A DNA stretch of 55,610 bases from Calditrichota bacterium. GTDB taxonomy: Bacteria; Zhuqueibacterota; JdFR-76; BMS3Abin05. This document shows positions 1 through 55,610 of the stretch, in pieces (position 1 is the stretch's first letter; each line of letters begins with the position of its first letter). The notes under the pieces were generated by a model. The model was given only the letters and a program-made list of their open reading frames with translations. It was not told where the DNA came from and did no database searches. The position numbers were made by a program, and so were the translations under genes. The DNA lies in the NCBI GenBank assembly GCA_013151735.1, contig JAADHR010000193.1:1-55610 (forward strand), in the 5' to 3' direction.

Positions 1-2174
1 ACAACCGAATCCCGACTTCCGGACGCCACAAATCGGGGGCCGTTTGAGAAGGGAATGGTATGGCCCCCTTGCTGAACGTTTGCCAGCAGACTGGTTTGGG
101 CATCGAAGTAGAACGTAACGGTCGGCGTTACCACCTTTAAGAATCGGCCTTCTTTTCTTACATGAGGCATTTGTCCGCCCGTATGAAAAACGCGGGCCAC
201 CACCTTAGCAGCAGGTGTCCATTTCCAGGACCAGGTGTTCAGCAGGCGACTGTTGGCATCAAACGCCCGGAGCAGCAGTCCATCAGCCTGACGCCAATGA
301 GCCGGCAGGGGAATGTGCACCCTGCCTTTTTCGTGCGGCGGGAGGTCGGGCCCGCTGAAACTCCCGGAGGCCAGCACAAGGTGCCCGGCACTCTGGTCAG
401 GCGGATCGAAAAAGCGCAGCAATTCCCACTCGAATCGGCATCGATTGAGATTCGTAAAATCAAAACGATTTTCAACCGGGAGATCGCCGGTAAAATCGCT
501 CGGCAAGGGGTTTGCCGTTTCGATGAAAACGGGACTCCAGATTTCCCGGATCGTGTAAAAACTGGCCTCTTTTTCGTGGAACGGTCCCAAAATCCCGTCC
601 GGCGCGTGGTTACCGTCCGTATCAATGAAACAATTCTTGTCCGTGCGCACCACCCCTTCGTCCGCAAACACCCAGAGGAACATCCCCCCAAAATGGGGAT
701 GGGGATACAAAAGTTTCCAGTAATCGTCCAGTCCGGCCCCAAGTCCTCCATCGTACAAACCGTGCAGAATTTCCGTCGGCAGCACCAGCGTGGAATCCTT
801 CAGTTCCTTCTGTAACCGGGCATAGCTCGGGTAATGATGGGCATCCACCCGGTTAAACAGCGCCCCCGGGTGTAAAACCGTCCGATGCTGCAAGTCGTAC
901 CGGGCAAACTCACCATCCAGATTGGGATTCCACCCGCCTTCATTTCCATTGTCCCAGAAAAGAATGCTGGGATGATTGACATCCCGTTTGAGCATTTCTG
1001 CCAGCAGTTTTTTCCCGACCGCTGTTGCGTACGGGGGCCGCTGCCACCCACCCAATTCGTCCAGAACGTACAGGCCCAGTTCGTCACACTGATCCAAAAA
1101 ATAGCTGTCCGGGGGGTAATGAGACATGCGTACGGCATTCATGTTCATCTGTTTGATTGTCAAAATGTCCTTGCGGCACCGATTGCGATTCAAGGCCCGC
1201 CCAGTGGTCGGCCAAAAACTGTGGCGGCTGCATCCCTTCAACACGATGCGCTTCCCGTTGAGAAAGAGTCCTTTCCCCGGGCGCACGGTGAAAGTGCGAA
1301 ATCCAAACCGCTTCCGGACGGTGTGAAGCACTGTTTTTCCGCGCTGCAAGCGAAACTCCACCCAGTAAAGATGAGGTGTTTCAGCGGTCCAGTTTTTTTG
1401 CCCGGTGACCTGTGTTTCCAACAGAACGGACGTCTTCCCTGTCCCGAGGAACGTCGCAAAGGATTTTCCCAGAGGGGACCCGTCCATACGGAAGATCAGT
1501 GCCGTGACGCGGTCGTGTGGTGCGGCTCCGTTCAGCGTTACCCGGGCGCGAAACAGTCCATCGGCGCGGGCGTCAATGGCCGTCCAGTCAATGAAGGCTT
1601 GCGGTACAGCCTCCAGATACACCGGTCGGTAGATGCCTCCAAACACCCAGTAATCAGCGCGGCGCTCCGCCAGTTCAACCGTGGAATCGGCAGACACCTT
1701 GCTAACCAAAACCTGCAGAAAGTTTTTCCGATCAAAGTGAACCCAAGGGGTAATTTCGTAGCGGAATCGGTAAAATCCCCCCCGGTGAACGGGCCCGGCC
1801 AATTGTCCGTTGATACGCACCTCGGTGTCCGTCATAACTCCTTCAAACACAATGAAAATTCGCTTTTGCTTCCATTGCGCCGACACCGTAAAATAGGTTC
1901 GGTAAAATCCTTTCTCACGGGATTTTGGGTGATCGTGACCGTAGTTGTAGGCGCCAAAGCCCTGCAGCTCCCAGTTGGACGGAACCGGAATGGTGGTCCA
2001 TTCGTTTGCCTGGCGGCCTCCCGTCACTTTGAATTGCCAAAGGACGGTATCGTCACTCCCGCGACCGGAAAGATAGTGAATTTCCGTTTCCGGATTGGAG
2101 GCAGCCAAGAGGGATCCGACAAAACAAACGATGATGAAGATAAGACCCAAAACTGATGTACTTTTTCTTTCCAT
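1..2174 (-). CDS. Secreted glycoside hydrolase family 2 (beta-galactosidase-like), 3'-truncated by window edge
   Basis: The minus-strand frame opens with ATG at 2172-2174 and stays open to base 1, giving about 724 codons with the C-terminus outside the window. Residues 1-25 form a Sec signal peptide (ERKSTSVLGLIFIIVCFVGS core). A jelly-roll sugar-binding domain follows (VPSNWELQGFGAYNYG around residue 65), then the immunoglobulin-like domain and the TIM barrel. The family acid/base Glu is E412 in the motif WDNGNEGGWN, and the likely nucleophile is E468 in LPTEILHG. The family hydrolyses beta-galactosides, beta-glucuronides or beta-mannosides in the periplasm or outside the cell, and the exact substrate cannot be read here. 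The RBS is AGAGG six bases before the ATG. It faces away from the neighbouring lipoprotein across 455 bp of repeats, so it is probably transcribed alone. Confidence 0.9.
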   Translation of the reverse strand, partial: MERKSTSVLGLIFIIVCFVGSLLAASNPETEIHYLSGRGSDDTVLWQFKVTGGRQANEWTTIPVPSNWELQGFGAYNYGHDHPKSREKGFYRTYFTVSAQWKQKRIFIVFEGVMTDTEVRINGQLAGPVHRGGFYRFRYEITPWVHFDRKNFLQVLVSKVSADSTVELAERRADYWVFGGIYRPVYLEAVPQAFIDWTAIDARADGLFRARVTLNGAAPHDRVTALIFRMDGSPLGKSFATFLGTGKTSVLLETQVTGQKNWTAETPHLYWVEFRLQRGKTVLHTVRKRFGFRTFTVRPGKGLFLNGKRIVLKGCSRHSFWPTTGRALNRNRCRKDILTIKQMNMNAVRMSHYPPDSYFLDQCDELGLYVLDELGGWQRPPYATAVGKKLLAEMLKRDVNHPSILFWDNGNEGGWNPNLDGEFARYDLQHRTVLHPGALFNRVDAHHYPSYARLQKELKDSTLVLPTEILHGLYDGGLGAGLDDYWKLLYPHPHFGGMFLWVFADEGVVRTDKNCFIDTDGNHAPDGILGPFHEKEASFYTIREIWSPVFIETANPLPSDFTGDLPVENRFDFTNLNRCRFEWELLRFFDPPDQSAGHLVLASGSFSGPDLPPHEKGRVHIPLPAHWRQADGLLLRAFDANSRLLNTWSWKWTPAAKVVARVFHTGGQMPHVRKEGRFLKVVTPTVTFYFDAQTSLLANVQQGGHTIPFSNGPRFVASGSRDSV

Positions 2175-2629
2175 GGAAACCTCTTTCCCGTATTTTTTTC
2201 CACAAATTCACAGATTTTTTGTCGATCTAAATCGATCCTCCAAACCAAAAAATTACAAGCGGAACAACGAAACAAAACCACTCCATCGGTAGCAGTCTGT
2301 AAGGAGATTGCTTCACTCGCTTCGCTCGTTCGCAATGACAGTCTTTGTAACCTTTTTAGGCTCTACTGAAATTTTTGTAGGTGGTATATTAATAAAATAT
2401 CTGACCACTCCGATTTTCCCTTTTCCTGTCTTCGCGAGTACGCCGTAGGCGTACGCGGCGATCTCCTTAGAGATTACACGCCTGAGGCACATTTCTAACG
2501 TCACCCGCCTGAGATGCACGGCGAAGCAATCCCATTAGCAACAATCTACTTGGAGATTGTTCCATCATTCACTCCTCACCTCTTGCAATTGCGAGGCCTT
2601 GTTTTTATCTCGTGCACTTGTAATTTTAC
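2175..2629. other. Gene-free spacer filled with dispersed palindromic repeats
   Basis: This 455-bp gap holds no credible gene. Bases 2306-2314 (GATTGCTTC) pair with 2523-2531 (GAAGCAATC), bounding an element of about 226 bp. Inside it are the phrase CTTCGCTCGTTCGCAATGAC near 2319 and a perfect hairpin TACGCC-GTA-GGCGTA at 2439-2453. A further hairpin, ACAATCT-ACTTGG-AGATTGT, lies at 2541-2560. These have the look of 'CATTGCGAGCGAAGC'-type dispersed repeats common in many bacterial genomes. No clear promoter boxes for the GH2 gene were found. Confidence 0.6.
2303..2533. repeat. Dispersed repeat-like element with 9-bp terminal inverted repeats
   Basis: Ends GATTGCTTC (2306-2314) and GAAGCAATC (2523-2531) are perfect inverted copies. 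The interior carries the TACGCC/GGCGTA hairpin. It has no coding capacity. The nature as a multicopy element is inferred, because only one copy is in this window. Confidence 0.45.
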
Positions 2630-4561
2630 TCAATTCGGATTTTTCAGATAATAGAAATGCCCATCTTCAGCGCCCACCAACAGATCCGGCACACCATTTT
2701 TGTCCCAATCCACGATGGTGGGACAGGTAGAATGCCCGGCCAGGCGCTGATCGGAAAGCGTTCCGCGATTTTCAAACACAAATTCGCCCGGTTTCTCGGC
2801 CACATTTTTGTAGAAATCCACATTGCGGCTGTTGATTAGTAAATCCAGACGCCCGTCCCGGTCCCAATCCACAAGCGTGAATTTACGGCGCCCGCTGTGC
2901 CCGGCCTTTCGTGCATTCAAGCGCAGGAGTTTCTTTTTGTCTCCTTCTTTCAGGTAAAAAATCCGCTTTCCCGGCAATAAGACCAAATTTCCGTTCTTCC
3001 GGGTTCGTTCGAAAAAGCTTAAGTAGCCTTCGGTGTCCAGCATGACCAGATCAACCAGACCATCGTGGTTTAAATCGACGGCAAACGGGGTGGTACGCCA
3101 CTGCGTTACCAAATGGTGATCTTTGGGATTCCACCAATTCCAGGCCGGTTTGGGCGGTTTTCCCGTCCAATCACCCACGATGGGACGCGCTGCTTCCAAC
3201 TTGGGTTTCTGTCGGGTTCCCCGATTCCGGTACCAGACCACTTTTCCCCAGATGGAATTAACCACAATGTCGGGCAGGCCATCTCCGTCCCAATCCGCCA
3301 CTACGGGAACCGTGTACCCCCATTTGGCCTCTGCCGGTCCCTGAATGGAACCATTTTTTCCCGCTCGAATCCGAATGACGCTCCCATTCGCCCGGAGGTA
3401 ACGCGGTGCCGCCCATCGGGGTGGATCGCCACCGTCCAGATTTTCAATAAACCCCAGGTAACCCGCTGTATTGCCGCAGATGAGGTCCTCGTCACCGTCA
3501 CCGTCCCAATCAACGCTGAAGGGGGTGGCCAGTGCACCAAATTTTAAAAAGCGGGCTTTCTGCCGAAAAAACCGGGGCGGCAAGAATTGAGGCTGTCCAT
3601 CCACCACCTTTCCTGTATTTTCAATGAGCGCCACGCGCCCGTCCTCCTGCCCGACCACCAGGTCTACATCCCCGTCTTTGTCCCAATCGACCGCCACGGG
3701 GACAATCATTTCCAGGTCCATGTGAATCGGCTTCCCCTGAAAGGTCAGCAGTTGTCCTTTTGCGTAACGGGGATGCCGACGGTCACCCACGTTCTCAAAA
3801 TAGGTAAACTGGTCTAAAAATTCTCCACAAATCAGGTCCAGATCGCCGTCGCCATCGAAATCGGCCAGATTGGGAGACGGCATGCCGTACACATCGACGG
3901 GTTTTCCGCCGGCAAAAATCTGCTGTGGATCGCCGTATCTGGGTTTTGCGTCCGTGCCTTTGTTCTCAATCCAGAACACAAAACCGTGCAGCGGGCCGTT
4001 GCGCCACCGTCCCTGCGCATCGAAGGCGTTATCCCAGCCGTAATCCCCCCAGAAGCCCTCGCCCACGATTAAATCCAGATCGCCATCGCCGTCGTAGTCG
4101 GCATATTTCCAGTCTTTCTCCCGTACCCTTCCATCCAACAATTTTGATTTGGGGTAAATTTTTTTTCGCTTTGAGAAAAGCGTTTTCCTGTAATCAACGA
4201 GCTCCTCCCCGGGCAGGAGAAGTCGAACCATCCCTTTGACAAAGGACGGTCGAATGTTGCTCAAGCCGTCAGCCAATCGTTTCTCCGATTCAAAAACCGG
4301 GAATTTTTTATTCCCCTGTTTATTTTCGAAGAAATAAATACCGTTGTACGGTTTATCCCGGCAGGAGACCAGCAGGTCCATGTCCCCGTCACCGTCGTAA
4401 TCCATGGGAAGGGGCTGTGCCCAGAGCCCGGCTCCGAGATCCACTACCAGTCCGGGATGGTTGTAGGGAAGACGCTGAAAGGTTTGTTTTTTGGGGTGAG
4501 ACGCACAGGCCGCAATTAGGGACAAAAATAGCAACACGGGAACTAGACGAATTTTTACCAC
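2630..4561 (-). CDS. VCBS/FG-GAP repeat lipoprotein
   Basis: This 643-residue protein starts with a lipoprotein signal (LSLIAAC, Cys about residue 19) and should be anchored to an outer or inner membrane leaflet facing the periplasm or exterior. It contains about nine Asp-rich loops of the form DxDGDGDxDL (for example YDGDGDMDLLV, YDGDGDLDLIVG, WDGDGDEDLICG, WDRDGRLDLLI) spaced roughly 55-70 residues apart. That is the signature of VCBS/FG-GAP calcium-binding beta-propeller blades. Such proteins usually bind ligands or surfaces, and no catalytic motif is visible. It follows the polyferredoxin gene by 269 bp of repeats, so co-transcription is doubtful. The function is unknown beyond the fold. 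Confidence 0.85.
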   Translation of the reverse strand: MVKIRLVPVLLFLSLIAACASHPKKQTFQRLPYNHPGLVVDLGAGLWAQPLPMDYDGDGDMDLLVSCRDKPYNGIYFFENKQGNKKFPVFESEKRLADGLSNIRPSFVKGMVRLLLPGEELVDYRKTLFSKRKKIYPKSKLLDGRVREKDWKYADYDGDGDLDLIVGEGFWGDYGWDNAFDAQGRWRNGPLHGFVFWIENKGTDAKPRYGDPQQIFAGGKPVDVYGMPSPNLADFDGDGDLDLICGEFLDQFTYFENVGDRRHPRYAKGQLLTFQGKPIHMDLEMIVPVAVDWDKDGDVDLVVGQEDGRVALIENTGKVVDGQPQFLPPRFFRQKARFLKFGALATPFSVDWDGDGDEDLICGNTAGYLGFIENLDGGDPPRWAAPRYLRANGSVIRIRAGKNGSIQGPAEAKWGYTVPVVADWDGDGLPDIVVNSIWGKVVWYRNRGTRQKPKLEAARPIVGDWTGKPPKPAWNWWNPKDHHLVTQWRTTPFAVDLNHDGLVDLVMLDTEGYLSFFERTRKNGNLVLLPGKRIFYLKEGDKKKLLRLNARKAGHSGRRKFTLVDWDRDGRLDLLINSRNVDFYKNVAEKPGEFVFENRGTLSDQRLAGHSTCPTIVDWDKNGVPDLLVGAEDGHFYYLKNPN

Positions 4562-4754
4562 GAACCCATCCTCCTGTCTTTTTTAAGTGAAACGCTAACG
4601 TTTGCGCCTGTTAATTTTTGCCATCCGATTATGGATTTTTCCCCCGGTTGTCTCGATACGTCCCCCAGTCTTCGGCTCCGCTCAGGCAGCAACCGGCCAC
4701 CCGACGACTGGTTTTCGCTTCGCAACGTAGCTAAGAAGCCTCACCCACCTGCCA

Positions 4755-4779
4755 GGTGCCTGAGCCTGTCGAAGGCACC
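4755..4779. repeat. Short palindromic dispersed repeat
   Basis: GGTGCCT and AGGCACC flank GAGCCTGTCGA, forming a 7-bp stem. The phrase CCTGAGCCTGTCGAAGG is a widely scattered intergenic repeat type in many bacteria. Just before it, 4650-4725 (TCTCGATACG, TTCGGCTCCGCTC) resembles a second dispersed repeat. No gene lies in 4562-4830. Confidence 0.5.
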
Positions 4780-4830
4780 GGGACGAGAGCCAAAACAACG
4801 CCTCTTCAAATGCGAGCGACTGTCCCCTCG

Positions 4831-6366
4831 CTAAATCTCCTCCCTCTCCGCTCCGTCGGCCGTGAGGAAAATGCCCGGCGTACCTTCCACGGGACATTTC
4901 GTGACGCAAATGCCGCAGCCAATGCACAAATCCTCTTTAACGTACGGGAATTTGACCCGCTTGAGCGTTCCCTCTGCCGTGACAAAATTGCCTTCCCGAA
5001 ATACAATCGCTTTCTCCGGTGTGGGACAATGTTCCTGGCACACCATGCAGTTGTCACCCGAATTCCAGGGGATACACCGATCGTGGTCAAAGAAGGCTGT
5101 TCCGATCCGGGTTTTCTGTTTGGTTGCCAGATCCAGTAGTTGAATCGCATGGGTCGGACACACCTCGCCGCAGAGATTGCAGGTAAACTCACAGTACCCT
5201 TCTCGTGGGTTGCCAATGGGCGACCAGATTCCCTCCAGCCCCATTTCCAGCCAGGCCGGCTGCAGCAATCCGCCTGTGGTGGAACAAATGCGAACGCACG
5301 CCTGGCACCGAATGCACTGTTCCAGAAAAACGTCTTCCGGCAAGGCCCCCGGCGGACGGACGTGATCTCCCCGGACGTCCCGGTTCACCAGATCAATCTT
5401 AAAAAGTCCCGCCGCCAGAACCCCGCTTCCCAGCGACTGCAAGAACCGCCGTCGCGAAAAATCGATTTTGGACGGCTTGGGATCTTTGAGATTAAACCGG
5501 TACGTGACGGCCTGAGTGGGACAGGTGGAAACACACTCCAGGGAATCAATGCATTCCACCTTGGAAAAATCCACAAAATTGTCCTCGATGGCATTCATTC
5601 GGCAGTCCGCCGGACAAATTTTACACGAGACGCAACCTTCTTCATCCACCGTTCGTTCCAGAATGCGAAATTTGGAAAAGAGTCCCAAGAGCGCCCCGAG
5701 CGGACACACATTTCGGCACCAGAAGCGTTTGGAGATCAAATTTAAAAGGAGAATCCCTAAAAAGAAAAGAAAAATGGGAATGCCTTGAGCAACAAAATGA
5801 AGGTTTACCGGCAAGAGCCAACTTTCCAAAAATTCATGAATGCTCATCAGGGCCGGTTGAAGGAAGGCAATCGGCCAAAGCCAGCCGAAAACCGATTCCG
5901 TTAAAACCGCCAGCATGGGATAAAGGGTTGTGGCAAAGGTGCGATTGGTTAACGCCAGGGGATCAAAAAACCAGGCAAACTGGACGGAAAAGAGGGCCAT
6001 AACCACAAGCAACGCCAGAATCCCAAATTTAAGCCAGCGAAACGTCGTGGCATCGCGCCGGAGTTTTCGTTTCCGTTTGATAAAAAGATCGGCAAAATCA
6101 ATTAAAGCTCCCAGCGGGCAAATCCAGCCGCAGAAGAAACGACCCAGAAAAATCGTTAAAAAAAGCAAAACCCCGGCCGGAATCATTCCGGCGTAGAGTC
6201 GATGGGAAGAGAGAAATGTAAGCAGCGCCGTAAGAGGACTCCACTGAAGAAAAAATTCAGAAGGCACGACCGGTTTATACGGAAAAACGGCCTGAAAAAA
6301 AAGAAACAGGAAAAAGAGAAAGAAGAGAATCTGAAAAAGAATTCGAATCCTATATAGAAATTTCAT
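4831..6366 (-). CDS. Membrane polyferredoxin, NapH/NapG-like fusion with internal twin-arginine motif
   Basis: This 511-residue iron-sulfur electron carrier has two parts. Residues 1-230 have about five membrane segments and two NapH/NosR-type motifs (FFCGWICPLGA near 79 and FWCRNVCPLGA near 216). Residues 240-290 and 340-500 carry several CxxCxxCxxxCP-type 4Fe-4S clusters, including CVSCKICPADC, CIRCQACVRIC, CNLCGEVCP, CMVCQEHCP and CIGCGICVTKCP. Between them, DFSRRRFLQSLGSGVLAAG at 302-320 is a textbook Tat motif, as found at the N-terminus of NapG. The protein thus resembles NapH fused to NapG and should move electrons between the quinone pool and a periplasmic partner. It follows the DUF362 gene by 24 bp, so the two are probably one operon. 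The physiological electron acceptor is not in the window. Confidence 0.85.
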   Translation of the reverse strand: MKFLYRIRILFQILFFLFFLFLFFQAVFPYKPVVPSEFFLQWSPLTALLTFLSSHRLYAGMIPAGVLLFLTIFLGRFFCGWICPLGALIDFADLFIKRKRKLRRDATTFRWLKFGILALLVVMALFSVQFAWFFDPLALTNRTFATTLYPMLAVLTESVFGWLWPIAFLQPALMSIHEFLESWLLPVNLHFVAQGIPIFLFFLGILLLNLISKRFWCRNVCPLGALLGLFSKFRILERTVDEEGCVSCKICPADCRMNAIEDNFVDFSKVECIDSLECVSTCPTQAVTYRFNLKDPKPSKIDFSRRRFLQSLGSGVLAAGLFKIDLVNRDVRGDHVRPPGALPEDVFLEQCIRCQACVRICSTTGGLLQPAWLEMGLEGIWSPIGNPREGYCEFTCNLCGEVCPTHAIQLLDLATKQKTRIGTAFFDHDRCIPWNSGDNCMVCQEHCPTPEKAIVFREGNFVTAEGTLKRVKFPYVKEDLCIGCGICVTKCPVEGTPGIFLTADGAEREEI

Positions 6367-6390
6367 TTAGGGCGCCCGTTCCGATTTGCT

Positions 6391-7311
6391 CTAAACCCGG
6401 TGGATAGTGATTTTTTTAAGATCCATCTCGCCCAACCCTCTCTTGTGAGCATCCACCAGAAAACCAAGTTTAGTCGGATCGAGCCCGAAGAGGGATGCAC
6501 CAAAGGCATCCACGGCGACCATATCTGTCCCGCCAACAACGGTATGAATCCATTTGACGTCATTTAAATTCCCGCCCTGAGGGCCGTTCCGGAGCAGCAA
6601 TCGGGTTGCGTCCAGAATGGTAAGCTGCGGATGAAGAACAGAGGCAATATCCACAATCTTTTGGTCAAAATGGCGGTGAATTTTCCCGCGGTCATTTCCC
6701 AAATAGCCCATGAGATTCTTTATCCCAAGCGTAACCTGTGAAAGGCTATGGTGTTTGGCTGTGGGAACGTTGATCAGCACATCAGCATCCAGAACATCCT
6801 TGTAGATTTTCCAGGAGTGCAGGCGTTCCCCATTCGGAATTTTCACCGAAACATAGTTGCGCTTGTAGGGGAAATAAACCTCTGCTCCCGCCTTTTTGGC
6901 CGCCTCGGCTACCCCGCTGTGTTCGTAGCTCCGCTTGGCCTCGTTACAGGTCCGGTCAAAAACGCGCACCTTTTTGGCACCCGCTTTGAAACAAAGTTTA
7001 ACCACCTCAGCCACCACCTCAGGATTTGTATTGGCTCCCTGAGCCGGTGTTCGATCCCAGCTCATATTGGGTTTGACCACCACCACATCACCCTTGTGAA
7101 CAAACCGGCTCATTCCGCCCAGTCCGGTCACGACCCGGTCAACCAAATCGGCCGCTGTCCCATTGCGGGCTACGAACAAATCCGGTGTCGGCTGGTAGGG
7201 CCGTTCAGACAAACGATAACGGGATCGAGACGGCAAAACAGGCGGAATAAAAACAAGCAGTCCCAATTGGCTGCTAAGTGACAGAAAATCTCTGCGCGAT
7301 ACTTTCTTCAT
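6391..7311 (-). CDS. Tat-exported DUF362 family protein
   Basis: This 306-residue protein begins with a Tat signal (KKVSRRDFLSLSSQLGLLVF) and a processing region near residue 30. The body matches the DUF362 family, with VVVKPNMSWD near 77, VRVFDRTCNEAKRSYEHSG near 135, NVPTAKHHSLSQVTLGIKN near 190 and GGTDMVAVDAFGA near 270. The family often sits next to ferredoxin genes, but its reaction is not established. Here it is the first gene before the membrane polyferredoxin, and both carry twin-arginine motifs, so they may act together in a periplasmic redox step (inference). Cys residues are scarce, so it probably carries no cluster of its own. Confidence 0.85.
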   Translation of the reverse strand: MKKVSRRDFLSLSSQLGLLVFIPPVLPSRSRYRLSERPYQPTPDLFVARNGTAADLVDRVVTGLGGMSRFVHKGDVVVVKPNMSWDRTPAQGANTNPEVVAEVVKLCFKAGAKKVRVFDRTCNEAKRSYEHSGVAEAAKKAGAEVYFPYKRNYVSVKIPNGERLHSWKIYKDVLDADVLINVPTAKHHSLSQVTLGIKNLMGYLGNDRGKIHRHFDQKIVDIASVLHPQLTILDATRLLLRNGPQGGNLNDVKWIHTVVGGTDMVAVDAFGASLFGLDPTKLGFLVDAHKRGLGEMDLKKITIHRV

Positions 7312-7432
7312 TGGATCATCCCTAAAGTTGAAAGAAAAGTTGAAAGGATTTTTTTATTGAATAATTTACGCAAAAAAGGATCAAAATAGCAAGATGTTTT
7401 TTGGGCCTTAAGCGGGAGTTTGACACGACGTT

Positions 7433-8254
7433 TTATCGGGCATGCAGATGAAAGATTCTCTGGAGTCCATCTCCCAACAGATTAATACTGACCACAAGGG
7501 AGACAATGGCCAGACCGGGGAAAAATGACATCCACCAGCCGTCCAGGAGAAAATCTTTGCCCTCAGCAATCATGTTTCCCCAACTGGGTGTTGGGGGCTG
7601 TACCCCCAGCCCGATAAAACTCAAAGTACTTTCAACCAGGACAATAATACCCACTTTCATGGTGGCCGCCACCAGAACGGGGGTCAGGCTATTAAATAAA
7701 ACATGCCGAAAAAATATCTTCCATCTGGGGATATTCAGCAAAAAAGCAGCCTCAACAAAAGGCGCTTTTTTAATCGAAAGCACCTCTGCCCGAACCAGGC
7801 GGGAGATTCCCATCCAGCTGGTTCCGCTCAGCAATAAAATGAGCAAAACCAAATTATTCCCCCAAAAGGACGCCACAAAAATGTACAGAAAAATAATTGG
7901 GATGGACAGCATAAAATCAACGATGCGCATAAGAACAAAATCGATTTGGTGTCCGAAGAATCCTGCCACCCCTCCATAGAATGTTCCCCAAACGGTAGCC
8001 AGGAATACGACAATCAGTGCAATGGTTACAGAAATTCGACTCCCGTACAACACCCGGGTCAAGATATCGCGCCCAAACTGGTCGGTGCCCATGGGATGCT
8101 GCCAGGAAGGTGCCTGAAGCTGCACCTGCGGGCGCATGTCGATTTCATTCGGGCGATAGGGCGTTAAAACAGGGGCAAACACGGTCACCAGTAGAAAGAT
8201 ACCAACCAGTGTACCTCCAATTCGAACTTCCCAATTCTTGAGGAGCCGTTTCAT
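7433..8254 (-). CDS. ABC transporter permease, DppC/OppC type
   Basis: This 273-residue inner-membrane permease belongs to the dipeptide/oligopeptide/nickel transporter class. The OppC N-terminal region is present (RPNEIDMRPQVQLQAPSWQH, MGTDQFGRDILTRVLYGSR), followed by five to six membrane helices and the EAA loop region (VEAAFLLNIPRWKIFFRHVL). Its start overlaps the stop of the upstream dppB-type gene by four bases (ATGA), which implies translational coupling. No binding protein or ATPase gene lies in the window, so the rest of the transporter is encoded elsewhere and the substrate is unknown. Confidence 0.9.
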   Translation of the reverse strand: MKRLLKNWEVRIGGTLVGIFLLVTVFAPVLTPYRPNEIDMRPQVQLQAPSWQHPMGTDQFGRDILTRVLYGSRISVTIALIVVFLATVWGTFYGGVAGFFGHQIDFVLMRIVDFMLSIPIIFLYIFVASFWGNNLVLLILLLSGTSWMGISRLVRAEVLSIKKAPFVEAAFLLNIPRWKIFFRHVLFNSLTPVLVAATMKVGIIVLVESTLSFIGLGVQPPTPSWGNMIAEGKDFLLDGWWMSFFPGLAIVSLVVSINLLGDGLQRIFHLHAR

Positions 8255-9234
8255 CGATCATAATTTCCTGTGTATCGTATTCTGGGATCAACCAGTGGAT
8301 ACAGCACATCGGAGAATAAATTACCCAGAATCACGAGAATGGCAACCAACGTCGTATTAGCGAGAATAACCGGATAGTCCCGGGTGAGAACCGCGTGAAA
8401 CGTGAGCCAGCCCATACCCGGCCATGAAAAAAGGTATTCCACCACCAGAGAACCGCCCAGTAAAAATGGAAATCCAAGACCAATAAGTGTAACAACAGGA
8501 AGAAGGGTGTTTTTCAAAGCGTACTTAAAGAAAATCTTTCGGGATGGAATGCCCAACAGGCGGCTCTGCGAAATGAAATCCTTTTGTAAGATTCCAAGCA
8601 TATTTCCGCGGACAAAACGGGTGGTGTATGCGGCAGACCCCAAGGCAAGAACAAGCACGGGCAACACCAAATGGTGGAGCAAATCAAGCAAATAGGAGAG
8701 AAACGGGGCATGATGCATTCCCACAGTTGCTGTTTGACCGGTAGGGAATAAATGCCATTTTATGGAGAACAGAAGAATGGCCATTAAACCGAGCCAGAAT
8801 TCTGGAATACCGAAAAGCGTCAGAGACACAAGATTAATGAAATGCCCTAACCTTTGGTGATAGTTGATCGCCGCCAGAACACCAAAGAATATCCCCAACA
8901 TCAGCTCCAGTAAAAAGGCCGATACGGTCAATACCAGTGTTGCCGGAATAGCATCTTTTAAAACATCTGTCACGGGTCGCTGCTGGGAAAAAGAATAACC
9001 AAAATCTCCCGTCAGAAAATTTTTTAGCCAGTGAACATATTGGATGGGGAGGGAGTCATCCGCGCCAATATTCTTTTGAATGGTTGCGATGGTTTCAGGA
9101 GACAGGCGAGGGTCCGTTAAATAATCCACGGGCGAACCCGGCACCAGATGGATGATCAAGAACGTAAATGTCAGAACAGCCAGAAGAAGAACAATAGAAT
9201 GAGCGATTCGCTTCAATATAATAGAAATTAACAT
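8251..9234 (-). CDS. ABC transporter permease, DppB/OppB type
   Basis: This 327-residue permease pairs with the downstream DppC-type protein. Typical DppB features are the first helix followed by LVPGSPVDYLTDPRLSPE near 31, ADDSLPIQYVHWLKNFLTGD near 58 (a region recognised in the OppB family) and the EAA motif region SRLLGIPSRKIFFKYALKNT near 226. About six membrane segments are visible. The gene is first of the two-gene unit. The 9235-9401 upstream gap shows no clear promoter boxes and only small inverted repeats. Confidence 0.9.
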   Translation of the reverse strand: MLISIILKRIAHSIVLLLAVLTFTFLIIHLVPGSPVDYLTDPRLSPETIATIQKNIGADDSLPIQYVHWLKNFLTGDFGYSFSQQRPVTDVLKDAIPATLVLTVSAFLLELMLGIFFGVLAAINYHQRLGHFINLVSLTLFGIPEFWLGLMAILLFSIKWHLFPTGQTATVGMHHAPFLSYLLDLLHHLVLPVLVLALGSAAYTTRFVRGNMLGILQKDFISQSRLLGIPSRKIFFKYALKNTLLPVVTLIGLGFPFLLGGSLVVEYLFSWPGMGWLTFHAVLTRDYPVILANTTLVAILVILGNLFSDVLYPLVDPRIRYTGNYDR

Positions 9235-9401
9235 GTTACCTGAATGTTTTCTTTAAACATGCATCTATTACGCATTAATTGTGTGAGAGTTCAAATCGCA
9301 ATAAATAAAATTCTTTTGCCGTTTCTGCATTTGGCAAAATGTAAACTGCGAATCCCGGCGGCAATTTTCAGGATTGCTTGTTTGAATGCGCCAAAGAGAA
9401 T

Positions 9402-9431
9402 AAAAAAGCCCACTGACAATGTTCAGTGGGC
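9402..9431 (-). terminator. Rho-independent terminator after the TPR gene
   Basis: On the minus strand the perfect 9-bp stem GCCCACTGA / TCAGTGGGC (9408-9416 with 9423-9431) closes a 6-base loop. A run of six T's (A's at 9402-9407 on plus) follows directly. It lies about 20 bases after the TPR gene stop. Confidence 0.85.
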
Positions 9432-9451
9432 TACAGATTTATTTCAGGGGA

Positions 9452-10498
9452 TTAGCTGCGTTTTTTGAGCTTGCGTTTAATCTCATCAATCTGATAATTT
9501 GCAAACTTTCTCCATCGAACATCGTGAGCGGCAATTTTGTATTCCTTTATCGCCTCATTGTATCGACCCAGATTTTCCAGGGCCCGGGCAGCCTCTACGT
9601 GTGCCGGAGCAAATGATCGTCTTAAAGCAATTGACTTTTTGGCCGCGTGCAGTCCTTTTTTGTATTCCTTTAAATCGTTGTAGGCTTTTGCCAGCCGGTA
9701 AAAGGCCCGATAGTCTCGTTGATTAAAGCTGACCGCATTTTCATAGGCCTGGATGGCTTCTTTCGTTTTTCCCAGGTTTGTATAAGAAACACCCAGAGCA
9801 ACATAAGCCTTTGCATATTTTGGATTTGCGTTAATGGCCTTCTGAAAAGATTCAATTGCTTTTTTGTAGTCCTTCTTTTTACTGTAAATCACCCCCATCT
9901 CATAGTAGGCTTTGTAATTATTCGGATTATTCGTAACGGCCGTTTCATAGGTTTCCAACGCCTTGTCATATTTTCGTTCATCCCGATAGAGCGTTCCCAA
10001 AGCAAAATAATAATTGGCATTGTTGGGATTAAAGTGCAAGGCTTTTTCGTAATATTTTTCGGCTTCGGCGTATTTTCTCATTTTTTTATAGGCCAGCCCC
10101 ATTCCAAAATAGGCATTTGCGAACGTGCTATCAATCGATAATGCCTTTTGATATCCGTTAATTGCTTGTTGGTATTGCCCTAATTTGAGATACTTATTGG
10201 CCGTGTTAAATGCATTCGCTTTGGCTTTTTCGCGTCTCATTAATTCCTTTGAAGACGCGATAATTTTTTTCGATTCGGCAATAAGACTATCATATTGTTT
10301 TTTATACTTATTATATTCATCCAATTTCTTGGCTTTGGATGCCTCATCCATTTTTTGCCGAACAACACTTATTTTCTTTTGAAGTTCCTGAAGCTGTTTT
10401 GCCTGATTTTCCTGTGCAAAAACGGCCTGTGTTCCAAGTTGAGAAAGAACAAAAATTCCCAGCAGGATGATGATGACTACTTGAATTCTACCCTTCAT
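9452..10498 (-). CDS. Periplasmic TPR-repeat protein with N-terminal coiled coil
   Basis: The 348-residue protein has a Sec signal peptide (VVIIILLGIFVLSQLGTQAV, cleavage after AFA near residue 28). A charged coiled-coil segment (residues 30-95) is followed by about six to seven tetratricopeptide repeats from residue 100 (FANAYFGMGLAYKKMRKYAE, AYYEMGVIYSKKKDYKKAIE, AYVALGVSYTNLGKTKEAIQ). TPR arrays are protein-binding scaffolds and no enzyme motif is present. A strong RBS (AAGGAGG) precedes the ATG, and a strong terminator follows the gene. Its partner and role are unknown. The location next to tRNA-Leu and secG carries no obvious functional link. Confidence 0.85.
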   Translation of the reverse strand: MKGRIQVVIIILLGIFVLSQLGTQAVFAQENQAKQLQELQKKISVVRQKMDEASKAKKLDEYNKYKKQYDSLIAESKKIIASSKELMRREKAKANAFNTANKYLKLGQYQQAINGYQKALSIDSTFANAYFGMGLAYKKMRKYAEAEKYYEKALHFNPNNANYYFALGTLYRDERKYDKALETYETAVTNNPNNYKAYYEMGVIYSKKKDYKKAIESFQKAINANPKYAKAYVALGVSYTNLGKTKEAIQAYENAVSFNQRDYRAFYRLAKAYNDLKEYKKGLHAAKKSIALRRSFAPAHVEAARALENLGRYNEAIKEYKIAAHDVRWRKFANYQIDEIKRKLKKRS

Positions 10499-10548
10499 GT
10501 GATCCGCCTCCTTAATGAACTTTTTTTTTCAAATCTTAAAAAAAGTAG

Positions 10549-10633
10549 TGCCGAAGAGGGGACTCGAACCCCTACGCCCATTCTGGGCACTACCCCCTCA
10601 AAGTAGCGTGTCTACCAGTTCCACCACTTCGGC
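10549..10633 (-). tRNA. tRNA-Leu, anticodon GAG
   Basis: On the minus strand the 85-base sequence folds as a class II tRNA. The 7-bp acceptor stem is GCCGAAG/CTTCGGC with discriminator A. The D-arm contains AACTGGTAGAC, the anticodon stem-loop is CTACT-TTGAGGG-GGTAG giving GAG, the variable arm is long (GCCCAGAATGGGC), and the T-arm is GGGG-TTCGAGT-CCCC. It reads CUC/CUU leucine codons. The 3' CCA is not encoded. Confidence 0.95.
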
Positions 10634-10666
10634 ACAAAATCTTTATTCCCTGCAAACAATCCAAAC

Positions 10667-11095
10667 TTACTTTTGGGGATTTTTCTTGGCCGTGCTCGAA
10701 CCAACGGCATTTGGATTTGTTGTTTGGCCCTGATTTGGCTGCGCGGGTGTTGCAGCAGGTTTCTTCTCCCCCTCGATTGGAGGCAGTAAATCGGCCGCAG
10801 ACTGTTTGACCTTACCCTCTTTTTCCATTTCCTTCCGCACCAGACTCTTGCGAGTCGGTTGTTGCTTAATAATGAGGCCTTGTGTGATATTGCTTAAGAA
10901 AAACAGGGTTGCCAAAACAACGGTTGCTTTTGACAAGAAGGTTGCGGCACCGCGCCCTCCAAAAACGGTACCCATTCCAGCGCCCGCTCCACCAAAGGCA
11001 CCCGACAAACCGCCCCCTTTGCTGGACTGAAGCAAAATAACGACCATCAGCAAAATAGACAAAATCACGTGAAATGCAATAATAACAGCGATCAC
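10667..11095 (-). CDS. secG: Preprotein translocase subunit SecG
   Basis: This 142-residue inner-membrane protein has two helices (residues 1-23 and about 52-75) joined by the conserved glycine-rich loop LLQSSKGGGLSGAFGGAGAG. That loop is diagnostic for SecG, the accessory subunit of the SecYEG channel. The C-terminal tail (residues 80-142) is longer than usual and is rich in Lys, Pro, Ala and Asn (low complexity). The gene lies 37 bp after tpiA, and the tpiA-secG order is common in many bacteria. The tRNA-Leu is just downstream on the same strand. Confidence 0.93.
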   Translation of the reverse strand: MIAVIIAFHVILSILLMVVILLQSSKGGGLSGAFGGAGAGMGTVFGGRGAATFLSKATVVLATLFFLSNITQGLIIKQQPTRKSLVRKEMEKEGKVKQSAADLLPPIEGEKKPAATPAQPNQGQTTNPNAVGSSTAKKNPQK

Positions 11096-11132
11096 TCGTT
11101 ATCCTTCCATTTTTTGGTTTTATTACGTCTTT

Positions 11133-11903
11133 CTATGAAAAAAGTTCCCCGGCACGCACGATGGCTTCAAATGAATCTGCCTTTAAGCTGGCTCCTCCAA
11201 CCAGGGCTCCGTCAATATCAGGCTGCCCCAGAAGCGATTCCGCATTATCGGGCTTGACGCTTCCTCCGTATTGAATCCGAACCTGTTCGGCTGTTTCGGA
11301 ACCAAACTTTTTTGCAACAATCGAACGGATCAGCCGGTGAACGTCAACCGCCTGTTCCGGAGAAGCCGTCCGTCCGGTACCAATTGCCCAGATGGGTTCA
11401 TAGGCAATAATCATTTTTTTTACATCGGCTGCCAGCAATTCAAATAAGCCCTCAATGACCTGCGAGGTAATAATCGATTCCGTTTCACCCTTTTCCCGCT
11501 GTTCCAGGGTTTCCCCCACACACATGATCGGTGTTAATTTGGATACAATGGCCTTTTTAACCTTTTTATTGACGATTTCACTTGTCTCGCCGAAGTATTT
11601 GCGCCGTTCGGAGTGTCCGATAATGACATAGCGCGTTCCCGTGGACAGGAGCATTGGGGCCGATACCTCTCCTGTATAGGCTCCCTTTTCCTCAAAATAC
11701 ATATTTTGAGCACCAAGGCCGATCCGTGTTCCCTTCAGCATATCGGCAACAGGCGCCAAAAATGGAAAGGGAGGGCAAACCACCACGTCTGATTTTTGAA
11801 TATCGGAGAGACTGGATTTGAGTGCGCTGACCAGCGCAAGCCCCTCCTGCAGCGTAAGGTTCATCTTCCAGTTACCGGCCACTATCTTTTTTCGCATATT
11901 CAA
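11133..11903 (-). CDS. tpiA: Triosephosphate isomerase
   Basis: TpiA interconverts dihydroxyacetone phosphate and glyceraldehyde 3-phosphate in the cytoplasm. The 256-residue length is normal. Catalytic residues are visible: Lys in VAGNWKMN near residue 12, His in VIIGHSERR near 96 and Glu in AYEPIWAIGTG near 168. The phosphate-binding segment IQYGGSVKPDN is near 210. Only one base separates it from pgk, so the two are translationally coupled within the pfkA-gap-pgk-tpiA-secG run. Confidence 0.97.
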   Translation of the reverse strand: MNMRKKIVAGNWKMNLTLQEGLALVSALKSSLSDIQKSDVVVCPPFPFLAPVADMLKGTRIGLGAQNMYFEEKGAYTGEVSAPMLLSTGTRYVIIGHSERRKYFGETSEIVNKKVKKAIVSKLTPIMCVGETLEQREKGETESIITSQVIEGLFELLAADVKKMIIAYEPIWAIGTGRTASPEQAVDVHRLIRSIVAKKFGSETAEQVRIQYGGSVKPDNAESLLGQPDIDGALVGGASLKADSFEAIVRAGELFS

Positions 11904-11904
11904 T

Positions 11905-13104
11905 TTATTCCTTATCCGTTAATGCTTCAAGTCCGGGCAGTTTGTACCCGCTTAAAAGCTCCAATGATGCTCCGCCGCCTGTAGAAATGTGCGTGATTTT
12001 CTCTTCCAATCCGGCTTTGCTTACGGCTGCAACCGAGTCTCCGCCCCCCACAATGGTAACGGCTCCTCTCTCGGTGGCCTTTGCCAGTGCTTCCGCAACG
12101 GCATCCGTTCCCTTCGCAAAGGCGTCAATTTCAAAGATGCCCATCGGCCCGTTCCAGACCACGGTTTTGGCAGAGACAATTTTCTCTTCAAATTGGGCGA
12201 TTGTTTCCGGGCCGATGTCAACCCCTGCCATATCGGAGGGAATGTTGTCAACCGGCACGATCTTCGTCTGCGCAGCAGGATCAATCTTGTCGGCAACAAC
12301 AACATCTACCGGCAACAAAAAATTGAGTTTTCTTGAGCGGACGTCAGAGAGAATTTCCTTCGCCAATTCCAGTTTGTCGGCTTCCAGGATGGATTTTCCG
12401 ATCTCCAATCCCTGGGCCTTGTAAAAAGTAAAGGCCATTCCGCCCCCGATCAGCAGGGCGTCAACCTTATTGAGCAAATTTTGGATTACATCGATTTTGC
12501 CGGAAATTTTTGCCCCGCCGATAATTGCCACAAAGGGCCGTACCGGCGCTTCAATGGCTTTGGCCAGATATTCAATTTCCTTTTCCATCAAAAATCCCGC
12601 TACACAGGGAGAAATAAAATGGGTCACCCCTTCGGTTGAAGCGTGTGCCCGATGCGCCGTTCCAAACGCATCATTGACGTACACATCACCCAGAGCCGCC
12701 AATTTTTTGGCGAATTCGGGATCATTTTTCTCCTCTTCCGCGTGAAAACGGAGGTTTTCCAAAAGAATGATTTCTCCCGGTTTAAGGGAAGCAACGGCTC
12801 GTTCAACCGTTTCCCCGATACAATCGTTTACAAACCGAACCGGTTTATTTAACAAATGACTCAGATGATCGGCAACCGGTTGAAGGCTCATCGAAGGAAT
12901 CACCTTTCCCTTGGGCCGCCCCAAATGTGACATCAGAATGAGTTTTGCCCCGCGTTCCAGAGCATACCGAATTGTTGGCAGGGCCTTTTGAATTCGGGTA
13001 TCATTTGTAATGTGCCCCTGGTCATCCAGAGGCACATTAAAATCAACCCGCATCAGAACCCGTTTATCTTTTAAATCCACATCACGAATGGACATTTTAT
13101 TCAT
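11905..13104 (-). CDS. pgk: Phosphoglycerate kinase
   Basis: This 399-residue enzyme transfers phosphate from 1,3-bisphosphoglycerate to ADP. Family motifs are present: [12 protein letters not shown] near 19-30, [11 protein letters not shown] near 58, [20 protein letters not shown] near 115, [13 protein letters not shown] near 143, and the nucleotide site GGGDSVAAV near 350. Length is standard. It sits between gap (24 bp upstream) and tpiA (1 bp downstream) in a conserved glycolysis cluster. Confidence 0.97.
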
Positions 13105-13128
13105 GATTTTCTCCCATCGGATTAAGAT

Positions 13129-14139
<1,011 letters not shown>

Positions 14140-14156
14140 TCATTGCATGTGATTCC

Positions 14157-15116
14157 TCAACTGCTTAAATCCGCTGCCAAATCCAATAACCGCTGATTAA
14201 TTTTCTTTTTCTTCAAAACAACATCATTAAGGGATACAAAGGTGTACTGGCCGTTTTGCAGAGCGGCCATTTTGCCTGATTGTCCGTCAAGCAGGGCATC
14301 GATGGCATTTTGCCCGAACTTACTGGCCAGCAAGCGGTCGAAAACGGTTGTTACCCCTCCCCGCTGAATATGTCCCAGAACCGAAATTCGGGTTTCATAT
14401 CCGATTTTATTCTTCAATTTTCGTTCGATGGTATATGCACTGGAAGCCCCTTCAGCCACAATCACAATGCTGTTCGTTTTGCCCGCTTTGTATCGGTCAA
14501 ACAGATGCCCGGCAATGGCATCCAGATCAAACGGAATTTCGGGAATGATGGCCGCTTCTGCCCCGCTGGCAATGGCAGAAACCAGAGCCAAATAGCCGGA
14601 GTCCCTTCCCATCACCTCAATGATAAAGGCGCGATCGTGAGAGGATGCGGTATCCCGAATAATATCGATAAGGGAAACAATCGTGTTCAAAGCCGTATCG
14701 GTTCCAACGCTGGTGTCCGTTCCATAAAGATCATTATCGATGCTTCCGGGAATGCCAATTACGGGGATACCCTTAGTGTGAAGCGCAAGGGCCCCCGCCA
14801 TGGAGCCGTTTCCACCGATGACAACCAATCCCTCAATTCCGGCTTCTTGAAGATTTTCAATCGCCTGTTCCTGTCCCCGATCATATTTGAATTCTTCGCA
14901 GCGCGCCGTTTGCAGAATGGTGCCGGCTCTTTGGATAATTCCACTGACTGAGCGCGAATCCATCGGTTCAAACAGCTTATCCAAAAGACCGATAAACCCC
15001 TGGCGGATTCCGACAACCTCTATTTTTTTTGACAGAGCGGTCCGAACAACTGACCGGATGGCCGCATTCATACCTGAACAATCACCGCCGCTGGTGAGGA
15101 CACCAATTCGCTTCAT
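14157..15116 (-). CDS. pfkA: 6-phosphofructokinase, PfkA type, with Asn at the Mg-site position 103
   Basis: The 319-residue length and motif order match bacterial PfkA, the ATP-dependent enzyme phosphorylating fructose 6-phosphate. Motifs include LTSGGDCSGMNAAIRS at 8-23, R72 in ARCEEF and the catalytic Asp D127 in GSIDND. In the usual GGDGS motif the Asp at E. coli position 103 is replaced by Asn (GGNGS at 101-105). G104 is kept, which argues for ATP rather than pyrophosphate as donor. The gene is first in the glycolytic operon, behind a perfect consensus promoter. Confidence 0.93.
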   Translation of the reverse strand: MKRIGVLTSGGDCSGMNAAIRSVVRTALSKKIEVVGIRQGFIGLLDKLFEPMDSRSVSGIIQRAGTILQTARCEEFKYDRGQEQAIENLQEAGIEGLVVIGGNGSMAGALALHTKGIPVIGIPGSIDNDLYGTDTSVGTDTALNTIVSLIDIIRDTASSHDRAFIIEVMGRDSGYLALVSAIASGAEAAIIPEIPFDLDAIAGHLFDRYKAGKTNSIVIVAEGASSAYTIERKLKNKIGYETRISVLGHIQRGGVTTVFDRLLASKFGQNAIDALLDGQSGKMAALQNGQYTFVSLNDVVLKKKKINQRLLDLAADLSS

Positions 15117-15155
15117 GGAAATAAAGCCTTTCTAAAGAAAATAGATTTAAACCTA

Positions 15156-15184
15156 ATTATAATGAATTTTATCCTAAATGTCAA
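15156..15184 (-). promoter_or_regulatory. Perfect consensus sigma70-type promoter for the pfkA operon
   Basis: On the minus strand TTGACA (15179-15184) and TATAAT (15156-15161) are separated by exactly 17 bases. The -10 box is about 40 bases before the pfkA start. This is the strongest promoter in the window and should drive pfkA-gap-pgk-tpiA-secG. Confidence 0.85.
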
Positions 15185-15267
15185 GATATATTTGGAACAA
15201 AACCAAAATTTCATCCCTTTTCGGGCATTTGCTAACAGGTAAATATTTCACGGGTTAAGCAGATTTC

Positions 15268-15756
15268 TTACTCCCCCGATTCCAGATATTTCTCAAGAAT
15301 TTGATTAATAATTTTCGTGGATGATTTTCCATGCACCAGAGGAATTGGCACCACTTTGCCGCCATATCCCAGAACAATATCATATCCCACAATCTGCTCC
15401 ACGGAATAGTCTGCGCCTTTCGCAAGAACGTCCGGCTTTAACCGGCCAATGAGCTCGTAGGGTGTGTCCTCTTCAAAAATAATCACGTAATCCACGGGGG
15501 ACAAATTAGCTAACATAAAGGCCCGATCTTCTTCCGGGATAATGGGCCGTTTGGGGCCCTTATTTCGCCGGGCCGACGCATCCGAATTAATTCCCACAAC
15601 CAGCACATCTCCCAGGGTCTTCGCCTTGTTCAACAATTCAAGGTGTCCCCGGTGAACCAGATCAAAAATGCCGTTGGTAAAAACCAGGGTTTTACCGCTC
15701 TCCCGCAAACGTTCACGCAGAGACAAAAGTTCATCCAACAAAACGATTTTACCCAT
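15268..15756 (-). CDS. rfaE2: D-glycero-beta-D-manno-heptose 1-phosphate adenylyltransferase
   Basis: This nucleotidyltransferase makes ADP-heptose for lipopolysaccharide inner core. The motif TNGIFDLVHRGHLELLNKA contains the HxGH-type site (HRGH). GINSDASARRNKG and the C-terminal GKSSTKIINQI are also typical. I chose the ATG at 15754-15756 (162 residues, the normal length) over an upstream start that would add 30 unrelated residues. This start overlaps the kinase gene stop by eight bases. In E. coli both activities are fused in HldE, but here they are separate, coupled genes. Confidence 0.93.
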   Translation of the reverse strand: MGKIVLLDELLSLRERLRESGKTLVFTNGIFDLVHRGHLELLNKAKTLGDVLVVGINSDASARRNKGPKRPIIPEEDRAFMLANLSPVDYVIIFEEDTPYELIGRLKPDVLAKGADYSVEQIVGYDIVLGYGGKVVPIPLVHGKSSTKIINQILEKYLESGE

Positions 15757-16753
15757 GTTCGGGCCCCCTAACCAAATACGTCTCAAGGAGCCGTTCGCGA
15801 TCGATGGGAACAATTCCCACTTCTTCGCACACCAGACCTGCGGCACGGTTGGCCAATGAAGCCGCCTCCGGAAAGCTGGCGCCCGATACCAGGGCCATTG
15901 TCAATGTACTGATGACCGTATCCCCTGCTCCGGAAACATCCCGCACCTTACGGGCGCGCGTCGGCACATAGGACACGCGATCAGAAGCCTCAAAAACAGC
16001 CATCCCTTCTTCTCCAAGGGTAATCATCAGACAATCCGGATTTAGTTTTTCGAACAGGAGATGCCCGGCTTTTTCAATCTGCTGCCGCGTATTCAAGCGC
16101 ATTCCCAAAGCTTCTTCGGCTTCTTTCCGATTGGGTTTAAAAACGGCCACATCTCGATAGGTAAAAAAGTTGTCGAATTTGGGATCAACCATAACCGGCT
16201 TTTGAAATTGTTTGGCCGTCTGAATCGCAAACAAGATGAGCTCTTCAACAATCAGTCCTTTGTTGTAATCTTCAATAATGATCGCATCGACACGGGGGAT
16301 GAGTTTGAGCAGGGTTTGTTTGAGATGCTCCAAGACCTGGCCAGTAATGGGCTTGCGGCTTTCCCGGTCCGTCCGGACCACGTGTTGACCATGAGCAATG
16401 ACCCGGGTTTTCACCGTAGTCGGACGTTCAGGATCCCGGACAATACCCTCAACCGGTAATTTGTTCTCGGACAGAATGGAAAGAATTTCTTCCCCCGACC
16501 GGTCTTCTCCGATAACGCCAACCAGATAGGGGACTCCCCCCAGCGATTTAATATTGTTCCCCACATTTGCAGCACCCCCCAGACGGGCAAATTCCCGTTC
16601 GATTTCCACCACGGGAACCGGCGCTTCCGGAGAAATTCTGCGAACCACACCCCAGAGATACCGATCGAGCATGACATCGCCAAGGACAAGGATTTTCTTC
16701 TCACGAAAACGATCAAACAAGCGAACGATTTTTTCCTTCGAAATGGGAACCAT
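15749..16753 (-). CDS. rfaE1: D-glycero-beta-D-manno-heptose-7-phosphate kinase (PfkB family)
   Basis: This 334-residue PfkB-type sugar kinase phosphorylates heptose 7-phosphate at C1 before nucleotidyl transfer. Motifs include LVLGDVMLDRYLWG near 21, GGAANVGNNIKSLGG near 56 and the PfkB signature DVSGAGDTVISTL near 267 with catalytic Asp in GAGD. The coupled rfaE2 gene downstream supports the assignment, and the pair implies a heptose-containing surface glycan. A hairpin at 16773-16800 separates it from gatA upstream. Confidence 0.93.
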   Translation of the reverse strand: MVPISKEKIVRLFDRFREKKILVLGDVMLDRYLWGVVRRISPEAPVPVVEIEREFARLGGAANVGNNIKSLGGVPYLVGVIGEDRSGEEILSILSENKLPVEGIVRDPERPTTVKTRVIAHGQHVVRTDRESRKPITGQVLEHLKQTLLKLIPRVDAIIIEDYNKGLIVEELILFAIQTAKQFQKPVMVDPKFDNFFTYRDVAVFKPNRKEAEEALGMRLNTRQQIEKAGHLLFEKLNPDCLMITLGEEGMAVFEASDRVSYVPTRARKVRDVSGAGDTVISTLTMALVSGASFPEAASLANRAAGLVCEEVGIVPIDRERLLETYLVRGPEHG

Positions 16754-16772
16754 TTTTCCTCACATATAAAAT

Positions 16773-16800
16773 GTGCCACGCCCTTTTCAGTACGTGGCAC
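16773..16800 (-). terminator. Possible weak terminator between gatA and rfaE1
   Basis: Perfect 8-bp stem GTGCCACG / CGTGGCAC (16773-16780 with 16793-16800) and a 12-base loop, 32 bases after the gatA stop. Only a short, interrupted T tract follows on the minus strand, so termination may be partial. Confidence 0.5.
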
Positions 16801-16832
16801 GATAAATCAGATTCGATTTTCCCCGGCTAATT

Positions 16833-18260
16833 TTATGACAGGGCCGTTTCAAGCACCTGTCCCACACGAAGCACCATAGCCTCATCAAAGGCCTTTCCCA
16901 AAATTTGAACGCCAATGGGTAACCCCTTTTCATCTTTTCCACAGGGGAGAGAAAGTCCCGGAATCCCCGCCAGATTGGCTGAAATGGTGTAAATATCCGA
17001 CAAATACATTTGCAGCGGATCATCCATTTTTTCGCCCAGTTTAAAAGCGGTTGTCGGTGAGGTAGGCGTGAGAATCACATCGTATTTTTCAAAAGCCTTT
17101 TCAAAGTCTTGTTTAATCAACGTCCGAACCTTCTGCGCTCTCCGGTAATAGGCCTCGTAGTAACCCGCGGAAAGCACGTAGGTTCCCAGCATAATGCGCC
17201 GTTTCACCTCATCACCAAATCCCTCGCTTCGCGATTGGGTATACATTTCTTCCAGATTGGCGATATCCCGGCTCCGGTAACCGTACCGGGCCCCATCGTA
17301 ACGGGCCAGGTTGGACGAGGCTTCTGCCGTTGCCAGAATGTAGTAGGTGGCCACCGCATATTCTGTGTGGGGCAGTGACATTTCCTCAACCACGGCCCCC
17401 TCTTTTTCCAGGATGCGTAAACTCTCCTCCACCGTCGTCCGAACCGCCGGATCCAGCCCCTCACCAAAATACTCCCGGGGGTAGCCAATTTTCAATCCGC
17501 CCGCACCTTTTTCAAGACCTTTTGTATAATCAGGAACCGGCCGATTCACGGAGGTGGAATCGCTGGAATCGTAGCCCGAAATCACATTCAATAAAAGGGC
17601 AGAATCCCGTACGCTTTTTGAAATCGGGCCAATTTGGTCCAGAGAAGACGCAAATGCGACCAGTCCAAACCGGGACACGCGCCCGTAGGTGGGCTTAAGA
17701 CCCACCACACCGCACAATGCCGCCGGCTGCCGGATGGAGCCACCGGTATCCGAACCCAGTGCCGCCATAGCCAGATTAGCCGCTACGGCTGTGGCGGACC
17801 CTCCGGAAGAACCGCCGGGAATTCTTTCGGGATCGTGAGGATTCCGCACGGGGCCGAAATAGGATGTTTCGTTGGAGGATCCCATGGCAAATTCGTCCAT
17901 GTTCGTTTTACCGATGAGAATGGCATCTTCATCAAGTAATTTCTGAACCACCGTTGCGCTGTAAGGCGAAACAAAATTCTCCAGAATGTGCGAACCGCAG
18001 GTTGTGGCCTGACCCTTTACATTCAAATTGTCCTTAATGGCCATCACCATTCCGGCCAGTTTGCCGGCGGTTCCATTCTCGATTCTTTTCTGAACGGACT
18101 TCGCCCGCGAAACGGCCTCTTCAGACCACACGGAAATAAACGCGTTTAAATCCTTTTTTGAGGCTATATTATCCAAAAAGGCTTTTGTTGCTTCAACCAG
18201 TGAAATATCGCCGGACACTATTTTCTTTCGGAGATCAGAATAATCAGACTCTACAATCAC
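16833..18260 (-). CDS. gatA: Asp-tRNA(Asn)/Glu-tRNA(Gln) amidotransferase subunit A
   Basis: This 475-residue amidase-signature enzyme releases ammonia from glutamine for tRNA-dependent amidation. The Ser-cisSer-Lys triad is visible: Lys in [12 protein letters not shown] near 78, cis-Ser in [17 protein letters not shown] near 150 and the nucleophile Ser in [14 protein letters not shown] near 175. Motifs such as [13 protein letters not shown] and SLDQIGPI are GatA-like. No gatB or gatC lies in the window. It follows tatA by 45 bp on the same strand. Other amidase-family functions are less likely given the near-complete GatA signature. Confidence 0.93.
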
Positions 18261-18305
18261 ACCATCCTCACTTCAAATTTATTAGAATGCCTGAAAAAAC
18301 GGCTG

Positions 18306-18488
18306 CTATTTTTTGTCTTCCGGAACCTCTTTATGCGGGACATCTTCATCCTCGCCGCGGACCGCTTTTTTGAATTCGCGAAGTCCTTGTCCCAGACCCT
18401 TTGCAAGCCCCGGTATTTTAGAACCGCCAAAAATAAGCAGTACAATTAAAAAAATAATCAGCCATTCTGTGGGTCCAATTGTACCCAT
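18306..18488 (-). CDS. tatA: Twin-arginine translocase subunit TatA
   Basis: A 60-residue protein with one N-terminal helix ([20 protein letters not shown]), the hinge Gly and the amphipathic helix [17 protein letters not shown], as in TatA. It forms the Tat translocation pore in the inner membrane. A good RBS (GGGAGGTGTAAC) precedes the ATG. It lies 15 bp downstream of a second, longer Tat-family gene. At least two proteins in this window (DUF362 and the polyferredoxin) carry Tat motifs. Confidence 0.93.
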
Positions 18489-18503
18489 GTTACACCTCCC
18501 AAT

Positions 18504-18878
18504 TTACCCTGCAAGTTTCGAGGGGCCGCTTTCCTCTCCTGAAACAGAGGAATGCTCCTCGTGATGGTTGCTCTTTTTTTCGAGCCGTTCTTGTGTTTCT
18601 GTTTCTGCCTTCGTTTCACCCCGGACATTCTCCGGATACTCATTTTCAATGATGTGTTTCGCAGAATCCGCTTCCTCTTCAAGCTCACGTTTCAGATCAG
18701 AAAGGACGTCGCCTTCCGGCCCGATAAGTTCATTTTTTACTTCGTCAGCCGCTCGCCTGAATTCCCGTATTCCCTTGCCCAATCCTCTGGCCAATTCAGG
18801 CAGCCGATCAGCACCGAAAATCAACAAAACCACCAGAAAGATCACAAGTAACTCGGCCGGCCCGATGGATCCAAACAT
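18504..18878 (-). CDS. TatA/TatB-family translocase protein, probably TatB-like
   Basis: This 124-residue protein has the Tat N-terminal helix ([20 protein letters not shown]), the hinge and [21 protein letters not shown] long acidic C-terminal tail (residues 45-124, rich in Glu and Lys) follows. The extra tail and the pairing with a short TatA suggest the TatB role of receiving cargo with TatC. However, the FGA...[18 protein letters not shown] helix is TatA-like, so the subclass is uncertain. No tatC is in the window. Confidence 0.85.
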
Positions 18879-18908
18879 ATCCTCACCTTCTTTCGGTTGT
18901 TTTATCCA

Positions 18909-19184
18909 TTAATACCAGCGCACAATGTACGCGGCAATGGCCACTCCAATAATTCCAATCACATTCAGTTTAAAAGAAAAACCGAGTGTTATGGTAAACA
19001 GCGATGCATTTAATGTGGCCGGAGCAATTCCGCCAACGGCTGATCGGAGAAAAAACTCCCGAACCACACCCGGCGGTAAGATCAAGCCAATTACTTCCCC
19101 TAAAGCCGAACCAATCAGGGCCCCCAAAAAGAGAATAAGAAATAAATACCCAATAGATTTCCTTCGAGTTGAAGCAACTGGCAC
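18909..19184 (-). CDS. DUF4321 family small membrane protein
   Basis: A 91-residue protein with two to three hydrophobic segments (IGYLFLILFLGALIGSALGE at 11-30, LNASLFTITLGFSFKLNVIG and IIGVAIAAYIV at the end). The layout matches DUF4321, a family of unknown function. It uses a GTG start with a clear AAGGAGACGAGA ribosome site. It is first in a run with the Tat genes and gatA, which may hint at an envelope role. Confidence 0.75.
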   Translation of the reverse strand: MPVASTRRKSIGYLFLILFLGALIGSALGEVIGLILPPGVVREFFLRSAVGGIAPATLNASLFTITLGFSFKLNVIGIIGVAIAAYIVRWY

Positions 19185-19368
19185 TCTCGTCTCCTTTTTG
19201 CTTTTTTTAGACGTGATACTCCTGCTTTTTTAACACAAATGTTTGACTTAATGATCCCCACATTTGAAATTCAGGATCAAAGGTCCTTTGGAACAAACGC
19301 GCGTACAAAACAGGGGGATATCTCTTTTGTGCTTTTTTCCAAAGACCAGATAGAAAAATATACTACGG

Positions 19369-20073
19369 TTATTGAACCATCGATCGAATCATTGACTGGA
19401 ATATTTTCTTTCCGTCTTCTGACCCCAACAACGCCTCGGAGGCCCGTTCGGGATGAGGCATTAACCCCATAACATTTCCCCGTTTATTTATGATTCCGGC
19501 AATATTGTTGAGGGACCCGTTGGGATTGGCCGCCAGACTCACATCGCCCTCCGGGGACGCATATCGCAACACCACCTGCTGATTCGTCTCCAGCGTCTTC
19601 AAACCGTCAGGATCAATATAATAATTCCCTTCATTGTGGGCAATGGGAATTTTCAACACCTCGCCTGTCTGACAAGTCGATGTAAAATATGTATTTGCAT
19701 TTTCTACACGGACATTGACAAATTTGCAAATAAAATGCAGCGATTGATTTTTGAGCATCGCTCCCGGGAGAAGTCCAATTTCCAGCAGGATCTGGAAGCC
19801 GTTGCAAATTCCCAGGAGTCTGCCCCCTTTTTCCGCGTAGTCAGCCAATTCTTCCATGATCGGGGAGAACCGCGCAATGGCACCGGTGCGCAGATAATCG
19901 CCATAAGAAAACCCCCCCGGAAGTATAACCGCATCGCAGCGATCTATATCGTGTTGTTTGTGCCACAGAAATGTGGCTTCCTGCCCCATAATGCGAGTGA
20001 GCACATCATAAACATCGTAATCGCAGTTGGATCCGGGAAAAACAACTATTCCAAATTTCATTTTGCGTGGCAT
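19369..20073 (-). CDS. purQ: Phosphoribosylformylglycinamidine synthase subunit PurQ
   Basis: PurQ is the glutaminase of the three-part FGAM synthase (PurLQS), feeding ammonia to PurL. The class I amidotransferase nucleophile Cys is in [15 protein letters not shown] near 99. The catalytic His/Glu pair is in [11 protein letters not shown] near 214, and the N-terminal [11 protein letters not shown] is typical. The 234 residues are normal. Translation may instead begin at the internal Met five codons later. It follows purS by 25 bp. PurL is not in the window. Confidence 0.96.
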
Positions 20074-20098
20074 GTGGAAATCTGTTCCTTATCCCCTG

Positions 20099-20350
20099 TC
20101 AAATTATTTCCAATTCAAAGTGATAATCCTCAATCACGGGATTGGCCAGAATTTTTTTGCATATTTCTTCCGTTTGAGAAGCGGCCTCGTCTTCGGAAAC
20201 CGAATCATCGAATGTGAGAACCGTATATTTCCCCACGCGCACATTTTGAATATGGCTAAATCCCATATTCTCAAGAATGTGCAAAACCGCTTTCCCCTGA
20301 GGGTCCAAAATATCCTTTTTCAAATACACGTAAACCTTGGCTCGGATCAT
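20099..20350 (-). CDS. purS: Phosphoribosylformylglycinamidine synthase subunit PurS
   Basis: An 83-residue small subunit that links PurQ and PurL in FGAM synthase. The family sequence KVYVYLKKDILDPQGKAVL at 4-22 and the alternating strand-helix pattern NVRVGKYTVLTFDD match PurS. It sits directly before purQ, as is usual in organisms with the small-PurL system. Confidence 0.94.
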   Translation of the reverse strand: MIRAKVYVYLKKDILDPQGKAVLHILENMGFSHIQNVRVGKYTVLTFDDSVSEDEAASQTEEICKKILANPVIEDYHFELEII

Positions 20351-20363
20351 TTTCCACCTTCAC

Positions 20364-21107
20364 CTAATAATCAGTCATATCCAGAATCTCTTCAGAATGC
20401 TTCAGCGACCGCACAATGGACCGTCCCACACCAAAAAGGATAAAGAAAATGGAGATAGGGAAAATAGCCTCGCTCGGGAAAAACATCGCCAGCACAGAAA
20501 ACAGAATAAAAAAGAACAGTTTGACATCATTCTTGCGGCCCTTTCTCAGGGTGAATTTTGGAAGCGTGTCGTACTCAACATTGCTCACCATGAGAACCCC
20601 CAAAAAAATAACCATCGGGGCCAGTAGTTTTGTAAAATGGAGTTCGCCCCAAAAATGATAGTTGAAAACAATAAAAGATGCATTCGCGACGGCCTGTGAC
20701 GGAATAGGCAAACCAACATACTCCTTTTTCTCAAAAGAATCCAGATTGGCATTAAAACGTGCCAGCCGAATGGCTCCGAAAAATAGGGGAATAAAACTGA
20801 CCAGAACCCCAATGTTATTGATCCGATTAAAATAGACCGAATACAATAGAATTGAAGGGGCAGCTCCAAATGAGACCACATCCGAAAGAGAATCCAGCTC
20901 AATTCCAAATTGGCTGTAACTCTTGGTCAGGCGCGCCACCGTCCCGTCCAGGGCATCCATAATGGCCGCCAGAACAATTAACCAGGAAGCTGTTACAAAA
21001 TTTCCTTCCATGGAATACACAATTGACAGAAACCCGAGATAAATATTTGCAATTGTGATCGTACCTGGAATAAATGCTCGGTTAATTTTCAGATTTAATT
21101 TTCCCAA
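20364..21107 (-). CDS. pssA: CDP-diacylglycerol--serine O-phosphatidyltransferase
   Basis: This 247-residue membrane enzyme makes phosphatidylserine from CDP-diacylglycerol and serine. The CDP-alcohol phosphatidyltransferase motif (D-G-x2-A-R-x8-G-x3-D-x3-D) is complete: DGTVAR near 54, FGIELD near 67 and SLSD, with the catalytic Asp last. About six to eight membrane helices follow. Its start overlaps the end of psd by 26 bases, which couples the two enzymes for phosphatidylethanolamine synthesis. It lies within the purine operon, 13 bp before purS. Confidence 0.94.
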   Translation of the reverse strand: MGKLNLKINRAFIPGTITIANIYLGFLSIVYSMEGNFVTASWLIVLAAIMDALDGTVARLTKSYSQFGIELDSLSDVVSFGAAPSILLYSVYFNRINNIGVLVSFIPLFFGAIRLARFNANLDSFEKKEYVGLPIPSQAVANASFIVFNYHFWGELHFTKLLAPMVIFLGVLMVSNVEYDTLPKFTLRKGRKNDVKLFFFILFSVLAMFFPSEAIFPISIFFILFGVGRSIVRSLKHSEEILDMTDY

Positions 21108-21738
21108 TGATTGTTTCGCCTCCTTTAACCTTCTGATTTAATGTGACATTTACATCCACGTTTTCAGGTAAGAATATATCGGCACGAGACCCAAATTTTA
21201 TCATGCCAAAGCGTTCTCCCTTTTGAACGTGAAACCCCTCGCGTATGTGACATACGACGCGCCGTGCAATAATACCCGCAATTTGTTTGAACAAAATTTT
21301 CGCTCGATCATTCTCGATTCCAATAACAGTCTGCTCATTGTCTGTCGATGCTTTTTCACGATAGGCTGGCAAGAATTTTCCCGGATAATACGTAAAATAG
21401 CCGACCGTGCCGCTCATGGGAATCCGGTTAACATGCACATTGAAAACAGACATAAAAATACTCACCTGGGTGGCCGGGCCTTTTAGATAAACAGTTTCAT
21501 TCACCTTTTTTATGATAATCACCTTTCCGTCCGCCGGCGACACAATGGCATCCGGATCTGCTGGAATCGCTCGTTCCGGATCGCGAAAAAAATACAGAGA
21601 GAAGAGAACAAAAATCCAGACAACAACCACGAATCCCTTCATCACCAGGGACCGGTTGAGAAATAATCCAGCGGTGAAAAGAATGGCGATAAATAAAATA
21701 GCCAGAAGCGTTCCAATTCCGTCCCGTGCAAATGACAT
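21082..21738 (-). CDS. psd: Phosphatidylserine decarboxylase, short (type II-like) form
   Basis: This 218-residue pyruvoyl enzyme converts phosphatidylserine to phosphatidylethanolamine. An N-terminal double helix (residues 12-50) is followed by the family segments IVSPADGKVI near 65, IFMSVFNVHVNRIPMSG near 93 and the self-cleavage site MIKFGSRADIF near 180, where Ser becomes the pyruvoyl group. It lies three bases after purC and overlaps pssA. The order purC-psd-pssA-purS is unusual in function but compact in layout. Confidence 0.94.
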   Translation of the reverse strand: MSFARDGIGTLLAILFIAILFTAGLFLNRSLVMKGFVVVVWIFVLFSLYFFRDPERAIPADPDAIVSPADGKVIIIKKVNETVYLKGPATQVSIFMSVFNVHVNRIPMSGTVGYFTYYPGKFLPAYREKASTDNEQTVIGIENDRAKILFKQIAGIIARRVVCHIREGFHVQKGERFGMIKFGSRADIFLPENVDVNVTLNQKVKGGETIIGKIKSEN

Positions 21739-21741
21739 CGG

Positions 21742-22455
21742 TTATATCCCCGAATGCAGAATACGATTGAGCATTTCCTGGTACGCTTCTTCGACCCTTC
21801 CCAGGTCCTGCCGAAAACGATCCTTATCCAGTTTTTCACCCGTTTCCAGATCCCAAAAACGACAGGTATCCGGCGAGATTTCATCGCCCAAAAGAATCCG
21901 ATCTTTGAAGCGACCGAACTCGAGTTTGAAATCAATAAGGCGAATCTTGCGCCGAATAAAAAATGATTTCAAAATGGCATTGATTTTGGTGGCGTAGCGG
22001 GAAATCGTTTCCATCTCATCAGGGGTGGCCAGCCCAAACGCAACGGCGTGGTGTTCATTGATCATCGGATCGTTTAACTCATCGTCTTTCAGGTAAAACT
22101 CAAGCACCGGATAATCCAGCTCTTTACCTTCTTCCAGGCCGTACCGCTTGACCAGGCTGCCCGTTGCAATGTTTCGCATCACGACTTCGACCGGAATAAT
22201 ATCCAGCTTTTTCACCAGCATTTCCCGGTCCGAAAGAACCTTTTCAAAATGAGTGGGAACATGGTAGCTTTCGAGAAATTCGAAAATAAAGGCCGATATT
22301 TTGTTGTTGACCACACCCTTGTCCTTAATGGTTCCTTTTTTCTTTCCATTAAACGCTGTGGCATCATCCTTAAATTCTTGAATCACCATATCGGGATTAT
22401 CCGTGGCGTAGAGTTTTTTCGCTTTTCCTTCGTACAATAATTCGCCCTTTTTCAA
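21742..22455 (-). CDS. purC: SAICAR synthase
   Basis: PurC joins CAIR and aspartate in purine synthesis. Family motifs are [18 protein letters not shown] near 8-25, [20 protein letters not shown] near 35, [17 protein letters not shown] near 95 and [11 protein letters not shown] with [14 protein letters not shown] near 178-203. The 237 residues are the normal length. Its start overlaps the purB stop by four bases (ATGA), so the two are coupled. Confidence 0.97.
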
Positions 22456-23771
22456 TTTTGTCCTCCCTCATTGTCCTGAATCAGGCCGATTCTCTTAAAA
22501 ATGTACCCTACATTTCTCAGGTTGTTTTTCAAATCAAATATCGTCTCAATCTCAGCTGTCGAAAGATATCGCCGGATTTCAGGATCATTTAAGACAACTT
22601 CCCTGAATTCCCTGTTTTCCGCCCAGGCCTCTCGCGCACGCTGCTGAACCATCCGGTAGGCGTCTTCACGGGACAATCCCTTCTCGGCCAGTTCCAGCAA
22701 AAGCGGCTGCGAAAAAATGATGCCACGCGTTAAATTCAGATTTTTCAACATTTGATCCGGATAGACCTGCAGTTTTTCAATGACATAAACCATTTTATCC
22801 AGCATATAGTCTAAACCAATTGTACTGTCCGGCAAAATGATTCGTTCCACCGATGAGTGGCTGATATCTCTTTCGTGCCAGAGTGTAATATTTTCGAAAC
22901 CGGCAAGGGCGTTTCCGCGCAGGACTCGCGCCATCCCCGCAATTCGCTCACACGTGATCGGATTTCGCTTGTGAGGCATGGCAGATGAGCCTTTTTGACC
23001 CTTTGAAAAATACTCTTCCACCTCCAGAACCTCGGTCTTCTGCAGGGCCCGAATCTCCGTGGCAAATTTTTCGAGCGAAGAAGCAATGATGGCCAGGGTA
23101 GATAAAAATTGGGCATAGCGGTCTCTTTGGATAATCTGGTTTGAAACCGGGGCGGGTTCCAGCCCAAGTTTCTGGCAGACCAGCTCTTCCACCCGCGGAT
23201 CAAGGTGGGCATACGTCCCCACAGCTCCCGAAATTTTTCCCACCGAAACCGACCGAACCGCTTCTTTCAGGCGATGAATATTTCGATTGGTTTCTTCGTA
23301 CCAAAGCGCCAGTTTGAGCCCAAACGTGATCGGCTCGGCATGCACCCCGTGGGTTCGTCCGATACAGGGTGTATCTTTGAATTCAACGGCTCTTCGAGCC
23401 AAAACCGTCCGCAATTTTTGTAAATCGTCTAAAAGCAAGTTGCCCGCTTCTTTTAAAAGAAGCCCGTTGGCCGTATCCAGAACATCGGAAGAGGTCATCC
23501 CCAGGTGAATAAATCGGGAATCCGGCCCCACGTGCTCGGCCACGTTGGTCAAAAATGCGATCACATCGTGGTTAACCTCACGTTCAATCTCCTGAATCCG
23601 ATCCACCTCAAATGCTGCACGTGTACGAATGGTCTGTACGGCTTCTTTGGGAATCCGCCCTAACTCCGCCTGCGCCTCACAAACAGCAATTTCAACATCC
23701 AGCCATTTCCGGAATTTATTCTCTTCCGTCCAGATCCGCCCCATTTCGGGGCGTGTGTAACGTAAAATCAT
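22452..23771 (-). CDS. purB: Adenylosuccinate lyase
   Basis: PurB cleaves SAICAR and adenylosuccinate, removing fumarate. The 439 residues show the fumarase/aspartase superfamily signature [11 protein letters not shown] near 264, the [15 protein letters not shown] segment near 90 and [10 protein letters not shown] near 137, which holds the catalytic His. It is first in purB-purC-psd-pssA-purS-purQ, behind a TTGATA / TATTTT promoter. Confidence 0.97.
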
Positions 23772-23821
23772 AGAGTTAAGTTCTTCAAAAGATTTTTATG
23801 ATCCACCGTAAATTATCATTA

Positions 23822-23850
23822 AAAATAACCATTTTTTAGACCATTATCAA
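23822..23850 (-). promoter_or_regulatory. Promoter for the purB operon
   Basis: Minus-strand TTGATA (23845-23850) and TATTTT (23822-23827) are 17 bases apart, about 50 bases before the purB start. The region is AT-rich. The same -10 variant recurs at other promoters in this window. Confidence 0.55.
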
Positions 23851-23873
23851 CTTATTTTTGCATCCCGGGATTT

Positions 23874-25073
23874 TTATCCCTGGATGGGCGCCAGTTTCAA
23901 CCGGACACTTTTTTTCTGCCCCTTGCGAAAAAGGGTCAGCGTTAAAACATCACCCGGCTTGGCATCCATATTGGCCAGAATGGTCCAAATATCTTCTGTT
24001 CCCTGGATTTCCTTTCCATTAATTGCCAGAATAATATCGCCTACCCGTATTCCTGCTTTTGCAGCCGGACTGTTGGGCTTTACACTGGTCACGATAACAC
24101 CCTTTGTGGACGAGAGACCAAAATATTTTGCAATTAAGTAATTGATATTGTCCACTTCCAGGCCCGTCCAGAACTGCCGGTTGACTTTGCCGTATTTTTT
24201 GAGATCCTTAATCACACGCTTAACGCGGTTCACGGGGATCGAAAAGCCCAGACCAATAGACCCCTCGCTGTTTGCCCCGCCTGTAAAAATGAACGTATTC
24301 ACGCCAATTACATTTCCCAGGGCATCAACCATCGGGCCGCCGCTGTTGCCCGGATTGATGGAGGCGTCTGTTTGAATCATGTCCTGATACACCCGATCAC
24401 CTCCCTGTCGCCCAAAATTCAAGTGGGTCGCACTCACCACACCCACCGTTACCGAGGGATGCCGGCTCAGTTCAAAGAGCCCAAACGGGTTCCCCAGAGC
24501 AATGGCCCATTCCCCCACGATAATGTTGTCCGAATTTCCCAACTCGCAAATGGGGAGGTTTTTCCCGTCAATTTTAAGAAGCGCCAGATCGGTTGTGTAA
24601 TCCGAACCCACCAACTTGGCCGGATAATTTTTCCCGGCCACCATGGTTACAATGATTTTAACGGCGTTGTGAACCACATGCTCGTTGGTCACAATGTACC
24701 CATCCGGTGAAATGAGAAATCCCGACCCCAGGCTTTTAACCTCCTGGCGATAACGCATCCCCGGGAAAAAAAACTGAAAAAAGGGGTCGTTCCCAAACGG
24801 GGTGGCCACATACTCCTGAATTTGTGTTACATTTACCCCCACCACAGCGGACGCCACTTTTCGGACCGCTCGGGTAATGGCATTTTGCCGAACGTCTCCG
24901 ATGTGGGTATTTGCTTTTTGGACATCCTCCGACGAGGTTTGGCTTTCTTTGTAGATCTGCAGGCTATCCTTTGACGAAACCGATTGTTCTGTTTTTTCAC
25001 GGGCCGAACACCCCGTCGCAAAAAACATCAAAACAAACAGAACAATCCACGTTCGATAAAAAAGTTTTCGCAT
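23874..25073 (-). CDS. HtrA/DegP-type serine protease, lipoprotein, single PDZ domain
   Basis: This 399-residue periplasmic protease has a lipoprotein signal (FFATGC, Cys22), so it is likely membrane-tethered. The trypsin-like triad is complete: H132 in VTNEHVVHN, D162 in YTTDLALLKI and S244 in NPGNSGGPM. One PDZ domain covers about 300-396 (GVIVTSVKPNSPAAKAGIRV). It should degrade misfolded envelope proteins. The PDZ count and length are DegS/DegQ-like, but the lipid anchor differs from those proteins. It follows the repeat element at 25101-25255. Confidence 0.93.
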   Translation of the reverse strand: MRKLFYRTWIVLFVLMFFATGCSAREKTEQSVSSKDSLQIYKESQTSSEDVQKANTHIGDVRQNAITRAVRKVASAVVGVNVTQIQEYVATPFGNDPFFQFFFPGMRYRQEVKSLGSGFLISPDGYIVTNEHVVHNAVKIIVTMVAGKNYPAKLVGSDYTTDLALLKIDGKNLPICELGNSDNIIVGEWAIALGNPFGLFELSRHPSVTVGVVSATHLNFGRQGGDRVYQDMIQTDASINPGNSGGPMVDALGNVIGVNTFIFTGGANSEGSIGLGFSIPVNRVKRVIKDLKKYGKVNRQFWTGLEVDNINYLIAKYFGLSSTKGVIVTSVKPNSPAAKAGIRVGDIILAINGKEIQGTEDIWTILANMDAKPGDVLTLTLFRKGQKKSVRLKLAPIQG

Positions 25074-25100
25074 TTTTGATTCCTTTCAGTTTCTTACTAT

Positions 25101-25255
25101 TTTGACGGGATTTACAGGATTTTATATTTCAAATTATGAGCCTGTTTCAAAAAGCGCTTTCCCGCGAATTTCCCGAATCTTCTCGAAGACAACCCGCAGG
25201 AATCGGCTCATTTGACTGATACGGCCACGAAAATATCCTGCAAATCCTGTCAAAT
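25101..25255. mobile_element. MITE-like element with near-perfect terminal inverted repeats
   Basis: The left end TTTGACGGGATTTACAGGAT (25101-25120) is matched in inverted orientation by ATCCTGCAAATCCTGTCAAA (25234-25253), with two mismatches over 20 bp. The interior carries AAAGCGCTTTCCCGCGAATT, related to the phrase AAAAGCGTTTGCCCGCGAAT at 55455. No transposase is encoded. It lies cleanly between the htrA-like and transaldolase genes. Confidence 0.55.
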
Positions 25256-25290
25256 GAATTTCCAGCGAAGCACTTGTTTCCGCCGAGGAA

Positions 25291-25962
25291 TCAGGACGAC
25301 ACCCCCAGAGATGCCTTCGCTTTTTCCCAGTCATCCAAAAAACGTTTAATGCCAATATCGGTCAGGGGATGTTTTACCAATTGATTAATCACCTTAAAGG
25401 GGATGGTGGCGATGTGGGCGCCCATCTGGGCAGCTTCCACCACATGTAAGGGATTTCGAATGCTGGCGACAATAATTTCGGTCTTAAAATCATAATTGAG
25501 GAAAATCTCCACCAGCTGCCCCACCAATTCCATTCCAAAATGGCTGATATCATCCAGTCGTCCCACAAAAGGGCTGACAAAAGACGCCCCGGCTTTTGCC
25601 GCCAATAGCGCCTGACTGGGAGAAAAAATGAGGGTAACATTCGTGCGAATCCCCTCTTCCTCCAGGGTTTTTACCGCCTTAAGACCATCCATAATGACGG
25701 GAACTTTTACGACAATATTTTTATGAATTTTGGAGAGCTCGCGTCCCTCCCGCACAATGCCTTCATAATCCAGACTAACCGCCTCCGCGCTGATGGGGCC
25801 GTCCACGATTTCGCAGATTTCTTCCAGGATTTGCCGAAATGTTTTTCCCTTTCCGGCTTCCTTTGCCATAAGTGAAGGATTGGTCGTAACACCGTCCAAC
25901 ACGCCCAGACTGGCCGCTTCCCGAATTTCATCCACATTCGCTGTGTCAATAAAAAACTTCAT
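25291..25962 (-). CDS. tal: Transaldolase, small TalC/FSA type
   Basis: This 223-residue enzyme of the short transaldolase/fructose-6-phosphate aldolase group transfers dihydroxyacetone units in the non-oxidative pentose phosphate pathway. Motifs include [16 protein letters not shown] at the start, [16 protein letters not shown] at 24-39, the Schiff-base Lys in NIVVKVPV near 84, and [20 protein letters not shown] near 108. The RBS AGGAGG precedes the ATG. The fold alone cannot separate transaldolase from fructose-6-phosphate aldolase. Confidence 0.94.
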
Positions 25963-26093
25963 AGGTCAAACCTCCTGTTTTAAGTCGAAATCCACTCTTT
26001 CTCACGCAACATAAATTTCTGAAGTCTCTTTCCGATTCGCGCATTCGCGGCATTCTTTTTCCGTCATTCTTTTGGACTACAGTAATTACGCTA

Positions 26094-26828
26094 TCAGCAA
26101 CTGTAATCAACGCGAACCAGCAGCAGCCCGCGCGCAGGCGCCGTGAGTCCGGCCGCTTTTCGATCTCTCGCACGAAACATCTTCTCAAAATCAGCAACAG
26201 AAAACCGCCCTCTGGCCACCTCCAGCATGGTTCCTACCAGAATGCGAACCATATTGTGTAAAAAACGATTGGCGGAAATATGATACACAAAATTCGGGCC
26301 GTCCTGTTCCCACCGCGATTCTTCCACCGCGCACAAAAAGTGCCTAACCTCTGCACCCGTCTTCGTAAACGATTCAAAATTCTCATTTGCTTTTACGATT
26401 TCCGCACATTGCCGGAGAATCTTCCCATCCGGAACAAAGGAAATCGCCCAGACAAATCTGCGAAACAGCGCCGTGGGCTCAGTGATCAGCCGATACTCGT
26501 ACGATCGGCGGCAGGCTGAAAATCGGGCGTGAAAATCCGGGGCCACTATTTCCGCCTGTTTGACTACAATATCACCCGGAAGATTGGCATTCAGCGCTTT
26601 TTGAAGTGTTTCGGGCGCAAACGCTTTTTCTGCCCGGATATTTACCACCTGTCCCAGTGCATGTACTCCGGCATCCGTTCTCCCGGCGGCGGCCAGGCAA
26701 TACCCTTCCGGAAACAGACGATCCAGAGCACGCTGCATTTCTCCCTGAACGGTTCGCTGCCGGGGTTGAATCTGAAACCCGGAGAAATCCGTCCCATCGT
26801 ACTCCAGAATTAATTTGTAATTCACCAT
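26094..26828 (-). CDS. truA: tRNA pseudouridine(38-40) synthase TruA
   Basis: TruA makes pseudouridine in the tRNA anticodon arm. The catalytic Asp is in AAGRTDAGVHALGQV near residue 50. The N-terminal YKLILEYDGTDFSGFQ and FLHNMVRILVGTMLEVARGR near 200 are typical. I chose the ATG at 26826-26828, four bases after the ecfT stop, because an upstream GTG would add six residues and overlap that gene. The length of 244 residues is standard. It is the second gene of an ecfT-truA pair. Confidence 0.95.
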   Translation of the reverse strand: MVNYKLILEYDGTDFSGFQIQPRQRTVQGEMQRALDRLFPEGYCLAAAGRTDAGVHALGQVVNIRAEKAFAPETLQKALNANLPGDIVVKQAEIVAPDFHARFSACRRSYEYRLITEPTALFRRFVWAISFVPDGKILRQCAEIVKANENFESFTKTGAEVRHFLCAVEESRWEQDGPNFVYHISANRFLHNMVRILVGTMLEVARGRFSVADFEKMFRARDRKAAGLTAPARGLLLVRVDYSC

Positions 26829-26832
26829 GGGC

Positions 26833-27630
26833 TCACACAAGTACACATCCGGCAGAGATAACCAGCGTTCCGGCGATCACAAAATAATCGGCCGCGACCC
26901 ATTTCAGTTCCTTAAAACTGGTGCGTTCTTCTCCGATGCGGTAACAACGGGCCTCCATGGCCAGTGCCAGATCATCCGCCTTTCGAAATGCCGACAAAAA
27001 AAGTGGAAGAATAATCGGAATCAGGCCCTTGATTCTCTGCACAAGATTCCCTTCAATTTGAGCGCCCCGGGCCAGTTGGGCCTTTCGAATTCGATCGGCT
27101 TCATTTAAGAGCAACGGGATAAACCGAATCGCAATGGTTGTCATCATTGAAAATTCGGCAACGGGCACCCCGACTTTTTTCAGAGGCGCCAGCAACCGGG
27201 ATAAGCCATCGGTAATTTCGATAGGGGCGGTTACCAGGGTAAAAATACCCGCGTACAAAATCAACAAAACAATCCGGGCTGTATAAATTATGGCCCGGCT
27301 TAAACCGGTATCTGTAATGGAAACGTGGATTACAGGAATTTGAAAAAGGATTTTTCCGTAACCGTAACCCAAATTTAAAAGAAATGTGAGAATAAAAAGC
27401 CACAAAAAAGGACGCAGATTCTTACTCACCAGCTGAAAGGGCAGGTGCGCCATAAAAACAACAACACCCAAAAGTGCAGTCAAAAATCCAAATGCCCAAA
27501 AATTATGGGTTGCAACCATCGCCGTCATGAGAATCAACAGCGAAATGAGTTTCGTCCGTGGATCAAGGCGATGGAGAACGGAATCCGCAGGGAAATATTG
27601 ACCTAATGTTATATCTTGCAGTGGAGACAT
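26833..27630 (-). CDS. ecfT: Energy-coupling factor transporter transmembrane protein EcfT
   Basis: This 265-residue inner-membrane protein couples ATPases to substrate-binding S components in ECF vitamin or metal transporters. N-terminal FPADSVLHRLDPRTKLISLL is typical. Several helices are followed by the two coupling motifs LARGAQIEG and AMEARCYR (Ala-Arg-X). No ecfA ATPase or S component is present in the window, so the substrate is unknown. It is transcribed from a short leader behind a TTGATT / TATATT promoter. Confidence 0.93.
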   Translation of the reverse strand: MSPLQDITLGQYFPADSVLHRLDPRTKLISLLILMTAMVATHNFWAFGFLTALLGVVVFMAHLPFQLVSKNLRPFLWLFILTFLLNLGYGYGKILFQIPVIHVSITDTGLSRAIIYTARIVLLILYAGIFTLVTAPIEITDGLSRLLAPLKKVGVPVAEFSMMTTIAIRFIPLLLNEADRIRKAQLARGAQIEGNLVQRIKGLIPIILPLFLSAFRKADDLALAMEARCYRIGEERTSFKELKWVAADYFVIAGTLVISAGCVLV

Positions 27631-27651
27631 CTTAGTGAATTTTTATTTTTC

Positions 27652-27679
27652 AATATACGAAAAAAATGAAGGAAATCAA
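27652..27679 (-). promoter_or_regulatory. Promoter for ecfT-truA
   Basis: Minus-strand TTGATT (27674-27679) and TATATT (27652-27657) with a 16-base spacer, ending about 22 bases before the ecfT ATG. The leader would be about 15 bases long with no visible Shine-Dalgarno. Confidence 0.5.
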
Positions 27680-27711
27680 ATAAAAATATTCCGTGAAAGG
27701 AGAAAAAACAC

Positions 27712-27740
27712 TTGACATTTTTCGGATTTTCTGTTATTTT
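27712..27740 (+). promoter_or_regulatory. Promoter reading towards the M29-like gene
   Basis: TTGACA (27712-27717) and TATTTT (27735-27740) with a 17-base spacer. It is divergent from the ecfT promoter and lies about 180 bases before the M29-like gene start. Confidence 0.6.
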
Positions 27741-27923
27741 AAAAGCGCTTCTTCCTCGCAACCAACTGCTTTATTAATAAATGAGTCACCTTTAGAAAGC
27801 TCTTAGCCGCGAAATTCACGCACCCACATGAACTGATTGCACTGGAATAAACGGGGTGCACTTTGTGCCATTTGCGGCGAATCACGTGAACTCACAAACC
27901 CTTTCAACCAATGCCGTATTTCC

Positions 27924-28904
27924 ATGAAAAAGAACACAAAAACAGGTCCTTCACAGCGAAAATTTTTACGAGCGGCTAACCTATTTTTCAAATCCAATCT
28001 TGCCCTAAAAAAAAACGAATCTTTCCTTATTGTGACGGATGAATATTCCTGGGATTTAAGCCGCAAACTCTGGCAGACAGCCATTGAGAGCTACCCCCAG
28101 ACCTACGTCATGGCCTTTTCGGCCGCTGAATTGCGAGCGAGTTCTCTGAGCAAGTTGCTTTCCTTTATTTTGGACGCTGACGTCTCTCTGTTTGTAGCAC
28201 GCGAATTTTCATTTTTATGGGAGGAATTTTCCCTTTCAAAAAATTTAAATACGCGCTGGGCAGGGCTTATCGGAATCCGGCCGGATCAATTTACACGAAT
28301 GGTTGATGTGGACAGTGAGTCGCTAAGGCACAACACCCAAAAACTGCATGATGTGCTCCGATTGGGCAAAAGGCTGACCATCGAAACCGATTCAGACCAC
28401 TCTCTTTCTTTTGAAATAGACCATTCCGCTTGTTTTGCAGACAGCGGTCTGGTTCAGAATTCCGGCGACATTGGCTGTATCCCCGGCGGAAGGGTTCTGA
28501 TAAAACCCCGCGAGCAAACCGCCTCCGGCGATTTGCTGATTAACGGATCCTTGTCGTCGGTTGGAATTCTGCAGGAGCCGGTTCGATTCTTAATTAGGAG
28601 CGGAAGACTCAAAAAGATTTATGCCAAAAGCGATATTTCAGATTTTCGGGCCTCCCTGCGCTCGCGAAACAAAAACCGGCGGATCCTGGTCCGTGTGGGA
28701 ATAGGCCTTAATCCTCACGGAAAAATCACCGGAAATTGCTTTGTGGACGAACGAACCCACGGGGTGATTCATCTGGCATTTGGTGATGAAATCGATTTTC
28801 GTTCACACATTCTCAACCCGACGCTTTCCGTTGCCACCCTTAAAAGGGCTTCTGTAAAGATCGATAATAAAGTTATCCTCAGGCGGGGAAAACTCGTCGT
28901 TTAA
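27924..28904 (+). CDS. M29 aminopeptidase-like protein with degenerate metal site
   Basis: From the ATG at 27924-27926 the protein is 326 residues. A TTG 87 bases upstream is possible, and neither has a clear RBS. The C-terminal half follows the layout of the M29/aminopeptidase T family: GRVLIKPREQTASGDLLING, RVGIGLNPHGKITGN, DERTHGVIHLAFGDE and FRSHILNPTLSVATL. In active members these regions read roughly GEVFTAP, ExGIGTNP, GTIHIAFG and SHxHWDL. Here the ligand Glu residues are Arg and the His-Trp-Asp is lost, with only the His of IHLAFG kept. The protein may be a non-peptidase member, as the same fold also includes the dioxygenase NicX. It is isolated between minus-strand genes. Confidence 0.7.
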   Translation: MKKNTKTGPSQRKFLRAANLFFKSNLALKKNESFLIVTDEYSWDLSRKLWQTAIESYPQTYVMAFSAAELRASSLSKLLSFILDADVSLFVAREFSFLWEEFSLSKNLNTRWAGLIGIRPDQFTRMVDVDSESLRHNTQKLHDVLRLGKRLTIETDSDHSLSFEIDHSACFADSGLVQNSGDIGCIPGGRVLIKPREQTASGDLLINGSLSSVGILQEPVRFLIRSGRLKKIYAKSDISDFRASLRSRNKNRRILVRVGIGLNPHGKITGNCFVDERTHGVIHLAFGDEIDFRSHILNPTLSVATLKRASVKIDNKVILRRGKLVV

Positions 28905-29031
28905 AAACAGGCGCCAAACCCCTCTTCTTACATTTGATTTTTTAATGCGTCCGCCTCAAGACAGGGCTGAGGCGATGCTCCTTGGAATGCAGACCATGAG
29001 CGGATAAGCGTCTTTCGGAGCACGCTCAAAA

Positions 29032-29961
29032 CTAATTGAGCAAAAAGGCAAAACCGATTGCGGGGGTAACCACGCCGGAAAGGGATGGTTGAACGCCCAG
29101 AACAGGGCCGGCATGTGCAAACAGGCGCCAGCCTGCAGCCGCTCCCACTCCCTTCTTCCCCAAAAAAATCGACAGGAAAAACCGCCGGTAATTCGCTGTG
29201 GACAGGCCCACCGCCCAATTTGCGTCTTGTTTCCCGTTAAAAAACGATCCCGCCATGAGCAGGGCAGTGGCCTGAAATCGCCAAAAACTGCGACGGTACA
29301 CAACCGGCACGTGTAATCGGCGAATGATGAGGGTGTAGAGGGTGTCCCGTTTCGGCGACAGAAAAATGATTTTTCCGCTTAAAGTCAGCGAGGGAGTCCC
29401 CCAGAAATTCTCCGAAACGGTTGCTTTCCGGGACCTCTGAAAAAGGAGCGTTGAATCCTTGGTTGAGGCACGAAGAATAAAATCCAGTTTTTCCAATTTT
29501 GCGAGGTTCCGTTTCCAGAGGGCGCGCGGCACAATTAAACAAGAGTCCGTTAAAGGCGGGTACAGTGAACATTCCGAAACCAGGGAATCCGGCCGGTAAA
29601 GCCTAATAAGGGACCGAATCGTGTGTGTTAGCTCCCGGAGCCTCTCTGCCCGAAAGGCCTGATAACGCAGCAGGTTTGAGATCACATCCGGGTAAGCCGC
29701 ATTAAACTGCTTTTTGGAGATGAGCAGGGTGGTGGTATCGGGCAGGGGGGCTCGCTGCATGATGTGAGAAAGGGAGTCCCACTCGGCCAGGTCCTGCTGA
29801 ATAGCGTAAAAAAGTGCACGGGAAATCCGAATGGAATCCGGGGAGGTTTGTGCCAGAGCGGCAGACGATCCGCCGACCTGCCACAAAAACAGGATCAGTC
29901 CGGCTATTTTTCCAAGGCGCCGAAACCGATCAGCCGCTCTTTTTATTGGCAACCAGGGCAT
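29032..29961 (-). CDS. Secreted protein of unknown function, end of the amidase cluster
   Basis: With the start at 29959-29961 (AAGGA five bases before the ATG) the protein is 309 residues. It carries a signal peptide (GKIAGLILFLWQVGGSSAAL, cleavage after ALA). Residues 40-150 are helical and charged. Residues 185-309 contain short alternating hydrophobic stretches (YRRFFLSIFLGKK, AAGWRLFAHAGPV, VVTPAIGFAFLLN) that look like beta-strands of an outer-membrane or membrane-associated domain, though this is only an impression. I do not recognise the family. It overlaps the upstream membrane-protein gene by 32 bases and belongs to the same four-gene unit. Confidence 0.7.
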   Translation of the reverse strand: MPWLPIKRAADRFRRLGKIAGLILFLWQVGGSSAALAQTSPDSIRISRALFYAIQQDLAEWDSLSHIMQRAPLPDTTTLLISKKQFNAAYPDVISNLLRYQAFRAERLRELTHTIRSLIRLYRPDSLVSECSLYPPLTDSCLIVPRALWKRNLAKLEKLDFILRASTKDSTLLFQRSRKATVSENFWGTPSLTLSGKIIFLSPKRDTLYTLIIRRLHVPVVYRRSFWRFQATALLMAGSFFNGKQDANWAVGLSTANYRRFFLSIFLGKKGVGAAAGWRLFAHAGPVLGVQPSLSGVVTPAIGFAFLLN

Positions 29962-30619
29962 CCCATTCCTTTTTTGCCTGGGTGGGCCGAACCTGCGGAC
30001 GCACCAAAACAACAATCTTATTGTTTTTCTCGCCTCTTACGACGGCCAAAATGTCCTGGTAGCGGACCCACATGGGCAGAGTAAAGTTTTCCCCGAGATC
30101 GGGGATGAAAATCCCGTGATAGACGTAGGTGCCGGGGACCTTTTTATAGTCATACGTAATTTTGCCGTGCAGTTCCTCCTTGAGGTCTTTCAGGGACACC
30201 TCCTTCACCGGAGCTACAGGAGGAATAAGGAGGCGTTTTCCTTCTTTAATGATTTTTTTAATCTCCTCCTTATCCGAGGCGTGTCCGTGCGCCTCAAACT
30301 CCGTTTTCTCCGAGCCGCTTTTTACAGGGATGCCCAACCCTTTCAGGAACCGGATGAAGAATTCAGACAGCTTCGGGCTTCTAAGAAATACGAGGATTAC
30401 AACAAACAGGATCAGCAACGGTGACTGAAGAATCAGGCGAAAAAGGGAGACAAAGAATTCCCGGAATCCGTAAAGAACTTTCCCACCTATCCCACCGGCG
30501 GAATCCTTTTTTGTTTTTGCAGACCTGAATGATAAAATCAGCAGGGCGATCACAACAACCAAAATAAGTGTTTGTAACCAATAAACAGCCAATGCATTCC
30601 AGATTGTTTTAAGAAGCAT
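29930..30619 (-). CDS. Membrane protein of unknown function, amidase cluster
   Basis: Translation most likely begins at 30617-30619 (AAGGA six bases upstream), giving 229 residues. Two strong membrane helices are visible: LQTLILVVVIALLILSF near 15-31 and SPLLILFVVILVFL near 66-79. A Lys/Glu-rich soluble domain follows, with GTYVYHGIFIPDLGENFTLP and WVRYQDILAVVRGEKNNKIV in a likely beta-rich fold, then a basic tail. No catalytic motif is recognised. It overlaps the downstream secreted-protein gene and follows the 219-residue membrane protein by about 106 bp. The four genes look like one unit. Confidence 0.7.
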   Translation of the reverse strand: MLLKTIWNALAVYWLQTLILVVVIALLILSFRSAKTKKDSAGGIGGKVLYGFREFFVSLFRLILQSPLLILFVVILVFLRSPKLSEFFIRFLKGLGIPVKSGSEKTEFEAHGHASDKEEIKKIIKEGKRLLIPPVAPVKEVSLKDLKEELHGKITYDYKKVPGTYVYHGIFIPDLGENFTLPMWVRYQDILAVVRGEKNNKIVVLVRPQVRPTQAKKEWDALVANKKSG

Positions 30620-30725
30620 GTAAAATCCTTCTAAAAACGAGGTTGAGGTTTGTAAAGAATTCACACGATTTCCTTCCAAGTAAATAGAGTTGTTAAAAAT
30701 GGCTAATTTTGATTAAACTACAAAT

Positions 30726-31385
30726 TTAGTGATGGGAAGCCTCGGCCGCTTCCAACGATTTTTTATCCTTTTTGGCTTCAATAATTCGAAAGATTGCATG
30801 AATCGGCTCCGTTCCCGAAGCCACCAGCATTCCGGTTAATAAAAAGTCCCAGAAGGTAGGATGGGCCGTGATTTTCAGAGTAAACAGCATCCCCAAATCC
30901 AGAACCGCACACAGCCAGACCCCAATCACCGAACCAATGAGAAACACGGTTCCCTGAATTAAAAGGATTCGTACCTTTTCTTTTAGGGGATCGGTCAATT
31001 TTGGATCGTTGAACCGGGGGTCAATGGCCTGCAGCTTTTTCAAAATGGATTCCCAGACGGCTTCCCACATATCCTGAAGCAGTGCCGACTTTTCATAAAC
31101 AAGTTTTAGAATGGTAATCAGGAGTTCAAACAACCGATTCAAAATAGTTGCCAGGGTTAAAATTATGAAAAAGAAAGCGACGACTTGAGCGCTCTCTCCC
31201 CAGGAAGACATTCCGGAAAGACCATTTCCCTGTGCCAGAGCGGCCTTTGGTCCCATCATCAGCAGCAGGACAAGGAGAAAACTCCCCAATCTGAATGGGA
31301 TAAATGGAGACCGGTGCAGCTGAACTTTCTGTTTTCCGGGCCCTTTCACAGGTGCCACCATACAAAGGTTGGGAAATCGTCTCAT
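30726..31385 (-). CDS. Polytopic membrane protein sharing the SGM-PIH module with the adjacent amidase
   Basis: This 219-residue protein has an N-terminal hydrophobic segment (FRLGSFLLVLLLMMGPKAAL, possibly a cleaved signal). Three membrane segments follow: VVAFFFIILTLATILNRLFE, GTVFLIGSVIGVWLCAVLDL and FWDFLLTGMLVASGTEPIHA. The last matches DILLSGMLISGGSQPIHDLI in the upstream amidase protein, and the order and spacing of helices also agree. The two are therefore paralogous membrane modules. Its start overlaps the amidase stop by four bases (ATGA). Small size, helix pattern and amidase partner recall holins, but I cannot assign it to a named holin family. Confidence 0.75.
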   Translation of the reverse strand: MRRFPNLCMVAPVKGPGKQKVQLHRSPFIPFRLGSFLLVLLLMMGPKAALAQGNGLSGMSSWGESAQVVAFFFIILTLATILNRLFELLITILKLVYEKSALLQDMWEAVWESILKKLQAIDPRFNDPKLTDPLKEKVRILLIQGTVFLIGSVIGVWLCAVLDLGMLFTLKITAHPTFWDFLLTGMLVASGTEPIHAIFRIIEAKKDKKSLEAAEASHH

Positions 31386-32482
31386 GCTACACCTCCATCA
31401 CTCTCGGGAATCAACACAAATTTCTTTTTCCGGAAAGAGGCCACAAATGAATCAAATTCCGGATTTTGTTCCCATTGTTGAAGTGTATTTTTCACCCGCG
31501 TGATCAGAGCGTCAAACGGGAAATTGTTTCCGGGACAATCCGTATGACCGCGCTTCACATCTCTGTGACGAACAATATTCGTCACGGGGATGCCGTAGAT
31601 TTTCGTCCACAGGGCAATCTGCCGGGCGCCCTGTTCCATTTGCGCATCGGAGGGTACGGGCGGACCAAATTTCCCGGAGGCATTGTTACCGGGTGCAGAG
31701 GGGTCTGTGGAAAAATTGCCCACAAAACAAATCCCAAGTGAATTTCCATTACTGATTTTATTCCCGCGTTTCACATGGTACCCCACACTGTCCCACCGGC
31801 AGTAATTGTGAAGGGATCCGTCACGGGTCACCACACAATGATAACTGGGGTCCAGGCGGCGGTCGCGCTCGATGTCAACAATCTCTTCAAAACTCAAATT
31901 ATTGTGAGTGGCTGAATGGTGAATAACGATGTACTGGGGATTTTTCTTCCGGAGGCCGTGACCCGGGCGATTGGGGTAAATTCCGCCATCGTAATGAATC
32001 GCCTCAAATTCTTTTTGACTGCCCCCTAAAACCGGTTCTTTCTGCGGCGTTTCCGACAACGGCAGCGCCTGGTTTTTTGCGTTTTCCCGGGCTTTTTGCA
32101 AGAAATTAATCAGGTCATGAATAGGCTGGCTGCCCCCGCTTATCAACATTCCCGAAAGCAAAATGTCCACCCAGGGCGCGATTTGTCCCTGAGTAAACCC
32201 CATCATCTCCAAAATACGCAAGTTTCCTTTCCAGCAGAGCAGAACCCCCAAAACAATTCCAATGCTTTGTAAAATGAGCCGTTTTTGAAGTTTAAGCTTT
32301 TTTTCCAGCTCCGGCAAATTTTGTTGTGAAAAACCGCTCAGGCGGTATCCCAACGGTACATTTCCCCTAAAGAGACCGGTGGTCTCAAAGGTAATGGCAA
32401 CAAATTCAAGAATCCGCTCCAGCACGGTGGCTGGCGCCAGAAACTTCAAAATAACGGCCAGAAGGTGGTCTAATGACGGCAT
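31382..32482 (-). CDS. Membrane-anchored N-acetylmuramoyl-L-alanine amidase (amidase_2/PGRP fold)
   Basis: I chose the ATG at 32480-32482 (365 residues), because upstream in-frame sequence overlaps the HU terminator. Residues 1-140 form a membrane module with the SGM-PIH segment (DILLSGMLISGGSQPIHDLI near 106-125), shared with the next gene. Residues 175-340 are an amidase_2 domain: IVIHHSATH with Zn-ligand His near 188, YHCVVTRDGSLHNY, and HRDVKRGHTDCPG with His306 and Cys316. It should cut the MurNAc-L-Ala bond of peptidoglycan. Fusion of the catalytic domain to a polytopic membrane module is unusual. The C-terminal 25 residues are hydrophilic. Confidence 0.85.
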   Translation of the reverse strand: MPSLDHLLAVILKFLAPATVLERILEFVAITFETTGLFRGNVPLGYRLSGFSQQNLPELEKKLKLQKRLILQSIGIVLGVLLCWKGNLRILEMMGFTQGQIAPWVDILLSGMLISGGSQPIHDLINFLQKARENAKNQALPLSETPQKEPVLGGSQKEFEAIHYDGGIYPNRPGHGLRKKNPQYIVIHHSATHNNLSFEEIVDIERDRRLDPSYHCVVTRDGSLHNYCRWDSVGYHVKRGNKISNGNSLGICFVGNFSTDPSAPGNNASGKFGPPVPSDAQMEQGARQIALWTKIYGIPVTNIVRHRDVKRGHTDCPGNNFPFDALITRVKNTLQQWEQNPEFDSFVASFRKKKFVLIPESDGGVA

Positions 32483-32592
32483 ATTTTGACTCTTTCGATT
32501 GGAATGAGGGTCCTGTTCCTCATGCGTTGAAAAAAACGTTGAAGACGGGGCCACCGGTAAAATGGGCTTCAATTGAATGGGAGAAAAGCAAA

Positions 32593-32621
32593 AAGGCACA
32601 AACAAAACCTTGTTGTGCCCT
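32593..32621 (-). terminator. Terminator after the HU gene
   Basis: Minus-strand stem GGCACAA / TTGTGCC (32613-32619 with 32595-32601), loop of 11 bases, followed by TTTTT. It lies about 65 bases after the HU stop and upstream of the amidase start. Confidence 0.65.
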
Positions 32622-32684
32622 TTTGCAAAAATAGCTCCTATTCCCGATCATCCGGCATTATTGATATATCAGAATAAACTTCGA

Positions 32685-32993
32685 TTATTGAAGAGGCTTT
32701 TTTAACTCTTCTTTTAACAGTTTACCCGGTTTAAAATGTGTCTTTCTGCGGGGGGGCACGTAAACGATTTCCCCGGTTTTGGGATTTCGTGCTTTTGGTT
32801 TGGCTTTGGTTGTTTTCACCTCAAATACACCAAAATCTCGAATTTCAATACGAACTTCAGGATTTGCTTCTGCCATAATTTGACGGAGCGTCGTGAAGAG
32901 AGTTGAAACAATTTTTTCAGTCAAAGGAAGTTTTTCTCCTACCTCTTTGGCTACCCGCTTGGCAATATCCCGTTTCGTAACCGTTTTCTTCAT
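32685..32993 (-). CDS. HU/IHF-family DNA-binding protein
   Basis: A 102-residue nucleoid protein with N-terminal helices (TKRDIAKRVAKEVG) and the DNA-arm signature VRIEIRDFGVFEVKTTKAK followed by ARNPKTGEIVYVPPRRKTHF. HU bends DNA without strict sequence specificity. Strong RBS AAGGAGG eight bases before the ATG. It is monocistronic between a promoter and a terminator. IHF versus HU cannot be separated from sequence alone. Confidence 0.93.
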   Translation of the reverse strand: MKKTVTKRDIAKRVAKEVGEKLPLTEKIVSTLFTTLRQIMAEANPEVRIEIRDFGVFEVKTTKAKPKARNPKTGEIVYVPPRRKTHFKPGKLLKEELKKPLQ

Positions 32994-33001
32994 AAACCCT
33001 A

Positions 33002-33323
33002 CCTCCTTGTTTAGATTTCAATAATTTATCTAAAAATAAAAATTTAATTCTTAAAAAGCAAGAGAAAATTTTCCTGAAATTCAAGAAAATTTAAAACGCG
33101 GGAAAGAGTACTTCACCAAATTCAGGGGGACAGCCGGGAACGGCAAAAAACACAAAATGATCCAATCGGATTTTGTATGATTGGCCCCGGTTAAACTGCG
33201 GGGACAACTAAGGAGGCGCCGCAAATGGCGCCTCTCCAAATTGTGCAATCGTTCACCGGAAATAAGATCTTCTTTGCCTTCTCAGCCGAAGGCCTCCGGT
33301 TGAAAACCCGCTGGCTGCAAAAT
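33002..33323. other. Gene-free spacer between HU and the RND pump
   Basis: No gene is supported here. The part next to HU holds its promoter. The middle (33110-33200) has the short inverted pair CCAATCGGATTTTGTATGATTGG. A perfect hairpin GAGGCGCC-GCAAAT-GGCGCCTC lies at 33213-33234, downstream of the RND gene. It lacks a T tract, so it may be an RNA-end or a dispersed repeat rather than an intrinsic terminator. Confidence 0.5.
33033..33061 (-). promoter_or_regulatory. Likely promoter of the HU gene
   Basis: Minus-strand TTGCTT (33056-33061) and TATTTT (33033-33038) with a 17-base spacer, 40 bases before the HU ATG, in AT-rich sequence. Confidence 0.45.
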
Positions 33324-36300
33324 CTACTTCTCTGATTTTTCCACGAGTGAATAAATGGTTGGAATGAACACCAGCGTCAGAAAGGTGGCCATAATCAGCC
33401 CCCCGATGACGGTAATGGCCATCGGCGACCGCACCTCAGAACCCTCCCCCAGGCCAAGTGCCAGGGGCAGCAGGCCCAGAACCGTTGTTGTAGCGGTCAT
33501 TAAGATTGGGCGAAGCCGCACTTTTCCGGCTTCAACAATGGCCTCAAATTTGGGCATTTTTTCAACCCGCCGCAAATGGTTAATATAATCAACCAGCACA
33601 ATGGCATTGTTCACCACAATTCCGGCCAGCATGATCACACCAATCAGAACCACCACGCTGATGGTTTCCTGAAAAATAAAAAGCGTAAAAAAGACACCAA
33701 CCAATCCAAAGGGAATCGTAAACATGATTACAAAGGGGTGCAGGAGTGATTCAAACTGAGAGGCCATGACGAGATAAACCAGAAAAATTGCCAGAAAAAT
33801 GGCAAATTTCATGCTTTCGAAAGAAACGGACATTTCGGCATTCTGTCCGCCGATTCTCACGCGCGTTTCCGGTGGAAGCTCAATTTTTGAAAGGGCTTTC
33901 CGGATATCGCGGGCGGCACTTCCGAGATCCCTGCCCTCCACATTGGCCGAAATAACCGCCACGCGCTCCTGATCGATTCGGCGAATCTCGCTGGGTCCCC
34001 GCTCAATCGAAATACTGGCTACCGAAAACAGGGGCACCGGCACCGAACTCCCCGGATTGACAATAATGCGTTTCAGAGCCTCAATGGTGCGCCGGTCCTG
34101 TTTTTTGGCCCGAACACGGACATCGATCTTTCGGTCCCGCCGGTTCAACTGTGTGGCCACATCCCCCTGAATTTCATTGCGAATAAGACTGGCAATTGAG
34201 CCGATGTCGGTGCCAAGCTGAGCCACACGATTTCGATTAAATTGAATTTGAATTTCCGGATTTCCCCCTTCCATGGTCGATTTCACATCCACGAGGCCCG
34301 GGATTTCTCGCATCGTCGAAGCGATATGTTTGCTCAGAGCATCCAGCACATCCAGATTGTACCCCTGTACTTCCACTTCAATTGGCGTTTTAAAGCTGAA
34401 ATAGCTGGGGCGGGAAAACTCGACACCCACGCCCGGCAGGCTTTCCCACTTCTTTCGCAAGTCCTCCATGACCCGCGTTTCCTTTTCTTTCAAAATTCCG
34501 GGTTTTAATTTGACCAGAAGCTGCCCCAGATTTTCCTGTTCCTCAGAAGCCGAAACCCCCGTTTGTGTAATTGACCCCGCGACGGCATAAATCCTCAAAA
34601 TCCGGGCATCCTGTGACCCCATTGCCATCATGGTCTGAATGGTTCGATCCGTTTCTTCAAGGGGTGTCCCCACCGGAAGTTTGACATCCACGATGAACTC
34701 TCCCTGACTCATTTCCGGAATCAGCTCGGTACCCAGGCTGAGGTAAGCCAGATACGACAATCCGAAAAGAGCCAGGGCAATGACCACGGTCTGTAACCGG
34801 TGGGTCAATGCCCATCTGATCGTGGGCGGGTACACGCGAACCGTCCACTTGTAGAATTTATCGAAAACCCATTGAAAGGGCCAGAGTAAAATGAGCAATC
34901 CCTTGCCAAACCAGAGAGCCGCCTGCTTCAATCCCCTGAGGACCCCCAGAAAAAATATCTCCACGGCCCGGGAGAGCTTGTTTGGTTTTTCGGGAGGAAC
35001 GGGCGGCACCGGAGCTTGCCCGGAGCCGTTTCCGCCCAGCGCCGACAACATGGGGATGAGTGTAATCGCCACCAGCAGGGACATCAACAGGGAATACGTT
35101 ACGGTGAGGGCTTCGTCCGTGAAAAGCTGCCCGGCGATTCCTTTCACAAAAATAATCGGTACAAATACAAAAACGGTGGTCAGGGTGGATGCCACGACCG
35201 CCATTCCCACCTCGGACGTGCCCTTATTGGCCGCATCCATCAAAGAGAGACCCTTTTTACGGTAGCGGTCGATGGACTCCAGCACCACAATCGCGCTGTC
35301 CACCATCATGCCCACTCCCAGAGCCAACCCCCCGAGTGACATCACGTTTAGCGAAACATGCGACACGTACATTAAGAAAAATGTTGAGACGATCGAAATC
35401 GGAATTGCCAGGCTGATAATAAGGGTACTCCGAAGATTTCTCAGAAAAAAGAAAAGAATAATCATGGCCAGAATTCCGCCAATAACGGCTGACGAAAGCA
35501 CGTCGTTGACGGAATTGCGAATGAATTGTGACTGATCGGCCACAATGGCCAGATGTGTGTTCCCGGAAACGGCCTGAAGCTCCTTTTGAATACCCGCCAG
35601 TTTTTTCTTCACCCGGTCGGCAACAGCCACCGTATTGGTACTGGCCTCTTTGTAAATGGCAATTTCCACACTTTCGTGCCCGTTCACCCGGGTAATGACT
35701 TTTCGATCCTTGTAACTTTTGTAAGCATGGCCGATGTCCCGCAGGCGCACCACCGCATTCCCCCGCCGGGCGATAACGACATCGTTAATTTCATCGGCGG
35801 TCAGAAATTGGTTCAGCGTCCGGACAATGTACTGCGTATCCCCTTCGTCAAGGGTTCCACCGGTCAAATTGATGTTTTCCTGATTTAGGCGATTGGTCAC
35901 AAGTGTAATAGGAATTTTTAGCACGGCCATTTTGGCCTCATTTACATCCACGTGGATTTCTTCCTCCAGACCGCCACTCACTTGTGCCGCAGCCACACCG
36001 TCCAGGCTTTCCAGTTCCTGCTTGATTTTTTCTTCGGCCAGCAGACGCAGAGCAATGAGATTTTGATCCCCGTACAGGGCAATTCGCAAAATGGGTTCCA
36101 GTGCGGGATCGTAACGCAGTAAAATGGGCTGGGTGGCATCCTTCGGCAGTTTGACACGATCCAATTTTTCCCGCACGTTGAGGGAAGCAAAGTCCATATT
36201 TGTGTCCCAGTTGAACTCAACCACCACATCCGACACGCCGGAGCGGGAGATGGAACTCACCTGCATCACTCCGTTCACCACGCCAACCGCTTCCTCGATT

Positions 36301-36497
36301 GGTTTTGAGATCAGATTTTCCACCTCGGCCGGAGCGGTTCCCGGATATTCCGTGCGAATGGTGAGCGTGGGATACGTGATATTGGGCAAAAGATCAATGC
36401 TCAGGCGATTAAAGGCAATCCAGCCAAAAATGATGGTGGCCAGAAAAAACATCGTAACGGTTACTCGTCGATGAATTGAAAATTCAACCAGTTTCAT
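33324..36497 (-). CDS. RND multidrug efflux permease (AcrB-like), second copy
   Basis: This 1057-residue inner-membrane pump exports drugs or other amphiphiles using proton flow. The N-terminal helix is followed by LSIDLLPNITYPTLTIRTEY and the first periplasmic loop. The proton-relay Asp is in GVGMMVDSAIVVLESIDR near 410. A repeated second half carries LVEFSIHRR-like topology and GVFFTLFIFQETISVVVLIG. An extra hydrophobic, Pro-rich insertion (about residues 490-560, PVPPVPPEKPNKLS then several hydrophobic stretches) lies between the two halves. It is 345 bp downstream of the MATE gene, so it may have its own promoter. No outer-membrane factor is nearby. Confidence 0.93.
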   Translation of the reverse strand: MKLVEFSIHRRVTVTMFFLATIIFGWIAFNRLSIDLLPNITYPTLTIRTEYPGTAPAEVENLISKPIEEAVGVVNGVMQVSSISRSGVSDVVVEFNWDTNMDFASLNVREKLDRVKLPKDATQPILLRYDPALEPILRIALYGDQNLIALRLLAEEKIKQELESLDGVAAAQVSGGLEEEIHVDVNEAKMAVLKIPITLVTNRLNQENINLTGGTLDEGDTQYIVRTLNQFLTADEINDVVIARRGNAVVRLRDIGHAYKSYKDRKVITRVNGHESVEIAIYKEASTNTVAVADRVKKKLAGIQKELQAVSGNTHLAIVADQSQFIRNSVNDVLSSAVIGGILAMIILFFFLRNLRSTLIISLAIPISIVSTFFLMYVSHVSLNVMSLGGLALGVGMMVDSAIVVLESIDRYRKKGLSLMDAANKGTSEVGMAVVASTLTTVFVFVPIIFVKGIAGQLFTDEALTVTYSLLMSLLVAITLIPMLSALGGNGSGQAPVPPVPPEKPNKLSRAVEIFFLGVLRGLKQAALWFGKGLLILLWPFQWVFDKFYKWTVRVYPPTIRWALTHRLQTVVIALALFGLSYLAYLSLGTELIPEMSQGEFIVDVKLPVGTPLEETDRTIQTMMAMGSQDARILRIYAVAGSITQTGVSASEEQENLGQLLVKLKPGILKEKETRVMEDLRKKWESLPGVGVEFSRPSYFSFKTPIEVEVQGYNLDVLDALSKHIASTMREIPGLVDVKSTMEGGNPEIQIQFNRNRVAQLGTDIGSIASLIRNEIQGDVATQLNRRDRKIDVRVRAKKQDRRTIEALKRIIVNPGSSVPVPLFSVASISIERGPSEIRRIDQERVAVISANVEGRDLGSAARDIRKALSKIELPPETRVRIGGQNAEMSVSFESMKFAIFLAIFLVYLVMASQFESLLHPFVIMFTIPFGLVGVFFTLFIFQETISVVVLIGVIMLAGIVVNNAIVLVDYINHLRRVEKMPKFEAIVEAGKVRLRPILMTATTTVLGLLPLALGLGEGSEVRSPMAITVIGGLIMATFLTLVFIPTIYSLVEKSEK

Positions 36498-36842
36498 GGA
36501 GTGATGTGTCCTCTTTGATTGTTTTCTTCAGTATTATATTTTGAATGACCTTGCTACTTTCGATCTGTTAACCTTTCGTACCTACGGTACATAAACTCAT
36601 GTGGCTACATATTCATTACAAACATGTCGCACCTAACGGCGCTCTTGCTGCAGAGATTGTTTAATCCTCAATTAACACTATAAGAAATGCAGTCCCGTAG
36701 GGACGATAGATTCATAACATTTTTAATTAACACCCATTGCAAGTTGCCAGACGATTTTGCAAGCCCTTTTTAGGATTATCACGTAACTTTGAAATAACAC
36801 CCAGACTTGTGGTATTTTTCATCCCTCACCCGGACAATTGAG
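36498..36842. other. Gene-free spacer with two palindromic repeats
   Basis: No coding sequence is supported. GTACC-TAC-GGTAC at 36578-36590 and GTCCC-GTA-GGGAC at 36692-36704 are perfect palindromes of the kind that occurs as dispersed intergenic repeats in many FCB-group genomes. No clear promoter for the downstream RND gene is visible. Confidence 0.5.
36578..36704. repeat. Paired short palindromes, dispersed-repeat type
   Basis: The two palindromes (36578-36590 and 36692-36704) flank about 100 bp containing GCACCTAACGGCGCTC and AATTAACACTATAAG. Multicopy status is inferred. Confidence 0.4.
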
Positions 36843-38204
36843 TTACACCTTCTTGCGTTTCCATTTTCCCCTCCAAAAAAAGTATGCCATCAGGATTCCC
36901 TGAAGGCTGTATGCACAGGCGATCGCCAGCCAGATGCCATTTGTCCCCAGACTCAGAAACCGGGGAAGCAGCAGGGCCAGTGGAATTTGTACGGCGAAAA
37001 TCCCGGTGGTAATCACCAACATCGGTGTTGTGGTGTCGCCGGCACCGCTCTGGGCCATTCCTGTAATCAGGCCAATCGCCAGAAAAGGATACGCCAATGT
37101 AGTAATTCTCAAGTACTCGGCACCAATCCTCAACACATCGGGATCCGAATTGAAGATGCGAATCACCCATTCCGGGAAGGCAAAGAACAAAATTCCCATG
37201 GGAATCACAAAGAGCAAGTAATAGGCCGTCGTGTAACGGGTGCTTTTCTCGGCCCGATCGGGCTTTTTGGCCCCCAAATTCAAACCGACCAATGTGGCTG
37301 CGGTGGAACCCAGTGCCCATCCGGGCAGCATAATTATCATCAGCACCCGTAGTCCCACACCGTAGGCGGCCACGGCCACCGTTCCGTAAACGGCCACAAT
37401 TCTCATAATGAACAGATCTCCCAGACTTCTCACACCTCCCTGCACAGAGCCGGGAATGGCGATTTTAATAATCCGCCAGATAATATCCAGATTTAACCGA
37501 AATTCCCTGAGGTGAATCTGAATGAAAGAGACTCCCCGAAACAAAATCCACAGTCCGATGAGCATTCCGATACCCTGCCCGGTGACGGTGGCAATTGCCG
37601 CTCCCCGAACCCCCAGTTTAGGCGCGGGTCCCAGACCGAAAATCAGAATCGGATCAAGCACAATATTCAGCACGGTGGCAAACGCCCAGACCTTCATCGG
37701 CGTCAGGGCATCTCCGATTCCCCGCAGAACGGAACTGATCAGGAAAAAAATAATCAGGGCAAACGAACCCAGAAACACAATTTTTAAATAGGGTGTTCCC
37801 AGCCGGACAACATCCGGGGCCCCTCCCAGGGCCTTAAGCGCCGGTGCCGCAAAAAAGTGACCCAAAACAGCCAAAAGAACGGATAAGACAACACCGAGAA
37901 TCAGCGACTGGTACACGACAATTTTGGTCTGTTCGGTATCTCCGGCGCCGAAAAACCGAGAGACCATCGCCCGCGTCCCCATCGAAACCCCGGCCAGAAA
38001 GGTCCAGACGACAGACATCAGAATCCCGCTCATGGCCACCGCGCCGATGGCATTGGGACCCAGCCGGCCCACAAAAATCATATCCACAATATTGAACAGA
38101 TTCTGCAGCAAATTGCCGAGAACCATCGGCCATGCCAGAATCCAGATACTCTTCGGAATGCGCCCTTCCGTGAGATTGTATTTCTGTCGTGAGTTTCCGT
38201 TCAT
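36843..38204 (-). CDS. MATE family multidrug/cation antiporter
   Basis: This 453-residue inner-membrane transporter has about twelve helices in two MATE repeats (SIWILAWPMVLGNLLQNLFN near 19, RAMVSRFFGAGDTEQTKIVV near 79, and the second-half equivalent ATLVGLNLGAKKPDRAEKST near 285). MATE pumps export cationic drugs with Na+ or H+. It follows the RND gene by 11 bp and is probably part of the same transcript as the ECF sigma operon. Confidence 0.94.
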   Translation of the reverse strand: MNGNSRQKYNLTEGRIPKSIWILAWPMVLGNLLQNLFNIVDMIFVGRLGPNAIGAVAMSGILMSVVWTFLAGVSMGTRAMVSRFFGAGDTEQTKIVVYQSLILGVVLSVLLAVLGHFFAAPALKALGGAPDVVRLGTPYLKIVFLGSFALIIFFLISSVLRGIGDALTPMKVWAFATVLNIVLDPILIFGLGPAPKLGVRGAAIATVTGQGIGMLIGLWILFRGVSFIQIHLREFRLNLDIIWRIIKIAIPGSVQGGVRSLGDLFIMRIVAVYGTVAVAAYGVGLRVLMIIMLPGWALGSTAATLVGLNLGAKKPDRAEKSTRYTTAYYLLFVIPMGILFFAFPEWVIRIFNSDPDVLRIGAEYLRITTLAYPFLAIGLITGMAQSGAGDTTTPMLVITTGIFAVQIPLALLLPRFLSLGTNGIWLAIACAYSLQGILMAYFFWRGKWKRKKV

Positions 38205-38215
38205 GCAGGCAGTCT

Positions 38216-41200
38216 CTACACCTTTCGAAAAAGATTCCGCAGCCAGATACTGAAATCATCCGTCACCTGATAAATTGCCGGAAGTACAATCAACGTAAGC
38301 ACTGTAGATACCGTTAATCCCCCGAAAATGGCCAATCCCACGGGGGCCCACATACCGGCTCGCCCCTCCGTGGGGCCGAAAATAGACGGGAAGAAAATGG
38401 GCAAAATCAGGGGAAGCAACCCCAGATCCGTGGTAGCGGCCGTCATTAAAATGGGGCGAAGCCGGTCGCGGCCGCCTTTCAAAATGGCCTCCCGCCGGGT
38501 CAATCCCTTTCGCCGCATCGTGTTGATATGATCCACCAAGATAATCCCGTTGTTAACCACCAGTCCGAATACGATAATCACACCGAGCATGCCCACTTCG
38601 CTCAAGTTGGTATTGGTCAGCCAGAAGGAGAGCAGAATTCCGATAATCGCAAACGGGACGGAAAACATAATCACAAAGGGATGAACCACCGACTCAAACA
38701 GCGCTGCCATCACCATTAAAATCAACAGGGCTGAAAACCACAGGACAAAGCGCGATTCTGATTCCGACCGGCGCCACCGGCGATAGTTGCGTCCGAATTC
38801 CCAACTGTAGCCCGGAGGAAATTTCATCACCGAAATTGCCTGGGTAATGGCGCGGCCTGCCGTAAACAAACCCCGCCGATCCAGATTGGCATACACCGTG
38901 ATAATGTGCTTTCGTTTCTCCCGCACCAGTTGCTGCGGGCCTTTGGTTATGCTGAATTTTGCAACCGTGTAAAGCGGCACCAAGGTCTTTTTTTCACTTC
39001 CCACGGTGAGATTTTTCAGTTTTTCCAGATTGGCCCGGTCTTCCTCACGGAGTTGAATTTGAATGTCGATTTCCCGGTCTTTTGCCTTGTATTTGGTGCT
39101 GGCCCGGCTGGTAAGGGCCGAAAAAATGGTCCGGGCCACGCGCTGAGAGGACAACCCATATTGATTCGACCGCGTCCGATCCACCGAAACCCGTACCTCC
39201 TCTTCTCCGGTTTCCAGGCTGGTTTCCACGTCTTTCACGCCCCGGATGTGCGCAATCTGCTTTTGAACCTCTTCCGCAATCATTGAAAGCACATCCAGAT
39301 CGTCCCCCTTCAGCGTGACACTGATTCCCATTTCTCCTCCGGACATGCCATGCATCCGGCGGATTCGGTACGCGACGCCCGGCAGACGAGGCAGGGCCTT
39401 TTGAATTTTCCGAAGGGCCTCCATCGTTGTCAGATGACTTTCCTCCGGATCCTTCAAAAAGAAGGTGATGCGCCCCCGGCCTCCCTGATTGGAGCGGCCT
39501 TTGCCAAATTCCGTGGAAATGGCCTGGATTCCAAATTCGTCCCGCTGACTGAGGAATTTGCTCTCGATGCCGTCAAACAACTCCCGGATTTCCTTCATCT
39601 GGTAGCTGGGGGGAATATCCACGCGAAAGTCAATCTGCCGGGAGGGTGTCGGCGGCATAAACTCACGGTCAATCTTGGTGTACAGGAAAAGACTCATTCC
39701 AAGAACAATCAGGGCCGAACCGATCGTCAGCCAGGGACGGGACAGCGTCCAGCTCATTAGGGACTGGTATTTTTCCGTCAGCCAGACGATTTCTCTGGAC
39801 TTCGGTTTTTCTTTTCCGGTAAAAATGAGCGACGCCAGCAAGGGAACGAACGTAACGGCAATCAGAAGCGAGGAAAAAAGAATCACGCAAATGACCAACC
39901 CGAATTCAAACATGAATCGTCCCATGCCTCCCGACGACATCACCACGCGGGGAAGAAAGACAATCATTGTGGTCAGGGTGGCGGCCATGACGGCCGTGCC
40001 CACTTCCCGGCTGCCGACAATCGCGGCGCGTTTGGCATCCAGGCCTTCTTCCTGCTTGTGGCGAAAAATATTTTCCAGAACCACAATGGAGGGGTCTACC
40101 ACCATCCCGATGGCGTAAATCATGGCCATCATCGAGAGCAGATTCAGTGTAATTCCGGAATGGATGGGACTGAGCCGGGAGAGGTACATGATGAGAAACG
40201 TAAACAGAATGGAGATCGGAATGGCCAGTGAAATAATGAGCGTGCTTCGCCATTTTCGGAGAAAAACAAACAGAACCAAAATGGCCAGAATGGCTCCGAA
40301 TAGCCCCGACCACTTCAGGGAATTAATGCTTTTCAGGATTTCCTGCGATTGGTCCCGGAAAACCTGAATATTTAAATGTCCGTACTGCGGGTCCGTTTGA
40401 ATGCTTCTCAGGAGCTGCTTGATGCGTTTGGCCACATCGACCACATTGGCCGTGGAGGCCTTGTAAATGGAAAGCACAACAGCGTCTTTTCCGTTCAGGC
40501 GGCGGTAGCGTTTTTTCTCCGGGTAGTCATACGTCACTTTGGCCACATCCCGAAGATGAATGGTTGAGCCTCGAATGGGAACGTCGGCAATCTGGCTGAT
40601 CTCTTTAAATTCCCCGATTGCCCGGACGGTAAATTTTCGGCCGCCGTCGTAAACAAATCCCCCGGAAATATTTACATTATTCGCCCGAATACTCTGAATG
40701 AGCTGATACACGTCAATGTGATGGGCACGCAAAAGAGCCTGATTCAGTTGTACCAGAATTTGTCGGCGGTCCACGCCCCAAACATCCACATTGGCCACCC
40801 CGTCAATGCGCTCAATGCGCGGCTGCAGGACATTGTTTACAAAATCGATGAGATCCGTTTTACTGCGATCCCAGGAAATGCTGAAATTAAAAATGGGCAT
40901 GTCGGAGCTTTGCCAGTGCTGGATGCGGATTTGCTCCACATCGTCCGGCAAATACTGCCATGCCCGGTCCATGCGATCCCGGATCTCCATGGCCGCAATG
41001 TCCATGTCCGTACCGTCTTCGAACTCCACCGTAACATTTGACCCATTGGCTGAAGACGTGGAGGAGATATTATCCAGATTACTGACCGTACTGACCAGGT
41101 CCTCGATGGGCTGGGTAATGAGCCGTTCCACTTCCTCGGGCGAGGAGGATTTGTACGGGACGAAAATTCTGAGCCGGGCGGAGGATATTTCCGGCATGAA

Positions 41201-41305
41201 GGCCAACGGCAGTCTGTTTAAGGAAATCCATCCCAGGACCACAATCAGCAGCATGATCATGAACATGGTAACGGGACGTTTGACTGCATATTCGGAAATA
41301 GTCAT
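38216..41305 (-). CDS. RND efflux permease (AcrB/MdtB-like), sigma-E operon copy
   Basis: The start at 41303-41305 gives 1029 residues beginning TISEYAVKRPVTMFMIMLLI, the usual RND first helix. An upstream start would add 14 unrelated residues. The relay Asp is in AIGMVVDPSIVVLENIFRHK near 400, and the second half repeats the fold (FEFGLVICVILFSSLLIAVT). It pairs with the adaptor gene upstream, from which it is separated by 119 bp holding two hairpins. The TolC-type channel is not in the window. Confidence 0.93.
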   Translation of the reverse strand: MTISEYAVKRPVTMFMIMLLIVVLGWISLNRLPLAFMPEISSARLRIFVPYKSSSPEEVERLITQPIEDLVSTVSNLDNISSTSSANGSNVTVEFEDGTDMDIAAMEIRDRMDRAWQYLPDDVEQIRIQHWQSSDMPIFNFSISWDRSKTDLIDFVNNVLQPRIERIDGVANVDVWGVDRRQILVQLNQALLRAHHIDVYQLIQSIRANNVNISGGFVYDGGRKFTVRAIGEFKEISQIADVPIRGSTIHLRDVAKVTYDYPEKKRYRRLNGKDAVVLSIYKASTANVVDVAKRIKQLLRSIQTDPQYGHLNIQVFRDQSQEILKSINSLKWSGLFGAILAILVLFVFLRKWRSTLIISLAIPISILFTFLIMYLSRLSPIHSGITLNLLSMMAMIYAIGMVVDPSIVVLENIFRHKQEEGLDAKRAAIVGSREVGTAVMAATLTTMIVFLPRVVMSSGGMGRFMFEFGLVICVILFSSLLIAVTFVPLLASLIFTGKEKPKSREIVWLTEKYQSLMSWTLSRPWLTIGSALIVLGMSLFLYTKIDREFMPPTPSRQIDFRVDIPPSYQMKEIRELFDGIESKFLSQRDEFGIQAISTEFGKGRSNQGGRGRITFFLKDPEESHLTTMEALRKIQKALPRLPGVAYRIRRMHGMSGGEMGISVTLKGDDLDVLSMIAEEVQKQIAHIRGVKDVETSLETGEEEVRVSVDRTRSNQYGLSSQRVARTIFSALTSRASTKYKAKDREIDIQIQLREEDRANLEKLKNLTVGSEKKTLVPLYTVAKFSITKGPQQLVREKRKHIITVYANLDRRGLFTAGRAITQAISVMKFPPGYSWEFGRNYRRWRRSESESRFVLWFSALLILMVMAALFESVVHPFVIMFSVPFAIIGILLSFWLTNTNLSEVGMLGVIIVFGLVVNNGIILVDHINTMRRKGLTRREAILKGGRDRLRPILMTAATTDLGLLPLILPIFFPSIFGPTEGRAGMWAPVGLAIFGGLTVSTVLTLIVLPAIYQVTDDFSIWLRNLFRKV

Positions 41306-41342
41306 AAAAAACCGGGTTCCAGTTGTTTTATTAAAATGTAAC

Positions 41343-41398
41343 CGCACCCTTTACGGGTGCGTCGGCCTATCCTCATTCCGCAGGCGTAAAGCCTGCGG
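41343..41398. repeat. Two tandem perfect hairpins between adaptor and RND genes
   Basis: CGCACCC-TTTAC-GGGTGCG at 41343-41361 and CCGCAGGC-GTAAA-GCCTGCGG at 41378-41398. They lack T tracts. The second phrase resembles a widespread dispersed repeat (CAGGCGTAAAGCCTG). They could also tune expression between the two coupled genes. Confidence 0.55.
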
Positions 41399-41424
41399 CT
41401 ACAGGTTCTCGCAGAATTTTTTTC

Positions 41425-42771
41425 TCACCGCGGGCGCATTCTCAATTTATCCGCGTATTTTTCCCGCATGGCCCGAAAAAAGTCCGCCTGCTTTTTAATA
41501 TCCTTTTCAAAAGACGGATCTCTTTTGACACGCGCCTCGTACTCTTTTTTAATTTCAGGCACACGCAGCAAAAACTTCTTAAACCGCTTTAGGCGTCTGG
41601 CATCCAACGGCGGCCGTGGCGGGTTCTTCTGAATTTCGGATGAATGGGACGCGGCAGGTTTAATTCCGGCCCGGGGAGACTCCGCCGGCACAGCGGTACC
41701 CGTTTCGGTCACCATCCGAACGTAAGCTCCGTTCTGAAGCCCTTCCTGCCCCACAACGACCACCCAATCCCCCTCATTTAGGCCGCTCAACACTTCGACC
41801 CGATCCCCATCGGCAAAACCCAGTTTCACATCCCGCTGGCGGGCAACGCTGTCCTGTACAACAAACACCCGATCGGTTTCGCTCTCCAGCAGAAGGGCCC
41901 GCTTGGGAATCACCAGAGCGTGTGGGTGGGTTTCCGTAATGATTTTCACCGTGGCAAACATTCCGGGGCGCAGGGGCGTCCCCTTCTTCAGCAGCATCAC
42001 GGTCACCTTCACGGTGCCGCTCTCGGGATCCACAATGGGATTAATCATCTTTACGTGACCCCAAAATTCTCTTCCGGGATAGGCCTCCACCGTAACCAGT
42101 GCCCTTTGCCCCACATGGATTTTTTGAATGTCCTTTTCGGGAATAAACACGCGGGCATAAAGCGTGTCGAAATTAACCATCACAAAAACCTTTTGATTCA
42201 CCCCCACATTATTCCCTAACTCAATCAGACGCTGGGTAATCACACCGGAAATTGGCGCCCGAATTTTGGCATACGTGAGCTTTAGTTGAGCTGCTTCCAA
42301 CTGGGATTTGGCCGTTTCATACTGATATTTGACATCGTCAAAATTCTCTTTGCTAATGAGATTTTGGGAATACATTTCCTTTGAACGCTGGAAAAGCCGG
42401 GCATTGTTTTCCGCCTTTGCCAGGGCCTGTTTAACCTCCAGGCGCAGTTCCCGGTCATCCAATTCGGCCAGAATCCTATTTTTCGGGGCGTAATCGCCCT
42501 CTTCTACCGTGATTTTTTGCACCAATCCGGAAACCCGCGACACAACATCCACTTTCCGCAGAGCCTCAATATTGGCATTGCTCAGCAAATAGATGGAAAT
42601 GGGTTCCCGCTTCACCTTCTCTACCTTTACGGGAATCGCACCCATATTCATGGCAGGACGTCCTCTGCTCATTCCCCGCGAACGTTTGGGAGAAGAATCA
42701 TTTTTCCCGCAGGAATAGACAAACGCAACCGCTACTGCAAGCAGAACAAAAATTTTAAATCGTGCGCGCAT
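41425..42771 (-). CDS. RND periplasmic adaptor (HlyD/AcrA-like) lipoprotein with C-terminal extension
   Basis: This 448-residue membrane-fusion protein has a lipoprotein signal (AVAFVYSC, Cys about 21). A barrel-sandwich half-motif (VSGLVQKITVEEGDYAPKNR), a helical hairpin (residues 110-165), the second half (KIRAPISGVITQRLIELGNN) and beta-barrel/membrane-proximal domains follow. Residues about 365-448 are a charged extension not usual in AcrA, ending in Lys/Arg-rich helices. It bridges the RND pump to an outer-membrane channel. The start overlaps the preceding stop by one base (TAATG). Confidence 0.92.
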   Translation of the reverse strand: MRARFKIFVLLAVAVAFVYSCGKNDSSPKRSRGMSRGRPAMNMGAIPVKVEKVKREPISIYLLSNANIEALRKVDVVSRVSGLVQKITVEEGDYAPKNRILAELDDRELRLEVKQALAKAENNARLFQRSKEMYSQNLISKENFDDVKYQYETAKSQLEAAQLKLTYAKIRAPISGVITQRLIELGNNVGVNQKVFVMVNFDTLYARVFIPEKDIQKIHVGQRALVTVEAYPGREFWGHVKMINPIVDPESGTVKVTVMLLKKGTPLRPGMFATVKIITETHPHALVIPKRALLLESETDRVFVVQDSVARQRDVKLGFADGDRVEVLSGLNEGDWVVVVGQEGLQNGAYVRMVTETGTAVPAESPRAGIKPAASHSSEIQKNPPRPPLDARRLKRFKKFLLRVPEIKKEYEARVKRDPSFEKDIKKQADFFRAMREKYADKLRMRPR

Positions 42772-43877
42772 TACCGACGCCCTCCTTTTCGACCCAAATA
42801 GTGTACCATCATTACCAGAGCCACAACTAACAGGCCCACAAAAAGAATAAGATTTCGAGAAGATTTTGCGTTTAGGCGTTGTTGGTTAAAAGAATGAAGG
42901 ATTTTTTCAAGCGCTTCCTGTGACAGGTCACCAAACAGAACTACCGTTGTTCGGCCCAGATTTCGACGCATTTCCCAGACGCCCATGTGAGAGGAAACGG
43001 CGGGATACTTCCTTTTGGCCAGGCGAACCCGGGCCTTTTTCTCGAACAGAGAAAGCGTACTCAGGCCGTCGGAGAAAATGAGCTGGGCAAATTCTCTTTT
43101 CCGAAATCGCAGCAGCCGGAAGGCCTGTGGCTGAAAGCCTTCCGGAAGCCATTCGGGTAAAAGAACCGGAAACGGGAGAACCTTTTGCAGGGAATCCGCG
43201 CTTGCAAAGGTTCTGGAAAACCCGGCCTGTACGGAATCAATCTCATCGGGTAAAATCGTAAACAGCACCGGATCCAGGACGGGATTGAGCAGAAGGTTTT
43301 TAAAATAAGAGTACTGAATGAGTTTGCCGTCCGGAGCGATTTTTTTGAGTTTTAAAAGGAAAAAGGTGTTTCGATCAAGCCGAAGGTACAGACTCGGGCG
43401 GTCGCCTATTTTGGGGATCAGGGAAAGACGCACGGTCTTCCGGCCCAGAAAAACCCCGGATGGCTCTACGCTTACATTGTAATTTTTAAGAATCAACGCC
43501 ATTTGAGATTTGGAAATGGCATGCGAAAATAATTTCCGGTGAAAGAGCAGTGTGCGTTTCCGAAATTTTTGTCCCTTCTTTTTCCGAATAAAAACGGACG
43601 GCGGAATTTCTATGATTTCTTTTCCCATAAAGGAAAGAGGTAAAATAAATTGAATGTGCCGTTTTCCGGATGTATCCTGGTAAATTTTCTGCCAGATACG
43701 CACGGTGTCCACCTGAGTAATCCAGTCGCCCTCGTAGGCCGTGGTCTGATTTGCATGAACCATTTTCCGAAGGATCTCTGCCGTTCCGGTCGGCCGAGAA
43801 AAAGCTGGCGTCGTAAAGATCAAAAATCCTGTAAACCAGAAGAGTACTTTAGATGTACGTTTCACTCTTTTTAACAA
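42771..43877 (-). CDS. RseB/MucB-like sigma-E regulator with C-terminal membrane anchor
   Basis: This 368-residue protein has a signal peptide (KVLFWFTGFLIFTTPAF) and a LolA-like domain (residues 30-215). The MucB/RseB C-domain follows, with LPEWLPEGFQPQAFRLLRF near 240-258 and the hallmark FSDGLSTLSLFEK near 268-280. Unlike soluble E. coli RseB it ends with a membrane helix (LILFVGLLVVALVMMVHYLG) and a basic tail. RseB holds the anti-sigma factor and responds to envelope stress. The gene lies 246 bp after the anti-sigma gene, in the right order for an rpoE-rseA-rseB set. I see no gene in 43878-44123. Confidence 0.82.
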   Translation of the reverse strand: MLKRVKRTSKVLFWFTGFLIFTTPAFSRPTGTAEILRKMVHANQTTAYEGDWITQVDTVRIWQKIYQDTSGKRHIQFILPLSFMGKEIIEIPPSVFIRKKKGQKFRKRTLLFHRKLFSHAISKSQMALILKNYNVSVEPSGVFLGRKTVRLSLIPKIGDRPSLYLRLDRNTFFLLKLKKIAPDGKLIQYSYFKNLLLNPVLDPVLFTILPDEIDSVQAGFSRTFASADSLQKVLPFPVLLPEWLPEGFQPQAFRLLRFRKREFAQLIFSDGLSTLSLFEKKARVRLAKRKYPAVSSHMGVWEMRRNLGRTTVVLFGDLSQEALEKILHSFNQQRLNAKSSRNLILFVGLLVVALVMMVHYLGRKGGRR

Positions 43878-44123
43878 GCACCTTGTTCGTTGATTAATTT
43901 GATAACTTCATTACTAACAAACCCCTAAATCATCTCTTGATGGAGGGGATTTCCCTGCACTTTGTCCGGATTCAATTCCAGCAAAAACAGGCATTACGCG
44001 TTCGCGTACCTGCAACCGCTTTTAATATTTAACCTTTCAACTTTTGTACCGACAGAGATTTTATTTTCAAACCGATTTATGAACATTCGGGAAACTCACG
44101 GGCCAATCTTTTCTTTCAAGCAG

Positions 44124-44597
44124 CTACGGTTCGTCCAGCGCCACAACCGCCAGAGAAGCCTGCTGCCCCACCGGGCTAAATTGAGTGGACAACACGTATT
44201 CTTCCAGAAAGAACTCATTTTCCTGCTTTTGCTGCGCGCTTGATGCAGCCGGGAATCTTTTGTTTTCTTTTATGCGATAATTCCAGATCATAAACAGAAC
44301 GACCACGCCCGTCATAATCACCCAGGCCAATTTTCGCCGTTTCCTGTAAATTCTTCCGGAAGAGTTTCCCCTGTTCACTTCCCGGCGAATTTTCTGGAAT
44401 AAAAATTCCTTTTGAAGAGCAGGCGGTTCGGTCGGGCGAAGTTTTTTCAAAGCCCTGACCGTTTCCCCGTACGCTTGAAATGCTGCACGGCATCGGGCGC
44501 ACGATTCAAGGTGGGACTCAACATCCTGAATTTCTTCAGGCGGCAACGCATTTTCCAGATAGGCTGTAAATTTGTTCTGAACCTCTTTACAGGTCAT
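44124..44597 (-). CDS. Zinc-finger anti-sigma factor, single membrane helix
   Basis: This 157-residue protein has an N-terminal zf-HC2 type zinc motif (Cys3 plus HLESCARC near 29-36) that would bind the sigma factor. One membrane helix (LAWVIMTGVVVLFMIWNY, about 90-107) and a short periplasmic tail follow. It should keep the ECF sigma factor inactive until stress. The start overlaps the sigma gene stop by four bases (ATGA), as expected for a sigma/anti-sigma pair. Confidence 0.9.
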   Translation of the reverse strand: MTCKEVQNKFTAYLENALPPEEIQDVESHLESCARCRAAFQAYGETVRALKKLRPTEPPALQKEFLFQKIRREVNRGNSSGRIYRKRRKLAWVIMTGVVVLFMIWNYRIKENKRFPAASSAQQKQENEFFLEEYVLSTQFSPVGQQASLAVVALDEP

Positions 44598-45109
44598 CTG
44601 TTATCCTTAAAATAGGGTTCCAGCAATTCTTTCAATTTCAACCGCCCGTAATGAAGGCGGGACATCACCGTTCCCACAGGGACGGACAAAATCTCAGCGA
44701 TCTCCTTCTGAGGCAATTCTTCCAGATCGTAGAGCGTAATGACCAGACGTTGTTCCGGCGGCAGTTTTTCAATGCCTTTCAGCAGGATTTCTTTTTCTTC
44801 TTTTCGTGTCAGGGCCAATTCCGGAGAATCCCCGGAATCCGCAAAACTATCGGGATCGACAGGCGTTTTAGAGAAAAACGGAAAAACCCGCGACAAGAGC
44901 CGGCGCTTGCGCTGAAGCTTCTGAAATCGATGGACAACAATCTGAAAGAACCAGGTTGAAAAAGTGCGGCTTGCATCGTAGCGGTGCAAACTGCGAAACA
45001 GCTCCACAAACGCCTCCTGGACCAGCTCTTCCGCATCACGGGAATTCTGCGTCAGATTTAATGCAAAATGGTAAATCCGATCCAGATACAATCGGGATAA
45101 CTGATCCAT
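44594..45109 (-). CDS. RNA polymerase sigma-70 factor, ECF subfamily
   Basis: From the first ATG the protein is 171 residues. Region 2 (YHFALNLTQNSRDAEELVQE, then FVELFRSLHRYDASRTFSTW) and region 4 (LPPEQRLVITLYDLEELPQK, EIAEILSVPVGTVMSRLHYG) are clear. It should direct transcription of envelope-stress genes, probably including its own operon. In-frame codons upstream of the ATG continue typical ECF N-terminal sequence, so the true start may be a non-standard codon up to 17 codons earlier (45158-45160, ATT after AGGA). Confidence 0.93.
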   Translation of the reverse strand: MDQLSRLYLDRIYHFALNLTQNSRDAEELVQEAFVELFRSLHRYDASRTFSTWFFQIVVHRFQKLQRKRRLLSRVFPFFSKTPVDPDSFADSGDSPELALTRKEEKEILLKGIEKLPPEQRLVITLYDLEELPQKEIAEILSVPVGTVMSRLHYGRLKLKELLEPYFKDNR

Positions 45110-45321
45110 GGCCTGTTTTTGGCCGGCCTTTGCGAGTTGAATCAGCCGTTTTTCGTCAATGGGATCCTGTGTTTCTATTGTATTATTCCCTTACGTCAAA
45201 AAAATCTTCAGATCATTTTAATAAATACGAAGAAGCCTTAAAAATAGTTCAAACTGCAGATTGCTCATTTGGCCCCAAAAATAAAATATTTTCCCGGTTG
45301 GGAAAAAACCTCACTTTTATC

Positions 45322-45349
45322 TTGACAATTTCAGAAATTTCTCTAACTT
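45322..45349 (+). promoter_or_regulatory. Candidate promoter for the methionine gamma-lyase-like gene
   Basis: TTGACA (45322-45327) followed after 16 bases by TAACTT (45344-45349). The -35 is perfect and the -10 is weak. Confidence 0.45.
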
Positions 45350-45474
45350 ATTTGTGTTTAATCCAATAGAAGAATAGATGCCACACGCCGTGCTCTTATA
45401 AATTAGTGAATTTTATGAAATCAATCAAACTAAAATTTGGCCGCTGGCGCGAGAGCTGTTGGCGCCTCTGTTAC

Positions 45475-45490
45475 GGGTGGATTTCCACCC
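45475..45490. repeat. Short hairpin, possible dispersed repeat
   Basis: GGGTGG and CCACCC flank ATTT. It is followed by ACTACAAAGG. It lies in the long leader of the PLP enzyme gene. Confidence 0.4.
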
Positions 45491-45712
45491 ACTACAAAGG
45501 ACCCTTTACACGCAAACACTTTTTTACCTCCCTATTTTACACAACTCATCGTTTCATTCAACCTTCTCCATTTCATTGCCTTCATATTCAAATGCTGCAA
45601 CCCGTCAAAACGTTTTTTCGTTCAGATTATCTCTGCTGCTATGTATTTGATCGACCGTTTCTCACCTCAAGCATTTTTGGCAAAAATCATTCATTTAAAA
45701 CAAGGAGGCATT

Positions 45713-46888
45713 ATGTCTTTTAGATTTGAGACGGATGTTGTCCACGGGGGACAGCATCCCGACACGTTAACCGGGGCTTTAACCCCTCCCATTTATCAAA
45801 CGTCCACATTCGCTTTTGAAAATGTGGAACAGGGGTCGGCACGGTTTAGCGGGAAAGAAAAAGGGTACATGTACACACGACTGGGAAATCCAAATACAGA
45901 CCTTCTGGCCAGCAAGGTGGCCAGACTGGAAGGCTTCCCGGCCGGAATTGCGACCAGTTCGGGGATGGCGGCGGTGGCCAATGTGATCCTCGCTTCAGCC
46001 AAAGCAGGAGACAGTATTGTTGTAGACGACACCGTTTACGGCGGCACGCATTATCTGGTGGAGCAGGACATTCCCAAATTGGGTATCGAGGTTATTCGGG
46101 TTGATGCAGCCGATCTTCAGGCGCTGGAAGCCGCCGTTCGGCCGAATACCCGCCTTATTTTAATTGAAACACCGGCCAACCCGACCCTGAAGATTATTGA
46201 TATCGAGGCCGCGGCCCGAATCGCTCATGAAAAAGGAGCCCTGCTGGCAGTGGACAACACCTTCTCTTCCCCTTACCTGCAGCGTCCCGGAGAATTCGGG
46301 GCGGACATTGTCTTTCACTCGGCCACTAAATATATCAGCGGGCACGGCGACGTGGTGGCCGGTGTCCTTTGTGGTGAAAAGGAGTTTATTGCATCAGCTT
46401 TCAAAGTTGCCACGCATTACGGATGGACGATGAGTCCGTTCAATGCCTGGCTGCTCTTAAGAGGATTAAAAACACTGGTTGTGCGCATGGAACGCCACTG
46501 CAGTAACGCCATGACTCTTGCGCAGTGGCTCGAAAAACATCCCAAAATTGATCATGTCCTTTACCCCGGACTGGATTCGTTTCCTCAGCATGAACTGGCC
46601 AAAAAGCAGATGAAAGGCTTCGGCGGGATTATTTCGTTTGAAATGAAAGGCGGGTTCAACGCCGGAAAAGCCCTTATGGATCATGTTACTCTGGCCAGTC
46701 TGGCCGTTAGCCTGGGCGATTGTGATACCCTCATTCAGCATCCGGCTTCGATGACACATGCCGGGATGCGTGAAGAGGAAATGGAAGAAGCCCACATTAC
46801 TCCCGGGTTGGTCCGTATTTCCGTCGGAATTGAACATGTGGACGATTTGATTGAGGATTTGGAGCAGGCTCTGGAAAAAATCGATTAG
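45713..46888 (+). CDS. Cys/Met metabolism PLP enzyme, methionine gamma-lyase-like
   Basis: This 391-residue cytoplasmic enzyme of the trans-sulfuration family follows a perfect RBS (AAGGAGG) before the ATG at 45713. Upstream in-frame sequence is repeat-like and not part of the gene. The PLP-binding Lys is in FHSATKYISGHGDVV near 206, and the substrate pocket includes YMYTRLGNPNTDLL and VYGGTHYL. SLGDCDTLIQHPASMTHAGM is closest to methionine gamma-lyases. The active-site Cys found in Pseudomonas MGL (YGCT) is Gly here, so cystathionine gamma-lyase or homocysteine-forming activity remains possible. A bidirectional terminator follows. Confidence 0.9.
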   Translation: MSFRFETDVVHGGQHPDTLTGALTPPIYQTSTFAFENVEQGSARFSGKEKGYMYTRLGNPNTDLLASKVARLEGFPAGIATSSGMAAVANVILASAKAGDSIVVDDTVYGGTHYLVEQDIPKLGIEVIRVDAADLQALEAAVRPNTRLILIETPANPTLKIIDIEAAARIAHEKGALLAVDNTFSSPYLQRPGEFGADIVFHSATKYISGHGDVVAGVLCGEKEFIASAFKVATHYGWTMSPFNAWLLLRGLKTLVVRMERHCSNAMTLAQWLEKHPKIDHVLYPGLDSFPQHELAKKQMKGFGGIISFEMKGGFNAGKALMDHVTLASLAVSLGDCDTLIQHPASMTHAGMREEEMEEAHITPGLVRISVGIEHVDDLIEDLEQALEKID

Positions 46889-46902
46889 AGGAATCTAAAA
46901 AA

Positions 46903-46947
46903 AGCCGCGCATCCACAAATAAAAAATTTTTGGGCGGATTCGCGGCT
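46903..46947. terminator. Bidirectional terminator between the PLP enzyme and PAP2 genes
   Basis: AGCCGCG (46903-46909) pairs with CGCGGCT (46941-46947), and CATCC/GGATT partly extends the stem. T-rich runs lie on both sides (AAAAAAA before, TTTTTTT after), so it can stop transcription from both convergent units. Confidence 0.7.
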
Positions 46948-47514
46948 AATTTTTTTCCGTTTCTATTTCAACACGCGCCTTTAGCCATTTGTTGTAGCCC
47001 AGCACCACCAGCCAACCGATTAGGAATCCCAGAACAGCGCCCGTCATGACGTCGAATGGATAATGAACCCCTACGTACACGCGGGAATAGGCAATGATCC
47101 CGGCCAGTGTGTAAAGATACCACCGGTATTTGGGATAGAACCCGCCAAAAAGAGCGGCTGCTGCCATGCTGTTGGTGGCGTGTGCGATGACGGAAAAGAA
47201 AAGCTCCCGGAACACCCCACCAGCAAGCGAACCGTTTCAACCACATGGCAGGGTCGTATGCGATGAACAAGCGGCTTTATTACAAAACTGCTCATCTGGT
47301 CACTGAGGGTAATGGTCAAAATCAACAAAAGGGCGGCTGCCCGCCCTTTTTTCCCTCCCCAAACCATCAACGCAATCCAGATGAGCAGGATAGGTAACTT
47401 CCAATTGTTTAAATTGGTCAGACGAGGCATTAACCAATCCAGAACCGGATTGGTCAATGTTTGGTTAAAAAGATTAAAAAGAAGTGTATCCAAATGAACC
47501 AGAAATTCAAGCAC
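46946..47514 (-). pseudogene. PAP2-family phosphatase broken by a 2-bp insertion at the active site
   Basis: The first frame (from 47514) carries the membrane helices and the motif KPLVHRIRP, then FSFPSSH. The second frame (to 46946) continues ATNSMAAAALFGGFYPKYRW and the third motif YSRVYVGVHYPFDVMTG. Joined, they make one normal PAP2 protein of about 188 residues. The frame changes immediately after the catalytic His of PSSH: TCGCACACGCC has an extra CA/AC dinucleotide (plus-strand TGTG at 47181-47184). PAP2 enzymes often dephosphorylate undecaprenyl pyrophosphate or lipids. The gene follows the epimerase by 42 bp. It is either a real frameshift or a sequence error. Confidence 0.85.
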
Positions 47515-47556
47515 GATTTTTTCGCCTGCAAAAGTTTAAAGTCCGTTTATTCCACC

Positions 47557-48537
47557 TTATTCAGACGGGATATTGAGTTCCTTGCGATAATAAGCAATCA
47601 CATTTTCAAGGATTTCATCCAGCGAATGGTGAGGTTCGTATCCGATGTAAGACTTAATTTTGGACAAATCCGGAATCCGGATTTTCATGTCTTCAAATCC
47701 CTCCTCATAGGCCTTGTCGTAGGGAATAATCTCAATCGGAGAGTCGCTGTGGGTCAGCTTTTTAATCCGCTTCGCCAATTCCATGATCGTCACCGGTTCA
47801 TTCCCTCCCACATTAAAAATCTGACCTTCTGCCCGCGGATTTTTCATTAATTTGATCAACGCGTCCACGACATCAGCCACGTAGGTAAAACAACGAACCT
47901 GCTCACCATCTCCATACACCAGAATGGGTTCATTTTTCAGGGCGCGCGTAACCATTCTCGGAATCACCATTCCGTATTGACCCATTTGCCGCGGGCCGAC
48001 CGTATTGAACAATCGTACGACGACTGTGGGCAGTCCTTTTTCTTTATGATAGGCCAACGCCAGATATTCGTCAATGGCTTTCGATGACGAATAGCACCAG
48101 CGGCTCCTTGTGGTCGGTCCAAGCAGACGGTCATCATCTTCACTGAACGGAACCTTTTCACTCTTTCCGTAAACCTCCGATGTGGACACGATGAGCACCT
48201 TCTTCAGGTACCGATTGGCCAATTTCAGCACCATCTCAGAACCCATAATATTGGTTTCGATCGTCTTCACGGGGTGCTCTACGATCAGCTCCACACCCAC
48301 GGCGGCTGCCAGATGATAGATCATATCATTCTCGCTGACCAGCCGGTCCATGACTGTTTCATTTTGGATGGTGTCAATCGCAATCTTAAAATTCGGATTC
48401 CCCATGAGGTGTTTCACATTTTCCAACCGCCCCGTCGAAAGATCGTCAATTACCCAGACTTTATGTCCCTGTTTGAGCAGTTCTTCTGCCAGATGCGACC
48501 CAATAAAACCGGCTCCGCCGGTAATCAAAACATTCAT
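47557..48537 (-). CDS. NAD-dependent NDP-sugar epimerase/decarboxylase (extended SDR)
   Basis: This 326-residue cytoplasmic enzyme acts on nucleotide sugars. The NAD-binding ITGGAGFIGSHLAEELL at the start and the catalytic Tyr-x3-Lys in YSSSKAIDEY near 151 are intact. VVVRLFNTVGPRQMGQYGMV and RCFTYVADVVDALI are typical of UDP-glucuronate decarboxylase and related epimerases. Substrate cannot be fixed from sequence. It lies five bases after the sugar-1-phosphate transferase gene, which supports a surface-glycan role. Confidence 0.9.
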   Translation of the reverse strand: MNVLITGGAGFIGSHLAEELLKQGHKVWVIDDLSTGRLENVKHLMGNPNFKIAIDTIQNETVMDRLVSENDMIYHLAAAVGVELIVEHPVKTIETNIMGSEMVLKLANRYLKKVLIVSTSEVYGKSEKVPFSEDDDRLLGPTTRSRWCYSSSKAIDEYLALAYHKEKGLPTVVVRLFNTVGPRQMGQYGMVIPRMVTRALKNEPILVYGDGEQVRCFTYVADVVDALIKLMKNPRAEGQIFNVGGNEPVTIMELAKRIKKLTHSDSPIEIIPYDKAYEEGFEDMKIRIPDLSKIKSYIGYEPHHSLDEILENVIAYYRKELNIPSE

Positions 48538-48542
48538 TCGTA

Positions 48543-49637
48543 TTAACCTCCTTGTTGATTAATATGCATTAAAAACGTAACCAAACTCAAAATTAAAACA
48601 GCCTGAGCCAATAGAACCCAGCTTTCCCACGCTTTTGCGCCGGGGAGTAAAACCGCTACCATTCCAACCGTTAGCGTAACCACATAAATAAAAAATACGG
48701 CCTGTGTTTGTCGCATCCCCAGCGCCACCAACCGGTGAGAAAAATGTTTTTTATCCCCCACAAACAAAGGCCGGTGTTCGCGCCAGCGAATGACCATTAC
48801 TGAAAAGGTGTCATAAATTGGAACACTTAAAACCAGCAAAGGGATAATAACCGGAATGGCTGTTTGACTTTCAGGCGTGATGTAAGAACTGATCACGGTC
48901 AGCGTTCCTAACATGTAGCCGATAAAGAGACTTCCGGCATCTCCCATAAAAATTTTTGACGGATACCAATTAAAGAGTAAAAATCCCAATAAGCTGCCAG
49001 CCAGGGCCACAAAGATAAACGCCGTGAACAACTGTCCCTGAAGAAAAACAATTACCGCAAAAAGCAGGGAGGCAATGGCGGCCACACCGGCCGACAGGCC
49101 ATCCATATTGTCCATTAAATTAAAGGCATTAGCGATACCCACAATCCACACAGCCGTGACCACAAAATCCAATATCTGCCCCGGCATGAATTGGGTCCGT
49201 ACCCCCCCTGCAAACAGAATCCCCACCGACAAAAATTGAACCAGAAATTTCACCTGGTACGGGAATGTCTCCCCCCGAACATCGTCAATTAAACCCAGAA
49301 TAACAATGACCAGACTTCCTGCGGCAATGCAAGAGAGTTCCAAAAACCGTGCCTGAATTTTTGAGACTAAATTCAGATAGGGTGCAACCACGTGCGACAC
49401 GAACGAAACGTTTTTGAACAGAAATAAGCCAGAGAGGTTCAAAACGATGGTTAAATAAAATGCACCTGCGATGGCCAAACCACCCAACAGGGGTTTGGGT
49501 TGATCGTGGATCTTCCGCTGGCCGGGCCGATCCGTTATCCCCAGGCGAAAGGCCACTCTTCTAAAAATGGGAACCAGTAAAGCAGAGAAAAAAAGTCCCA
49601 TTCCCAGAAGATAAAGTAAGGTAAAAATACGTAACAT
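48543..49637 (-). CDS. Polyprenyl-phosphate sugar-1-phosphate transferase (WecA/TagO-like)
   Basis: This 364-residue polytopic membrane enzyme starts lipid-linked glycan synthesis by moving a sugar-1-phosphate onto undecaprenyl phosphate. Conserved acidic motifs are present: ITDRPGQRKIHDQPKPLLGG near 34, NLMDNMDGLSAG near 172, and WYPSKIFMGDAGSLFIGY near 228. The His-rich loop HRPLFVGDKKHFSHRLVALG near 290 is WecA/TagO-like rather than MraY-like. It heads a transferase-epimerase-PAP2 unit. Confidence 0.92.
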   Translation of the reverse strand: MLRIFTLLYLLGMGLFFSALLVPIFRRVAFRLGITDRPGQRKIHDQPKPLLGGLAIAGAFYLTIVLNLSGLFLFKNVSFVSHVVAPYLNLVSKIQARFLELSCIAAGSLVIVILGLIDDVRGETFPYQVKFLVQFLSVGILFAGGVRTQFMPGQILDFVVTAVWIVGIANAFNLMDNMDGLSAGVAAIASLLFAVIVFLQGQLFTAFIFVALAGSLLGFLLFNWYPSKIFMGDAGSLFIGYMLGTLTVISSYITPESQTAIPVIIPLLVLSVPIYDTFSVMVIRWREHRPLFVGDKKHFSHRLVALGMRQTQAVFFIYVVTLTVGMVAVLLPGAKAWESWVLLAQAVLILSLVTFLMHINQQGG

Positions 49638-50086
49638 TTATTCACCGCTGTCTTAAATTGGTAAGCAGACTCACCGCAGCGTTTTACGGAGAGCATTTAA
49701 TGAAATCACCACAAGGTATTTCAGTCCCCTCTGACAAGAGGGGTGTGTGTCCTGGCGGACAGGGACAGGGTGTGTCTCCCGGTTTCTTTCACAACATTCG
49801 TGTAAACAGGAAAAGACTCAAAAAACACACCCCTAAATCCCCTCTTTTTAGAGGGGACTTCCGGCTAAAACACTCGATAGCAAAAAAAACCATTTCCCCT
49901 CTTTTCTACAGGTCAGTCAAAATTTTAATTACTGCAATTTTTAACAAACATCCCACCCCACAAACGTCCCCTCTGACAAGAGGGGTGTCTCCGCCGGCTG
50001 GCGGGGACAGGGTGTGTGCCGGTTTTTTTTCACAATATTTGTGCGAATAAATAAAGAGTGGAAAAACACACCCAATTCAACACCTC
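49638..50086. other. Gene-free spacer dominated by a duplicated repeat
   Basis: No gene is supported. Two related copies at 49725-49807 and 49967-50048 share TCCCCTCTGACAAGAGGGGT, GGGACAGGGTGTGT, CCGGTTT and TTTCACAA. Each is followed by an inverted AAAACACACCC. Between them lies the hairpin CCCCTCT-TTTT-AGAGGGG (49838-49856). Confidence 0.65.
49725..50070. repeat. Two direct copies of a palindromic dispersed repeat
   Basis: Each copy opens with the hairpin CCCCTCT-GACA-AGAGGGG and contains GGGTGTGT, whose inverse ACACACCC occurs 20-70 bases later. The pairs could fold into one larger structure. The copies differ by short insertions (TGTGTCCTGGC versus TCTCCGCCGGCTGGC). Confidence 0.65.
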
Positions 50087-53000
50087 CTATTTTTCCCCGA
50101 TTTTGACCCCTGTCATAATGTGCTTTTGGGAATCCAGCAGCCGCGCACCAAAGGCCCAGCCACCGCCGGCCTGCGTAATTTTCGCGAGAAGCACATTCTT
50201 CCCCTCTTTCAATCGAATCGGAACCACGTCCTGATTCTTCTCGTAACCGCGCAGAATTTCATGTTTGAAAACGGGTTCACCGTTGAGCCAAACGGCCACG
50301 GCATCGTCGCTGCCCAGGGAAAGATACCCCTTTTGCGGGCGGTCGGACTGAATAAACGTTAGCGCATAGGCAGCCAGGTTTGGCTGATCACCGCTTTTCC
50401 ACAATTTTCTGAAATCGATGGAAAAATCGTCCAGCAACTTGGGTGTTACACGGGTGGGCACAATCTTTTGCCAGGAAAGAACTCTGCCTCCGGGAAGTGT
50501 GACCGATTTTTCAAGATCAATTTCCCGATTCGTCTCATCTAACACACCCGTTTTTAGATCTTTCGGATTTTTAATCGGAAAGGGACCCAACACCCACCAG
50601 GTGTTAATGGCCGGGAAAATCGGTTCCCGCTTCGTAAATGCAATGGGAACGCCGTTGAGGTTTACCCGGACAGATGTTTCCAGCTCACCCGGCTGAAAGT
50701 CGCCATTGGCTTTCAGCTCAATTTTCCTTTCCTGAACGGGATTTTCATTCAACGGTTTTAATTGAACATGCTGCTGACTCGGGGTCGTCCACGGTTCCTT
50801 AACCGAAAGAGACAGTTCGCCCTTGAAATCTCCCAGCTTTTTTAACGCCAACCAATCCACGTCTCCCATTCCAACGGAAAGAGTTGCTAAAACTCTTCGG
50901 GAAGTCGCCGTAGGCAATTGGAGAGAAATCTTCTGGTACAATCCCAGCAAATGGGCCAGACAGCTTTTTAGGAGCGAAGAATCTGTTTCCGCTGTCTGAA
51001 TGTCGTGCACCACCTCGGGAAATTCGCTTTCAAATGTTTCCAGTTCGGATTTTGCCGTCTCGGGTTTCAGGCCGATTCGATTGCCCGTTTGTACCGCCCG
51101 GATCAGGCGTTCGGGCCAGTTGCCCCGCAGCATCTTTTTCACCTGCTTGAGCCGCGCCAGTCGATTGGGAAATCCCCGAAGAAGAGAGGACTCCGGATCC
51201 AACTGGGCCAACTTCACCTGCACAATCTGCTCTTTGTGTACATCGACTTCGGGCAGATTCACCACAGCGGTTACGTGATCCCCATCGTAGAACCAACCCG
51301 GTGTTCCTTCATCCAAATCAAAAGGAATCCGTTTTCCATTCCACACAATCTCACGAGGGGGCCAAATGCCCAAAAGTTTCAGGGTGACCGCGCGCTTTTT
51401 CGGCATTCCGGGATACGATCCTTCAACCGGCTTAATGCGAATGGTTTGCGTATTTTCGGAGAGGTGGTTTTCGAGGGTCGTCCAGGCACAGATGTTCTTT
51501 TCGTAATTCTGTGTATTCCCTTCGTCTTCGTACAAACGAAATTCTCCGCTTGCGCCGGGGAAAACAGCCAGCACCAGATCGGCAGATGCCGAAACCGTGT
51601 TTGGCGCATCTTTCATCATGGGAATAACCGCCCCCGCCTTCACGTACACGGGAATCTGATCCAGCGAAAAGGTGTGCAACACCACCGCCGGACCGCGAAT
51701 CAGCCGTCCCGTGAACCACTCGTACCACTCCCCTTCAGGCAGCCAAACTTTCTCCACGGCGAGCTGACTGAGCGTATCCAGCGGAGCCGTCACGGGCGCC
51801 ACAATCATGTCATCGCCAAAATAATATTGATTTTTAAAGCGGTACGCTTCATCCGATTCCGGAGACTCGTAATACATTGGCCGCAAAATGGAAATCCCTG
51901 TGTCGTAGGTTTTGCGGGATTCCGTGTAAATGTAGGGAATCAGACGGTATCGCAGCAGAAACGCCTTCCGCATAATGGTGTAATAATCCACGGGGAACGC
52001 CCAAATACGCCGCTCGTAATCGTATTTTTGCGTGGTGTGCGTGCGCAGAACCGGGCTGAACGCTCCCCACTGAATCCAGCGGGTGTAGAGTTCCGGCGGC
52101 TCCACATTTCCGAAATGCCCGCCGATGTCGTGGCTCCAGTACCCGTAACCCACGTTTGCTGCGGTGGCGGTAAAATAGGGCTGAAAAGCCAGTGAAGGCC
52201 AATCCACATGCGTATCCCCCGAAAATCCAATCTGATAGCGGTGATTTCCAAGTCCTCCCCAGCGGCTAAAAATAAGAGGACGCCGGTCTTTCCGATGGTG
52301 TTCCATATCCGTAAAATGCAAGTAGTTGAGCCACCAGAGCGGATCCAGTCCCGGTATTTTGGATGTGGTGCCCTGCTGCCAATCGATCCACCAAAAATCC
52401 ACGCCTTCGTCTTCCAGGGGATGATGGAGATATTTAAAATAGGCATCCATGTATTTCGGATCGGTGCAATCAAAGGGAATCGGCTGTTTTGTGGCGGGAT
52501 CAATGCCCATGGCCCGGGCAAATTCGGGGTAGGCCTTTTCATGGGGTTTCACGCCTGAAGCCGGGTGCAGATTGAGGGTCACCTTGATTCCCTGGCGATG
52601 CACCCATTTCATAAAATAGGCCGGATCCGGAAAGAAGTCCGGGTTGAAGGTGTAGCCTGTCCAGCCCTTCAAGTGCCAGCCCATGTCGATTACCAGAACG
52701 TCCAGGGGAACGGTGTGTGTCTGGAATTCCCGCACCAGGCCTTCCAGCTCTCGGTCCGTGTACGACCAGTAGCGGGACCACCAGGTTCCAAACGTAAACT
52801 TCGGCGGCATGGGAATTTTCCCGGCAATTTTGATGAAATCATTCAGCGTTTTTTTATAGTGGTGCCCGTAACCGAAAAAATACCAATCCAGCCGGTCCCC
52901 TTCCGGACGGGCCGTGACCCACGGGGGGTTAGTGGCTGTGAACAGATCGCGTTTGGAATCGTCTACCAGCACCCAGCCATCCCGGGAAAGCAGGCCCGGT

Positions 53001-53512
53001 TCCAGGGCAATGCTTCCTGAAATACTGTCCAGGGTGCGGGTAGTTCCGCGCAAATTACCGGGATTTTTCATTCCCGGTTTCCAAACGTTCCGGGTGCCGT
53101 TGACGTGAAACTCCACATAAAGGTTTTGAGAGCTAAATTTTCCACTGCCTTCTTTGTAATGAAGCGCCAGGGCCTCCGTTTGAATCACCAGCCAGCCCTC
53201 CTTGTGGGACACCGTGAACGACGGAACGGGCAAATTTCGATTAATAAATGCAAGGGAGGCCCGGTCCTCAAAAACTCCGTCGCCGGCCCACTCCATTCGA
53301 ATGAGCTGGGGCGTTAAAACGGTAAAACGGGCGTTTCCCGAAACGACCATGGCTCTGGCGTTGGCCACCGGATTCCACCCGCTGGGGAGCGCCGGAGCCG
53401 GTCTGGCAAAAAATGCACTCAATGTGAAAAATAGGACAGGAAGCAGCGTTTCCAAACCAATTCTCAACAGTTTGTAAACATGTACCGGTTCACTAAACGA
53501 AAAAACTGGCAT
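50087..53512 (-). CDS. Secreted glycoside hydrolase family 31 with long C-terminal extension
   Basis: This 1141-residue enzyme has a signal peptide (LETLLPVLFFTLSAFFARPA). The GH31 barrel shows the nucleophile D377 in FWWIDWQQG and acid/base D433 in FSGDTHVDW. FGTWWSRYWSYTDRELEGLV and YWSHDIGGHFGN are typical of the family. GH31 enzymes cut alpha-glucosides, alpha-xylosides or alpha-galactosides with retention, and the substrate is not determined here. A beta-domain and a carbohydrate-recognition-like C-terminus (WLNGEPVFKHEIL, KEGKNVLLAKI) extend it well past a minimal GH31. It lies 97 bp after the Omp85-family gene, and with the GH2 gene at the window start suggests extracellular glycan use. 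Confidence 0.93.
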   Translation of the reverse strand: MPVFSFSEPVHVYKLLRIGLETLLPVLFFTLSAFFARPAPALPSGWNPVANARAMVVSGNARFTVLTPQLIRMEWAGDGVFEDRASLAFINRNLPVPSFTVSHKEGWLVIQTEALALHYKEGSGKFSSQNLYVEFHVNGTRNVWKPGMKNPGNLRGTTRTLDSISGSIALEPGLLSRDGWVLVDDSKRDLFTATNPPWVTARPEGDRLDWYFFGYGHHYKKTLNDFIKIAGKIPMPPKFTFGTWWSRYWSYTDRELEGLVREFQTHTVPLDVLVIDMGWHLKGWTGYTFNPDFFPDPAYFMKWVHRQGIKVTLNLHPASGVKPHEKAYPEFARAMGIDPATKQPIPFDCTDPKYMDAYFKYLHHPLEDEGVDFWWIDWQQGTTSKIPGLDPLWWLNYLHFTDMEHHRKDRRPLIFSRWGGLGNHRYQIGFSGDTHVDWPSLAFQPYFTATAANVGYGYWSHDIGGHFGNVEPPELYTRWIQWGAFSPVLRTHTTQKYDYERRIWAFPVDYYTIMRKAFLLRYRLIPYIYTESRKTYDTGISILRPMYYESPESDEAYRFKNQYYFGDDMIVAPVTAPLDTLSQLAVEKVWLPEGEWYEWFTGRLIRGPAVVLHTFSLDQIPVYVKAGAVIPMMKDAPNTVSASADLVLAVFPGASGEFRLYEDEGNTQNYEKNICAWTTLENHLSENTQTIRIKPVEGSYPGMPKKRAVTLKLLGIWPPREIVWNGKRIPFDLDEGTPGWFYDGDHVTAVVNLPEVDVHKEQIVQVKLAQLDPESSLLRGFPNRLARLKQVKKMLRGNWPERLIRAVQTGNRIGLKPETAKSELETFESEFPEVVHDIQTAETDSSLLKSCLAHLLGLYQKISLQLPTATSRRVLATLSVGMGDVDWLALKKLGDFKGELSLSVKEPWTTPSQQHVQLKPLNENPVQERKIELKANGDFQPGELETSVRVNLNGVPIAFTKREPIFPAINTWWVLGPFPIKNPKDLKTGVLDETNREIDLEKSVTLPGGRVLSWQKIVPTRVTPKLLDDFSIDFRKLWKSGDQPNLAAYALTFIQSDRPQKGYLSLGSDDAVAVWLNGEPVFKHEILRGYEKNQDVVPIRLKEGKNVLLAKITQAGGGWAFGARLLDSQKHIMTGVKIGEK

Positions 53513-53609
53513 TTTTTTACCCTCTGCGTTTGTGTGATTTTGTGACGGCTGACAGTCATTTAGAATTAAAGATAGAAATTTTTTTAAAAAATAAAAGCAT
53601 TTATTTTCT

Positions 53610-55418
53610 TCAAAACTGATTCATAATCCGAACGTGGATTTTGCCCTGGCTGATGGCATCCCCTTCGCCGAGTCCATAATCAATTCCCACAATGCCGACG
53701 GCCGTTTGAGTGCGGATGCCCAGTCCGTAGCCCAGTTTCCACACATTCTGCCACTGACGGGTGGTCTGATTCTTTGCGGAAATCCAGCCGGTATCCAGAA
53801 ACAAAAACAGACGGGACCGGCGGCCCATTACATACCGGTACTCCAGATTGCTCCAGGCGATTCGGCTTCCCCGGAATTGATCCTCCCGATACCCGCGCAG
53901 CGTCCGGCTGCCGCCCAGATAGAATTGTTCTTCGACGGGAACAAAATTCCCCGGAAACCGCACTTCCCTCCCGTGAAGCCCGAGTGCCCACACCTGCCGC
54001 CCGAACCAATTCCAGTACCCTTCAAAATCAAGAGTGGTTCGGCGAATATCCTGCGCGGCTGCACCCTCGCCGAATGTTTTTCGCCGCAAAAAATCAACAG
54101 ACGTGGCGTAAAAAAGTCCGTGTCTGGGATTGAGCCAGTCATCCCGGGTATCGAAGCTCAACCCGCCGCTGAACCGCCAGGCCTGACTTCTGGGAATCCG
54201 GAACAAAACCTCTCCAATGGAATCCGGCAAAACGGATTCCCGCCCCATTCGGACGTGAAGCTGAAGGCTTTCCAGCCACATCCACTCGGATCCGATCTCC
54301 CAAACCCGCCGAATAAACGTGGTGTCTTGCAGGCGCTGCTGAAAACGAAGGGTCACCGAAACGGGGCGGTTCAACACCCAGGGTTCCTTGTAAAAGAGCT
54401 TCATTTCCTGCGAGCGGCTGTTTTTTTTCTGCCAGAACGCCGAAAATTCCCGGCCTGTCCCGAAAAGGTTTTGGAGATTTACATCAATCAATCCGGTAAA
54501 ATACGCCTTTTTTTGCAGAGTTGGCGGATTGTATCCCATCGTTCCGTCAAATTGGGCCATATTCCCTTCGCGGATGGGAATTTGCAGGCGGCCGTTCCCG
54601 GTGGAATCCCACGAAATGCGCACGCTGTCCGCCAGACGGAGGTACGGGAATTTTCGCAAACGACGTGACATTTTGTCCAGATCGCTCTTGCGAAAGGCCT
54701 TTCCCGGCCAGATCCGTAATTCGCGCAAAAGGGTCTTTTTTCGGGTAATTTTATTCCCCGAAATACGAATCTCGGCAATCTTTCCCGGCGGGCCCTCCCG
54801 TACAACCAGAGAGATCCACACCTTCTTTTGATTCGGAAGCAGCTCCAGTTTTTCAAGGCGGACCCTGCACAAAGGGTACCCGCGGTCAGCGTAGCGGGTG
54901 ACCAGATGGTCCAAATCGTTTCTGAGCTGTTCAGGGCGAAAAACCTGCCCGGGACGCGTATCCATTTCATTCAGAATACGTCGCGTCGAAATCACGTGAT
55001 TGCCCGAAATACGGATTCCCCCCACCCGAACCCGGGAACCCTCGCTAATAAACAGCGTGATCCTTTTGTGCTTTTCCTTACCCCGATAAAGAATGGAATC
55101 AATTCTGGCAAAAAAGTACCCCTTCTTTTGGTACAATTCAAGGATTCGTTTCCCGTAGGATTCCAACTCCGAATGGCTCAACGAATCCGTCGAAAATGCA
55201 GCCACTTTCCTCAACTCGGGCGCGCTGATGTGCCGATTGCCGATAAATTTAATTTCGGGCCTGTGGTCCCCGGAAAAACCCGCACCGGCGGAAATCAGAA
55301 TTCCGAAAAGGCTCATTCCGAAAAAAATTGCCGGAGCCCGCAGAACACGCGAAAAAACACAAAAAAGATTTTTCACGGTGCTTTTATCCGTTTTTCGTTT
55401 TTTGATTTTTTCGGCCAT
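53610..55418 (-). CDS. Omp85-family outer-membrane protein (TamA/BamA-like), three POTRA domains
   Basis: The 602-residue protein has an N-terminal basic segment and a hydrophobic signal (IFFGMSLFGILISAGAGF). About three POTRA domains follow (IKFIGNRHISAPELRKVAAF near 54, VGGIRISGNHVISTRRILNE near 133, AEIRISGNKITRKKTLLREL near 215). A 16-strand-type barrel begins near 300 and carries the conserved loop motif LRGYREDQFRGS near 525. The barrel shows strand pairs such as RIAWSNLEYRYVMGRRSR. Length and POTRA count are closer to TamA than to BamA (five POTRA). No tamB-like partner is in the window. The gene begins at 55416-55418, near the repeat-like sequence at 55440-55610. Confidence 0.9.
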   Translation of the reverse strand: MAEKIKKRKTDKSTVKNLFCVFSRVLRAPAIFFGMSLFGILISAGAGFSGDHRPEIKFIGNRHISAPELRKVAAFSTDSLSHSELESYGKRILELYQKKGYFFARIDSILYRGKEKHKRITLFISEGSRVRVGGIRISGNHVISTRRILNEMDTRPGQVFRPEQLRNDLDHLVTRYADRGYPLCRVRLEKLELLPNQKKVWISLVVREGPPGKIAEIRISGNKITRKKTLLRELRIWPGKAFRKSDLDKMSRRLRKFPYLRLADSVRISWDSTGNGRLQIPIREGNMAQFDGTMGYNPPTLQKKAYFTGLIDVNLQNLFGTGREFSAFWQKKNSRSQEMKLFYKEPWVLNRPVSVTLRFQQRLQDTTFIRRVWEIGSEWMWLESLQLHVRMGRESVLPDSIGEVLFRIPRSQAWRFSGGLSFDTRDDWLNPRHGLFYATSVDFLRRKTFGEGAAAQDIRRTTLDFEGYWNWFGRQVWALGLHGREVRFPGNFVPVEEQFYLGGSRTLRGYREDQFRGSRIAWSNLEYRYVMGRRSRLFLFLDTGWISAKNQTTRQWQNVWKLGYGLGIRTQTAVGIVGIDYGLGEGDAISQGKIHVRIMNQF

Positions 55419-55610
55419 CTGTTAGTTGCATTTCCTGTTTAAGTCCACTTTAAAAAGCGTTTGCCCGCGAATTTCACGATTTTCACAAGTTGATTTTACC
55501 GAAATTAAATCAGTGTAATTCACGTCGTCCGTGGTTTTAAAGTCAACCCTTATTCCACAAAGGAAGCTTCTCTTCCTTTCGTGTAAATTCGTGGGTAATT
55601 TTTTCCCTGA
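55419..55610. other. Window-edge spacer with degraded repeat-like phrases
   Basis: No gene start or terminator is seen in 55419-55610. Phrases such as AAAAGCGTTTGCCCGCGAAT (55454) and AATTCGTGGG (55588) resemble those in the element at 25101-25255. Confidence 0.35.

Follow-up and report, generated by a model that had tools for sequence, protein, structure and literature searches.

The window analysed here, a stretch of 55,610 nucleotides from a Calditrichota bacterium genome (contig JAADHR010000193.1), carries four minus-strand genes that had been singled out from the letters of the sequence as an envelope cluster pairing a peptidoglycan amidase with duplicated membrane modules, labelled SGM-PIH. 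The four genes, termed P1 to P4, and the overlaps reported for them, ATGA in the first pair and 32 bases in the last, were recovered as follows:

31382-32482, minus strand: P1, 366 aa, SGM-PIH module fused to Amidase_2
32096..32167, minus strand: DILLSGMLISGGSQPIHDLINFLQ segment in P1, which is its third hydrophobic helix and has a kink near SGGS
30726-31385, minus strand: P2, 219 aa, second SGM-PIH membrane protein, ATGA in common with P1
29930-30619, minus strand: P3, 229 aa, a pair of hydrophobic helices separated by a positively charged loop and followed by a soluble domain; its last 32 bases overlap P4
29032-29961, minus strand: P4, 309 aa, secreted, possible strand-rich C-terminal region

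The start of P1 at the ATG at 32482 is backed by its homologues. P2 of the window's clade opens with an apparent cleavable signal sequence, and the signal peptide of P4 ends in ALAQ. P2, P3 and P4, presented as unknown proteins in the original prediction, returned no significant family match.

The single Pfam match of P1 is Amidase_2 (PF01510), found at residues 179-319 with an E-value of 1.6e-21 (77.5 bits against a curated cut-off of 26), in agreement with the amidase_2 domain read earlier from the motifs HHSATH and HRDV...DCPG. Residues H188, H306 and C316, presumed to be zinc ligands as in T7 lysozyme, are kept in 26 of 26 P1 homologues. Amidase activity may differ, since the tyrosine at position 214 is replaced by Phe in five of these 26 proteins. 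The fold search with P1 returned the amidase domain, the closest solved amidase relatives including 6srt/6ssc and T7 lysozyme, and the viral structures that matched best were mostly phage amidases and lysins. P1 is a predicted N-acetylmuramoyl-L-alanine amidase of the T7-lysozyme/PGRP type.

The AlphaFold2 model of P1 (mean pLDDT 86.6, pTM 0.59) displays helices at residues 4-35, 53-86 and 103-139, the last of which is broken at the SGGS motif (116-117); G111, G117 and P120 of this third helix are invariant among 26 homologues. The three-helix module spans about residues 1-140 and is homologous to the membrane part of P2. The duplication proposed from recurring helix order and segments was thereby confirmed, residues 1-150 of P1 aligning with P2 over 132 columns in hhalign (E = 9e-22) and in blastp with an E-value of 4.5e-9. 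As anticipated, the membrane modules belong to no known family in Pfam, NCBIfam or PADLOC; neither did they match the named holin families of Pfam, NCBIfam and PHROGs, and a module profile searched against solved structures gave weak matches to unrelated receptors and nothing else. A weak but selective similarity to phrog_20258 (1.7e-5 to 6e-4) was detected with modules from several genomes. It is to be noted that phrog_20258 is a small phage family whose function is not annotated.

Lys and Arg residues are dense in the first loop of P1 (0.16 per residue) and after its third helix (0.19), as they are in the corresponding parts of the gene 2 proteins encoded directly after P1-type genes (0.15 and 0.32, respectively), whereas the N-termini and second loops of both have few (0.02-0.07). 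This charge bias favours an N-out/C-in orientation in 36/36 P1 and 30/30 gene 2 proteins, that is in 66/66 sequences, and the signal sequence at the start of P2 in the window's clade likewise places its N-terminus outside. The predicted topology of the module is thus class-I-holin-like, with three helices, N-out and C-in, and the amidase of P1 is predicted from the charge bias to sit on the cytoplasmic side. An amidase so placed could serve no purpose without an opening or flipping of the module. Holins and their endolysins work on this principle, which would here be built into one chain.

The pairing of SGM-PIH modules with amidases, for which a survey of other genomes had been suggested, was found without exception: among 39 distinct fusion loci (duplicates removed, window included), gene 2 lies directly downstream of the fusion in 39. 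Conservation of the P1 and P2 pair across families and phyla excludes chance. P1-type fusions were present in 14 genomes from eight families among 59 relatives, and patchily in the phylum as a whole (19/82 genomes). When one genome was scanned for each GTDB species, about 30 fusions emerged, on contigs whose titles name KSB1, Calditrichota/Caldithrix, Aminicenantes, Acidobacteriota, Gemmatimonadota, Gammaproteobacteria, Candidatus Desulfatibia and CSSED10-310, with single contigs labelled Deferribacteres and Caldisericaceae; since nearly all loci are MAG contigs, single taxon labels can be wrong. The P1 tree mixes phylum labels. This mixing would fit transfer, but the uncertainty of MAG titles and possible paralogues preclude a firm conclusion. 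The cassette resides in chromosomes, surrounded by housekeeping genes.

Two further conserved genes usually complete the unit, gene 3 following the pair in 26 of the 39 loci and gene 4 being present in 25. Gene 3 proteins, mostly of 124-184 aa, consist of one or two transmembrane segments followed by a coiled coil, and those of gene 4, secreted coiled-coil proteins, of a signal peptide, a small beta part, a long helix and four C-terminal strands, ending mostly in an aromatic residue. A model of gene 4, albeit with a low pTM, comprises the signal helix, a 70-residue helix and the four C-terminal strands, and a fold search against the PDB returned no significant match. Within the phylum, strong matches to gene 3 occur in 16/82 genomes and always together with the fusion (Fisher 2e-14, genomes counted as independent), in carriers from seven families; two weak matches inside unrelated ORFs of about 1,160-1,190 aa were set aside from this count. 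Gene 4 was found in 12/82 genomes, again always with the fusion (Fisher 6e-10, genomes counted as independent). About six loci (L044, L045, L046, L055, L132 and L135) display P1 and gene 2 alone, implying that the outer-membrane partners are dispensable, too diverged to be seen, or encoded elsewhere.

Matches of gene 3 to Rz-like spanins stayed below significance (0.005). A lipobox at the signal cleavage site is absent from the gene 4 proteins and from P4, and gene 4 was for this reason not filed as an o-spanin; it could do the work of an o-spanin with a protein anchor. The lone regular-expression match to a lipobox, in L052, falls inside the signal helix.

The four strands predicted for gene 4 and its mostly aromatic terminal residue, as in outer-membrane proteins, would also suit a permanent trans-envelope complex, in which a P1-anchored periplasmic amidase opens the peptidoglycan locally so that P2, gene 3 and gene 4 can form a standing conduit or appendage, with neither triggered opening nor lysis. 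The ties of genes 3 and 4 to the fusion and the residence of the cassette amid housekeeping genes agree with such a structure, but the charge bias of 36/36 homologues points to a cytoplasmic amidase, presence in 19/82 genomes is ill suited to a standing envelope function, and no conserved neighbour could be the appendage. We regard this complex as unlikely, and as the main rival of a lysis or secretion cassette.

In the window, P3 and P4 occupy the positions of conserved genes 3 and 4 and broadly resemble them in anatomy, with no coiled coil evident in P3. Profile comparisons did not show homology of P3 to gene 3 or of P4 to gene 4, similarity being weak and non-significant in both cases; the one hint is a weak match, in register, between the C-terminal region of P4 and the C-terminal strands in gene 4. 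Among the genomes searched, relatives of P3 and P4 were limited to the sister genome in the genus; there P3 comes after P2, and P4 is on a different contig:

L026, 850-1572: P3 homologue in the sister genome
L127, 267-1163: P4 homologue in the sister genome, with the same pair of genes after it as P4 has in the window

Conservation of the four-gene order therefore holds in part: the P1/P2 pair is widespread and usually accompanied by genes 3 and 4, whereas the exact set of the window was seen in its genus alone, which may carry replaced or very diverged partners.

Clustering of the neighbouring genes revealed no recurrent companion of the cassette beyond close kin and generic families, which indicates that the unit is self-contained, and no cargo gene linked to the cassette loci was found among these neighbours. 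A link to phage or contractile-injection genes, raised earlier as a possibility, was not borne out, as none accompany the cassette. Among genomes lacking the cassette, 8 of 45 had a sheath C-terminal domain or gp25, against 0 of 14 carriers, a difference (Fisher 0.18) that denotes no positive association rather than a proven exclusion, and the HK97 capsid in five of the 45 non-carriers and in 0/14 cassette genomes. These counts lend no support to an accessory role in a contractile injection system, with sheath and baseplate genes in 0/14 cassette genomes, or to a link to a gene transfer agent or prophage, the HK97 capsid being absent from the same 14. In viral sequences, tblastn against INPHARED uncovered no relatives beyond the amidase domain, and profile-derived motifs together with an SGM-PIH DNA pattern found none in IMG/VR, these motifs being tight enough to miss distant relatives.

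These results bear directly on the proposal that the cassette provides the release function for a phage, a gene transfer agent or a contractile injection system encoded elsewhere in the genome, or is a prophage remnant. The phage-lysin type of the amidase and the weak phage-family similarity of the module speak for such an origin, but sheath/gp25 and HK97 capsid occur in 0/14 cassette genomes, the fusion and its module have no relatives in IMG/VR or INPHARED by the searches made, and a gene order kept over great distances is unlike that of a remnant; we judge this proposal improbable. We give still less credence to an abortive-infection or other defence device in which a membrane pore pair and an amidase kill the infected cell. 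A compact operon, patchy across phyla, would be in keeping with defence, as would the match of one of 14 gene 3 members to SLATT_1, just below threshold at 25.3 bits against a cut-off of 26.3. However, this match concerns 1/14 members and could reflect helix composition, the window proteins have no match in PADLOC, and the cassette has neither a sensor gene nor recurring defence neighbours.

We conclude that the cassette is real, conserved and, as far as our searches reach, undescribed. Paired modules and amidase form a conserved unit, and a role in lysis, release or secretion, as claimed in the original prediction, is its best reading: with moderate confidence, we consider it a stand-alone cassette for lysis or secretion, holin/endolysin/spanin-like in its make-up, which would open the envelope of a diderm cell from within, in the manner of phage lysis cassettes and type 10 secretion systems. 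P1 and P2 would co-assemble in the inner membrane through their homologous three-helix modules, N-out and C-in, with P1 keeping its T7-lysozyme/PGRP-type amidase at the cytoplasmic face, harmless before a trigger. The trigger would open or flip the assembly, upon which the tethered amidase would enter the periplasm and cut peptidoglycan. In the four-gene forms, gene 3, with its coiled coil at the inner membrane, and gene 4, with its C-terminal strands placed at the outer membrane, would bridge and open the outer membrane, so that some cells would lyse or proteins would be released locally. In the window itself, these last steps would rest on P3 and P4 as putative functional equivalents of genes 3 and 4. 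Like the topology, the holin-like triggering, the placing of gene 4 at the outer membrane and a function of the cassette in release are inferences. More tentatively, the cassette may be a new kind of envelope-opening machine that occurs in about six phyla, their members mostly uncultured: a holin-like module would bear its own endolysin as a tail in the cytoplasm and act together with a paired sister module, and the outer-membrane partner would be anchored by beta-strands rather than by lipid.

Holin-type release systems have been studied mainly in enterobacteria and clostridia, and the open-licence literature yielded no paper that names a holin in KSB1 or Calditrichota. If true, the reading as a lysis or secretion cassette would extend such systems to several phyla known mainly from metagenomes. 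It bears on the way in which endolysins cross the membrane with the help of holins, and on whether type 10 secretion is lytic. The fusion of module and enzyme, preserved among very distantly related bacteria, offers a clean test case, since no module can transport any enzyme but the one attached to it and topology, flipping and release are thus traceable in one molecule.

The original prediction had known of no named system with this layout. The functional layout, with the module as a candidate holin, is however shared with type 10 secretion, in which a holin and a peptidoglycan hydrolase act outside phages, with or without spanins (PMC13284979, PMC10847048); by the searches made, the parts are not related. 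As in the systems of Serratia (chiWXYZ) and Yersinia entomophaga (HolA/PepB/Rz/Rz1), a chromosomal stand-alone cluster combines small membrane proteins with a peptidoglycan hydrolase, here without a signal peptide and predicted to be on the cytoplasmic side, to which most loci add an inner-membrane coiled-coil protein and a secreted partner. It differs in that the hydrolase is fused to one of two homologous membrane modules, is an amidase in place of the ChiX-type endopeptidase, and is accompanied by a gene 4 without lipobox and with C-terminal strands. A sequence relationship with known holins was not found. The lysis cassettes of Gram-negative phages (holin, endolysin, Rz/Rz1) similarly unite a membrane module, an amidase, an inner-membrane coiled coil and a secreted partner in one operon, and the three-helix N-out/C-in topology predicted here is like that of a class I holin. 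In contrast to those cassettes, phage genes are lacking here, viral relatives of the fusion were not found, and the lipobox of an o-spanin is missing, a two-component spanin being by definition an i-spanin together with an o-spanin that is a lipoprotein (PMC6139136). A precedent for the fusion itself is the TpeE family, a natural holin-endolysin fusion in six Clostridium sporogenes strains that was taken as supporting a flipping mechanism (PMC9527704). There a membrane-permeabilising module is naturally joined to an endolysin, with the enzyme C-terminal and cytoplasmic, much as proposed here. Its holin, however, consists of one short helix and an amphipathic helix as opposed to the three helices of the module described here, and whereas that fusion is known from six strains of one monoderm species, the present one extends over several phyla of diderms, with a paired second module and extra genes.

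Two genes flank the cluster in the window:

32685-32993, HU/IHF-like gene immediately preceding P1 (the SGM-PIH membrane module fused to Amidase_2)
27837-28904, plus-strand ORF that runs convergently to P4 (the cluster's fourth gene in the window) and matches Peptidase_M29 below threshold (0.014)

The HU/IHF-like gene is also found upstream in genome G001; in G003 it lies two genes upstream. The order of the second ORF and P4 is kept in the sister genome. There, the homologues of P3 (the window's third gene) and P4 are separated at a contig end, L026 1-849, which is repeat-like and non-coding.

In genomes G070 and G069 the fusion occurs a second time together with its partner (L132 4460-5623 and L135 2830-4023), and beside these copies genes 3 and 4 could not be detected; a full four-gene copy is also present in both genomes. 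On each of two MAG contigs (L066 7665-8957 and L073 2-986) the fused gene is broken across two reading frames, reflecting either a frameshift or an assembly error. Single, stand-alone SGM-PIH-like modules of 111-167 aa, adjoined by neither amidase nor phage genes, occur in other genomes of the phylum (L039 4131-4634, L040 5772-6107 and L041 7985-8341).

Two further genes lie elsewhere in the window:

53610-55418, Omp85/POTRA outer-membrane protein (PF01103, 8e-22)
42771-43877, MucB/RseB-like protein (7e-7)

The former supports a diderm host. The latter lies downstream of a pair of genes (44124-45109), one sigma-factor-like and one zinc-finger-like, and is immediately followed by RND efflux genes.

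Finally, one gene 3 member (L051 3233-3667) displays a near-threshold match to the 2TM effector family SLATT_1 (25.3 bits; cut-off 26.3).
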